Below are positions 1 through 64,000 of a DNA stretch of 64,000 nt, piece after piece (the first letter of the stretch is position 1; the number at the start of each line of letters is the position of its first letter). The notes beneath the pieces were generated by a model, which was not told the origin of the DNA, ran no database searches, and worked only from the letters and a program-made list of their open reading frames with translations. The DNA is from Cladochytrium replicatum. Taxonomy: Eukaryota > Chytridiomycota > Chytridiomycetes > Cladochytriales > Cladochytriaceae. Position numbers and translations under genes: made by a program. The stretch is from NCBI GenBank assembly GCA_025526935.1, contig JAHLKD010000020.1, positions 1 to 64,000 on the forward strand, given 5' to 3'.

Positions 1-1700
1 CGCGAGTGAGTGGTTCAGTACGGATGACGATAGATCGAGTCATTTGGGTTGTTGTTGTATGTGGGCATGGTCGGATTTCGTGCTCTCTTTTTGACGTTTT
101 CGGGATTGTCTTTTCACAACACGGAATCTTTGCTGCGCAGATGCAGCAAATCTGATAACGGGAAACACAATTACATTTTGTTCGATGCATAAGATCGCAT
201 GGACGGGTGTCTTTGTCTACAGTTTCCTGTCCCATAATCTGGATCCGATTAAATTGTGGACTGGAATAGTGGATCCATCTGCAGTCACCCCCATCAAGCT
301 TTGATTCAATTCTACTTCCACTCAAAGATATGTCTTCTAGTCTCTGTCTTGTGTATTAATACGACATCTTGACAAACTGCACGAAAAAACTTCATGAGGT
401 AACTATTTAGCTTAGCAAAGGAAAAAAAGCAAAGTCCAAGAAAAGGATGAAAATAATCACATTTGACATGATTAATATTGATATTTCAAGGTAATCTTAT
501 TGACCCAAACCATCGCTCATTCTTTAATGCAATATGTTGAACTCAGTTTCTCTTATGTCAAAGTATGGTCGATGTACTAGAAGAGCAGTCTGGAATGACC
601 TCAACTGTTCAGGTGTACGTCCACACCATTGGGGGCTCGAGGTTCTGTTCGCAGACGGTGATGTAGATTGAGACAAGCAAGGGACTCTTGAGCTTTCCAA
701 GTTCTTTGCAGTCTGACCAGTTGAAGTGGTAGTACGTCCTATGGTTTGTTTAATGAATCCGCACTTCCTTGGACAGCTAGTAAAACCACTCTCGAATGTA
801 GCAGTCCCAACAAGGTCCTGTATTTATGTTCTCTCTGACTGTCATTATTGTGCTCCTTATTTTGTTGCGGACATGTTTCGCCATTCACAGGTTGTGGTCA
901 TCGACAGTGCAGAGGGGTAGTGGCTTGAACTCGGTCTCCAAATTTGCACCATATGCTTCTGCCCATAGCTTGGACTGTTCTGTGTACGTGAGAGGTAATC
1001 CTGAGGTCTTGCACCTCATGCTGCTGCCTGAGGCTCTTTGTTTGGTGCAAACAATTCAAATATACTGTCCCTTCAGCTGTTTTAATTATCCTGGGACTGT
1101 AGATTTATAGGAATAGAGAGATATAGATCCCAGAGATCGTTCACAATAATCATTGTGAGCAGAACATGAAGATTAGCTCTAATCTTGTCTACGCTAACAT
1201 GTTCTCAATGAGAAATAGGTATATATGCGAGATGTACTGAAGTATGATATAATTGTCTGCAGCAAACTGATTAGCATCACATTCTTTCTCAAACGCGTGA
1301 TCACTCACTCCCAGAGCTCAACAAGACTCCAATGAGTACAAGAGGATGTCTTCATGAGCAATACTTAGAATGCCAGTTCTCTCATGTAATTAATGTATGA
1401 TTACGTATGAGCTTGTCCCAGACTCTCTGGTAAGGTTATGTCCCCGCGGGTCCGTAGTAGATGAAGACTGGAGTAGCTAATTTCATTATGTGCATGTCCA
1501 GAAGCTGAAAGCTGAGATTGCAGAGGAAGTTTTTTAGCGGAGGAGTGCCCGTTAAAAGATAATTTTGCGCACTTCCCATCAGCTTTCCAACCGCATGAAC
1601 GTTTCATTAGAGCGTGAATAGTTCAAGCTGTCGTGTCAGGCACGTTCATATTCAAGTATCTCTCGCTAATTCGGGAGAAGTAAACAGTAATAATAAATCT
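1..1700. other. no gene supported
   Basis: I see only short open frames here without recognisable motifs, splice structure or family resemblance. The sequence is AT-rich, and nothing in it matches the repeats elsewhere in the window. Confidence 0.5.
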
Positions 1701-1707
1701 GATGTCG

Positions 1708-1790
1708 TGAGGAGAGTGGGATTCGAACCCACGCTTCCGAAGAAACCACGGCCTTAACGTGGCGCCTTAGACCGACTCGGCCATCTCCCC
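1708..1790 (-). tRNA. tRNA-Leu (anticodon AAG)
   Basis: Read on the minus strand, the sequence folds as a class II tRNA. The 7-bp acceptor stem pairs GGGGAGA with TCTCCTC (one G-U). The D arm is followed by an anticodon stem CCACG/CGTGG with loop TTAAGGC, giving anticodon AAG. A long variable arm (TTTCTTCGGAAGC) is typical of leucine tRNAs, and the T arm is GTGGG-TTCGAAT-CCCAC. The discriminator is A and CCA is not encoded. There is no intron in the anticodon loop. A truncated LINE copy begins 7 bp upstream of the 5' end, so any upstream promoter sequence has been replaced, although the internal A and B boxes are intact. Confidence 0.94.
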
Positions 1791-1797
1791 TGACAAA

Positions 1798-2286
1798 ATC
1801 GGCTTGGCCGCCTGTTTCCAAACCCCCGACCTTATTGTAGGAACTGTCATGATGCCCCTGAAGTGTCGCGTGCCCATGTCTCTGTGTGTCTACATTTGCG
1901 TGCTAGTTTGTCTGCTAGTTTTGATTTAGGCCCGCTGACGATCCCCGCCTACCTCTTGACATTGCAATTGATATGCTTTCACCACGGCCTTTTTATCCTT
2001 CCCCTGCTTTTTCCCAGTGGGTTCTTGTTCTTCGTGCACTTAACCGCATTGGTCAAACTGTCTTGGTTATGAGTTAGTTTGTCTCCAGCTCCTGATTGTA
2101 TCTTGTCTGCTTTTGTTGATTTGGATATGCCTTAGTGTTTTGAAACATTTTACTTTTCCTACGGCTCGCACGGCTCCCCATGTGCTGCCAATTTACGTGT
2201 ATTTTACACTTGTATTTGGATTTTGCACCAGCGGGTGATATGTATTGGTTGGACAATAAATACATATTATGAGGTTCAAAAAAAAA

Positions 2287-2292
<6 letters not shown>
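1798..2292 (+). mobile_element. 5'-truncated LINE copy (3' tail only)
   Basis: This stretch is a near-identical copy of 6790-7286, the 3' end of the full LINE that follows. It ends in the same AATAAATACATATTATG-like tail and a 15-nt poly(A). Relative to the full copy it carries four single-base deletions and only a few substitutions, so it is dead but young. Truncation at the 5' end plus a poly(A) tail is the standard signature of target-primed reverse transcription. It starts 7 bp from the 5' end of the tRNA-Leu gene and its poly(A) abuts the TC microsatellite at the head of the full element. Confidence 0.9.
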
Positions 2293-2344
<52 letters not shown>

Positions 2345-2347
2345 CTC
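2293..2347 (+). repeat. (TC)n microsatellite at LINE 5' end
   Basis: A run of about 55 nt of TC dinucleotides with one interruption lies between the poly(A) of the truncated LINE copy and the ORF1 start of the full copy. It could be part of the LINE 5' UTR or a target-site microsatellite; a second full-length copy would decide. Confidence 0.9.
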
Positions 2348-2354
2348 ACAATCA

Positions 2355-3753
2355 ATGCCGCCTCCCAGCGCTCCGCATGCGCAGCCGCCTGATGCGCCGC
2401 ATGCCGCGCCGCCCGCCCGCACCCCCGCTGTGCCCCCTGATGGACTTTCTGGTGGCACCGTGATTTTTGAGGCCCGTTCGCACCCCCGTGCCTCCTCTGT
2501 TGAAAATTCCGCTCCACAGCTTCCATTCTCCGCTCCTGCCTCTCCAATTCACTGGGCCGATGATGTGAATATGGGGGAGGATGAAAATGCCAAATCACGT
2601 GACTTCCAATCACGTGACCGACACGCCAAAAGACCTGCTGAACATGAATTGCCCCGTGGTCGCTCCCGTTCTCGTTCCCGATCACATCTGCCGGGTGTCC
2701 GGGTTCTTGCTGCTGTGGCTGCTCCCTCGAGTGTTGCATCTCTGGCCGATCTCCGTGTCGTTCTCACTCAGATGCGATCTGTTTGTGCAACCTTTGATCC
2801 TTTGGCGATGCTGGATCCTATGCTTGCACATTTGCCGAGGGACACTCCTGCTGAATTTTTTAGTGTTTGTCGTGATATGGCTGAGGATCTGGTGGGTCGC
2901 TTTGGGAGGCCGCTGCCTTCGCCTTCACCTCCAGTTGCCCCAGTCTCCCGCCATGATGATGTGGCTGCGCCTGTGTGCCTTCCCCCTAGACAACTGCATG
3001 GTAATCCTCCAATTCAGGACGATCTTGGGAACTCTGGTGCTCCTGGCCCTCGCCCCCCGTCTAGTCGACCTGCCCCCACGTGGACCTCGTGGTCCACGCA
3101 CTTATGCCGCTGCTGCTGCCAATGCCCGTGCCCGTGTGCTTGAGAGTCTCCCCACACTGAGTGCTGAATCTCGTACAGAAGCTGTCAGGACTGCCCTTGC
3201 TGGTCGTGACCCCACTTCGAATGTCAGCCTTCGTGGCCCTCGGCCTGTCGTATTCTATCCTCCGACCTCTCCGCTGCTGGTCTCCCCACCTGCTGATCTT
3301 CAGGCCCGTGTGGATGATTTGACCACTGTGTACATCAAGGACATCATGAGACAGCGGCTCGGCTTTGTGCGGACCATGCTGAGGGCTCTCTTGGGCGATG
3401 AGGTGGTGCGTGGTATCCGCCACATCAGTTTCGTTGGTCGCAACATTGCTTCCTTTATCTGTATTCGCTCAACCGCAATTGCTCTCCGTGCGCACTTCTC
3501 CACCCAGGAAGCTTCCACTGACGAATCAAACCCTGACTTTCTTCGCCGAGCCTCTACTCTGCCTTTGGAGCAGCGGGAGGCTGCGGTCAGGGAAGTTGTC
3601 CACAAGAGATATGCACATATCCTCAGTTCAGTTACTGATCCTGCTATTTTCCTGTATGTCCGTGGTCAGCTCCCCATGGATGCTCAGGAAACTGTGCTGG
3701 ACAGTGCCCGCGGGATTGCGCGTCAGCCTCGCTCAACCCATCTTCGTCAATGA
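2355..3753 (+). pseudogene. LINE ORF1, one frameshift
   Basis: ORF1 opens at ATG 2355 just after the TC tract with a Pro/Ala-rich head and an Arg/Ser stretch (RSRSRSR). The frame then continues in the +1 register from about 3050-3090 to a TGA at 3751-3753. The switch lies near C-runs (CGCCCCCCG), consistent with a one-base indel or a programmed shift. The second part is helix-rich and Ala/Arg-rich, as expected of an RNA-binding LINE ORF1 protein. No CCHC zinc knuckle is visible. If joined it would be about 465 residues. Function is inferred from position only. Confidence 0.7.
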
Positions 3754-6700
3754 TTAGTGTTCGAGTTGGTACCTTCAATTGTCGCAATTTGAGCTTTGGA
3801 GTTCTTGATTCACTGTTTCGTTTTATGCGCGCAAATCACATTGTTTTTCTGCTCCTGACTGAAACACACCTTTTTCCTTTAGACCCGCTGCCTTCTCCAG
3901 ATTTGATTTTTGACACTCGTTTTTCTCCTGGGTCATCGGGTACACGACGGGCTGGTGTGGGAGTCTTGATCAATCGCAGTCTTTGTAGAGCTTCTGATTT
4001 CCGTCTCGTTTCTAGTTATGGTGGCACCTCTCTATGGTTTACATTTCGTGGGCTTTTGGTTGGAGGGTATTATTTGCCTCCGTGTGGTATTGCTCAGGAC
4101 CCCTTCCTTGAAGAGTTTATTGCTTCACTTCCTCAACATGTCCCGTCGTCTCCGTGCCCTGTTCTTTTGTTGGGCGATTTCAATGCCCGTTTTTTAGCTA
4201 CTGGTGATCATTCTTCAAATCGTAGGGGTAGGTTGTTTGAGCAATTTATTTCTGCCGCTAGTTTCTCTCTAGTTAAGCACCCTTCCTGTCATAACCCCAC
4301 ATTTTCTTCTCGCAATGGTGACTCCATTATCGATTTGTTGTTTGTCAATCCTCTGCTTCAATGTGATCCTATTTCTTACATAGTTCATAGTCGTCTAGCC
4401 GACGGCGAGTTTATGCCTTGGGCTTCTGACCATTTTCCGGTTACAGCTGTTTTTTCTTTTGCTCCTCCCAATGCCAGCGCTCCCTCTGCTGCACCCCCCC
4501 ACAAGCGCTGGGCTGCTCATCTGTTGCGTGAACCTGCTGTCTTTCAAGCAATGGAGGATGTGGGACATTTGTTTTTTGATCCCACCCTTGCTGATGTCAA
4601 TGCTGCACTCAGTCCAATTTTAGAAGCTCCCGCCTTTGCCCAAATGTCTGTGGATGTTGCACAGGGATGTATTGACTCTGCATTGGATATTATTTTGTCC
4701 TTTGTTACTTCATGTGCTGCTTGTGTCATTGGACCCCCCAGTTTAGTTCGCCGTCGCCCTGCCCTGCCATTGTTGCCGCCGCATTTAGTGGCCTTGCGAC
4801 GGAGCTACTTACTTGCTCATAAGCACTATTTAGCTGTTTCTTCCTGTGATGATCCTGATCCTGGTTTAGTTGAGTATTGCCGCTTGGAGCGTGACCGGCT
4901 ATCGCGTGAGCGTGTCAAAGCTTTTCGTACTTGGTCTCTTTCTCAGCGAGCTCGAGAGGCTTCTGGCGACAATATGTTTAGTTCTTCTCCTAGTTCTTTA
5001 ACCGAGGTTAGCAAAGTTCTTTCCACCGCGCGTAGGTGTCATCAACGGCGCTCAGCTGCAAGTGGTTTATTGTCTGATCCTGCCTCTTTATCTCATTATC
5101 GCAATCACTTTGCCTCCGTTTATCAGACTCAGTTTGCACAATCCTCTGCCAGTGCAGAACACGTTCGTCTACATGCGCTGAATGATTCTGTGTCAGTTAG
5201 TGTTAGTGACTTTGTTTGTGCTATTCGTTCTTCCCCAAACAACTCTGCTCCTGGCCCAAACCATATTCCAGCTGAGTTATTTAAGCCGTTAGCTTCTGAT
5301 GTTGCTATCCTTTTTGTTCAACTTTCAAACGCTATTTTCCGTTCAGGTTTGTCGCCCTCTGCCTGGAATGCTGGCTTGTTGTTACCTGTTTGGAAGAATA
5401 AGGGCTCCATTGGTGATATTAGTCAGTACCGCCCCATTACTTTAACCAATGTTGATAGAAAAATCTTTGAGCGTACCCTGCTTCCTATGCTTGTAGCTCA
5501 TGTTGGTAAACTTGATCCCGCCCAAGCTGGTTTCCAGGCCAATCGTTCAGGTGTTGAGTGTGTTTTTGCATTAGATGCTACCCTTCGACGGGCTTCCCGC
5601 ACTGCTCTGCCTTATTGTGTTACTTTCTTAGATATTAAAGCAGCGTATGATACTGTGCATAGGCCTCTTTTGTGGGAACGTCTTCGTCAATTTCCCAGAA
5701 TTCCAAACCGTTTGATCTCTGTTTTGATGAGTATGTTTGATCGTTGTTCTTCTCAGGTTGTTATAGAGAATCGTTCTTCTGATTTGTTTTCGCTTCCACG
5801 AGGTCTTTTTCAAGGTTCTGTTTTGTCTCCGTTCTTGTACTCAGTTTTCATCAATCCTTTAGCACAGCTCCTTCGTCGTGAATCTTCTCATCTTGCTAGG
5901 TTTTCTTATAACACTCCTGTTTTCAATTCGTTGTTTTTTGCTGATGACATAGCTTTGTTTTCTGCCACCCCTGAGCAAGCCCAACGTGCATTGAAAATTT
6001 GTGAAGATTTTGCTTTAGCTTCTCATTTTGTGTTTTCACCTTCAAAGTGTGCTGTGTTATCTTCTCAACGGTTACCCACCCCCTTGAAGCTTCATGGCTC
6101 TGCCCTCCCTGTAGAGGTTTCATTTAGATACCTTGGTCACTATTTTACTATTGAAGGGTTTGATCTTGCTGCAACTATTGATCATCGCTTAGAGAAAGCT
6201 CGTGCCTCATTGTATCTTTTTGCACCTTATGTCTCGTACTTTGGTGGGTCTGCTCCTCGTGTTGCCAGGTTGTTGTTTTTGTCTTTTATTAGACCTTCAC
6301 TTGAGTTTGGTTTAGCACTTATTCGGCCTTCCACTGCTCAGCTTCAGGTACTCGAGCGTTTTTGTTATCATGCACTGTGTTGTCTGTTTTCGATAGCCCA
6401 TACCACTTCGCGTGTTGGTTTGTTGCTGTTAGCGCAAATTCCTACTTTTGAGTTCAGGCTGAAGTACCTTCAGGCACGTATGTTTGCTCGCTGGTCTAGT
6501 GATTCCAGCCCTCTGTTACCAGCTGCTGTGTTGCAATTCTATCGGTCATCTCCAGTCGGTTATGGTTCATCTCCTTATTTTTCCGCTTGTCACAATGATC
6601 TCATTGTTCCTATGCCTGTTGTGCTCCCACTTCATCCGTTGATGTTGCATTTTCAGTCTTTAGCTGTTGCGCATAATGGACCAATTGCAGTTTCGTTTGC

Positions 6701-7268
6701 CCCTGTCCGCAATTTGAAACTTCGCCACCCTTTGTTGCTACCCCCACACCAACATCTCCCAACAGTATGTCTTCGTTTGTTCCTGCTATATCGGCTTGGC
6801 CGCCTGTTTCCAAACCCCCGACCTTATTGTAGGAACTGTCATGATGCCCCTGAAGTGTCGCGTGCCCATGTCTCTGTGTGTCTACATTTGCGTGCTAGTT
6901 TGTCTGCTAGTTTTGATTTAGGCCCGCCTGACGATCCCCGCCTACCTCTTGACATTGCAATTGATATGCTTTCACCACGGCCTTTTTATCCTTCCCCTGC
7001 CTTTTCCCAGTGGGTTCTTGTTCTTCGTGCACTTAACCGCATTTGGTCAAACTGTCTTGGTTATGAGTTAGTTTTGTCTCCAGCTCCTGATTGTATCTTG
7101 TCTGCTTTTGTTGATTTGGATATGCCTTTGTGTTTTGAAACATTTTACTTTTCCTACGGCTCGCACGGCTCCCCATGTGCTGCCAATTTACGTGTATTTT
7201 TACACTTGTATTTGGATTTTGCACCAGCGGGTGATATGTATTGGTTGGACAATAAATACATATTATGA
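3750..7268 (+). CDS. LINE ORF2: endonuclease-reverse transcriptase
   Basis: A single 1172-residue frame. Residues 1-230 form an APE-type endonuclease, with motifs TFNCRN at the start, TETHL, LLGDFNAR and SDHFPV; this domain nicks the target to prime reverse transcription. The reverse transcriptase spans about 490-780, with SAPGPNHIPAELF, QYRPITLTN, LDIKAAYDTV, PRGLFQGSVLSPFLYS and the catalytic FADD near residue 729. Near residue 1027 a CX2CX9HX3C motif follows, a zinc-binding C-terminus found in many LINE ORF2 proteins. There is no RNase H domain that I can see. The start ATG overlaps the ORF1 stop, suggesting coupled re-initiation. All catalytic motifs are intact, so the protein could be active. 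Confidence 0.93.
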   Translation: MISVRVGTFNCRNLSFGVLDSLFRFMRANHIVFLLLTETHLFPLDPLPSPDLIFDTRFSPGSSGTRRAGVGVLINRSLCRASDFRLVSSYGGTSLWFTFRGLLVGGYYLPPCGIAQDPFLEEFIASLPQHVPSSPCPVLLLGDFNARFLATGDHSSNRRGRLFEQFISAASFSLVKHPSCHNPTFSSRNGDSIIDLLFVNPLLQCDPISYIVHSRLADGEFMPWASDHFPVTAVFSFAPPNASAPSAAPPHKRWAAHLLREPAVFQAMEDVGHLFFDPTLADVNAALSPILEAPAFAQMSVDVAQGCIDSALDIILSFVTSCAACVIGPPSLVRRRPALPLLPPHLVALRRSYLLAHKHYLAVSSCDDPDPGLVEYCRLERDRLSRERVKAFRTWSLSQRAREASGDNMFSSSPSSLTEVSKVLSTARRCHQRRSAASGLLSDPASLSHYRNHFASVYQTQFAQSSASAEHVRLHALNDSVSVSVSDFVCAIRSSPNNSAPGPNHIPAELFKPLASDVAILFVQLSNAIFRSGLSPSAWNAGLLLPVWKNKGSIGDISQYRPITLTNVDRKIFERTLLPMLVAHVGKLDPAQAGFQANRSGVECVFALDATLRRASRTALPYCVTFLDIKAAYDTVHRPLLWERLRQFPRIPNRLISVLMSMFDRCSSQVVIENRSSDLFSLPRGLFQGSVLSPFLYSVFINPLAQLLRRESSHLARFSYNTPVFNSLFFADDIALFSATPEQAQRALKICEDFALASHFVFSPSKCAVLSSQRLPTPLKLHGSALPVEVSFRYLGHYFTIEGFDLAATIDHRLEKARASLYLFAPYVSYFGGSAPRVARLLFLSFIRPSLEFGLALIRPSTAQLQVLERFCYHALCCLFSIAHTTSRVGLLLLAQIPTFEFRLKYLQARMFARWSSDSSPLLPAAVLQFYRSSPVGYGSSPYFSACHNDLIVPMPVVLPLHPLMLHFQSLAVAHNGPIAVSFAPVRNLKLRHPLLLPPHQHLPTVCLRLFLLYRLGRLFPNPRPYCRNCHDAPEVSRAHVSVCLHLRASLSASFDLGPPDDPRLPLDIAIDMLSPRPFYPSPAFSQWVLVLRALNRIWSNCLGYELVLSPAPDCILSAFVDLDMPLCFETFYFSYGSHGSPCAANLRVFLHLYLDFAPAGDMYWLDNKYIL

Positions 7269-7286
7269 AGTTCAAAAAAAAAAAAA

Positions 7287-7711
7287 TCCAAGAGTTTTAT
7301 TTCTGTTTCTACTTTGGCTTTATGTTCTTCGACGAAAACTTCAAAAGCCAGCGTTCCAGAAAATTCCGGATCACCAGCAAACTTGAAGGGGACTTACCAA
7401 AGGAGGAAGGAGAGCGCCGCTGCTGACGTGGCAAGGACAAATTAAGGGAGGCTTTGTTGGGAATGGGAGAACCTATAAAAGGTGTGAGTCTTAAGCTTCC
7501 AATACATTGAACAAGTACCTCTTATCTGATCTTACCTGCCTACGACGAAATTCTACACCCGACCCTGACCCGCCGGGTTTTTGCTGCCCAGGAGAGGATT
7601 GATTGAATTTTGAGTTAGACCACAAATATTTACATGAACACTTTGTGTCTGTGTGGACAGTGTGTATTTTAGAAACACTATCGTAAAAAGAAACAAAACT
7701 CCACTGAGCAA
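7287..7711. other. spacer after LINE, no gene supported
   Basis: No supported gene lies here. It separates the LINE poly(A) from the convergent unknown gene. No copy of this sequence is seen upstream of the element, so it does not provide a target-site duplication. Confidence 0.4.
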
Positions 7712-9393
7712 TCACAAGTTGATAGGTGGAACAGCCCAAATCAGCTTCTGTATCTGGTTCATATCGTCAGAGTCCCATCCACCACTGGTTACGTCCTTCG
7801 CCAACCCAGTCCTGATGAACCGATCAATGTCGTCATTTGAAAGCATGAAATCCTTGGCTAAACCTGTCTTCCAAGGTTTCCAATCCACCTCAGGGAGCGT
7901 TATGGACGAAAGATGCCCGATGTATGCCGTCCAGAACCTTAGCCACTCAGAAGGATATGCATCCACTAATGCCCTGAACATGCGATAGATGGTGGCAGAC
8001 GTACTTAGCGGATTATTGTGCCGTATCCAGTTTCCGAGCAAAATGTGCACCCTAAGAAGAGTAAGGCTGCTCTGAGAACTGCTACTTGAAGTTGATATTC
8101 GGCTTGAGCGGTCGTCTGATTCAACAAATATGGGCCGTAAAAACTCATTTCGGGAGAGGACTTCGTAGTTTACATTGACGTACTTGATTGATGGTGGAAG
8201 AGACGGCAATTTAAGGTCATAAATAACCTCATTGATCTTATGCATCTGGAAGCAGATTCCCTGGATGACCTCTTTCACCAAAAGGATAGCCGTACGACGA
8301 TGCTGCTGCAGGCTAAGCAATGCAAGGGAACTCGTTGGAGAACTGGTTCGATGTACCTTCGGAATTCTACCAATCCCCTTGATAGCCGACGATATGCTTA
8401 TTAGGCCGCCTGTTGATGTTGGCGCCGCAGGTGCTGCAGCTTCTGAATGACCAGCCTGTCGTTTCAGAGCAGCAAGCTCTCCCTCCAGGGCGGTCACACG
8501 TGATTTCCATTGTGAAATCTCCTGGGAAGTTGCCTGCTTCTCCCTTTCCATTGCAGCGGTGATCTCCCTGAATCTTGCTAGCTCTTCGTGCTCGCCGTGC
8601 TGAATAAATGCACCCGCCCTGCCCAATTCATCAATGAGAGCCTTCTCTCGCACTTCTGCTGCGATGCGGGTCCTTCTCTCGTTCATTGCAGTCTCTTCAA
8701 GATCTTTTGTCATGTTCAACAGTCGTTCTGACTGTTTGAGGACCTGTTTTGTCCTTTCACGGTCCTCATCTGCTCGTTTGATGGTCGCTTGGAACTCGTC
8801 AACCTTTGCAGTGACGGGCATTCCTCTGTAAATACCGTACTTGTGTCCCTGCCGCCTGTAAAAGTCCAGAAATGTTGTTTCCTTCTGAAAGGAAGAGCTT
8901 TTCAAGCACTCCATACGATAGGCGTTGCTGCTGTTATGAACTCCGTTCGTCCACTGCATTCATCGTGAATTTCGTTCAGGGCTTGACGAACTAGCTTGCT
9001 GTCAGAGTTAAGTCGGTCGATCAACCCTTGAAGAACAAATCTTGGGCCGCATTCATCACGATTTGTTTGACAGTTGCTGATGAAGTCCTCCGAGTCGTAG
9101 CTGTGGCCGCTCGCTTTGAATTTTCGATACCAAAGTCGTATGTCTGAAGCAGGACAGAGTCCGTCGATGAGTAAATAGTCAGCATCCCCTTTAGTACCAC
9201 GTCGCGCCGGTTTCTTTGAAGGAGCTGTCGATTTGACATCTGTCGATTTGACATCAAGGCCAACTTCTGCTTCTTCCACTTCAGAACCCGATGCCAGAGA
9301 TGTTTCAGGTGCAGTCACAGGTTCTGCACTTGATTCTCTTTCAGATGATGGTCTGGATTGTTTTAACGCTCGCTTCTTTGTAGTTCGAGGCAT
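7712..9393 (-). CDS. unknown coiled-coil protein, two open segments
   Basis: I do not recognise the family. The first segment starts at ATG 9393 with a basic head (MPRTTKKRALKQ) and an acidic Ser/Glu linker. The second carries a strong coiled coil (EREKQATSQEIS and flanking Glu/Lys/Arg heptads), then an Ala/Thr linker, a Ser-rich stretch and a tryptophan-bearing C-terminal region ending WAVPPINL. The segments overlap in different frames at 8902-8959. A 32-nt GT...TTTCAG interval would join them exactly in frame (ATPI to KETTFLDFYRRQ), but it is much shorter than the other introns here (50-62 nt), so a frameshift is an alternative. Joined length is about 540 residues. Its place between mobile elements suggests a lineage-specific gene. 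Confidence 0.5.
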
Positions 9394-9534
9394 GGTGTTT
9401 GTACTCTTTGTCGTGGGAAGATACTGGCCCGGTGTTCTTAGCCGGAATGTTACAGGAATGTATGCTATAATACTTCCCTGACACTATAGTTTTCTACCCG
9501 ATCTGAAAATAAAAATAAGCTAGGGAAGAAACTG

Positions 9535-10450
9535 GCTAGTAACATTGATAGAGAGGATTCTGTCCGGGTGGACAGAATCTTATTGCTAGTAACATTGATA
9601 GAGAGGTTAGTTGTATTGGGTAGAGATCACTGAAGTACCGTCAATGAGTTGAGAAAGTGTCCGGGTGGACAGAATCCTATTGCTAGTAGTATTTGTAGAG
9701 AGGTTAGCTGTACCTGATAGAGATTACTGAAGTACCGTCAATGAGTTGAGAAAGTGTCCGGGTGGACAGAATCGTATTGCTAGCAACATTGATAGAGAGG
9801 TTAGTTGTATTGGATAGAGATCACTGAAGTACCGTCAATGAGTTGAGAAAGTGTCCGGGTGGACAGAATCGTATTGCTAGCAACATTGATAGAGAGGTTA
9901 GTTGTATTGGATAGAGATCACTGAAGTACCGTCAACGAGTTGAGAAAGTGTCCGGGTGGACAGAATCTTATTGCTAGTAACATTGATAGAGATGTTAGTT
10001 TGTACTTGATAGAGATCACTCAAGTACCGTCAATGAGTTAAGAAAGTGTCCGGGTGGACAGAATCTTATTGCTAGTAACATTGATAGAGAGGTTAGCTGT
10101 ACTTGATAGAGATCACTGAAGTACCGTCAATGAGTTGAGAAAGTGTCCGGGTGGACAGAATTTTATTGCTAGTAACATTGATAGAGATGTTAGTTGTACT
10201 TGATAGAGATCACTCAAGTACCGTCAATGAGTTAAGATAGTGTCCGGGTGGACAGAATCTTATTGCTAGTAACATTGATAGAGATGTTAGTTGTACTTGA
10301 TAGAGATCACTCAAGTACCGTCAATGAGTTAAGAAAGTGTCTGGGTGGACAGAATCTTATTGCTAGTAACATTGATAGAGAGGTTAGTTGTATTGGGTAG
10401 AGATAACTGAAGTACGTCAATGAGTTGAGAAAGTGTCCGGGTGGACAGAA
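9535..10450. repeat. 97-bp tandem array, about 9.4 copies
   Basis: Head-to-tail copies of a 97-bp unit. The anchor TGTCCGGGTGGACAGAAT recurs at 9561, 9658, 9755, 9852, 9949, 10047, 10144, 10241, 10338 and 10434, with spacings of 96-98 bp. Copies differ by a few substitutions. Each carries an inverted repeat TGTCC-GGGT-GGACA; in the first copy the arms extend to 10 perfect base pairs (GATTCTGTCC) around the GGGT loop. The unit is non-coding. Confidence 0.95.
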
Positions 10451-10505
10451 AATACATGCCTCGATGTCTGTTGTGATGCAAAATTGTTTGATACATACAA
10501 AACTT

Positions 10506-10745
10506 GCGTCTTCTTGGAAAGTGTCCGCGTGGACAGAAAGAACAATAGCTTTGTTTTAGATTCTCTATCACATCGGGTTTTACTCGGGTCTGACTTTTGA
10601 CCCGAGAAGGGTTTTCCTACTGGACCCGATACCCGACCCGGATCCGACCCGAAAATTTTCCATGAAAACCCGGCACTCGGGTTGGGTACATTTAGTCAAT
10701 GGACCCGGACCCGACCCGAAAGACCTAAAACCCGCCAATCCTTAA
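10506..10745. repeat. dispersed ACCCG-rich repeat, copy 1
   Basis: It shares a common order with 27775-27992: TCTTGGAAAGTGTCCGCGTG, then a spacer, then many ACCCG/GACCC words, and an end of the form ACCCGC..ATCCTTAA. Its first part contains the same GTGTCC..GTGGACAGAA motif as the adjacent 97-bp array. Confidence 0.75.
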
Positions 10746-11052
10746 TTGCAAATCACTTTCACCAATTAGCCTCATCTGCCTATGGTTCTATAGCTGCTAG
10801 CTTTGCTCTAGATCTCACGTTTCAGAATGTTTGGGTCTCGACCTACTGTTGCCTCCTGTTCCTGTTGCTGTATTGCAGCTTCCGCTTGATGTTGCAATTG
10901 ATAGCCGTCGTCCACTTCACATTGTCAACCCAGCGAATCTTGCACCGTGGTATCTTGTTTTTGGTTGTCTTCATAAGATTTGGCTTCACTGTATGCCATT
11001 AGAAGTTTTTCCTCCAGATTCCCTCTTTGGCCCTGCATTTGTGGATCTTTAA
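10746..11052 (+). pseudogene. second LINE family, ORF2 C-terminal remnant
   Basis: The frame ending at 11052 (LPLDVAIDSRRPLHIVNPAN, then WYLVFGCLHKIW and GPAFVDL) matches the last 70 residues of the full LINE ORF2 in order (LPLDIAID...RPF, WVLVLRALNRIW, LSAFVDL) at protein level, but the DNA is clearly different. It is therefore a remnant of another LINE lineage. The upstream part is out of frame. A T-rich stretch follows, with no clear poly(A). Confidence 0.65.
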
Positions 11053-11524
11053 CGTTTTCTTTTTGATTATTTATTACTCGCCTGTTTTTTTGGCACCTTA
11101 GCAGTATCTGACGGGTAGCCACAGGTTTGTGTTTACTTTCTCTGTTTTTCTTTGTTGCTTTTCCTTATGCTGGTCCATGAGTTTACATCCTCCAATTGCC
11201 TTTGTTGCTGTTTCCTTTACGCTGTGCTTGCTTCCCAATATGCTGGTCCATGACCATCTTGCAAGGCAGTTTGGGGTGTTGTTTATTCTTATGCATTGTA
11301 TGTGCAAAACAAATAATATTGTGAAAAAAGATTACAGGGCCACAACCATCTTGGAACCACTTTAACTGTTTGTTGCTTGCATTACTGTTGTTGCCATTCC
11401 AGTGCAAAGAGTCTGCAGCTGGGTCAGGTCAACCATCACTTTCATCAGACGCTGTGCTGATAGCATGTAGGACTACAAAAGTAGTCATGCTGCATAGCAA
11501 AGGAATTCTATAAGGTTTAGAATG
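11053..11524. other. spacer, no gene supported
   Basis: Only short frames with no family resemblance. It lies between the LINE remnant and the hAT transposase relic and is probably part of the transposon debris. Confidence 0.4.
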
Positions 11525-12392
11525 GACAGAGAACGAGTTTGGTTGCGAAATGCAAGTGGAGCCAGAAAATCAACAAGACGGGATCAAAGAAAAACTTCCT
11601 CCGGCACCTGATAAGCAAACATGGAAGTATTCTCAGGTTGCTTGGACTGTTGGACACTGTCTCGAAGGGACAACAGAAGTTGAACTTCGGATCAATGGAG
11701 AAGCAGCAACACGACATTCACCTCCTATTGCATGTTGTCGATTGCAATCAAAACATTGATACTGTTTGGTCCTGCGTTGCCTTTGCTCCGGGCCATTTTT
11801 CTGCCACTCCTTCCTAGGCTGTGTTCGCTTTTGTAGAGATGTGATGCCATTTTCTTGCTCCCAAGTGATAAAAACCAAGGTAGTTTCCTTTCAGCGGTAG
11901 GGCGTTTTTAGCTGTCTTGGAGCTAGCACAACAGCTCCAGGTTCCGTCTCTTGGCCCAGTACCTGTTCTCCCAGGTGTGTGTGTATATGCCTAATAATCA
12001 GGCAGGCTGTACACCACCAAAGCTGGTTAGGCAACCAGGGAATGTTGTGGTCAAAGACATTGGTCACATCAACTCTGGAGAAGCAGCAAGACTTTGTGTT
12101 CAATCCAAACATAGCGTGGAAGTTTGATTTTGAACTGGATTGCTGCAGACAATCAGTGTTTTGCTGTTGTGGAGAACGAGTTTTATGTCAGCATGCTGAA
12201 TGAAGGCTTTTCAGCCAAGCTTTACATTGAAAACTGCAAAAACAGTGAGGCAAAATGAGATGGAGCTTTACGATATGAGGGTGTCGCCATGGCTAATCAG
12301 CTTGTCAAATGTCTGGATAAGTTTGGCATATTGAGCATTACAACCGACAACAGTTCAAACAACTTTACCATGAGCACAAAGCTGGAGATGTG
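11525..12392 (+). pseudogene. hAT transposase pseudogene, 5' part
   Basis: The frame at about 11539 reads AKCKWSQKIN...GSKKNFLRHLISKH, a BED-type zinc finger head of the kind found at the N-terminus of hAT transposases, although the second Cys is not visible. At 12289-12392 the frame carries LDKFGILSITTDNSSNNF, which matches the conserved hAT motif around the catalytic Asp (FGI..ITTDNASNN). Frameshifts and stops separate the pieces, so the gene is dead. The sequence is cut at 12392 by a younger element and resumes at 14669. Confidence 0.7.
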
Positions 12393-13619
12393 CAGGGTCT
12401 GCCACGAGTCAAATTGTTTATTTGATTTGTCAAATTTTATTGCACTTATTTGCGCGAGTCAAATCGAGGGGAGGGGAGCTCACTGATTTGCTCAAATTTG
12501 ATTTGAGCAAATAGGGGTGCCAATTTGTCAAATACAAATGGTATCTACCTATTTGGCAAATTGGCGGCAAAAACTTGGGCAAATATTTGTCGAATATTGT
12601 GCGTCGTAATACGTTTCCAGACTCCCCACCCAACATTAATACTCTTACACTCCTGATTCCCCCTTTAACAGTTTGTGCTGTAACTTGGACTTTCATTGAT
12701 TGTTCTTGTAATTTGAGGTAGACATCAAGCAAATGCCAAAAGAAAAAAGGAGGTTAAGTAGGAATTTCAGGCTTGTAATGATACTTGACTTACCTAGGAT
12801 ACAGGTCAAATAGATTGAAAGAACAACAAAATAAGGGCAACATCTACAATGAAGAACCAGAGGATATTGATAAAAGTTCATCAACATCTTCACCGCTTGA
12901 GAGTGAGAGGGAACCCAGAACAACTCCCACAATCGTAAACGATGCAAGTTGAATACTTCACGCAGATCATTGTCAAGCTCAGCACTAGCAGTTGAAGGTG
13001 AGGGGGAGGCTGATAACCAGGGCTCTTTTACTGCAGCAGAACCAACTAACTCGGCATGGCCCAAGATGCTGCCAGAGTCGGGACTGACACAAGATTTTCA
13101 TCGAGTATCCACAGCTACTATTAACGAGAGAAGCAAATGGAGGGCGGTGTTGAGGTTGAGTACGACGTTTGTATCAAATGCCAACAAATGAAGAAGATGG
13201 TGCGCTACAAGGTTATCAGTAGTTCGACAACAAATCAGAGGGTAAGTCTTGCAACTTTAAATGCAGCCTCTTGCTCTGTTTTTTTTAACCAATGCTTTGA
13301 AGGGACATCTTCGCGCTAGGCATTCCATTGACCTTGATGAAATTGATAAAGGGCTGAAAAAGTCCAAAATGACTGTGGCGCAAATGCTTCAAGTGCAGAG
13401 TGGGAAGCACCGTGTAAGTCTGGAATTGAATGAGTTTACCTCATTACTCACAATCTCTGCAGAGGTCATTCAAGCAAAAAGTAGCAAACAGATTGCTCAT
13501 TGAGGCAATTGTCTGCGATGGCCTCTCTTTTAATCTGTCATCCCGGCTCCACTTCCGTCGATTTTGGTCATACTTGTGCCCAGAGTTGGATCAAGTACGC
13601 ATTCGTACCAGCTCGTCAG

Positions 13620-13754
13620 ACTCGATATTCCAATAGCGGTGTATGTCTTCCATTATTAGCCTTGTACTCGATATTCCAATAGCGGTGTATGTCTTCCATT
13701 ATTAGCCTTGTACTCGATATTCCAATAGCGGTGTACGTCTTCCATTAGCCTTGT
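13620..13754. repeat. 46-bp tandem repeat, three copies
   Basis: Units start with ACTCGATATTCCAATAGCGG at 13620, 13666 and 13712; the third is shortened. A further copy of the unit with its left neighbour (GTTGGATCAAGTACGCAT...) recurs at about 13938-14017, so a tRNA-like segment sits between the two duplicates. Confidence 0.85.
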
Positions 13755-13830
13755 ATCTCTAGTTGTTCAGTGGGTTACAGCAACGGCCTCTACTCAAGAG
13801 ATTGCAGGTTCGAAACCTGCGTGGAGCATT
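13755..13830 (+). other. tRNA-like (SINE-head-like) segment
   Basis: GTTGTTCAGTGGGTTAC resembles a Pol III A box, and GGTTCGAAACC inside GCAGG..CCTGC is a perfect B box with a 5-bp T stem. The acceptor stem and anticodon stem do not pair, so this is not a functional tRNA. A tRNA-derived SINE head is a reasonable reading. It is flanked by duplicated sequence (13587-13754 and 13938-14017). Confidence 0.4.
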
Positions 13831-14668
13831 TAAGTTACGAATGTATTGTTTGCCAGCTGGGAGTGTCGTTGATTTGGAAATCAATATCAACTTCGGGAGG
13901 TACGGACCTCAAAAAGTCAGTCACGTGACCGCCACAGTTGGATCAAGTACGCATCCGTACCAGCTCGTCAGACTCGATATTCCAATAGCGGTGTATGTCT
14001 TCCATTAGCCTTGTAAGGGGTGCCAGAGGGCGCGGGTATAGACTACTGTTTGTATGGCCAAGCAAATCGACATCGAGTGGGTACAGATTTGTACCCACTC
14101 GCACGGACAGGTACAGAAGGTTAGGACAGATATTGTATACCCCTCAATCGAGTGAATTCAATTGCCTGGCGTCACCCACGTCTTGGTCGACGCTGTGCTC
14201 TCTGCTAGGACAGTTGGTACCTAATTTTCCGCCACTGCTGGAATCACGTGATTTTCCGAGAGCGGGTACAGATATGTACCTGCTCGGAGCTCCAGAAAGA
14301 TTGTAATATTACTGAAAGGACCCTTTAATCTTCTTGCGCAAAAAGTGGTGATTTGTCACATATTTGCCAAATGATAACTATTTGCCAAATATTTGTCGAA
14401 TCAAATACAAATATTTGGCGAATAGCAAACATTCTGCAAATACTTGACAAATTGAATAGGCAAATATCTATTTGTCAAATATATTTGGGCAAATCAAATA
14501 TTTGTGAAGCATTTGACGAGTGGTCCAACAGAATGGTACATCAAATATTTGGCGAGTCAAATGGGGCGTCTGGCATTTGACTGGCGAGTCAAATCAAAGG
14601 AAGCCACAAATGGTCACGAGTCAAATATAGCAAAATATTTGACTCGATGTGACTTGTTGCAGACCCTG

Positions 14669-15665
14669 GAGAGGTGATTGGAAGATAGGGGTATTGAGTG
14701 GTGTTCAGAAACTACATAGAGTGTATGGCACATCTTATCAATCTTGCAGCAAAGGATTTTATTGATACATTCAGCCCCGGAGACGGGCGGAGAGACACAG
14801 TCGCAGATGACGGGACCTCAACTACAGAGGATACTATCTCTGGCATTAATGTGATAAAACTCTCTTTGACTGCTGGTCAGAGGAATGCTGTTTTCCCCCA
14901 AAAAAATAGACTCATTTATTGATTCATGCCGATTTATGAAACTGGATCCTTTGTTACCAATTATCGATGAGGCAGCAACTCATTGGAATAGCACATTCTA
15001 TGTGATCAAATGAGCCTTACAGCTACAAGAGGCAATGGACAAAATTTGCTGGATTGAAGATTCTTTGAAAGATCCAGGATGGTTTGAGTGCTTTTGAGGT
15101 TCCATCAAAGGCAATCAAGGGGTCTAGATATCCAAAGCTTCCGCTTGTGATTCTGTTTTACAACAATCTTATCAATCAACTGGGGGACCAAGGGGAGGCG
15201 GAATTGCATGAAACTTTCGGCCAAGAAATGGTCTGAGAAGCTGCAAGAATGTTACTCAATGGCTAGGAGCCTGTGATTAGAGGTTGCTACAGTATTCAAT
15301 CCTCGTTTTAAGACCAATACTGTTGATTTTCAAAGGCTTGGGAAGACGAAGTAAGAAGGACTCATGTCACTATTGTGCGGAAAATCTGGGAGGAATCGTA
15401 TAAGACATGGAAAAGAAGAACAGTGGGATTGTTGGTGCTGTACATTGCGAATGGATCTAGGACAATCCCACAGAAGTTGACAGGGTTGACCAGATCACTT
15501 AATCAGCATTGCGCTCAAGACTGTAGTACTCTCTGTCTGCTGTGCAATTTTGGATCCAATTACTGAAGTCTTTTGTTTCTAATCCCTCTGATCAGGTGCT
15601 GAAGTTGGCAGGGTCGATGGGATTAAACATTCTTTCCAATGCCACTTGGATTGACCAATGTGCAC
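14669..15665 (+). pseudogene. hAT transposase pseudogene, 3' part
   Basis: This resumes the transposase interrupted at 12392. Removing the nested element and one target duplicate restores the register (KLE..LEDRGIEW). The frame at 14698 reads NYIECMAHLINLAAKDF, the conserved hAT motif (C.AH..NLA.KD), and 14980-15040 carries THWNSTFYVI followed by LQLQEAMD, the hAT WNST motif. Several stops and frameshifts follow. No C-terminal dimerisation domain is recognisable. Confidence 0.7.
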
Positions 15666-16080
15666 TTTGAGCTGACTGACAAAAAGGAGGACGAGTGATA
15701 TTGCTTAGGTAACCTCTCCATAAGTGTTTTTATTCGGTGAAATGTTCAGATTCGACTGTCATTCACTTTTCCAACAAACTTATGATCTGTTGAAAGCCAA
15801 AGAGGCCAGGATTTAAGGACAAAAATGACGAAAATGGATCAATAATTTGTCTAACAAAATCTATCACTAATAAAACGGTATTAAATAGAAAGAATAGACT
15901 TGAACACCAAAATGAGAAAGAATTTGAACGGGCCAGCCTCTGCGAAATGAGGAACTGCGTTACTCGCACAACATAAATGAAAGATCATTGCCATCCATCT
16001 CGAGAAGTTCGACTCCGTCTTCGAGCTTTGTCGTGGAGCAGTTTCGGAAATGTATTTAGGAACTGAAATATTTCGTAAGA
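15666..16080. other. spacer, no gene supported
   Basis: AT-rich and without recognisable coding sequence. It separates the transposon zone from the receptor gene stop at 16081. Confidence 0.4.
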
Positions 16081-18109
16081 TTAGACAATGGGGCAATACT
16101 CTGAATGGTTCCCTCCTACCAGTGATTGAATGACTTGCTCCCGAGCTGCATTGAACACGTCCACGTCGAAAATTCCACTTTCGACAGCATCAACGCAATC
16201 CGCTCGCACCAGCGCACTGAGGTTCAGCTCCATAGGTGCACCCGGCCTTATGAATACGTCCAACACCGCACGGTACTGTGGTACCAAGTTTGTCGGTACA
16301 ATGTTGCTGGATGTGCTATTACGTGGTGGTGTCATCGGCTCCTGCATTAACCACGCTGGAACGTGATCTGCCGGGGAGACCGATTCCGTCGTGCCGAACC
16401 CATCGGACGGGAATCGCGAGAAGCTTCCTCCGTTTACTGGTGGCGAAAGGTAGTTTGAAGTAGAGTTGCCTGAGAGGTGTGCTGTGTTGCTCACGATGGT
16501 ACGAAGTGATTGGAGCGACGGCTTGGCGCTGAGGCCCAGGCGCGATACAGGTGGTGGTGGAATGGGCATTGGAGGTGAAGTGAGTAAGTTTATAACATGT
16601 TCGTGCAAGATGTCAGTTTCCTCGAGAAAGATCGTTTGCTCGCTGCAAAAGTCTAAAGACATTCGTTGAGCTAAGCCCAAAACATTGTGAACGTATTGCA
16701 ACAACTCACCACGAACAGCCGCCTTCTTGAGAGAAACAAACATGTCCTGCTCCTTTAATACTGTTCGGAAAGAGTCCATGTTGAGAGTGAGATCACCCAT
16801 TTGTCGGCGGCGACGTGTGGTACGAATGAGCGGCAATATCACAGACACGAAGTGGGAGATCGCAAAGACAGGGTAGACAAAGTAGTTTGGTCCCAGGTAC
16901 GGCGTCGAAAATTGCCACAAGAAAAGTGCATCAACAAAGTAAAGCACAAAGGAAGGCAGAGCGGCAATCAGGGTTAGGCCCACATCAACTCGCACGCCAT
17001 GCAAATCATTTGTTTTCCGCATCATGAACAAGCTGACTGGGATGATGGCAACCAGAAAAAGTCCCATATATCTGACGCAATGAGTTGAGAATACGATACC
17101 AGCTGTCTTGACGATCCAACTCACCCCAATGCAGGCCAGAAAACCCACTCCTCAATGCGGCAAGCAAGACCTCGCGTCGTTTTTCCAGGGATGCCAATGA
17201 CTGTGGTTGGATCCTGGATTTTGAACAGATCGTCCCCAATCCTGACACTATCCGAGAATGAAATGATGGCTATCAAGTATAGCGCGACCACCGTGATAAT
17301 CGAGCCTAGTCCAATCCACACACGCACAGTCGCTTCCGCCTCGATACTGAGTCCTCGCCAAGTTCTGGAAAGCGACGATTCTGACGGCAGGAACTGTTGG
17401 ACAGCGCTTCCTTCAAGGGGAGGAGGATACTGAAATCCAGGATACTCTTCGTCACCGTGCGACGAAAATCCTCCTCGCGACGATTTGTTGCGCAAAACTG
17501 GCGTCGGGGACACATTTCGAACAAGTGATTGCATCGACACTGTTGGCACACGGTGCTTGTGTGTGTCGTATTTAAGAACGGCACGTTGGTGGAAGAAATA
17601 GATACGACGAAGACGGAAAAGCCGTGCAAGGACGCAAAGAGTCCAACATACGATGCCCAAATATGTGCCAAGAAACGTGAATACGCAGGGCCATTGCCCG
17701 AAATAAGGCTAAAAGAAGCAATGATTTAGACCAAAGAGAGTAAAGAAAGCTTGAAAATTCGTACAATTTGAAGCACAAGAAGCGGGGTGCCGATGAAGAT
17801 GAAAACGCTCTGTGCAACAGTCAACGATACACTGAGCATCCTGATCGAGGGTTTTCGGGCCATCACAATGAAAAGAATGGTTGTGACAAGTATAATTCTG
17901 CATCAAAGCTTATCAGTATTGTGTGATCCTATGGTGCAGCATGTTGGTTACATCTCAAAGACGGCAAGGAGGGCAATCTCGACTGGCGCGCCATCGACCA
18001 GTCGTCGGATCTTCTCTGCAGTTTCTTCTGAGATGTTAGTTGCATTCGGAGGTAGCGTGAACGCAGCGGTGGTCGTAGCACCTGCGGCCAGACTTGCCGT
18101 AACACTCAT
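16081..18109 (-). CDS. 7TM receptor with C-terminal RGS domain
   Basis: Exons 18109-17952, 17897-17765, 17708-17125 and 17071-16081 join in frame to 621 residues; introns are 54, 56 and 53 nt with GT-AG ends. Seven hydrophobic segments are visible, including ILFIVMAR, SVFIFIGTPLLVL, YLGIVCWTLCVLA, IITVVALYLIAII, LFLVAIIPVSL, LIAALPSFVLYFVDALFLW and YPVFAISHFVSVILPL. A basic stretch (RTTRRRRQ) leads into an RGS-like fold starting FRTVLKEQDMF and ending FNAAREQVIQSLV, interrupted by a long Pro/Ser-rich loop. RGS domains accelerate GTP hydrolysis by G-alpha. The 7TM-RGS order is that of plant AtRGS1 and some fungal and amoebal proteins. The signal sensed is unknown. It lies downstream of TAF12 on the same strand. 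Confidence 0.82.
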
Positions 18110-18362
18110 TGTGCCCGTGTCTGAGGGAGGCGGTGCGCTCTTTTTGGGCTTTGCAAATATTTTATTCTCATAGGGCTGAGGTAAAAATTAATTTTACGTG
18201 CACAAAGAAAGATGGTATCAGTCATGGGGTGGCACCTCTGCGGTAATTGGTCTAACAAGGGAAATGGGCATGTACAGCAACTCCAATTGTCAATCAGAGG
18301 AACAAAACTGGGCAACAAGAAGTTGGGTACCGAAAGAGACCAATTGCATTAAGCAAAATATG

Positions 18363-19934
18363 TCATCCAACCCCTCTCCCACGCCCACGACCCACAGACA
18401 TCGCGGGAGAATAAGATAAGGGGTTAGTTGGTTGGAAGGTTCCGGTTGGGGCAATTCCAAGGTTTGGCAGAATATTTGGTATTGGCGCAGGTTGAATTGC
18501 TGCATTAGTAACCGTGGTATAGGGAATCTGGGAAGGCCTTTCCACTGGTGCAGATGCGGTAACGTTGAACGCAAAATTTCCGCCGGCTGCTAACACGGAC
18601 ACGGGGTGTTCTCCACGCTGTGCTGCGCGAACCATCTTTGCTCTGGCATTATGTGTCGCCAAGCGCGACTCTGACGTACCGGCGGTGAAATGTGTGACAT
18701 TTTGGGCAGCCGCACGCGCAGGCGGGCGACCTCTCCGTGCTGGAGCATCGTCGGCAGGATCATCCGTTGGTTGATACCCGGGGACACGAATGTTATACTT
18801 GCGGTCTATTTAAGAAGGAAGCCTGCTAGTTAATCGTTTGATTTTCAACGGGGTCGTCATTGTTTACCCAATATAAGCTGCCCATCCTTAGCCTCGAGTG
18901 TGTCCGAGTTACGATGCTTTGCCAACTTAGCCGCGAACTCCGTGATCCGACGTACAAAATCAGTTGCGATCTCAGAAACGAGCTGCAAACATATGTTCAT
19001 CGATTGGATCAACAATCGTTCAACTCGTTGTGATACCTCTTCCGTATCAGGGTCCAACTTTTCAGCTGCATCTACACGTGCCGCCATCTGCCGAATCTTA
19101 TCGACCGAGACGAGCGGTTGTACGGGTGCATCTATTATGGCTGCAGAAATTGCAGACAGTGGTCGATATTCGTTTGTCGGATGGTGTGAAAAGCTCCCTC
19201 TAGCAGGGCCCTGAATCGGAGCTGCAACTTGCGAACTCGGCTGGGAGGTTACGGAGGGGCTGGCAGAATTGATCCCTAGTGGAAGTGAAGTTGTAGGTGG
19301 AGGGCGTACTAAAGGATCGAAAAGCACAGGGTTGGTTCGTCGACGGAGTCCGTATCGCGACATTGGAGGGGGAGGTGATTTAGATGAGTTGTCCATCTTG
19401 TCAATACCCTGGATATATGATCGAGAATGTCCAAGGGGATACACGTGTGCGGATTCAGTCAGTGCAACCATCCGACTCTGAATGGAGATTTTCGAAGAGC
19501 CGATGGAAATAATTCCGCCTCGAACAATTCCGAGGAAACACTTCACCACCTCCCAAAAATCACAATTTCTTTGACCGTTCTCCCCTAACCATTGTCTCAC
19601 CTGCTTGAGGGTGTGCAGCCGACAGTAATGCAAGTTGAGCGTTTGCTCGGCTGACGTCTGCTTCCAAGGACGCTTTCTGTATAAGAAGCTTCTGGCGCTG
19701 TGCAAGACTTGAATTCTGGGGAGAGCGATCAAGGTCGGCCTGGATTAGCGAAATTTGTTGTTGAGCCTGTGACACCGCGGCAAGGACAGTGGCGTATGCC
19801 GCGACTACCGGGGCTGGGGCACTGGAAACGCTGGATCCCCCGCTGGCAGCAGCGGCGGTCTGAGGGTTTCGAGATGGTGACGGCACCGAGCTTGAAGTTG
19901 GAGTGTCAGGCAGCGATGCTTGTCTGCCTTGCAT
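18363..19934 (-). CDS. TAF12: TFIID/SAGA subunit TAF12
   Basis: The histone-fold region is clear: RITEFAAKLAKHRNSDTLEA, then KDGQLIL, and after an intron (18867-18806, 62 nt) DRKYNIRVPGY. This is the TAF12 signature (LAKHRKSDTLEVKDVQLHLER.WNIRVPG). TAF12 pairs with TAF4 in TFIID and with Ada1 in SAGA, so the protein is nuclear. The N-terminal part, from ATG 19934, is Ser/Pro/Ala-rich with a coiled coil (QAQQQISLIQADLD). It joins the core through an intron whose acceptor is uncertain; CCTTTAG near 19310 fits the phase and gives an intron of about 300 nt. The C-terminus is a Pro-rich tail ending GRGRGRGVG. It is longer than animal TAF12, as in other fungi. Confidence 0.87.
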
Positions 19935-20165
19935 GGTACACAAGCCACTGCTAGTTGAAAAATAGATTCCAGAAAATTGAAGATATTTAGTGGATTTAGA
20001 GCTCGAGGTGAAACAACAAGCAGCCTCTTAGTGAGGCGGTTGTGATGGAATAACGAGACGGGCTTGTCAACTTGGCGAATCGTCATAGCTGAAGTGGTTT
20101 GAATTGCTTTATTAAAGTCAATAAAAAATTGCCCAATCGTCATCATCTCAAAGAGGTAAGAGAGC

Positions 20166-20818
20166 TTATTCGTCGTCAGGTCCCTGAATTGTTACAAATA
20201 AAATCAATAAAAAACAACCGAAATAAGGGAAAAATATATTCGTACTCGGTTGAGGTAAGGATTGTGGAACAACGACTTGTCACCATCGCCCCAGGGGAAC
20301 TTCTGCATGTTCGCGAAAAGCATCATAGTTATAAACGATTTGAGATGATCGTAATCTGACAGTTTCTTTTCTTTAACGTACGCTCTTCCTCTTGCGCATG
20401 TGGGGGTACGCAACGAATTCCGGAGGGTGCTCCTGGCTGTGCTTGATGTGCGCATATTCCTTAGGAAGGACGAAGAAGCCTAAAATCGCAAGAGCAGGGA
20501 CAGTAACAAAGATGTTGAACTTGTTCCAGAAGCTGAGCGAGGCTAGTTGGAAAATTTGGAGGCGATCAGCTTACACCAAGTTAAAATATCAATTTAGTCA
20601 CAATTCGTTTGTCAAACGTCCCGAATTGTACGGCCAGTCCATCACCACGTACACTTAGCATGCTGCATTGCCTCGTACTCTGCCTGGGTCATCATCTGGT
20701 TGAGGGGCGGGAATCCCGGGGACTGGGGAACTGGAGCGGACGTGCTGGCGAAGCGCCTGGGCACTGACCGGAAGCGGGCGAGCATCCTGGATGAACAGCC
20801 ACGACTAAGAACGTGCAT
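20166..20818 (-). CDS. COX6A: cytochrome c oxidase subunit VIa
   Basis: Four exons join in frame: start to 20653, 20542-20382, 20302-20246 and a last exon of 18 nt (20183-20166) encoding GPDDE and the stop. An Arg/Ser-rich mitochondrial presequence (MLARFRSVPRRFAST) leads to a single membrane helix (FNIFVTVPALAILGFFVL), then the family signature EHPPEFVAYPHMRKRKS and FPWGDGDKSLFHNPYLN. These match COX6A (yeast Cox13), an inner-membrane regulatory subunit of complex IV. Two candidate starts, ATG 20818 and 20785, both give a basic presequence. It is divergent from POP5 with 62-95 bp between start codons, so the two probably share a promoter. Confidence 0.93.
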
Positions 20819-20880
20819 GTCACGGGGCACGTGATACTAGGGTTGAACAAATCAAGCAAACAGGGTGCATATTTTTGACT
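20819..20880. promoter_or_regulatory. divergent promoter COX6A / POP5
   Basis: Only 62 bp separate the upstream COX6A ATG from the POP5 ATG (95 bp if the inner COX6A ATG is used). It includes CACGTG at 20829-20834. The core promoters of both genes must lie here or overlap coding sequence. Confidence 0.5.
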
Positions 20881-21518
20881 ATGAGAATCAAGCACAGATA
20901 CCTGCTGTTCGAAGTTATCTACCTCCCGATCCCTAATTCGACAGTCACAACAAAACGTCAAAGTTTTATCGTGGAGGGAGTAACAGCGTCAACAATCGCA
21001 GAGGTGGTTCGTGAAAGTATTGCACTCAATTTTGGCGACAGAGGAATGGGTCTTTGCCAATCTTCATTGCAAGGTAAGCTCGAGCGCTTTTCATTCTTGA
21101 TCATTCTAACATTTTGCATTTTTGAAGTGAAGTACTTTAGCCATTTTACAAATCTAGGGATTGTCAGAGTTGGTCGGGACCATGCGAGAATGGTTTGGGG
21201 TGCATTGACATTTGTCAACTTGATCGGGAGGAATAGATGTATCATTCGTGTTCAACATGTTGGTGGTAAGAGGGAATCTTTGTTTGGGATGCAAGAAAAT
21301 CTGAACCACAGTTGATCAGGCACTATCAAGTCATGCCAGGAAAAAGCTCTTGAGCTTGATCGTTCGATGCTTCGCACTCTCTACTCGGAGAAACAACTCA
21401 AAGGTACGGTATTTTCATGGAGGATCATCGCACAGTTCATTAACAAAACATATCACCAGGTTCGCTCGAGGATATCGAGGCCACTTCTGCACAATCTATC
21501 CTTGCTCTTGATGTCTGA
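20881..21518 (+). CDS. POP5: ribonuclease P/MRP subunit POP5
   Basis: Exons 20881-21073, 21128-21265, 21320-21403 and 21460-21518 give 157 residues. The start MRIKHRYLLFEVIY is the POP5 signature, followed by ALNFGDRGMGLCQSSLQVKY, TNLGIVRVGRDHARMVWGAL and GGTIKSCQEKAL. POP5 binds the catalytic RNA in RNase P (tRNA 5' processing) and RNase MRP (rRNA processing). Length equals the family norm (about 150-165). The C-terminal tail after LKGS is acidic and short. Introns are 54-56 nt. It ends in TGA, showing that TGA is a normal stop in this genome. Confidence 0.94.
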
Positions 21519-21956
21519 TTTCAAAGACTTTATACGATCAATGGAGCTCGCTTCCGAGCAAGAGTTCCTTCGCGTGCAAACACTTTTGTGTTTGTTTATT
21601 GAGTAGAAGGCAAACGGGCCGGGATCGTATATGTCGTTAAGATATCAACCTCGCCGCTGGAAACTTCGACATTGTCTTGAAGCTCAATAAATGTGGTCGG
21701 GAATTTGTGAATGCGGGTATATTTACTTGGTATGAACACAAAATACAATAGCAACAAACTCCACTTTCGACGACATAACACAGCAAACATGAAGGGAGTA
21801 TGTGAGGGGCGAGTAATCCAAGACAATAAACTCGATCAGAATAAGAGAAGTTGCTTCACGTATGCGGATAGATGACGGAAAACAACCCTGCAGATAGTCA
21901 ACCAAATGTGATCAAACGAAAGCACTGAATTGCGGGTCGTTCCATAATTCCATATC

Positions 21957-24522
21957 TTAAGCTTGACTAGCCCTTCGCGCTTCCGCAGTTTGTAAACAAT
22001 CGGAAATGACCTGCATTGCAGCCAGAACCTTTTCTTCCTCGTAACGCCTGCCAACGACCTGTACGCACAAAATAAACGAATATCAATCTCAGCCATGTTA
22101 CGGAAAAACACCAACAGCCAATCCCTCGTACCTGAATTCCCACTCGTGAGTTATTCCCAATCGACCCGTCTTTCAACCGTGCATTATACTCCTCCGTCCC
22201 CAGAATCGCAAGGAAATTATAGCTACCCCTCGGAATATGCTCCGTTCCGGCAGGAACCTCCTGCGCTTGCAGTTTCTGTACCACCGTTTCGATCGACGGT
22301 GCTCTCCAATCTTCGCCCATGTGGATAGGAAAGAGGTCGTACGGCTCGCCTGAGTGCACGTAGCGCACGACGTCGCGGACACGGTCGTTGCGTGTGATGG
22401 GACACAAACCCGGGATGATCCCGACTGGATAGTCGAGAAAGTTGAAGAGCATAGAGTAAGATGCTCCTGCGCAGGTGTAGGGAAAGGAGCGGGACGGTGT
22501 TGGAGGGATTGCGTGAACTAGGAAATAGAGGCTGGAATCAGCCGGGACAAACCCGGTTCAATGATTAACAAAGCGGTTGTTACCTGGGCAGATCAAGATA
22601 TCCAACGCGTCCTTGTTCCACCGCTCGGCAAAAAATCGTTGATATTCCTCTCGCTGTGCCTTGAGCGCCTGGACATCCGTAACGCACTTATCCAAACATC
22701 GTTCCTTCCCCTTCCACCACCCAAAAGTCCCGAACCTCAACAACGTATCCAACCCCCACCCATGCCCATGTCTCCCCGCAATCCGCGAGCTCATTCGCGT
22801 TCCCCCCGTCCCCGCTGTCCTAATCATCATCGCCAGTACTTTATCATTGAGAACCCGCTCAAAGAACCCGGCGACCAGCGACCGTGCCCAGTGCGGCGTG
22901 CCCAGAAAGGCAACAAGGGGTATCGCACCTTGATCCAACTCGCTCTCATAGATCATGCTCGATGACGTGCATGTAGACGATCGGTCCAGCATGAGCATTT
23001 TGGTCATGAGCTCCATTGCGGTGTGGGTCGGTGGAAGGGCGAACGGAATCGTGTGGTGGCCCTGCTGTCGAAGCGCATAGACGGTCTGGAGTATCGCGCT
23101 TGTTGCCGGAGGTGTGGAGCGGAAGAACCCATCATCCGTAAAGTACCCGATGCGAAGTGGTCGAACTCTGGGAACTGTGTCGGAGTTGAGGCTGATGGGT
23201 CTTGATGGTAAAGTGAGTGCGGCAATTGGCGATTCTTCCAATTTGATCATGTTGCTGTTGTAGTATGGGTCGTAGAACGGTGCGTGTGATGACTGCAATG
23301 TTGTGTTATATGAATCTGTGTTGAACGGTAGGGGTACAGTCGCTGGATCGTGGTTCTCCGGATGACTATTCACCAAGCCTTTGAAAATTGACACCAAATC
23401 GTTCAGACTCCTCGTCATTGGTCCCACCGCAACGGGGATCGTGTCCCATCCGAAAGTGAAGTTATTGGTGGTCGACCCCGGAAGGCGATTCGAAGTCGGC
23501 TTTAGTGCAAAGAGTCGACAGTTTTGTGCAGGAACACGTAAACCGCCTGCTTCGTCTGTACCAATGCCTATCAATGCACCACCTGCAGGTGCCAAGCGCT
23601 GGTCAAATTCACGTTGTTCAACGTTGATTGAGTGTACTCACCAGCTGCAAGCAGCGCTGCAAGACCCCCGCTACTTCCTCCTGGAGAAATCCGCTTCTGA
23701 ATCGGATTGAGAGTCCTTCCCCATACAGAATTTGCGCAATTCCCAGAAACAACATGCCACGGAACGTTTGTTTTGCAGAACGGAATCGCGCCAGCTGCAA
23801 GCAGAGCTTCAACAATGGGAGAATTACGAGCTTTAGGTTGTAATATAGAACATCGGCATCCTAAGCTCGAGTCTGAAGGCAAAGCAACAACAGTTGCAGA
23901 TTAATTTGTTGCGTTTAGTGTTGACGCTCATACCGTGGCCTTGCACATCTATGTTGTCCTTCAGTGCAATCGGGACTCCATGCAGGGGACCTACATGAAG
24001 AATCAAACGAGCAGTTTCAATGATTTGTGGCTTCAGATCATGTATCACATCATAACACGGAAAGTCAACTCACCCACCAACTTTTGCGTCTTTGAATATC
24101 GTTCATCAAGCGCACTAGCCGTCAGCATCGCGCTTTCCATCATATTCTCAGTGATGCAGTTGACCTTGGCGTGCGCTTTGAGCGCCTGAATGCAAGTAAC
24201 CCTCATAACATCCTCCGCGGAGAACTGTCGCTCGCGTATCCCGGACACGATCGAATCGATATCCGGAAGCTCCAAGATGAGGTTGACAACCTCTGCTGGC
24301 ATGAGTTTCGCCAGTTCCGAAAAGCTGTATTCGACAGATGCATTCTCCTTAGCGATTTGCGCTTGCTTTCTAATCTTTGCGTCATCTCCTGAAGATTGTT
24401 CAACACGAGATTAAGATCTTAAGATTGGTTTTGGTGGTCTGTCACGTACTGAACATTGCGTTGACTGTCGATGAGATCATGACCACCAGCAAGCCACCAA
24501 CATCTAACTTTAAGCTGGACAT
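21957..24522 (-). CDS. amidase-signature family protein, Ser nucleophile replaced
   Basis: A multi-exon gene with start ATG 24522 (MSSLKLDVGGLLVVM), most similar in layout to fungal acetamidase-type enzymes. The catalytic Lys is present (GVPIALKDNIDVQG), as is the Gly/Ser loop with the cis-Ser (SPGGSSGG). The nucleophile motif, normally GTDxxGSxRxP, reads GTDEAGGLRVP: the Ser is Gly (codon 23544-23542, GGT). The rest of the fold is well kept (FALKPTSNRLPG, VAVGPMTRSLNDL, NFLDYPVGIIP). The C-terminus after a last intron ends EARRASQA. Either the protein is not a classical amidase, or one G/A base differs from the active allele (AGT would be Ser). It is co-oriented with homocitrate synthase upstream. 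Confidence 0.82.
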
Positions 24523-24746
24523 TACTACTGCAACACCTCTATTGAATTCGAAACACCCTTCACTACAGTCACGAAGCTGTACATTCATTGCTTCAAACCC
24601 TCCAAAAAAAGGAAAAGAATTAAAGTGAATTAAGAATTTGGATGGCAACAAAAGTCCATTTTGTGTGATCCAGTTGAACCCATAAAGTATTGGACAGAAA
24701 TAACGTTGTAACAAATCCAAGTGGCCACAGCGGTCGGGCCAAAATC

Positions 24747-26314
<1,568 letters not shown>

Positions 26315-26561
26315 TTTAGTTCACGTTAGAAGATTGGTCTATGGAAAGCGGGCGGAAGGTCGAGGTTAAAAAAGGGAGCGTAGCAACGTCGCAAAGAAAT
26401 GTCACCAGAATTGTGACACGCTGATACTAAACTCAGAACTTTTTATTAATTTGCAACAGTTATTGGTATTATTATTATTGTGGGTGGTGGTGGAAGCATA
26501 CAAAGAAGCAAATATCAATTATAATGTGAGTTACTGGACAGATCACCCGAATTGGGGACTT

Positions 26562-26906
26562 TCACAGCAGACAGAAAATAAGAACATCTGAACATCCACG
26601 GCCGATCCCCTTGTGCTGATTGGAGTACATGAATATCAGTCGGATGTTTATTGCTCCACGCACATCCCTGTTCCACCGAGTATGGCATCCAGGGCAGTCC
26701 AGAAGCTTCCATGGTCGGTGGTTGCATGGATCGCCGCAGTCATCGTCTGAGTGCCAGCACCTTTGATCCTTGCAGTCTGGGAGGTTCAGCAGGCAACCAG
26801 AGGCGAAGCAAAGACATCGGTGGACAAGCTTGGGCAACTGGTGAGGCTCCGCATTCAGGACCCCAATCCCGCATCGAAGCACCCTGACGAGGTGTGGGTC
26901 TGGTAC
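26562..26906 (-). pseudogene. Fanzor/TnpB-like nuclease, C-terminal relic
   Basis: On the minus strand a frame reads VLRCG ... WKLLDCPGCHTRWNRDVRGA then INIRLIF. The pattern CxxC followed by WNRDVxxAxNI is the zinc-finger plus final RuvC segment of Fanzor (eukaryotic TnpB) proteins; the Asp in WNRD is the third RuvC acidic residue. A frameshift after NQHKGIG leads to RPWMF, again like a Fanzor end. Everything upstream is missing, and the break coincides with the left end of the hAT-like copy at 26893. Fanzors are known in chytrid fungi and are carried by transposons. Only the last fifth of the protein remains, so the assignment rests on one motif block. Confidence 0.5.
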
Positions 26907-27440
26907 GAGTCAAATTGTTTGTTTGATTTGTCAAATTTTCTTTGGACTTATTTGCGCAAGTCAAGGGTAGCTCCCTGATTTGTGATTTGAGCAAATAGGC
27001 TGGAAGGCTTGGTGTCGTAAATAGATGGTTTTTCTAACTTCACTAGATTTATTGAGAAAGATTGTTCTCCTTTTATAGAGCAGAAGCGGCAAAGGAAACA
27101 TCTAGAAAGTAGGAAAACAGAAAAGGAAAATAAACTTTTAACTTTCCAAATCAGGTAAACAATCAAGAAAGTGAATGATTCAGTGGCAGATGAACGGTTC
27201 AGGTGTAAATGAACTTGTCCGATTTACGACACTTGGGCAAATATATTGTGTGTCGTGATATGTTTCCACACTCCCCCACCCAACATTAATTCTCTTACAT
27301 TCCTGATTCCCCCCTAAACAGTTCGTGCTGGAACTTGGACTTTTATTGATTGTTTTGTAATTTGAGGTAGACATCAAAGCAAATGCCAAAAGAAAAAGAA
27401 GTAGGAAATTCAGGCTTGTAATGATACTTGTTCTGTGTTG
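26893..27440. mobile_element. hAT-like family, copy 2, decayed
   Basis: TGGGTCTGGTACGAGTCAAA and the following 100 bp match the left end of the element at 12393. 27236-27436 matches 12575-12785 closely (for example ACATTCCTGATTCCCCC against ACACTCCTGATTCCCCC). An internal stretch of about 60 bp is lost and a 219-bp MITE is inserted (27013-27231). No right end with CCCTG is visible, so it is truncated. Confidence 0.75.
27013..27231. mobile_element. 219-bp MITE nested in hAT copy 2
   Basis: The ends TGTCGTAAAT and ATTTACGACA are perfect 10-bp inverted repeats, flanked by the direct repeat CTTGG (27008-27012 and 27232-27236). The corresponding place in the element at 12393 has a single CTTGG (ACTTGGGCAAATAT, about 12574), which is the empty site. 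The superfamily is not clear from this one copy. Confidence 0.7.
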
Positions 27441-27566
27441 CAGTCCTGAATCCAATAGGATAATTGTTCTTGGCGATTTGCTGTGATATACTTTCATTAA
27501 CATGCAAAGATGAGATTCGGACAGACATGTAGTTACATCAGACTGAGGAGGCGAATCCAACTAAGG

Positions 27567-27992
27567 TTCAGGGGGTCCGGGTCAGGTCCGGGTTAGAGAG
27601 TTAACCAGGAAAAAACCCGAATGTGGGGTCGTGTATGTCCAGGAACCCGCTGGGTCACTATGGGTAGTAGCGTCAAACTTGGACCAGCAGTTATCAAAAC
27701 CTGTACCCTACCCTGACCTTGTCCCCTTTGTGTTTTAACTTGAACTAGAAGAAGGTTAAACAAAATCTTGATTGTGTCTTCTTGGAAAGTGTCCGCGTGG
27801 ACAGAAAATACAAATGGCTTCCTTATCTTTTCTTATGAGATCAGGTTTTACACGGGTCTAACGCTCGACCCGATACCCAACCCGGATCCGACCCAAAAAA
27901 CTTTCCTGAAAACCCGCCTATCGGATCGGGTACATTTTGTCAATGGACCCGAACCTGACCCGGAAGACCCGAAAACCCGCGGATCCTTAAAT
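27567..27992. repeat. ACCCG-rich element, copy 2, with inverted ends
   Basis: The left part TCCGGGTCAGGTCCGGGTT (about 27571) and the reverse complement of the right part TCCGGGTCAGGTTCGGGTC (about 27950-27968) match at 17 of 19 positions, suggesting a palindromic, MITE-like unit of about 420 bp. The right 220 bp is shared with 10506-10745, including TCTTGGAAAGTGTCCGCGTG and the end ATCCTTAA. Confidence 0.6.
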
Positions 27993-28197
27993 CCAACTCC
28001 ATTTGAAGGGACATATAATCTGTTTCCAGAGAGAGATGCTGCTCTGTCTTCCACAAAGTTTCCTACTTCTTTGGTTAGAATGTTTTCCATGACCCTCATA
28101 AAAAAGCACTAATCCTATCTCCTCGTTGGAATATAATCCCAACCCCTTAGGATCCATGCTACGAAGAGCTGAATTTGTAAATGGTGAAGTTCCATCA

Positions 28198-29112
28198 CTA
28201 AGGTCTGTAGCCGCGTCTGCCGACCTCCAGAGCCTCCCGAAAATCAGCTCCTGCTCTCGGATTTTGTCTTTGGCAATGACCTGAAATAGAACTGATCAAC
28301 ATCACAGATTCCCCCGAATATTGCACACTTACTTGGGCCTTTGTTATGTACAACAGCTGTCTGTTTTTCAACAGGCACACCCCTTCCATCGACTTCAGCA
28401 GCCCCTCACTAACTTTCTCCCACTCGCCCTCATCACCTCCACCACCTCTACCATCTTCCTCCTCAACGCACTCTCTCTCTCGTTTTCCTCCTCCACTTCC
28501 TCCAATGCCCTCCCCAGCGGCTCCTTCAATAAACAAATCGGCTCGGCACCTCTCACCTCCCCGCACCCAGCCCTTCACCCTCAACCATCCTCTCCAGATC
28601 CATCGCGCTCCCACCCCGCAGACGCGACAACGACAACCCGAGCTGCACATACGAATCCATAATCCCCGACGGCGCGACCCCAAACGACATTGAAAACCCC
28701 TGATGCACCAAGCTCATCGATCCCGACATGAACGAACTTGCAATCTCGTCCACCTCCTCGCCCACATTCCTTTTCTCCGTTCACCCGGAAAGTCTATCCG
28801 AAATCCGAACCGCACTTGCCTCGCCCGGCGTCGTCATAATATCCTCCAAAGAGTCGAGGAATAGTTCACCGTTCTCGCCTCCTTGACCCCCCAAACCCAG
28901 CCGACCAAATGCCCTCGATACGGAGGTCCGTCTTGTCCAGCGATTGCACAACGTGGTAATTCCGCGCGACGTCGTCGGGTTCTCCGGTGTGGATTGTTGT
29001 GAGCACAATATTATCCGCGATTTGGGTGGTTATATTCCCAGCTTCACAGTTCGAACGACCATCACAATGGATGTGTTTTCCGACGGCTTCGAGACACATG
29101 TGTATATTGATT
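28198..29112 (-). pseudogene. unknown gene, broken or fragmentary
   Basis: Coding-like sequence appears in successive minus-strand frames: MCLEAVGKHIHCDGRSNCEA at 29112, then ENGELFLDSLEDIMTTPGEA, then EVDEIASSFMSGSM and IMDSYVQLGLSLSRLRGG, then a Glu-rich helix (ALEEVEEENERESALRRK), and CLLKNRQLLYITKAQ, which joins VIAKDKIREQELIFGRLW across a clean intron (GTAAGT..TTTCAG). I do not recognise the family. At least three frame changes have no plausible intron between them, so it is either a recent pseudogene or badly assembled. Total coding-like length is about 290 residues. Confidence 0.45.
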
Positions 29113-29116
29113 AAGC

Positions 29117-29600
29117 GCCACCACCTCCTCCTCCTCCAGGATTAGGTGCACCGCCGCCGCCTCCCCTACCAGGTACATATGATCAAACAGAAAATATCAC
29201 TAGCCTTTTACTAAACTTGTAGTCGTTGTAAACCGCAAAATCACGTTGGAACAAAATGTATTCTCTCCGTCAAACTCAAGAATTTGCTATGGGAGAAGCT
29301 CCCCGACCTTGTTCTCGGGTCGAGACCAATTTCCACAGAAATCGGAAGCACCGATGGAAAAACACCTCGGCATTATCGCCCAACGATATGGATGATACTC
29401 TGGATTCGTTTGGTATTTTTTCGGAACGTAGAGCACAAGTTCTATGCTGCACCTCAACCAATTTTGAAGCAGAGCGGAAGTTCAAACTTCAGAAGACAGT
29501 GTATGATCTCCGTCTCTTGGACAACGGGCGAAAGCTGCCTGTCTGCAAACTGTTTCGATAATCGACGGGAAGAAGGCTCAAAATATCAGTAGCTTATTTT
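29117..29600 (+). pseudogene. formin-like fragment (FH1 and start of FH2)
   Basis: The sequence from 29117 encodes a polyproline run (PPPPPPPGLGAPPPPPLPG), as in formin FH1 domains. After a 50-nt GT..TTGTAG intron a frame gives VKLKNLLWEKLPDLVL, close to the first FH2 helix (KLKNLQW.KLP), then TIW and, after a frame change, DDTLDSFGIF and FFRNVEHKFYAAP. The match stops near 29600 with no further FH2 sequence. It looks like a detached, frameshifted piece of a formin gene. The assignment is tentative because only the polyproline and one helix are clear. Confidence 0.38.
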
Positions 29601-30180
29601 GGATCTGTTGGATATAAGTTGTTCAATCACATTGAGCCTGTTTGTTATAAAACAGATCATTTATCTCGTTGCCATTAATGCAACTTCAGGAGGTTTGACA
29701 GCACCACAAACCAAGTTGTGCACATTGGTTGGGATTGCATGTTGATCGGAAGGATGGCCAAGATGTACAAAGGGTACGGTTGACTTGGGAACAGATATGA
29801 CAGAGCGTCTTAATTGATAAACGGCAAAAAAAATGTTTCGAGAGTGTAGTGCTTTTCTGTCTTTTACAACTAACATGGAATGCCCGTCAATTACTTCAAG
29901 ACAAAATGAGACCTTCGTTGGCATTGAGCAACCATGGTGCATGCACGTGCAAATACCTGAATGAAGCACCCAAGCATGTACATGCATATCTTTGCGACAA
30001 GCTGCTTTTCCACACAATGATCAACTGGCTGCCCCGGACTTCATGTTTTCCGATCCTCCCGCATCAGATTCGACTTGGCCGGTTTGAACTGGGCCTTGGT
30101 ACCGCTCGTACTGTAGCTGGAAAGCAGACTTTGCAGACGAACTCGACCGGCGATATGAGATGATGGTGTCGAGGAACTTG
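29601..30180. other. spacer, no gene supported
   Basis: Open frames on both strands here lack splice structure and recognisable motifs. I see no repeat shared with the rest of the window. Confidence 0.4.
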
Positions 30181-30946
30181 CCTCATGGCACTTTGAAGAT
30201 CTCGATCATGATCCAGACATAGAAAATCCAGAGGGCAAATATGCTAACCAGGTCACTGTCACGAATACACCTTAATTGATGCAAAACGACTCTCACTTAC
30301 AAACATCTGTGCGTACCAAATGACAAGGAAAAGCACTGCTTCCCCCGCCTCTTTCCGGACGAAACAGCTGAACAGCTCATTTTGAGGGAGTTAAGGAGAT
30401 GCTGCATTTTTTCGTAAAGCCAATCTTACACATAGTTGTTTGCTCCGAATGCTACTTATATTTTTACCACTTCCATTCATTCACATGTCACTAGAAATCA
30501 TCGGCAGCCTGTGAAAACCATGCGCGAATGGCCGCACCCTCCGTCGCCCTCCGTAATGTGTCAACAGTCGTTTCCTGAGTTATTGTGGATGAAAGCAATC
30601 TCGTTCTGCCGATTGTGATCGAAGTTGTGCAACTGAATGGATTCTCTAAACTCTTTATGTTGCAAGGATCGTCAGCCCTTCGTATAGATTTCCCATCAGA
30701 CCCACCGGCGAAATTGGAGTATAAGCGGATGCATTGGTTGATGTTCTTCGTGGTGAAATCGATAGTGTTTGTGCGATAGATTGTGAATGAACGGCTTTCG
30801 ATATTGATTGCACATTGCGGGTTGTCTGCAGGGAAGTACGCCCAATAAATCGACAAACTGGCAGTGACATTTCCTTTTGCCCAAAACGACCGAAAGGTGT
30901 TGTCGTCCACGTGATCGCAAAGATTGTCCGCGGCGTTGCTTTTCAA
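30181..30946 (-). CDS. unknown protein, possible C-terminal membrane segment
   Basis: The main frame (30946-30491) is Ser/Thr/Asn-rich with several Cys (NPQCAINIESRSFTIYRT, QCIRLYSNF, DPCNIKSLENPFSCTTSI), which looks like an extracellular domain. Downstream pieces encode hydrophobic helices (EAGEAVLFLVIWYAQMF and IFALWIFYVWIMIEIFKV, then a stop near 30190). The intron between the last two has good borders (GTAAGT..GACAG), but its phase does not fit, so the model is incomplete or the gene is damaged. No family is recognised. It is divergent from the ornithine carbamoyltransferase gene. Confidence 0.35.
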
Positions 30947-31041
30947 GGTGATATCTCACATTGGGTCAGATCTTTGTAGTGGAGTCATTAAGACGCTGGT
31001 TTCTTCTGCATTAGATCCCTTCTGGTTCCTTGATCTCTCCA

Positions 31042-32234
31042 ATGCTCTCCGCGGCTTTCAGGGGAACTCGGCAGGCAAATATGCTGCTCAGTCATGCAAA
31101 ACGGAGCATGAGCTCTGCAACCTCCGCTCCATTTCAAAACTCTGAAGGATTACAGCGTCCCACAGATAATTTCGCTTCTCCGTCGGTCACTCGAGATCAA
31201 AGCTCTCTTGTCGTCTACAACACCTCGACCACAACTGTCAAGCCAACTGCCAATCGACCTCCGAGGACGTACAATGGCTATGTTGTTTTCAAAGAGGAGC
31301 ACGCGAACGAGGGTCTCGTGTGAAAGTGGATGGGTTTTCTACGGCGGGAGCGCACTATTTTTGGGGAAAGATGACGTTCACTGGGCTGGTGGAGGAGAAC
31401 CACTGAGCGACACGGCAAAAGTGATGTCGAGTATGGTCGACTGCATTGTTGCGCGTGTAGATGGGCACGAGGTTATTGAGGTGAGAAGTTCAAATGCCTT
31501 TGATGGTTTCTATAACCAATTTGGACTTCAGACTTTGGCTGAACACTCAACTGTTCCGGTGATCAACGCGCTGAGTGATAAGTACCACCCCCTCCAACTC
31601 CTTGCCGATGCCGTTACTCTTTACGAAACTTTCGTGCCAAATGCACTGTCTATTCCCTATAGTCCGGCATCACCACTCCCACACCTTCCACCTGTTCACG
31701 TCGCCTGGGTCGGCGACGCCAACAATGTTTTAAACTCCATTCTAATGACCCTTGCCCGTATCGGAGCGCGTGTCACAGTCGCAACACCAAAAGGCTACGA
31801 TGTAGATCCCGACGTTCTTGCGTACGCAAAGCAGAACTCACCATCTGGCTCGGTCGAGCATTTCAATAGTCCTAAAGATGCAATTCACGGCGCAGACGTT
31901 ATCGTAACAGACACCTGGATTTCGATGGGCATGGAAGCAGAGAAACAGAAGCGTCTTGCGGAATTCAAAGGTTTCAGGGTAACGGAGCAGATGGCGAAGA
32001 AAGGTGGAACGAAACCTCACTGGAAGTTTATGCACTGCTTGCCCAGGAAACAGGAGGAAGTTGACGACGAGGTATGCTAATGGGAGTTTGGATGTGATCT
32101 CGTCACGATGCTAAAACACCTCTCAGGTGTTTTACAACCCGGCCCGTTCGATTGTTTGACAAGAAGCAGAAAACCTGAAATGCACTACAATGGCGGTTTA
32201 CGAGCTGCTTATGTCGAAACATTTGAAAAGGTAA
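31042..32234 (+). pseudogene. ARG3: ornithine carbamoyltransferase with two lesions
   Basis: Makes citrulline from ornithine and carbamoyl phosphate in mitochondria (arginine synthesis). A transit peptide starts at ATG 31042 (MLSAAFRGTRQANMLL). The enzyme body is clear: LKDYSVPQIISLLRRSLEIK, FSKRSTRTRVS (carbamoyl phosphate binding), HPLQLLAD, WVGDANNVLNS, DTWISMGMEAEK and FMHCLPRK. After a 57-nt intron the C-terminus reads VFYNPARSIV, TGA, QEAENLKCTTMAVYELLMSK. Two problems appear. The transit peptide and the body are in different frames, with the change between 31112 and 31141 and no intron. TGA at 32157 stands where the family has a codon for Phe or similar. Every catalytic residue I checked is kept, so the damage is recent or a sequencing error. 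Confidence 0.8.
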
Positions 32235-32330
32235 TGATTTGCCTGCGTTCCACTTGATTGAGGCAGTCTTGATTCTTAGATGTTGAACATCTATAACAAT
32301 ATATCTATTTTGTTTTTTGATATCTTGACT

Positions 32331-32823
32331 TCACACCGTCCTCTTAATCATCTCCTCAAGCTTGTACTTGTCTGCACCAACCATCTCCGCTATTCTCTTT
32401 CCACATTTGTATACATGAAAGGTCGGCATGGCTCGAACATTTGCCAGCTGAGCTACCCCAGGAACCTACGCCAAAACAAACCATCAATCAACGAAGTTGT
32501 CCCGGCATATGTCGCCACACCTCGTCAATGTCGACTTTGATAAACGTGGCAGGAAACCGCGACGCAAGTTCTTCGTATTTCGGAAGGATCAGGTCGCAAG
32601 GACGGCACTAGCCAAATAAGTTATAATTCCTCGCTTGTCTCTTTGCAAAAATTTGTCGTTACCCAGCTGGCGAAGAAGTCTTTGCAGAGACATTAGATCA
32701 GTCATTGTTAGTGAGTTTGGGCTTATCTCAAGTGCTCTAACCTACGACGACGGTGTCCGACCCACCCAAGACAGTCTGGTACCGCGCCATCGACCGCACT
32801 TCTTCCACCGGCCCGACGACCAT
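32331..32823 (-). CDS. thioredoxin with WCRPC active site
   Basis: Exons 32823-32742, 32679-32663, 32607-32521 and 32465-32331 join to 106 residues, the usual thioredoxin length. The second exon is only 17 nt and encodes the core of FFASW. The sequence SDTVVVDFFASW-CRPC, then FPATFIKVDIDEVPGVAQLA and NVRAMPTFHVYKCGK gives the thioredoxin fold with cis-Pro (MPTF) and the buried Asp. The redox motif is WCRPC rather than the common WCGPC, with Arg from codon CGT at the start of exon 3. An extra Cys lies in VYKCGK. It is a disulfide reductase, probably cytosolic because no presequence is seen. It is divergent from the PKC gene. Confidence 0.92.
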
Positions 32824-33195
32824 CTTCAATCTCACAGCCACTCCACCCACAACCCGTGAGACAGAACTCCACGAGCCAGAGAATTCGGAGAAGGATCCCG
32901 GTCGCCTCATTTGTGTGACGAGAAACTTTCCACTAGATTGCCGCACGGAGCGTATTTCACTGGCATCGCTGGGTCACTGGTGTTATCATTTGTCCCCCTT
33001 GGGATCCTTTGTGAACGATCTGACGAGCATTTCGTCTTGTAAGTGATGCATCGCAACGTGCTTTTCTTTCACAAGAAATGTCCGAGACTAGAATCTCGAA
33101 CAAAGCAATTTGTAGCACCACATGAATGATTACTGACTTGTGTTTTATACCAGTAATAGCAATCGCACAACTTTGAAGAGCGAGTTGATCAAAGC

Positions 33196-37003
<3,808 letters not shown>

Positions 37004-37206
37004 ATTTTGTGTTTTATATTTGAGATGGATATAGCTTCTGCTGAGCGAATTGTGCTGGGTTGTTTGCATTATGATTCTCTATTTTTTGGCTCCTTTCTTA
37101 AAAACATCCTGTGCCAAGTCAGCCGCGGTCTCAACCTGTCAGTTCTGAACATAACGCAGTTGTATCCTAAGCACTTTCCGACTTCCAGATCTTGCACGGA
37201 ATCACA

Positions 37207-38880
37207 ATGGCAGACGAACCTAGGCAACCAACCCACAAAGGCGTTGTCATGCTGACATATAGCGAAGTGGACATTGCACATGGACCACAGCAGTTCAATA
37301 GGCTCAACTCAGCTCCAAAATCACCTGTTGTAATGCAGTTTTTTCCACATCTCCCAGTTGAGTACATTGCAGTATCTCGCCCGGCCACACCACAAATCTT
37401 TCATCATGGCATGGGGCCAAAACATGGTTGTTGTACCTGTTGCACCATCATGGCCATCACCGCCTATTTCTGTTGCGGCAGGCTCGCAGGATTCGAAAGA
37501 GAGGCTGCTTTCCCCCACCTTATCTGTAGAGATGAGAAATTATCGGAGTATGCAAAACAGGGTGAAACCAAGGTTGTTCACACGCTAATGTTGGCATCGA
37601 AGAAGGAAAAGCGAAGAGAAGGGCAGTTCCTATCGTCGCCTGGGTGCTTGTTGCACTCTCCGCATCGATTGTCTCCGGCGTCGCAGTCGGTATCGTAATC
37701 TCCCTCCGATCCAACACATCCTCTGCAGCCGAAACTTCACTCGACTCTCAAACTCAACGACCGAGCAGTCCGCCACGTCCACAGCTTCTACAACTACCAC
37801 CACCTCCCTCCCTGCTGCATCGCCAACCGTCGCGATCACACAAGCGTCGCGCATCTTCAAGCCCTCCTCACAAAACCAGGGCAACATGATGTCCCTCGCA
37901 CTCAGTTAGAGCGGCACGCGTGTTCGCAGGATACCGAACCGGCGCGCTTCAGATTTGGGACGCAGCAACAGGCAACTCGGTCTTCGTCGCGCAGGTCAGG
38001 ACGAACACGACTGTTGTGTATGGGTTAGATGTAAGCGCTGTCGGTGACCTCGTGTACGCCGGCAGGGACGACGGCGTGATGCGCGCGTATGAAATTGGGG
38101 ATTCAACGAATTGTGAGGACATTTGCACTTCCTCAACGTATGACGACGAGCGTGACGTGCGCCGGGGACGGGAAAAGCGTGTTTACGGACGGTGAGGCAA
38201 TGGGACGTGACGATGGGCCTGGTGTTGAGGACTTTTGTGGGACATTCGAGCGCTGTTTGTAGCGTTAAGATTTCTGCTGACGGGACGGTAAGCGAGAGAA
38301 AAAAGAGACAGCGCACCATTTGAGATCAAGGCTTATTCTCATATTTGCAGACACTGTTCACAGCGAGCCGGGACCGAACAGCACGAAGTTTTCTGATAGC
38401 CACGGCAGCACCGCTGAGAACTTACACGGGCCACACGGGAACACTCATGAACCTCGCAGTCTCCCGGGATGGCGCGCCACACTGTTCACCGTTTCAGAGG
38501 ACACCACGACACGGATCTTGAATGTTGTGAACGCGACTACGACCCGGTGCTGAAAGATCATAATGGTGGGGGGTGTTTGGGGGTTGCGCTGGATCGTGAT
38601 CGCGGGTCTACGGTTTTCACAGGAGTGATGTTGTGTCGGGGAATGTGTCGGTTAGGCCCGGAGGTCATGGTGCGCAGGTGCGGAAGGTTGTTCCGGGCTT
38701 CGCAGGAAGTGGGTTGGTATATACAGCGAGCTGGGGTGGTAGCGTTCGAGTTTCCTCGACACATTTAAGAATGACAAAGCAAGTGCGGTTTCCTTTACGC
38801 GGAACGTTTGGGTTTCTGTTGTTGGACTTTTGTCTGGTGCTGGTCAGCATTTCAACAGTTTGATATTCGTTTCAGCGGTA
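37207..38880 (+). pseudogene. membrane-anchored WD40-repeat gene, frameshifted
   Basis: WD40 repeats appear in changing frames: RVFAGYRTGALQIWDAATG, DLVYAGRDDGVMRAYEIG, RQWDVTMGLVLRTFVGHSSA, LFTASRDRTARSFLI..TYTGHTGT, LFTVSEDTTTRILNVV and LGVALDRDRGSTVFTG. A hydrophobic segment (VLVALSASIVSGVAVGIVIS) precedes a Ser/Thr/Pro linker and the repeats, suggesting a type II membrane protein. A clean intron (38289 to about 38350) survives, but frame changes near 37910, 38195, 38485, 38550 and 38630 have no introns. The ATG at 37207 (MADEPRQPTHKGV) is the likely original start. No specific orthologue can be named. Confidence 0.6.
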
Positions 38881-39208
38881 CTTAGATGCTCGACAATTGG
38901 TTTGGATTGTATCAGAAAGTTTGATTCTTCTTACGAGGTGTCACATTATGCTTCTTCAATCGTTCTTTTATCTTTTCTTCCATTATGTCTTTGACCCCAT
39001 TCTTTGTTTCAAACTTATTATCTCACTGCCCATTTGCTCGTTTCCGTTTGACGAGTTATGTGTGCAGGTGGGTTCAACACACCGACGACGAGCACTTTTT
39101 TCTCCCCGTTAATCTTGCTTCAAATTATATGATGTAGGTGTGATATAATTGTGAGATTTCCAAGGGTGACCCAATTTCTGCTGGAGATAACAACCTCATT
39201 CAGTCCTT
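38881..39208. other. spacer, no gene supported
   Basis: T-rich sequence after the WD40 pseudogene, with no supported feature. Confidence 0.4.
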
Positions 39209-39300
39209 ATTACACATATTTGCAAGCGGTTGTTTGATATAATGTTCAAGCATCATTACACATATTTGCAAGCGGTTGTTTGATATAATGTTCAAGCATC
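39209..39300. repeat. 46-bp perfect tandem duplication
   Basis: Two copies of a 46-bp unit beginning ATTACACATATTTGCAAGCG (39209 and 39255). The second copy ends at the last bases of the LRR gene, whose stop codon lies at 39299-39301. The identity points to recent slippage. Confidence 0.92.
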
Positions 39301-40804
39301 ACAACTCACACTCTACAGCAATCCTCCGTCCAGGAATCGCGACCTTCTTCCTCAACCCCTCTATCACTTTCTTCAAATCCATCTCCTTCCGCCTCTTACT
39401 CCACACGTTCGTCAACGACACGATCTCCAACGACCCCACGTTCCACGCCAACCTCTCCAAATGCGCGCACAATTCCGCGTCGATAGGTGATCGATCGATC
39501 TCGAGCGCCCTGAGCACGGGAACCTCAACCTTCTCCTCGCCCAGGAACCTGACCACGAGGTTCACCTGTGTCGTGCTCCAATCGTCGATCCTGCTCAGCC
39601 TCAATCTCCTGATCGATTTCGAGCGTAGGACTGCACGCGAGAGGTCGGGAATCGAGAGGTACGCGAGCCAGGGGCCACCTAAGGATAGCTCGGCTAATCG
39701 AGACGCGTTCTGGATGGATCTGGAGAAGGCTTCGGTGGTTGATTTGGAGGGGAGGTCGAAGATGTTGAGATCGAGGGAAAGGGCGTGGAGGTTCGGGAGG
39801 GAGGTGATGGTTTCGGCGAGTTTGAGGATCGAGGGTTCGTCGAGGTGGCAGAATCGGAGGGTTAGTATTTGGAGGGTGTGCAGGGGATTGCTGGGCTTCA
39901 TGGCGTCGAGGAGGGTGGTGTCGTCATGGAGGAGCTGTGCGCCTTGGAGGGCGAGCTCTGTCAGGTGTGCGTTGGAGTGCGTAAGTGATTGAATGTACAT
40001 CATGGCAGCTTTGGACTGGAGATCAGACACGATGGATTCGAAGGCAATCGAGCGGAGGTTTTTAGATGTATGGACGAGACGGTCGAGGAGACGGTATTGG
40101 TTGGGATTCGATCCGAAGGCGTGGGTGATGCCCCAAGTGAAATGGGTCAGGGATTGCGAAACGATTTGGAGGCTGTCGGATAAGTGTAGCCAGGTTGAAG
40201 GATTAACATGGAACGCAGAAAAGCGAGCGATCAATTTCAGTTTCTGAAGGAATCCTTTCTGTTGTTGCCGAAGCAGCGCGCTTGTTGCAAGAAGCATATC
40301 GTCGAGCGCAGCTGGATCGTCAGGGGTATCGAGCGCGCATGAGAGTGATATATCGAGGGACCGGAGCTGGAAATTACGCAGCGCCAAAGCATAGAGGAGC
40401 GAGCAGGTCGCGTGCGCTGCTCCATGGCTCGCGTGGATAAATGTCAGGCTAACATCCTGCACGGTGGGGAGAAGTGCACCCAGGACGTCCCAATGCGCAG
40501 CAAGACCAGGGACGTCAAGCGAGGTATACCGTACATCGAGTGTCTTGAAATGTCCGAAGGTATCCGGGTATGGTAAGAACGCTTCGCGAAATTTGCCCAC
40601 TGGATCGAGAGAACGGCGGAAATGTGTGCCTTCGGAACCGCACGACACGATTGTCCAAACTCGAACAGTCCTTTTGCGAAGGATTTGGGGATGGAGGAGG
40701 CGTCTGAAGTGGTTGCAGGTTTGTGAGAGACTTAGGGCGTGGTCGTTGAGATAGAAGGCAAGAGGACCAACGATCACGTCAGGATCGACGTTCGTGAAGT
40801 GCAT
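39299..40804 (-). CDS. LRR protein with F-box-like N-terminus
   Basis: A single 501-residue exon from ATG 40804. The first 45 residues (PDVIVGPLAFYLNDHALSLS, then QTCNHFRRLLHPQI) resemble a degenerate F-box. The rest is a series of leucine-rich segments such as LRSLDIS, LQILTLRFCHLDEPSILKLA and LHALSLDLNIFDLPS, with a 25-30 residue period typical of RI/FBXL-type LRRs. A role as a substrate adaptor of an SCF ubiquitin ligase would follow if the F-box is real; this is inference. The C-terminus is basic (SKRRKEMDLKKV). It is intronless, unlike most neighbours. It is divergent from the SH3 protein gene (515 bp apart). Confidence 0.7.
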   Translation of the reverse strand: MHFTNVDPDVIVGPLAFYLNDHALSLSQTCNHFRRLLHPQILRKRTVRVWTIVSCGSEGTHFRRSLDPVGKFREAFLPYPDTFGHFKTLDVRYTSLDVPGLAAHWDVLGALLPTVQDVSLTFIHASHGAAHATCSLLYALALRNFQLRSLDISLSCALDTPDDPAALDDMLLATSALLRQQQKGFLQKLKLIARFSAFHVNPSTWLHLSDSLQIVSQSLTHFTWGITHAFGSNPNQYRLLDRLVHTSKNLRSIAFESIVSDLQSKAAMMYIQSLTHSNAHLTELALQGAQLLHDDTTLLDAMKPSNPLHTLQILTLRFCHLDEPSILKLAETITSLPNLHALSLDLNIFDLPSKSTTEAFSRSIQNASRLAELSLGGPWLAYLSIPDLSRAVLRSKSIRRLRLSRIDDWSTTQVNLVVRFLGEEKVEVPVLRALEIDRSPIDAELCAHLERLAWNVGSLEIVSLTNVWSKRRKEMDLKKVIEGLRKKVAIPGRRIAVECEL

Positions 40805-41099
40805 TTCGGCGCGGGTTGGGGGGAAAAGGGGGTTTAAGATTTCCTTGGGAGGAAGATGATGGCTAGATGGTATGCTGGAACAAGTTGTGGTGGGCGTTTA
40901 ACGCAACACACGAGAAGTCACACGACGGAACACGAACCAAGCCATAGGGCATTTCAGGGGGAGTGGAACCGTGAGAAACAGAGGTGCTGCTCACTCACAC
41001 CCCACACAGCCACCACACACCAGCCATGCTAGACAACCCACCAGCCATTTTTGAACAATAACAATAATACTGGTATTATTATTGTCGCCCAGAGACATC

Positions 41100-41319
41100 A
41101 GCTCTTCCATCGTCAACCTGGACATTCCCTTGTTCTACGTGCAACTCTTACCAGCGAAGTACGTGCGTCCCTTCACTCGCTTCTATTCTCTCGTCTTGCC
41201 CTGCCGCTGCATCTCTCCTCCCCTCCAGCTCTCCCTAGCCCATTCTAACACATACGTATCTCTTTCCACGATCTGCAAAACAGACGGGTTGAACAATACC
41301 GAACCTAACATACACAACA
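41100..41319 (+). promoter_or_regulatory. CT-rich 5' region of the TM-SH3 gene
   Basis: A pyrimidine-rich stretch (for example CATCTCTCCTCCCCTCCAG at about 41210) runs up to 100 bp upstream of ATG 41320, and AACATACACAACA directly precedes the ATG. CT-rich tracts of this kind mark highly expressed genes in many fungi. Confidence 0.35.
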
Positions 41320-42961
41320 ATGCGCTCTCATCTGTTGACCAGCACGGCCCTTGCCGCCGTGGTGCTCTTTTTGAGCTCGCTCTCTTCTAACTCCATCGGT
41401 GTGTTGGCAACACGACAGGTTGACCCACTTTACGCAGGTGCCGGCTCCCGCCGTCACGGTTACAGATCAGACCTCGCTGCTGCCGCAATTGCTCACAACA
41501 ACAAACTCCGCTCTGCCGCTGCCGCGAGGGTTGTTGCTGAAAATCTGGAAGCCGCAAATGCCGCCGCTGCTGGTGCTGCCATGGCGGCCGCGGACAGTCT
41601 TGAGACCGTTGAGGCTGCCGATGCCGCCGCTGCTGCTGCCTCTGGAAACACTGAACCCGGTGCCGCGGCCAATGCTGAGTCAGCAGCCTCTGGTGGTCCG
41701 AGCCCCTCCCCTGGGTCTGCTGCCGGCCACCCCGAATGCATTTCCATCGCTAGCACCTCGTCTTGTGCCCCTTGGACGAACGGCTACTACATTAACGCCA
41801 CTGAGCTTGCCCTTGTCTACGGATTGCAGGAGAGCGCTCCCGATGCTGCTTACTGGGACAAACTCGTCAATGCTATGACCGGAGGTGGGGACCTCCAGGC
41901 GGCGATTTGGGCGGAATGGGCTCAGTGCTTGGGCTACCATGGCGCTCCGATTCAATACTACCGATCATACGTTTGCTTGACCGATATTTTCTTCTACTCT
42001 GCCGGCTGCAACCCCGGCACCACCATTTCGCCACCTTTGCACCCCGACGTGTGCGATGTTTACAAGGAGTCTGTTGTTGGTCTTATTCAAGACCCGAACG
42101 CCTGCCCATCCCTCGACAAACTCGCGGACAACTTGGAAGGTGCAGCCCTTCAGGATGTGTTCGACCGCCGCTCGTACCTGCTTAGTGCAGATGAATCTTG
42201 TCGGAGCATCTTGAACTCGTACTCGCAGAGCTCAGATGCTAGCGTGTGGGGTGTCACTGCCGACCAGAACTCTTGCGGTAAATATTCCACAACCATGATT
42301 TTGTTTTTCTGACGTCCTTTGCGTAGGATTTGGAGGAAACATAACTGTTGCCCGTTCGTACTGCGACGACGTGTTTGCTCAGTTCCACCAAAAGCCCAAA
42401 TGCTGTGATACTCTTAGTGGAAGTTCCTCCGCCACTTCACAGAGCTCCTCCTTCGCCCCTCCCAGCGAAAATTCGAAGATCCGCACTGACGGTCTCCAAC
42501 CCGTTGCAGCTGCTGCGGAAGGAGCTGCAGACTCCACTGGCGGCTCTTCTGCTGGTGGTCCCCCTGTTGGTGCGATCGTAGGAGGTGTTTTCGGTGGTTT
42601 GGCTGCTATCGGCGGTGCCGTTGCCGGATTCGCAGCTTATAAGAAGCGTGGCTCGTCGGTTCGGCCTAGCAAGCCTGGACAACCGTATCCCTCCATTGCA
42701 GGCTCCGCTGGTGCCCCTGCGATGACAAAGATCCCCGACCCAGAGAGCCAGGGCTCCGACTACGTCATGCTCCCACCTGGAACTCGCTTTGTAGGTATTT
42801 TAGAGTTCCAGCCTACTAACCCAGACGAGATGGAGGTGAACGAGGGGGACATTATTGAGGGCAAGATCCAGTACAGCGACGGGTGGATGAAGGGCTACAA
42901 CCACGAAAGTCAAGAGTCGGGCTTGTTCCCAAGCGCAGTCGTCAAACCTCTGAACTCTTAA
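41320..42961 (+). CDS. secreted Cys-rich / transmembrane / SH3 protein
   Basis: Two exons (41320-42277 and 42327-42961) give 530 residues. Order: signal peptide (ALAAVVLFLSSLSS), an Ala-rich stretch (about 50-130), a Cys-rich ectodomain (PECISIASTSSCAPW to KPKCCDTL), a Ser/Gly linker, one membrane helix (VGAIVGGVFGGLAAIGGAVA) with basic stop-transfer residues, and a C-terminal SH3 domain (FVGILEFQPTNPDEMEV, GDIIEGKIQYSDGWMKG, SGLFPSAVV). The SH3 domain would face the cytoplasm and bind proline motifs, linking a surface ectodomain to the cell cortex. Similar layouts are common in early-diverging fungi. The ectodomain ligand is unknown. Confidence 0.85.
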
Positions 42962-43197
42962 GTGTTCACAAAACAACAGCAATTGTGTCGAGTTTTGTAA
43001 TTTTTAATGTCTTTATGTGTCTTGTTTTGTCGTGGGCGAAGAGGGGGTTCCGCTGGCTGCACATAGTTTGTCTGCATATTCTTTTCAATTGAGCAATTGT
43101 GAAGCTGTCCAGATTAAAAATAACGCGGCGAAGTGTTCCATTTTGGGTCCAAAACGTCCCGTGACAAATCTTTTCTCGACTCAACCACCAGAAAACA

Positions 43198-46100
43198 ATG
43201 TCTGGTCCTACGCTGGAGTCGCTCGTCTCGCCCGAATACGCGACCTACCTCGTACAGCTCTTCCAACGATTCCTGAGCAATGAAAAAACCGTTCGGGATC
43301 CTGCTGAGCTGGAGCTAGACTCTGCTCTCCAACAGAGCCCGGACCAATTGCTCGGTGCCATGGCCGACCTAATCTCCACGCACGAGCGCGAAGAAGTGAG
43401 ACAGTCCAAAGATCCCCAAGTTTCATTGATTGACATTCTTTCATAACCGAGGTTCGCTCCATGTCTGCCATTTTGCTTCGAAAACTCGCATCGAGGGACC
43501 CTCCGTATCCCGACAGTACACCCATGATCCAACGCGATGCGTACTGGATCCATCTACAGCAGCAGACACGTACATTTGTCCAGGGGCGTCTGATTACCTC
43601 TCTGGAACGCGAGCCAGTCAAACAGGTGCGAAATAAGGTGTGTACGCTCGTTGGAGAGCTTCTGGTGAATAATATGGCTGCGCGTGTACTTCAAACCGGT
43701 ACGAGGATTCTTTTTGTAACTGCACCTTGTTTGATTCTGAAGTCTATTTCTCAGAGAACCCGAACCCATTGCGAAATGCACTGCAAAGCTGGCCCGAGCT
43801 TCTTGGGACCCTATACCATTTCGCTCAGTCCGATTCGGACGTGCATCGTGAGATCACGTATAAAGTCATCGCACAGGTTCCCGCGATCGTCGAAGAACAG
43901 GACGTGGATCATGTCAAGACGGTGCTGGGAGCGGGTCTTCGAGACCGATCTATCCAAGTAGTGTCCCCGACCTCACCATCTAAAAACATTGATTTTAGAT
44001 TGTGTTCGTTTTTTGAAAGGTTCGCGCGCAGGGATTGAAAGCGATGGTGAACTACGTCCTCCTTCACGACGCAAAAGACGCAGTGAAGCAGTTCCCGGGT
44101 GTCGTCCCGCCGATGGTGGACATTCTCGTTGCGTTGGCGGAGGGACAGACGGCGAACGATGAAGAAATGCTTGCTGAGTGTCTGGGCACATTGGGGGATC
44201 TCGCGGAGTGGATCCCAAAGCTGTTCAAGACTTCAGTGGACAGACTGGTCGACTTTGTTGCGGCGATGTTGAATGCCGGTGACAGGTTCACGAGCAGCAC
44301 AAAGTACGCGGCGCTGGAGGTGCTCCTTGCGATCTCGGACCGCTCGAAAGTGACTATCAAAAAGTCGAGGTTCTGCGCGACAATCGTCCCGCTCTTGCTG
44401 CAGATGATGGTGAACATTACGGATGAAGAGGAGTGGTATACAAACGTAAAACCGACCAGAAAAGTGAAGAACCCTGTTTTGGTCCATTTTGATATGTGCG
44501 GTTTAGCTCAACGATGAGAAGACGGAAGATGAGGAATATGAAGTTGCGCCGCAGATTCTGGACCGGATTTCAATCAATTTGGGTGGAGCGGAGGTGATCC
44601 CGATTGCATACCCGCACATCCAGCGCATGTTTTCGTCTGCACAGTGGCAGGAGCGCCATGCGGCACTTGTGGCGATCTCGAACCTTGCGGAAGGATGCCA
44701 CGATATAATGTTGCCCGAACTCAGCACAATATTGAGGTATGGGAAGCTCTTAGATTGAGATGTAAGCCCAACCTGATTTTCTAACATCAGTGTGGTTCTT
44801 GAGTTTGCGAAAGAAGCTCATCCGCGTGTACGATATGCCGCTTGCACTGCGATCGGGCAAATGGCGATCGACTTTGCGGTACGCATTTCGGTGGTAGACC
44901 AAGCAATTATTTGCTAATTTTTGAACATAGCCCGAGTTGCAAATGCGTCATAGCAAGAACATTTATTCCGTCCTCCTGGCTCTCATGCGAGACTCCGCAG
45001 TCCCAAAGTATTATGTTTGGACCGCCGCAAACTCTCTTCAAAAGCTGAAACTTCTTCCCTGTTTCCCGTGTAGAGTCCAGTTACTCGCCGCTGGTGCCTC
45101 GGTGAACCTCACCGAATCGATCGAACTAACTGCCCTCGAGCCGTTCATGGACGACATCATGAACGCGTGCAGCCAGCTGTTTGCTGGACACCATGTACTA
45201 CAGGAGGAAGCCGTGTCGCTGATCACCGCGGTTGCAAACGTCTCCGAAGGCCAGTTTGTAAAGGTTCGGAACGACGGTTCTATTGTATTTGGAAATGGAT
45301 AGCTGATGTTTTTGGTAGTACTATGGTGCGGTGATGCCCACGCTTCTGAGCATCCTGCAGCAAGCTACGCAGAAGGAACACGCGACGCTTCGAAGCCGAG
45401 CGCTCGAATGTGCTATGCTTTCTGGTATGCACAACCCACGTGTCTGATCTAGAGACGCCAATAGCTTAAGCCGGCTATTGTACTTTACAGCGTTGGCGGT
45501 TGGTAGAGAAGCGCTTGGGAATGACGCGCAGGTGCTCCTGAACGTTCTGAGCCAAGCGCAGAAGGAGATAGAGGCGGATCCGAGCAGCGCGCTCAGCTCG
45601 TTCCTGCCGCTCGCGTGGGGAAGGATGTGCAAGATTCTCGGAGCGGAGTTTGCTCCGTACCTCCAGTACGTGATGCCGAGCCTGATTGTGACCGCCAAGC
45701 AGCTTCCAAAGTACAAGGTTCTCAATGACGATGAGGAGTCTGAGGAGGACGATGATTGGGATTACACAGAGTACAAAGGCCAGGTTCGTTCTCTCAAAGC
45801 AAATCGTTTTAACGCTTAACGTGCGATTTTGTTCAGAGGATTGGGATCATGTCCTCGTTGTTGGAAGATAAGTGTCTCGCCGTAGAGATGTTTTTGGTGT
45901 ATGCCAAGGAGTTGGGTGCCGACTTTGCTCCGTATGCGGCCGAAGTGCTCGCCATTTGTATCGGGTTGCTTGGATTCGATTTCCACCCCGGAGTAAAAGT
46001 CGCTGCAGCGGGCTGCATTCCGCACTTATTCAAGGCACTCATTCTCTCCCCAGCCGGTTTGTTTGCGCAAAAAATGTTTGGTGTTCAGATCATTTATCAA

Positions 46101-47835
46101 TTCTGCAGAACGTAACTCGATCCTGGTGGCATGGCAAGGAACTTCAGATTCCATGATGAACCAGGTGCTTAAGGGCCGCACCAACTTGCGAATGCGAGAG
46201 GACGGCGAAGGGCTCGCGGCGGTGTTCAAGGCTTACGGCGATGTAAGCTATATCAGTATCATTACCTCGCTGAATTCTGAAGGTTTTCTTGCTTTGGAGA
46301 CCATGGAAGTGATGGGGCCAGTGTTTGGGCAGATGACACTGCACGGTGACAACATGGTCAAGTTTTTGCGGGTCGTGAAGAACGAGATTCAGCATTGGCT
46401 CGAGACGCTCAGCCAGCGACTTGGTTCGTTTATAATATTTAGTGTTTGAAAGTGGTTTGATTTATACTCTGGTGTTTCCTTGCAGCAATGCTGAATGCAC
46501 CGGATCAGGATGACGAAGTTGAGCAGCTGGACGAGATTATGGAAATAGATGAGGATATCTTGAGCGAGGTAAGAGCTTGAGGGAATGCAGACTTTGGTTG
46601 GAGAGTTTCTATCAAATGTTGTGGAATTTGTGCAATGATGATCAACCTTTTGAATGATAATTCCGAATCAGTGGATTTTGTGGACTGCGATGGTGCGGAC
46701 GGCTCATTTGGGCGTTCTGGACTCGCATTGACCGCGAAGTTAACCTGAACTGGGGTGCTCTACACTTGATCTGAGCGCGCAAGTGCCTCCGGGGTTTTAT
46801 TCGGCTTGTTATTTTATCTTACTCATTGTGCCAAATTTACAAACTAGGCTTCGAAATGCATGAACAAGGTGTTCAAGGTTCAGGGAACCACTCTTTTTGG
46901 CGCCTTCGCCAACTTGATTGATCCACTGGAGATGATGATGGTGAGTTGTTGACTCCAGACTGTTTGCCTCATATAGGTGTACTTACATTGTATATAGCAA
47001 AGCGGGGACTTCAAGATGACCGTCCCGTGGGCACTCGGAATCTTCTGCGACTTGGTTCAATCAACTGGGCCAGAATCGTTCCAATACCAGGAGCACTTCC
47101 TTCAACGATTCATTGGTGGAATTGTCGGTGAAAGCCCCGACTTGAGACAATGCGCTGCTTACGGCTTTGGTATATGTGCGCAATATGGTGGGCCGAACTT
47201 CTATCCCGCGATGGCTGGTGTGTGAAATGCAACTTCTTATAAACGACAATTGATGGATTTTCGCATAGGTGCTATTTCCAATCTCGTAACTGCCATCGCT
47301 GGTTCATTTATCAACGACCCGGAACATGAGAACAGGGAAGTAACAGAAAATGCTATCTCAGCCCTCGGAAAGATCTATCGGTTTGTGCTCGCATCACCGC
47401 AGGGAGCCCAAGCACTGGCAGGGCAGGTGGATCCAGATCAGGTGCTGAGGCATTGGGTTGAGGCTTACCTTAAGCTTCCCGTCTTGTCGGACACTGTTGA
47501 GGCTCCCTTCAACGTGGAGCTTTTGCTGGACTTGGTTTCCAGGTAGGCGAAGCAATTTGCAAACAACAGCATTTTTAAAACTGGTGTTATGCCTTTTTGA
47601 AAGCCAAAACGCTGTCGTGCTGGGCGCAAACAACAGCAACCTCGCGCACATTGCTCGGGCGTTGGGAGAGGTTCTGATTACCGAAATACTTGTGGAAGAT
47701 CAGCCGAAGCTGCAGAAGCGGGTAGCTACGATGTTTACGTCGTTGTTCAACTCCCTGGACGCAGGAGCAACAAAGGCGGTCGAGGACTCGTTTTCGGTTG
47801 AGAGCTTGGTGTTGTTGAGGAAGTACGTGCGATGA
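43198..47835 (+). CDS. importin beta, Kap121/importin-5 type
   Basis: A long multi-exon gene from ATG 43198 ([20 protein letters not shown]) to TGA 47835. HEAT-like helix pairs run throughout: [52 protein letters not shown]-type linker [55 protein letters not shown] and the acidic stretch [19 protein letters not shown]. These features, including the QWQERHAAL motif, identify importin-5 (yeast Pse1/Kap121), a nuclear import receptor for ribosomal proteins and histones. One intron (about 46570-46846) is near 277 nt, five times longer than the others. It is convergent with homoisocitrate dehydrogenase. Confidence 0.92.
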
Positions 47836-47978
47836 GTTCTCGGGCGGTTTCTATTAGCTTTAGAGTTTCCTCACGCTAGTGTTTTTGTTGAGGATATCGG
47901 TGTGTCATAGTGATAGACGGTACTGCATATGTGCTACCATTCCCATGTTGATCAAAAAAGTTTGAAACCAAAATCAGT

Positions 47979-49458
<1,480 letters not shown>

Positions 49459-49523
49459 CAGTTTGATGCCGCGCCACGCTGGATCTCACGCGTCTCAAAT
49501 ATTTCCAAAATTAACGAAACACG
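49459..49523. promoter_or_regulatory. divergent promoter LYS12 / GNA1
   Basis: 65 bp separate the two start codons. Both core promoters must lie in this interval or reach into the coding sequences. Confidence 0.5.
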
Positions 49524-50406
49524 ATGGATCTGAGCGAACGCATGCAGAAAGTGAGCATCGAGGGAGACATCTACCAGTTCCCAATCGAGGAAATGCCGCC
49601 AGAAGTAGCCGGTTTTGTGTCGGACCCATTCATTGTTCGGCCTTTGTGTGTCGACGATTACGATCGGGGTTAGATAACTGTGGTGGCACTTTTGGAAATG
49701 GTGGATTTTGAAGAATGACGGCGTAGGTTTTGTGGAATCGCTTTCGCAGCTGTCATCTGTAGATGGAATTTCGAAAGAGACCTTTGAGGGTGAGATTGGA
49801 AGAAAGATGTGGGGCTGAATTGCGATCGATACTGATGTGACCATCAGAACGCTTCCACTACCTTCGAAAACACAACGAGATGTACAGGGTCATTGTGATA
49901 TTCAATAACGAAACAAAACGTGTCGTAGGGTGAGGGTGATCGTTGTCTCACTGTTGGGTTTCTCTCATTTCTATATTCACAGGAGTGGTACGGTATTCAT
50001 CGAGAGAAAGTTCCTTCATAACGCTGGACTGGCGGGCCATATCGAAGGTTAATCCAAAATATGTGGGCACATTTCATCGAGTTGATTATGTTCGGTAGAT
50101 ATTGTGGTCCACGACTCATGCAGAGGAAAGAACCTTGGAAAGAGGTACTATTCTTTCTTGAAACTATTTTTCTTCGAATTTTGATTTAAGATTGTTCTCT
50201 TTCCTTTTTAAGCGTTATCGAAACACTCAAGGCTATCGCCAAACAATGCAAGGCTTACAAAATCATTCTTGATTGTGTAGATCATAACGTCGGTTTCTAC
50301 GACAAGTGTGGATTTAAGAGAAAGGGGGCACAGGTAAAACAATGATTGACCTGTGGTTGGTATATCTAGGCTGAAGTGAATTCTTCAGATGGCTTTGTAC
50401 TTCTAG
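49524..50406 (+). CDS. GNA1: glucosamine-6-phosphate N-acetyltransferase
   Basis: Transfers acetyl from acetyl-CoA to glucosamine-6-phosphate on the way to UDP-GlcNAc, the substrate for chitin and glycosylation. Exon 1 (MDLSERMQKVSIEGDIYQFP) contains FIVRPLCVDDYDRG. Later exons give FEERFHYLRKHNEMYRVIVI, RVVGSGTVFIERKFLHNAG, GHIEDIVVHDSCRGKNLGKS (the GNAT acetyl-CoA loop) and ILDCVDHNVGFYDKCGF. The last exon encodes only MALYF and the stop TAG at 50404. Introns are about 50-75 nt. The N-terminus is 20-30 residues longer than yeast Gna1. Confidence 0.93.
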
Positions 50407-50691
50407 CTGTAGACTTGCCTCCATTATACCCAACTAATGCTTCATTTTGACTGAGCTGCATTGTAATAATAACATAGAGACCCGGGAAGAAAGCAGTATG
50501 CACAAAGAAACGACATATCGAATCGGCAATGCACAAACATGCAAACTGCAACCTAAATGCGGGCGATTCACTGTGCGATAAATTTCTGGTGTTGCTGTTT
50601 CTCTCAGATAGTCAGGTTGATCAGCTCATGTTGATTCAGGTTTCACTTCAGCGGATCGATACAGTAAACAAGCCTATCGGCTACAGCACTT

Positions 50692-51282
50692 TTATGCTCC
50701 AGACACCAGGCTCCATTCGCTGAAAGCTACATCGAAAGCAGTTCCAGGCTCGGGAGCTGCAGCCATCACGCCAATCTGTACAGGTTCCGTTCCCCAGTTG
50801 TATGTCTTCCTCAAAAGCTCCCAAGCTTTTCCATCGTACGAAATCTCGACCAGAACCGTCCCCTCCGCGTTCCTCAAGATCCGACACCAGAAATCGGCCG
50901 AGTCTTTTCCAAACGTCGAAACGCTCCAGTCGGACCCGTTCTCCCCTCGAGTGATCACGACAGAAGCTCGAGGTGATCCGTTCCAAAACTCGACACCTGC
51001 TTTGATCCAGTTGTCGTTCTCGGCGAGCGGGGAGGCGATGAGGACGGGACCAGCATGCTGGTACTGCTTTCCCAGGGCAGGGATCGTTGTTCGCACGGTC
51101 GCGGTGAATGCACCTTTGGGAGACTCCGTGGTGTGTGTGATGGCATTGCAGAAAGCTTTTCCTGGACGTCGATAAAGGTCGGTGCTCTCCGGCACACTCG
51201 CATTCAGCACGGCAACTTTGCCCTCGACGAACGACATCGTGGCGGTGGAGGCGTCTCTCGTGGTCTCGAGTAATAAAGACAT
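50692..51282 (-). CDS. DUF1349 (concanavalin-like) protein
   Basis: An intronless 196-residue frame. It has the DUF1349 pattern: KQYQHAGPVLIASPLAENDN, WIKAGVEFWNGSPRASVVIT, SADFWCRILRNAEGTVLVE, ISYDGKAWELLRKTYNW and VQIGVMAAAPEPGTAFDVAF. This is a beta-sandwich fold present in bacteria and fungi, with no firm biochemical role. No signal peptide is seen, so it is probably cytosolic. The first ATG (51282) is only 6 bp from the ATG of the divergent ankyrin-like gene; an inner Met at MSFVEGKV (about 51237) would give a spacer of about 51 bp and lose nothing from the domain. Confidence 0.85.
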   Translation of the reverse strand: MSLLLETTRDASTATMSFVEGKVAVLNASVPESTDLYRRPGKAFCNAITHTTESPKGAFTATVRTTIPALGKQYQHAGPVLIASPLAENDNWIKAGVEFWNGSPRASVVITRGENGSDWSVSTFGKDSADFWCRILRNAEGTVLVEISYDGKAWELLRKTYNWGTEPVQIGVMAAAPEPGTAFDVAFSEWSLVSGA

Positions 51283-51288
51283 TTTTAT

Positions 51289-52608
51289 ATGCCTTGTGTT
51301 CCTTTCGAACTGATCGACCAGATCTTGGTGACGCTAGGGCGATGGGCTGGTCAGCCTTTGCTGGCTTTTCAGCTGGCGGCTCAGTTTAGACGAGTTCACC
51401 TTCGCGGCATGTTTATTGGCCTGATCCCAAGTCTCGCAATGGACCGGGCCAGCGCACGCGGCCTCGTCGACGTTCTGCGTCTCCACAAGGAATCTCGCCG
51501 AGTTTCAGAGCTAAAGTACACCACAAGAGCTATGGATGAAGCGAGTCAGAACGGGCACATTGATATCCTCGAATGGTGGGCTCACAGCGGGCTTCCTTTG
51601 AGATGGACCGCGCACACCATGGATTCGGCGAGCGCAAACAACGATCTAACCGTCCTCAACTGGTGGAAAAACAGTGGCCTTGATCCGAGGTGGACGAGCA
51701 CTGCGTTGAGCACAGCGAGCAGAGACGGCCTCATGGACGTTCTCGACTGGTGGAAGCAAAGTGGGCTAAAGTTAAAATGGAACAGCATCGTCATGGATCA
51801 AGCCAGCGCGAACGGTCACGCAAAGGTACTGGAATGGTGGAAGAACAGTGGCCAAGACGTAGGATGGAGCGTGAAGTCGATGGACTGGGCGAGCATGTTT
51901 GGACACATCGAGGTGCTCGAATGGTGGACGAAGAGCGGCCTAACGCTTCGTTGGAGTGTGGACGCAGTAGACTTGGCGAGTGAGAATGGACACGTGGATG
52001 TGCTTGAGTGGTGGACAGGGAGTGGCCTGGAAGTTCGATGGACGGAAGCGGCAATGGACAGTGCGAGCATTAACGACCACGTCGACGTGCTTGATTGGTG
52101 GAAGAACAGCGGACTCCTTTTGATGTGGAGCTCACAATCGGTGGACTTGGCTTGTGCGTACGGGCATGCTGACGTGGTTCAGTGGTGGATTAACAGCGAG
52201 CTAGACGTGAAGTTCACCGCATCAGCGATCGATTTGGCGAGCATGAATGGCCACGTTGAAGTACTCAGAATACTGCAAAACAGCAAGCTGCCCCTTGTTT
52301 GGAGCGAAACGGCTATCTATGGGGCGAGCATGAACGGGCACATAGATGTCTTAGAATGGTGGAAAGAGAGTGGGCTCGAACTCAAGTACAGAGCCGATGC
52401 GATGGACGCAGCTAGTGCGAATGGGAGAATCGAAGTTCTAGATTGGTGGTTGAAAGGAGGGCTTGAAATGAAGTGGACAAAAGGAGGTTGGCAATCAGCA
52501 ATACAGAATGGCGACACGCAGACGGCCGAATGGTGGAGGGAGAACAGGCTTCTCACAAGTGAAATTCCATTCATAGATGAGAAGAAGCGAGCTGTGTTAA
52601 GGTGGTAA
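51289..52608 (+). CDS. 29-residue ankyrin-like repeat protein with F-box-like head
   Basis: An intronless 439-residue frame. The start (PFELIDQILVTLGRW) resembles an F-box-like helix. From about residue 50 to the end there are 12-13 repeats of 29 residues with the pattern MDxASxNGHxDVLEWWxxSGLxLxW, for example AVDLASENGHVDVLEWWTGS. AS.NGH.DVLEWW corresponds to AA..GH.EVV.LL of ankyrin, but the unit is four residues shorter than the 33-residue ankyrin repeat and two Trp take the place of the usual Leu pair. A protein-binding solenoid is expected. Such short-unit families are numerous in chytrids as far as I know. Partners are unknown. Confidence 0.82.
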   Translation: MPCVPFELIDQILVTLGRWAGQPLLAFQLAAQFRRVHLRGMFIGLIPSLAMDRASARGLVDVLRLHKESRRVSELKYTTRAMDEASQNGHIDILEWWAHSGLPLRWTAHTMDSASANNDLTVLNWWKNSGLDPRWTSTALSTASRDGLMDVLDWWKQSGLKLKWNSIVMDQASANGHAKVLEWWKNSGQDVGWSVKSMDWASMFGHIEVLEWWTKSGLTLRWSVDAVDLASENGHVDVLEWWTGSGLEVRWTEAAMDSASINDHVDVLDWWKNSGLLLMWSSQSVDLACAYGHADVVQWWINSELDVKFTASAIDLASMNGHVEVLRILQNSKLPLVWSETAIYGASMNGHIDVLEWWKESGLELKYRADAMDAASANGRIEVLDWWLKGGLEMKWTKGGWQSAIQNGDTQTAEWWRENRLLTSEIPFIDEKKRAVLRW

Positions 52609-52776
52609 ATTCGAGGGACCGTTTGTTAAAACGTTTGAAGCGATTTTCTCATTCTTCTACATGATTACATTGGGCATTTATATTCTATCTCTATCACTTT
52701 TTGAATTTGTTTCTGCACAACGCTAGGTCATAATAATGCAAAGCTTTTGTACACCCAACAGCATCATCATCCCACA
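52609..52776. other. spacer, no gene supported
   Basis: Short AT-rich interval after the ankyrin-like gene; no feature seen. Confidence 0.4.
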
Positions 52777-53129
52777 ATGGTGCATTTTCTATTGATCGCA
52801 AACTGGTTTCACTGGAATACCTTCTTCGTATTGACGAGCAAATCAGGTACGCAAACTAACGCAATCCCATCAATATTCTCGGGCAGCGGTTCAGTGTTCT
52901 GGTTTACCTCAGCATTTAGGCAGAAACAAGCAAATCGAGAGACGGCTTCTGAGATACGCACGGACGGATACTGGTGCCCAAAGCGTCAAGTACTATGTTC
53001 TGGAGAAGGTATTCCAAGGTACTTGTTTTCTGAGCTCATTCTGAATACAAAGTAGAGATCGAGGAGCTGTTTTGCTAGGAAGAGTTTGATGCCCTCAGAG
53101 TCAAGCTCTCAGAAGCTCTCACAAAATAA
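52777..53129 (+). CDS. possible small three-exon gene, unknown
   Basis: Possible exons: ATG 52777 (MVHFLLIANWFHWN) with a GTACGC donor near 52847; then after TTTAG a helical stretch NKQIERRLLRYARTDTGAQS and VKYYVLEK; then after TTTTGCTAG EEFDALRVKLSEALTK and TAA at 53127. The third exon joins in phase through the GTATTC donor at about 53010. The first 15 residues resemble the start of clathrin adaptor sigma chains, but the rest does not. An alternative frame of exon 1 (RKLVSLEYLLRIDEQIR) looks more coding-like but does not join in phase. I cannot name it. Confidence 0.3.
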
Positions 53130-53509
53130 ATGACAAATTAAAAGGTTAAGTTATTCCTGCCGGTCGCTTCTCCGACACCTTCTCCCTCGAATCCGCTTCT
53201 GTAAATCGAATTTTTTAATGAGACCCCGCGGGTGGTCGGTTTGATTTCTGAACTAGTTGCCTCCAGTCTCAATCACATATTCGAAAGCTCCGTGCATTGG
53301 AACTGTCTAATTTTTTGTAAATATGTGTTCGGCTGAATGGGTGTTTGTGTTCATACAGGATTGGAAAATATGGATACTTTGGTCAGTGCTGCGTGAAGAC
53401 AACATTCGCACTGCAACATTGCGACACTATAATCACTATAACGTTGAACAGTCACAACAAAAATGTTTCCAGGGCTGCAAAATTAAAGAGCAAAAACTCA
53501 AAACCGCCC
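53130..53509. other. spacer, no gene supported
   Basis: Low-information sequence downstream of the GH127 stop. No repeat or gene recognised. Confidence 0.4.
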
Positions 53510-55574
53510 TCATTCTCGAATCCAAGTCACCATATGTGATTTCCCTCTGTTTGCCCAAGAATAGTAAGGTATCGCAGTCAGCCCTCCGATTTTAAGTTTC
53601 ACAACACCACCAAAAAGCTCTGAATCCCACACTACTGAAATAGGTTTGCTTACAGGCACAGCAGCAGTGTGAAGGTCAAAATCGTCAGGATTGTCCAATG
53701 ACTCAAAGCAGTAGACAAGGGGTCCACGCATGATTGCATAGCGTCCAACGTTGTCCTCCACTCGCAGATCCGCGCGTATGCGAACGGGATCCATTTGGAA
53801 AGCCAAGGACACAACATCTCCGACCGACCAAAGTCTTGTAAAACTTATGTAACCGCAGATTACTGTTGCGTTGAATGCTTCCCCATTCACAGAAACTGTG
53901 TAGGCCGAGGTGGACCCGGCTTTAATCTCATTTGCATTCATTGGCGAGATCTTGCTGTAGAGAGATGAAGCAACCAACTGTCCGCATGCCCAACCCGGGA
54001 CGCGCAACCGAATGGTAAACACAGCTGGGCAAGTGATATCCTCGATCGTTAAGTCAGCATGACCGTACCATGGGTACTTTGAATCCTGCTTGATTCGAAT
54101 ACGGGTGCCGTCATCGAGTGCAAGGTTCGCTGTCCCCCCAGCGTATAAATTGACATAAATCTCCGACCCGCGCTGAGCATACTGATATCCCGAGACAGAA
54201 GCAAGGAAGCGGGTCATGTTGCCGGGGCAACAGGCGCAACCGAACCACGGCTGGCGCTCATAGTCTCCGAAAGATTCGAGAGGGTTGGGGTAGAAAAATC
54301 CCTTCCCGTCAAGGGAAATTCCAGCCAGAAGGGCATTGTAGAGCGTAAGTTCGAGGATGTCGATGTACTTTGAATCGCCTGTGAGCAAGAACTGCCGGTG
54401 GTTCCAGTACACGTTTGCGATGGATGCACACGTTTCAGCATACGCCGTCGCGTTTGGGAGCTCAAACGCATCGCCGAATGCCTCACCATCGTCCCGAGCA
54501 CCAATTCCTCCGGTCTTTAAGAGAACTACTTAGATGATGCAATATGCGGGCACATGTACTTACGATGTAAAGCTTGGACGACACAACGTCATTCCAAATC
54601 CTATCAATGGCTTTTTTGAACGATTTTTCTGTAGTCAGCGCCGCAACATCGGCCATTCCAGCGTACATGTACCCGGCGCGGACAGCATGACCCACAGCGG
54701 TTCTCTGTTTGACCACGGGGACGTGCGCTTGGTTATACTCCCGGGCTCCATCATGGCCGTCAGGATGGCGAGAGTCCAAAAAGAATTTCGCAAGCTTCAA
54801 GCATCGGCTCTGACCAGTGATCCTGAACAGCCTAACTAGCCCCATTTCAATGATCTGGTGACCAGGAAAAATGGACTGCTTTCCAGGACCAAAAGTAGCT
54901 TCAAGCAAATCCACTGTCCGCAATGCTATGTCAAGCAAGGATCTCTTTCCCGTGGCCTGATAATGCGCTACCGCAGCGTCGTATAGATGGCCGAAGTTGT
55001 AAAGTTCATGGCTTCCAACTCGTTCCAAAGACCATCGTTCAGGCCCGGCAGCGCGTTGCGGATGCTCAGGGTTGAATGTTCGGGCGGTGTACAGGTAACC
55101 GTCAGCTTCCTGTGCAGCTGCAATCTTTTCGATCAACAAGTCCAGATAGAGCGATAGGTCAGGGTCTGGGCGAGCAGACAGCGAAAACGAAGCTCCTTCG
55201 ATAACTTTATATATGTCGGTATCATCGAACGGATACTCAGTATATTCATAGTCCAACCAAGGCTGCCCCTTCAGTGCGGCAGCAGCAGCCTCGAAATTGA
55301 GGACACGTTTGGATGCGATACATTGCTCGAATGCGAACGGGATCGTAACGGCTCGATTGGTCTCGATCCGGGGAGCCCAAAATTTGTCAGTCAATCGAAC
55401 AGAGGTGAAAGGAACCGGTTTGATAGGATAATCACTTGAAAGAAAGGTGTACGGAGGAGGCAGCTCGTACAATGGCTGTTTCTCGTTTCGTGAGACTTTC
55501 TTGTCGTCCAGAAACTCTGCATCGGTTGCATGCGTTCGTTTGTCGTTCGGCACACAGCACCACAATCCCCCCAT
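53510..55574 (-). CDS. GH127 beta-L-arabinofuranosidase, lipid-anchor-like N-terminus
   Basis: Two exons (55574-54564 and 54514-53510) give 671 residues. The body is GH127 (formerly DUF1680): VRLTDKFWAPRIETNRAVTI, DDTDIYKVIEGASFSLSARP, DGYLYTARTF, GHAVRAGYMYAGMADVAALT, ETCASIANVYWNHRQFLLTG and GCACCPGNMTRFLAS. In the family the Glu and Cys of ETC and the two Cys of CCPG bind zinc and one Cys is the nucleophile; all are present. It releases L-arabinose from plant hydroxyproline-rich glycoproteins or arabinan. The upstream GTG frame lacks an ATG, so the protein starts MGGLWCCVPND, a predicted N-myristoylation plus palmitoylation site rather than a signal peptide. With one intron and a mainly bacterial family, transfer is plausible. 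Confidence 0.9.
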
Positions 55575-55798
55575 CGCGATCCACACACTTAAGCGTGGGA
55601 ACTTGCTATCCGGTCACGGGTGTGGAAGAATGGCATTTCGCGCCACACTTTGCATTTACAAACTTTTCGGCAGAACGGACGAACGTTTAATCATTTTGGG
55701 GTGGGATTTCCAGAGACCATTTCGGATATATAGGTGCGGGCCATCCACCACTCTGTCATCGTGCTCTGATCCCCCTGCTTCAACTCAATAGTGATCTT

Positions 55799-56732
55799 AT
55801 GGACGCTGAGATTGCCAGATCATTCCCTCTCGGGTTCCTCTATCCCATCCTCGTATCATGGGAGTTCCCCATCTTCACGTCGGCCGCATACTTCTTCATT
55901 GTCAAGGCTGTCAACCCCCCTCCACGTCCAAAAGGGACGCCAGCTCCGAAAGAGGAGAAGAACAGCGCACTGTTCACGGCGTTCGTTTTCCTTCACAACC
56001 TCGCGCTTTTCGTTTTCTCGGCTGCTACATTCCTGTCAATGACGCCAGTCGTCCTGAGGAACTTTTCGTCAAAATCGTACACCGAAGCTGTGAGTACCGC
56101 CGGAGTATGATTGCAAGCGTCATTATTCTCACACTCGTTCCGAAGTTGTGTGATAAGGAAGGTGACATGTGGACGTCGGGACTTTTTAAGTGGTCTTGGT
56201 TGTTCTACCTCAGCAAGTACTATGAAATCATGGACACTGTCATTCTTCTGGTGAAGGGAAAGCGAACTTCACTCTTACAGTCATATCACCACGCCGGTGC
56301 GATCATCTCGATGTGGTTGGGGTATGTAGACTTTCACATTTTCACCATCTCCACCAACTGACGTCATTCTTTCCCAGTGTTCGAAGCAGGGCGACCGCTA
56401 TCTGGATCTTTGTCGTGTTCAACTCGTTTATTCACACCCTCATGTACTTCTACTACGCGCTGACGACAATCCACATCCGCCCTCCCTCATTGCTGAAGCA
56501 GAGTCTCACTCGTCTTCAGATCAGCCAGTTCTTGATCGGCGGCTCACTTGCGACTTCATACTTGTTCGTTCCCCAGTGCATGAAGCAGCAGCCGGGTCTT
56601 CTTCTTTCGGAAATGTCTGCCTACTATGTCAACGTCAGCTACCTCGTTCCCCTTACGTGGCTGTTCATCGACTTCTTCAAGCAGAGCTACAACGCAAAGG
56701 GAGCAAAGTCGGGAACTAAGAAGATAAACTAA
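55799..56732 (+). CDS. ELO-family fatty acid elongase
   Basis: Three exons join in frame to about 275 residues. It adds malonyl-CoA to acyl-CoA in the ER (3-ketoacyl-CoA synthase step). Family motifs: WLFYLSKYYEIMDTVILLVK (KxxExxDT), LLQSYHHAGAI (His box), FNSFIHTLMYFYYAL (NxxxHxxMYxYY) and a basic C-terminus (KGAKSGTKKIN) acting as ER retrieval. Multiple membrane helices are visible. The His box reads QxxHH rather than HxxHH, a feature of polyunsaturated fatty acid elongases of lower eukaryotes, so C18/C20 PUFA substrates are likely. It is divergent from GH127 with 224 bp between start codons. Confidence 0.93.
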
Positions 56733-56884
56733 CGTAGGAAGTCACCCGTTGTGCAGAGGGCCTGCCAAAATTACTTCGTTTTCGTGTTGAGTATCAACAT
56801 CACTATTGCTGTTTGTGGTGGACATTGGTAATGAATACCGTTTCCCTTATCTTCTTTGATTTCATTCTTGTCTTTGTGGGACAA

Positions 56885-56970
56885 CCATAACCAAACTGAA
56901 TATATTTGCTGTGAACCATGCTGGCACCATAACCAAACTGAATATATTTGCTGTGAACCATGCTGGCACC
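56885..56970. repeat. 42-bp perfect tandem duplication
   Basis: Two copies of a 42-bp unit beginning ATAACCAAACTGAATATATT in the space between the convergent ELO and methyltransferase genes, in sequence that would form the 3' UTR of one or both. Confidence 0.9.
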
Positions 56971-57045
56971 AAATGGTTGTGATTTTTTATAACGACGGCA
57001 ACCAATATGTAGATTGCTAGCGGCAATTCATTATCGGTGTTCCAT

Positions 57046-58912
57046 TCAGTGTGAGTGGGAATGGCCATGAGAGTGATCATGAGCGTGGTCGTGTGAATGA
57101 TCATGAGAATGCTCATGGCCGTTGAACTGATCATGAGAGTGCCCCGAATGCGGTGAGCTCGCGGCATGTCCGGACTCCGTCTTCGGTCCTTGCCCCATGT
57201 CCATCGTACCGTCGACCTTCTTCTCTGCAACAAAAAACCAAGACTCGTATATGTACTTCAGCATGCTGTTCTGGTTTGCTGTGTACGTATTGACAAAGTG
57301 GTTCTCCTCCTGTACGTAATGTAGAGTAAGGGGAATGAAAACCAACAGACGGTTTAGTATGTCACACCAGGAATTGGAAATCGTATTGTAGAATAGTCGC
57401 ACGAAGCTCGTCTTCGTTTAATTCGATAGATGGCTCATTCTGCATCCCTTCCCAGTGATACAGTAATGGACCTAGCGACAGGGAAGTAAGCGTTTCTTCT
57501 TGATGTTAAGCAATGACGAACCAATGTTGATCCAATATCCTCCGGGCCTGAGCGCTTTCTTGATCGTCTCAATATAGTCCAGTACATTCTTTGCAGTGTC
57601 CATAAAATAGCAGGTGACAATGACACTCCATTTTCCTAAGGAAACAAATGAGGAATTTCCCCTCTCCGGAGAGCACATCCATTTACCTGCATTCTCTGGA
57701 TCTCCGTATACTTCCAGGAAATCACCAGCGACCATAGAGAAGTCTACGGTGGGAGGTATGTTTCCCGGAAGAATATCCGGGATCTGTGACGACATGAGGT
57801 GATGCCGTGCCGATCGGCTGTTGGAAAACGAGTGGATCCAGGGGTATACTTCAAACTGTTTTGAGTGCTTTGGTCTATGAATCGGTTGAGAATCCCCTAT
57901 CACACAAACTCTCGAGCGTACTTATTCAGGATGAAGTTTGATGCGAAAAGCTGGATTAAAGGGAATTTGGTCAAATCAATCCACAAGTATAGAGAAGCTT
58001 TACCAACCATGTAAAAACTAAACTCGTTTCCTGAACATACAATGTTAGGATTTAGCAATTCAATGTTTTGGACGTAACTGACCTTGGCATGTGAACCCTG
58101 GCATGGCGATTTCAAGACAACGAAGTCAGTATGATATCACACAAAAGTCCTTGAACATCCCACCAGCTTTTGCAATGTCGTACGCCAGCCTTCCTAACCC
58201 GGCCCCCGGAACAAGGATCTGAATTGAGCCACTGTTGAAAATTTTGAGTCATAAACCGATTCACACTCAACCATTCTTTTCTACTACCGCTGCTCAAATG
58301 GCACGTCATGGAAGAGCTGATCGAGCGTTCTCAGTATCGGTCCGTACGTTGCTTCTCTCTCCGGTCTTCCCTTAACGAGGAATAAATTTTACGCAGTTGA
58401 GCCAATATCTTCGACATACCTCTTCGGACCAGTCTCGAACAAGCTGCCGCAATGTGCTTCTCACTTTGTCCATATCTCCTTCCGTGACGGGAAGCTATTG
58501 ATCTCATCAGCCAAAAGGTTGGGAATCATCATTCATAAAACTAACATCGTCTTTCTTCGATTGTCCAGGCTGGGTCGGCGCAACGTGATCCGCAAGTATC
58601 TGATTGATAAGGTTGGCATTGTACTTTAAGCGCATCTCGACCGCATCCAGCTTCCGTCCGAAGTCCGTGTGGGCCAGAAGTAACTGTCTCTGAGCAGCCT
58701 TTACGAATTTCGGGTCGGAGAAGTCGTTTCTTCGCTTCTGGATCTGTGCCAGGCCGTGTTGGTAATAGTTTCGAAAAGCACGAACAACTTTTTCATAATG
58801 CTTTAAGAATGAGATCAGAATAAATGGTTAGTTCTAGAAGCTTTTCAGTGTACACCTGCTGCTCGAGCAGACGGTCCGCCGGGTCGACGGATTCAGGGTC
58901 GTTGAGGAACAT
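57046..58912 (-). CDS. carnosine N-methyltransferase family protein, His-rich tail
   Basis: Belongs to the N2227/CARNMT1 family, which methylates the pi nitrogen of histidine in carnosine and in some proteins. The start ATG 58912 gives MFLNDPESVDPADRLLEQQ, then HYEKVVRAFRNYYQHGLAQI after an intron. SAM-binding motifs: IQILVPGAGLGRLAYDIA and GNEFSFYM. Then IVTCYFMDTAKNVLDYIETI, LRPGGYWINIGPLLYHWEG, PSIELNEDELRA and YTANQNSMLKYIYESWFFVA, all as in the family. After the family's normal end a linker (KTESGHAASSPHSG) leads to a tail in which His occupies every second position for 12 His (57108-57049). That tail is not part of the usual family. Confidence 0.9.
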
Positions 58913-59729
58913 TTCACACTTTAGTGTTAAGCCACAACCAACCAGTAAATCCACGGGTACGACCATATGAACATATGAATGGAAGTGCTTAGACAACTTC
59001 CCGGCAAAGTGTCCATGCAATCACGTCGAGAATCGGCCCAGTCCCAAATTCAACCGGAATAGAAATGATGCAAGCGGAAACCTTCAAACTCCACTGCTTT
59101 GAGACCGCAACTGGTGGGCAAGATGTTGATACCGGCATGAGGAGGGGTACGAGGTTTACTCCGACTATGTCATGAAGAATCCGTTCTACACACCTGAAAT
59201 GCGGGTCCGATCAGAGCTTTTTGATATGGACTGCAGCGACTAGTGAAGCACTTTATCTCCGTGTGAATCCGGAAAATCATACCACTGTTGCCCCAGTCAC
59301 AATTGAAGTTTGTAAATAGACATTCGCCATAACACATTCCCGTGTTGTGTGGCATGAATCCCTTCCGAGTCAACTTCCAGTCAAGGCTATTCGCAACATC
59401 GGCACGAAGACTTGTTTTCATGCCTTCGGTTTTGGGAGCATATTTTCCAATGAGTATGCAAAGCGTTAACAAGAATCAAAAGAAAACTTTGAGAATGATG
59501 TATAACGAACATAGAGGCAATTGCATTAAGAACACCCTTTGTTTCGCAGGAAGTTCAGACATGTGGCAATGTCTTTCTTTGTCCTAAAACCAATACGGCA
59601 AAGCTCTTTGGGTACTTGGTTCCCGGAATTGATCATCCCAGTCGTGTACCAAAATGAATTTCTTTATGTTTCTGGAAGCCCATGATCCGGCCAGCATGTT
59701 CAGTTTCAATAGCACACTTTCCCAGAAAG
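58913..59729. other. spacer, no gene supported
   Basis: Short minus-strand frames (for example one ending near 59170) lack joinable splice structure. Nothing recognised; possibly more of the decayed duplicate seen just beyond. Confidence 0.4.
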
Positions 59730-60060
59730 TTAGACAGCTTCCCTCTATCCTTCAACAACTGAATAGTGCAAAAAAAGAAGAAAGATACAGCTTTCTTTGA
59801 ACATCCTCAACTGACAGTCCTTTCACAGAGTGAGTCTCGCTTAAGGGGTGAAACATGAGCTTAAGGAAATTTACGGGAAGAACATGTCTGCTTTGAGATA
59901 TTCGAAATCGAGCTAGTGTCCAAGACTGTCCAACGTCTAACCTCTGGAAGTGAGGGTAAAATTGCAAATACATTGCAATTACCATCATAGAGAAATTCTT
60001 CGTCGCCCGTTGGATTACGCATGATTGTAAGGCGTAATGCCGAAATCATCAAGTAAGAAT
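59730..60060 (-). pseudogene. decayed partial copy of the neighbouring unknown gene
   Basis: The segments VLDTSSISNISKQTC and SETHSVKGLSVEDVQRKLYL match, in order, LSDTCSFSEYLKATKN and VQGLSVDDVFKDKRYAS of the intact gene at 60761-63063. DNA similarity is also visible (TTTGAGATATTCG against TTTAAGATATTCG). Frames are broken, so this is a degraded local duplicate. Confidence 0.5.
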
Positions 60061-60760
60061 TGCGGCGCAGCGGGGGAGATATCCTTGGTTGTTGTCAGTA
60101 GTTAAAATCTCCCACGACAACCGTGATGGTGGACCCTTCTGGAATGTTTCTTGAAGAGGCTTGCATTGCTTGGGCCATTGATCACGGCTGCCTCATGCGA
60201 TTCTTCTCGATACTGTTACCTCCCCCTTTCGTGTGATCTATCGGCTACTCAGTAAAGCGAACTATTCTGATGAACAAGCAATGTGCAAAAAACAAATAAT
60301 AAGTATGCTGCTGATAAAGGCACCTCAACTTGAAGTCCTCATATCGCTGATATCAAGGTCCCAAAATAGAGACCAACCCGTCACTCATTCAGAATTCGAT
60401 ATAAAATCCATGAAGGAAAGATCAAAACATACTCATGATGGCAGGATGGGTCAGGAATGATTTTAATTAACCTAACGATGTTTCCGATTGATACGGCCCT
60501 ATTTTTGGAGAGTTCTTGATCGCTGATTGAATCAGCGGTGGACGAGTACATCTGCATCCCTTGCAATGCGTAATTATCATGTTCTAGGAAAATGAACCCT
60601 TCAATTGCATATATTTTTTGGCTAAGATTGTACTGTTTCAAATGACAAATAAATCAATTCTACAGCATCAAAACTCAAACCGATTCGCCTACTTCGACAT
60701 AAAACCTTCAAATCTCAACTGATCACAACATGGTGCCATGGATTCGAATAAAAACCAAAT
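60061..60760. other. spacer, no gene supported
   Basis: A possible extension of the decayed duplicate, but I could not align it. No other feature seen. Confidence 0.35.
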
Positions 60761-63063
60761 TTAGTCGAATGCAATGTTTGAGACCAGGTGTGGTTTCATG
60801 TTCTGTGCGGCCACAAGGGACATCTTCCCCATAAGTTGGCGAGCGTAGTCAGTGTGAAGTAGCTCGTTTTCTCCCAGTGCATATGCCAATTTTGCCCTTC
60901 GGGAGATCAGATTCAGAAAAGAGGAGGTAACACATGTTGAAGCATACCGCTTGTCTTTGAACACATCATCGACAGACAGTCCTTGCACCCGAAACTGAGC
61001 ATCGGATTCGCGCTAAAGAGATGAGTCAGTCAAAGATTTTCAGAGTTTGAACAAAAGCCCATACATTCTTGGTTGCTTTAAGATATTCGGAAAATGAACA
61101 GGTGTCCGATAGTATGCGATTCCAGTCGCTGAAACAGCAGGTCAGCAAATCCTTGAAAGGCACGAAGGAGAGTTACCTAGGCAAGTCGTTCTTCGCTTTT
61201 TCAACGTCTTCTGTTGCTTGGCGTCTTCGCCTGCGTTCGTCTCCTTCATGCGTCCTTGATATGTAAATTTTGATGGCCTCATCCTGACGACGGATTACTC
61301 CAGGTTGTGTTTTCTAAGTTGAAGCAAATCTTTAACCTGAAAAGAGCTTGTCTATTTTGTGTTTCAAGTACCGTCAACTGGGTGGATAAGGAAGTTAAAT
61401 AGGCTGTTTCGTTTTCGTACGCAAGCTTGACGAGCTTTGTCAACTCAGTTAAACCTGGTGGTGTGCTCTTGCGTTTATTTTTCACAGGCGCTCCTTTAAC
61501 GTGATACTGGGATTTATCAGTTACAAAGAAGCAGGCAGCTAGAAGTCCCATACTTTTGAATCCGAAAGGAACTGTATACTTTTGGTAATCTTGGAAAGAG
61601 CGGCTCTTCGTTTCAGCTACGTAATACTCCTTTCACGTTCATGCATAACCTCAACGAAACAGAGTCCACACCTGAGTCCATGTTTCCACTGCTTTGTGCA
61701 GCTCCGCTCGCTTTGCTTCGAAATCCGACCGCTGCACATAATTATCATTCAATTCTCTTAGTTGCCTTTCAGCTTCCTATAAATTGTGCTCAGGCGCATA
61801 CAAGAATTCCATTGCAAGCATACCTTAAATACTTCCAACACGCTGTCTCCAATCTCTTTCAGCAGAAGGTTGTGCTGGGTCAGAAAAGCTCGTCGAGCTT
61901 CCGCCCTATGCCTTTTTGAAGTGATTTTATCACATTCTACCTTTTTTGAATGAGCTTTAGAAACCACTTGTAACGCTCGCCATTACCACAAGCAAACTCT
62001 CCGACTTTCCAGGAAATTCCAACAACATACGTTCGCACAGAAGCTTTCTCGATGTCAAGTGACTTGAATCCGAGAAGTGGCGGTACTCATCCATTAGTTT
62101 TGCAATTCTATGAGACGCATCCCGTTCCCCTGTTTCGGATCCCCGTTTCCTTAATCCATCGAGAACAAGCTTCCGCTGATCTACAAGTCTAAAGGATAGT
62201 CAAAATCTGGATCTTAGAGATTTTGTGAAGCTGTCATGATCTACCCGATTATTTGTTCATAGAGAGCAAACTTGGTTGTCGTATCAATGCATTCGACATT
62301 TTGAATCAGTGTGGGAACGCGTGACACTTTCGGCTTTGAGGACTTAGTATCTTCGATTTGCACAGCTACGAGAATCCATGTGCTTAGTGGGCTAAAATTC
62401 TCTTCGTCTTCTCGTTCCAACTGCTGCACGCTGGACGATATCGGGGCCAGTTCTTGCTGAAGAGTGTCTATCTGAGCATCTATGAGCATCTGTGGAGCTA
62501 GATGAGTAAATCCATAAAGGCATATTAAAAGTCGTACTGCAGCTTGCTTGGAACGAAGTGGGTCAACTGGTCGTAAACACTGTCCTGAAAAACGGTTTTC
62601 AGCTTTTATGCGAACGTCGTAACATAGCGCGAGTACTCATTTCTTCAATATGCGATTCAAGTTTTCGGTACTGAACTGCATCTTCCCTGGACAGTTCGTG
62701 CTCAACCAACGCTGATTTAAGATATTGCCTGATCTCGCGGTCACAACAGTCACTGGAACAGGTCATACTTTGATAAAAATTACTGAAATATTGAATACGT
62801 ACGCATATTTCTGCAGTCTCTCCCACTCCGATGCCCACACTTGGCGATGGACAAGCAGATTTGCCGAAAGCCGGTGGTTCTTTCTCTGATTGTCCAAATT
62901 TGTAATCTACCAACCCCGAATTGAATAAATCTCGAAAGAATTCATTCATGAGAACTTCACCTTCTGTCTGATCGCCTCGCTCCTGTTGATCGCATCCGTG
63001 ATCGTTGTGTTGCGCACACCCTTCATCACGGTGTGGCTTGAAAAATGGTCTCTGTGTCGTCAT
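60761..63063 (-). CDS. unknown multi-exon helical protein
   Basis: Reads from ATG 63063 (MTTQRPFFKPHRDEGCAQ) through several short-intron exons: EFFRDLFNSGLVDYKFGQSE, CCDREIRQYLKSALVEHELS, LIDAQIDTLQQELAPISSSV, SSKPKVSRVPTLIQNVECID, KRHRAEARRAFLTQHNLLLK, GLTELTKLVKLAYENETAYL, and the end GLSVDDVFKDKRYASTCVTS to NMKPHLVSNIAFD. Predicted structure is largely helical with coiled-coil stretches, and the TELTKLVKLAYENE part would suit a BAR-like helix, but I cannot name a family. Exon borders are approximate. The first ATG overlaps the divergent TMEM70-like gene by 19 bp; MNEFFRDLF (about 62950) is an alternative start. Confidence 0.5.
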
Positions 63064-63789
63064 TTCGTTCTTCACAAATTATTCGGCATTTGCTGTGCTT
63101 GCGTGGATTGGCCGGAATACGATTCAAATCAACAAATAAAATAGTACCGGGAGTACAAGTCGTTTCGTCTTCGGCTGACCGACAATACCCAGCGCTCGAT
63201 GGACAACTCGGAAAGAATGCATACCTTCTCTTCGAGGGTTCCCAAAACAAGTTTATTGGAAGACTCCGAACAATATCTACCGGTATCTTGGTCGCTGTGC
63301 CATTGATAGCGTTACCTTTTGCTTTGACGGGAGTTGCGATTCCCATGTGGCAGTTTGGCGCCCTTGGTGAGTTCAAGTAATCAGCGTTCCACGGCGACCT
63401 CTTAACTCACAATTTGAACAGTGGGTGGGGCAGTATCGCTTCCGATCCTGCTGTCAAATATCATCCTGAAACCGTACGTGACACATATCTTTGAGGTCAG
63501 GACGAAAGAAGGGCGCCTTCTTGTACTACAGAGATATTCGAGTGTGTTTGGCACAGCAGCTCGACCAATTTACACGACACCGTCGAATATCCGTTATGCT
63601 CCGTTTTACATTCGGCGGACGTGGAAAGTGCTGCCGGTGCGCCCGGATGGCACGCCTTTGCCAAATGCAAGGGAGATAGGCGTGTTTGTGGAACCAGAAG
63701 CTGGGGAGAAAGGGCATGCCCTGAAGACATATTGGGACCAAGCAAGGGCTAATGCGGGTGCAGAATCCGAAGATGCTGAGACATTATGA
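63045..63789 (+). CDS. TMEM70-like mitochondrial membrane protein
   Basis: Two exons join near 63365/63421 (FGAL to VGGAVS) to give about 230 residues. A basic, Ser-rich mitochondrial presequence (SSQIIRHLLCLRGLAGIRFK) is followed by YLLFEGSQNKFIGRLRTIST, two hydrophobic helices (ILVAVPLIALPFALTGVAIP; GGAVSLPILLSNIIL) and a matrix-facing C-terminal half (YVTHIFEVRTKEGRLLVLQR ... YAPFYIRRTWKVLPV). Two close helices followed by a soluble region fit the TMEM70/TMEM186/TMEM223 group, which act in assembly of respiratory complexes. The assignment within the group is uncertain. Confidence 0.65.
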
Positions 63790-64000
63790 TTGTGGCGAAT
63801 CTAGTTTCTTGGGCAAAATAGAATTGATTATGAAGATGTGTGTTCAAACTCAAGTATTCAAGATGTGAAATACAGCCCTTTGCTTCCATTCACTGGTTTC
63901 TTTACACTGTTTGCACAATCGTTCGCGCATAAAGAGTATTTCAGTTTCCACCTACATTCTGTTCTCGTTACCAGACCCTCGGAGGGGGCGAGCCCTTTTC
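63790..64000. other. window end, no gene supported
   Basis: AT-rich sequence downstream of the TMEM70-like stop; no feature recognised. Confidence 0.4.

Follow-up and report, generated by a model that had tools for sequence, protein, structure and literature searches.

A CARNMT1-family enzyme of Cladochytrium replicatum with a C-terminal tail of alternating histidines

A gene of the chytrid Cladochytrium replicatum encodes a CARNMT1-family protein that ends in a tail of alternating histidines, which makes it a variant of the known CARNMT1 enzyme. The gene lies in a stretch of 64,000 nucleotides (here called the window; contig JAHLKD010000020.1, positions 1 to 64,000), which is part of contig C20 in the searched assembly of 50.5 Mb and 198 contigs. 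The reading that we prefer, tentatively and with a rough probability of ~0.35, is that of a conserved CARNMT1 carrying a flexible, metal-binding histidine strip that may act as a weak substrate in cis. The gene and its parts are as follows.

57046 to 58912, minus strand: CARNMT1-family gene, 12-exon model, 424 amino acids (Pfam CARME, E = 1.7e-98; human CARNMT1 structure 5yf0, E = 2e-91)
57217 to 58912, minus strand: enzyme core, residues 1 to 368, exons 1 to 12, with E187 (human E229) and D277 (human D316) conserved
57046 to 57309, minus strand: last exon, holding the conserved end of the core (final WFFVAEKK) and the entire tail
57049 to 57216, minus strand: C-terminal extension, residues 369 to 424; 56 residues, including 16 His, 8 acidic residues, and 1 basic residue (K/R)
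57049 to 57117, minus strand: run of 12 alternating His, residues 402 to 424, with S (five), D (three), E (one), A (one), and G (one) as the middle residues
57046 to 57048, minus strand: stop codon

The model contains 11 GT-AG introns of 47 to 66 nucleotides and yields 424 residues without an internal stop. Its exon boundaries were set by eye, guided by the conserved family sequence, and the start ATG at position 58912 was also picked by eye, so that the N terminus may be longer. Family membership of the product is firm at the level of sequence similarity: residues 106 to 368 aligned to positions 6 to 267 of the 268 positions of the CARME profile (PF07942) with a score of 329.7 bits, well above the curated cut-off of 27, and the only other profile match at an E value of ≤0.001 was a weak one to Methyltransf_23. 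The core shared with human CARNMT1 (PDB entries 5yf0, 5yf1, and 5yf2) spans residues 9 to 367, and 150 of the 349 residues aligned to 5yf0 are identical. Tyrosines at human positions 386, 396, and 398, which we take to be functionally important, are also conserved here. In the same alignment, E187 corresponds to human E229, which is involved in cofactor binding (PMC12275196), and D277 corresponds to human D316, which is involved in catalysis (PMC6400499). The profile and the human alignment thus uphold the original prediction of a CARNMT1-family enzyme, and its statement that this family methylates histidine agrees with the published work (PMC12275196).

The CARME profile gave three matches in the genome (four candidates scored), all of them exons of this gene, which is the sole intact CARNMT1 orthologue that we found by sequence search. 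A region of contig C7 (560506 to 564286) matches the 5' half of the gene with 69% nucleotide identity, and stop codons interrupt both significant tblastn alignments. A second tailed copy at this location was rejected on three grounds: the coverage of the 5' half only, the internal stops, and the lack, across 3,781 bases read in six frames, of any run of at least three alternating His. On C7, matches to Sybindin (a TRAPP subunit) lie beside the CARNMT1 fragment; in the window (58022 to 58869 and 59008 to 59266), shorter Sybindin pieces adjoin the intact CARNMT1 gene. The arrangement looks like complementary loss after duplication, with the C7 Sybindin recognized from matches and not as an intact gene. 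Regions C1:932679-973434 and C4:277859-306855 share the order of their ZIP, cation-efflux, and chitin-synthase matches, and near-identical pairs of C3H matches are located on contigs C13 and C15, C24 and C25, and C22 and C67. This pairing points to the duplication of large blocks, to diverged haplotypes, or to a hybrid genome. Among the other families searched for, Chitin_synth_1N had seven matches in the genome and the flagellar protein IFT46 had seven exon-level matches on two contigs. Together with the short introns, these matches point to a zoosporic fungus of the chytrid type, although they would also suit other flagellated lineages. The neighbors on the 3' side of the CARNMT1 gene are the following.

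55799 to 56732: ELO fatty-acid elongase, in pieces, converging with the CARNMT1 gene
53510 to 55586: GH127 beta-L-arabinofuranosidase, two open frames with catalytic, middle, and C-terminal domains
51289 to 52608: ankyrin-repeat protein of 439 residues, DVLEWW-type units repeated within a single open frame

An exact 42-base tandem duplication (2.1 copies, 100% identity) occupies positions 56884 to 56971, in the interval where the elongase and CARNMT1 genes converge.

CARNMT1 acts mainly on C3H proteins that function in RNA processing (PMC12275196). The genome contains 21 C3H zinc-finger matches at an E value of ≤0.001 (51 candidates scored), and six of these resemble human target peptides: two are U2AF1-like (L012 and L013), two RNF113-like (L007 and L008), and two ZC3H15-like (L020 and L021), the names being given by likeness to the human U2AF1, RNF113A, and ZC3H15 peptides printed in PMC12275196. 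Since such sites are present, the enzyme probably retains its usual function, and it most likely methylates N1 of histidines in C3H zinc-finger proteins of splicing and other RNA processing. Orthology is no proof of activity, as the fruit-fly CARNMT1 orthologue reportedly senses AdoMet and does not act as a methyltransferase (PMC12275196).

The family core stops at residue 368, and the same last exon encodes 56 more residues, the final 23 of which have His at every second position. Four further His stand just upstream of this alternating run, and no two His of the tail are adjacent. At the DNA level the tail is genuine and in frame with the core, and it is unusual within the part of the genome sampled. 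Both the tail of 12 alternating His and its position as an addition past the family core had been predicted, and both were borne out. The further claim that such a tail is absent from the usual family stands for the Pfam profile and the solved human chain only. The latter has 362 residues, aligns through residue 360, and has no comparable tail. Chain 5x62, which we take to be the budding-yeast CARNMT1 protein, belongs to the same family (E = 3.1e-37); its alignment ends at residue 320 of 406, leaving its C terminus unaligned.

When the 56 residues of the tail were shuffled 200,000 times, the alternation of 12 His never recurred, and the longest run reached 10. In six frames of 264,000 bases (the window and 20 further stretches, each of 10 kb; 0.5% of the genome), there was one run of at least five alternating His, the CARNMT1 tail itself, and two runs of at least four, one of them again the tail. 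A six-frame search of the whole genome with the tail peptide, which may under-report simple sequence, returned only the tail (one match, three candidates scored). Given the small sample and the tendency of the peptide search to overlook simple sequence, genome-wide rarity of the tail is likely but unproven. No sequence resembling the tail was found among 177,635 distinct sequences of solved proteins at an E value of 0.1. Searches with the core protein gave ten pattern matches, none confirmed, in a collection of prokaryotic contigs and no match in a collection of viral contigs, both collections being uninformative on fungi. In the literature, queries on CARNMT1, under this and related names, together with histidine-rich, polyhistidine, or HxH sequences gave no tailed enzyme by title among the matches listed, and there were no matches for a histidine-rich tail of a methyltransferase or for histidine methylation in fungi, including chytrids. 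The query for CARNMT1 "automethylation" also gave no match, a result that depends on spelling, as PMC12275196 writes "auto-methylation."

A serious rival to a functional tail is neutral drift, and we regard it as possible, though not as the better account: the ancestral stop would have been lost and a downstream His-coding repeat translated as a neutral or weakly constrained extension, with metal binding only incidental. Consistent with this, the tail is of low complexity and is restricted to the C-terminal edge of the protein, Tandem Repeats Finder (TRF) reports arrays of period 12 (75% matches) and period 30 (85% matches) over it, and the exact duplication in the adjoining 3' region indicates that short repeats arise locally. 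The codons were compared with 5,000 resampled draws that followed the synonymous codon usage of 42 long open frames. The identity between the H-x units was 0.597, against 0.576 ± 0.020 in the draws (P = 0.16); codon identity for the same residue was 0.430 (0.460 ± 0.057 when resampled), and that for the nearest same residue was 0.353 (0.424 ± 0.116). The tail codons are therefore as varied as a random synonymous choice, which argues against a fresh repeat expansion, and recent DNA slippage as the origin of the tail is unsupported by the resampling, although the TRF arrays remain. What speaks against a neutral extension is that, despite this randomization, every one of the 12 His codons of the run (7 CAT and 5 CAC) has kept positions 1 and 2 intact, with a P value of ~0.001 or ~0.013 if three or two, respectively, of the 12 third positions changed independently, a rough estimate that assumes one founding codon. 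The intact His codons, varying middle residues, and randomized synonymous sites would fit constraint on His spacing, which is suggestive only.

The strongest support for the tail as a CARNMT1 substrate is the precedent, by analogy, of auto-methylated His tags. Recombinant human CARNMT1 with an N-terminal 6xHis tag strongly auto-methylates, the authors having only inferred that the tag is the methylated part (PMC12275196), and the tag of METTL9 was auto-methylated as well (PMC7873184). These proteins likewise present a His tract on a 1-methylhistidine enzyme, but their tags are artificial, whereas the tract of C. replicatum is natural, C-terminal, and alternating, with acidic and small residues between the His. 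The preferences of the enzyme for its peptides point in the other direction. Good CARNMT1 peptides mostly have F or Y at position -2, F being a near-absolute requirement in three of the four tested, and removal of negative charge improved methylation of one peptide (PMC12275196). None of the 16 tail His has F or Y at -2, and none has the C at -4 that is a feature of C3H fingers, so that the usual CARNMT1 substrate features are lacking; together with the excess of acidic over basic residues (eight to one), the missing aromatic residue counts against the tail as a substrate. Most His of a 6xHis tag have no F or Y at -2 either, and tethering may thus override the local preference. Auto-methylation of the tail is plausible on this analogy.

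The substrate rule of METTL9 offers a second comparison. The original prediction had called METTL9 related to CARNMT1; this is correct in that both are seven-beta-strand enzymes, but beyond the hallmark motifs METTL9 has no significant homology to other human enzymes of this class (PMC7873184). CARNMT1 is the other known human enzyme that forms 1-methylhistidine in proteins (PMC12269839). METTL9 is reported to be missing from fungi (PMC7873184 and PMC12269839), and we obtained no match to its DREV profile (PF05219) in the genome (one candidate scored) by the same method that recovered the CARME exons, the DREV control being prokaryotic only (matches in 3 of 14 prokaryotes, above the cut-off in 1). 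The 424-residue protein itself had no DREV match at an E value of ≤0.001. The HxH rule is therefore not simply transferable to the tail. Like METTL9 substrates such as the HxH stretches of SLC39A7, the tail has alternating His, and the middle residue is A, G, or S in 7 of its 11 HxH units; of these seven, only three have no acidic flank. In the other four of the 11 units the middle residue is D or E, which METTL9 rejects; it also tolerates acidic flanks poorly (PMC13027442).

In the mechanism that we propose, the tail would be a flexible strip of alternating His able to bind divalent metals such as zinc, and its tether would let it reach the active site of the same subunit or of a dimer partner, where it may serve as a weak substrate in cis or in trans within the dimer. 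The His would be shielded when metal bound and methylated when free, and the tail could then compete with the real substrates or report the metal supply. Metal binding by the tail is very likely as chemistry; a regulatory role, for instance as the zinc sensor of the original prediction, is conjectural. The zinc binding of an HxH peptide becomes weaker on methylation (PMC7873184 and PMC13027442), whereas the zinc affinity of a C3H finger peptide was unchanged upon methylation by CARNMT1 (PMC10546973), which counts against the mechanism. Human CARNMT1 is described as dimeric in solution (PMC12275196). Its methylation of proteins is inhibited by carnosine and unaffected by anserine (PMC10546973). 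A tethered His competitor is thus a reasonable proposition, and it could lower the output of the enzyme. Zinc transporter families are present in the genome, with 14 ZIP matches and 23 cation-efflux matches.

Alternatively, the tail could be a metal store or buffer that is not methylated, which we consider unlikely. Dense, alternating His are typical of metal-binding strips, and a His-rich C-terminal tail after a folded core is also present in SlyD and HypB, bacterial nickel chaperones whose cores are unrelated to CARNMT1. However, we are aware of no reason for a methyltransferase to deliver metal, and an unmodified tail would be less likely where the host protein itself methylates histidine.

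Comparably unlikely is an address tag, by which the tail would localize the enzyme to condensates such as nuclear speckles that hold its splicing-factor substrates, U2AF1 and RNF113. The idea is attractive because CARNMT1 substrates include splicing factors (PMC12275196), with homologous sites in this genome, and because His repeats send human proteins to speckles, six His being enough for a heterologous protein according to a section heading of PMC2644819. However, the published signal consists of five or more consecutive His, whereas those of the tail alternate, and a text search of PMC2644819 found no mention of alternating or spaced His.

An annotation artefact, with the tail spliced out or untranslated, is very improbable: the CARNMT1 gene model is computational, but the core end and the tail lie in a single exon whose frame stays open throughout, so that the core is not spliced to the tail.

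The most far-reaching version of the preferred reading, which we consider a long shot, is that of a natural self-methylating enzyme whose tail would serve as a cis substrate and, at the same time, as a metal gate; zinc would protect the tail, and shortage would expose it and divert the enzyme from zinc-finger splicing factors. If this were true, zinc status would be linked to RNA processing. The protein-methylating role of CARNMT1 was reported only in 2023 to 2025 (PMC12275196 and PMC10546973), and carnosine competition is the one hint of its regulation that we met (PMC10546973). An enzyme that naturally carries such a His strip, in a genome in which METTL9 was not detected, would offer a tractable case for cis methylation of alternating His, and it would also allow zinc competition and the tuning of U2AF1-type finger methylation to be addressed.
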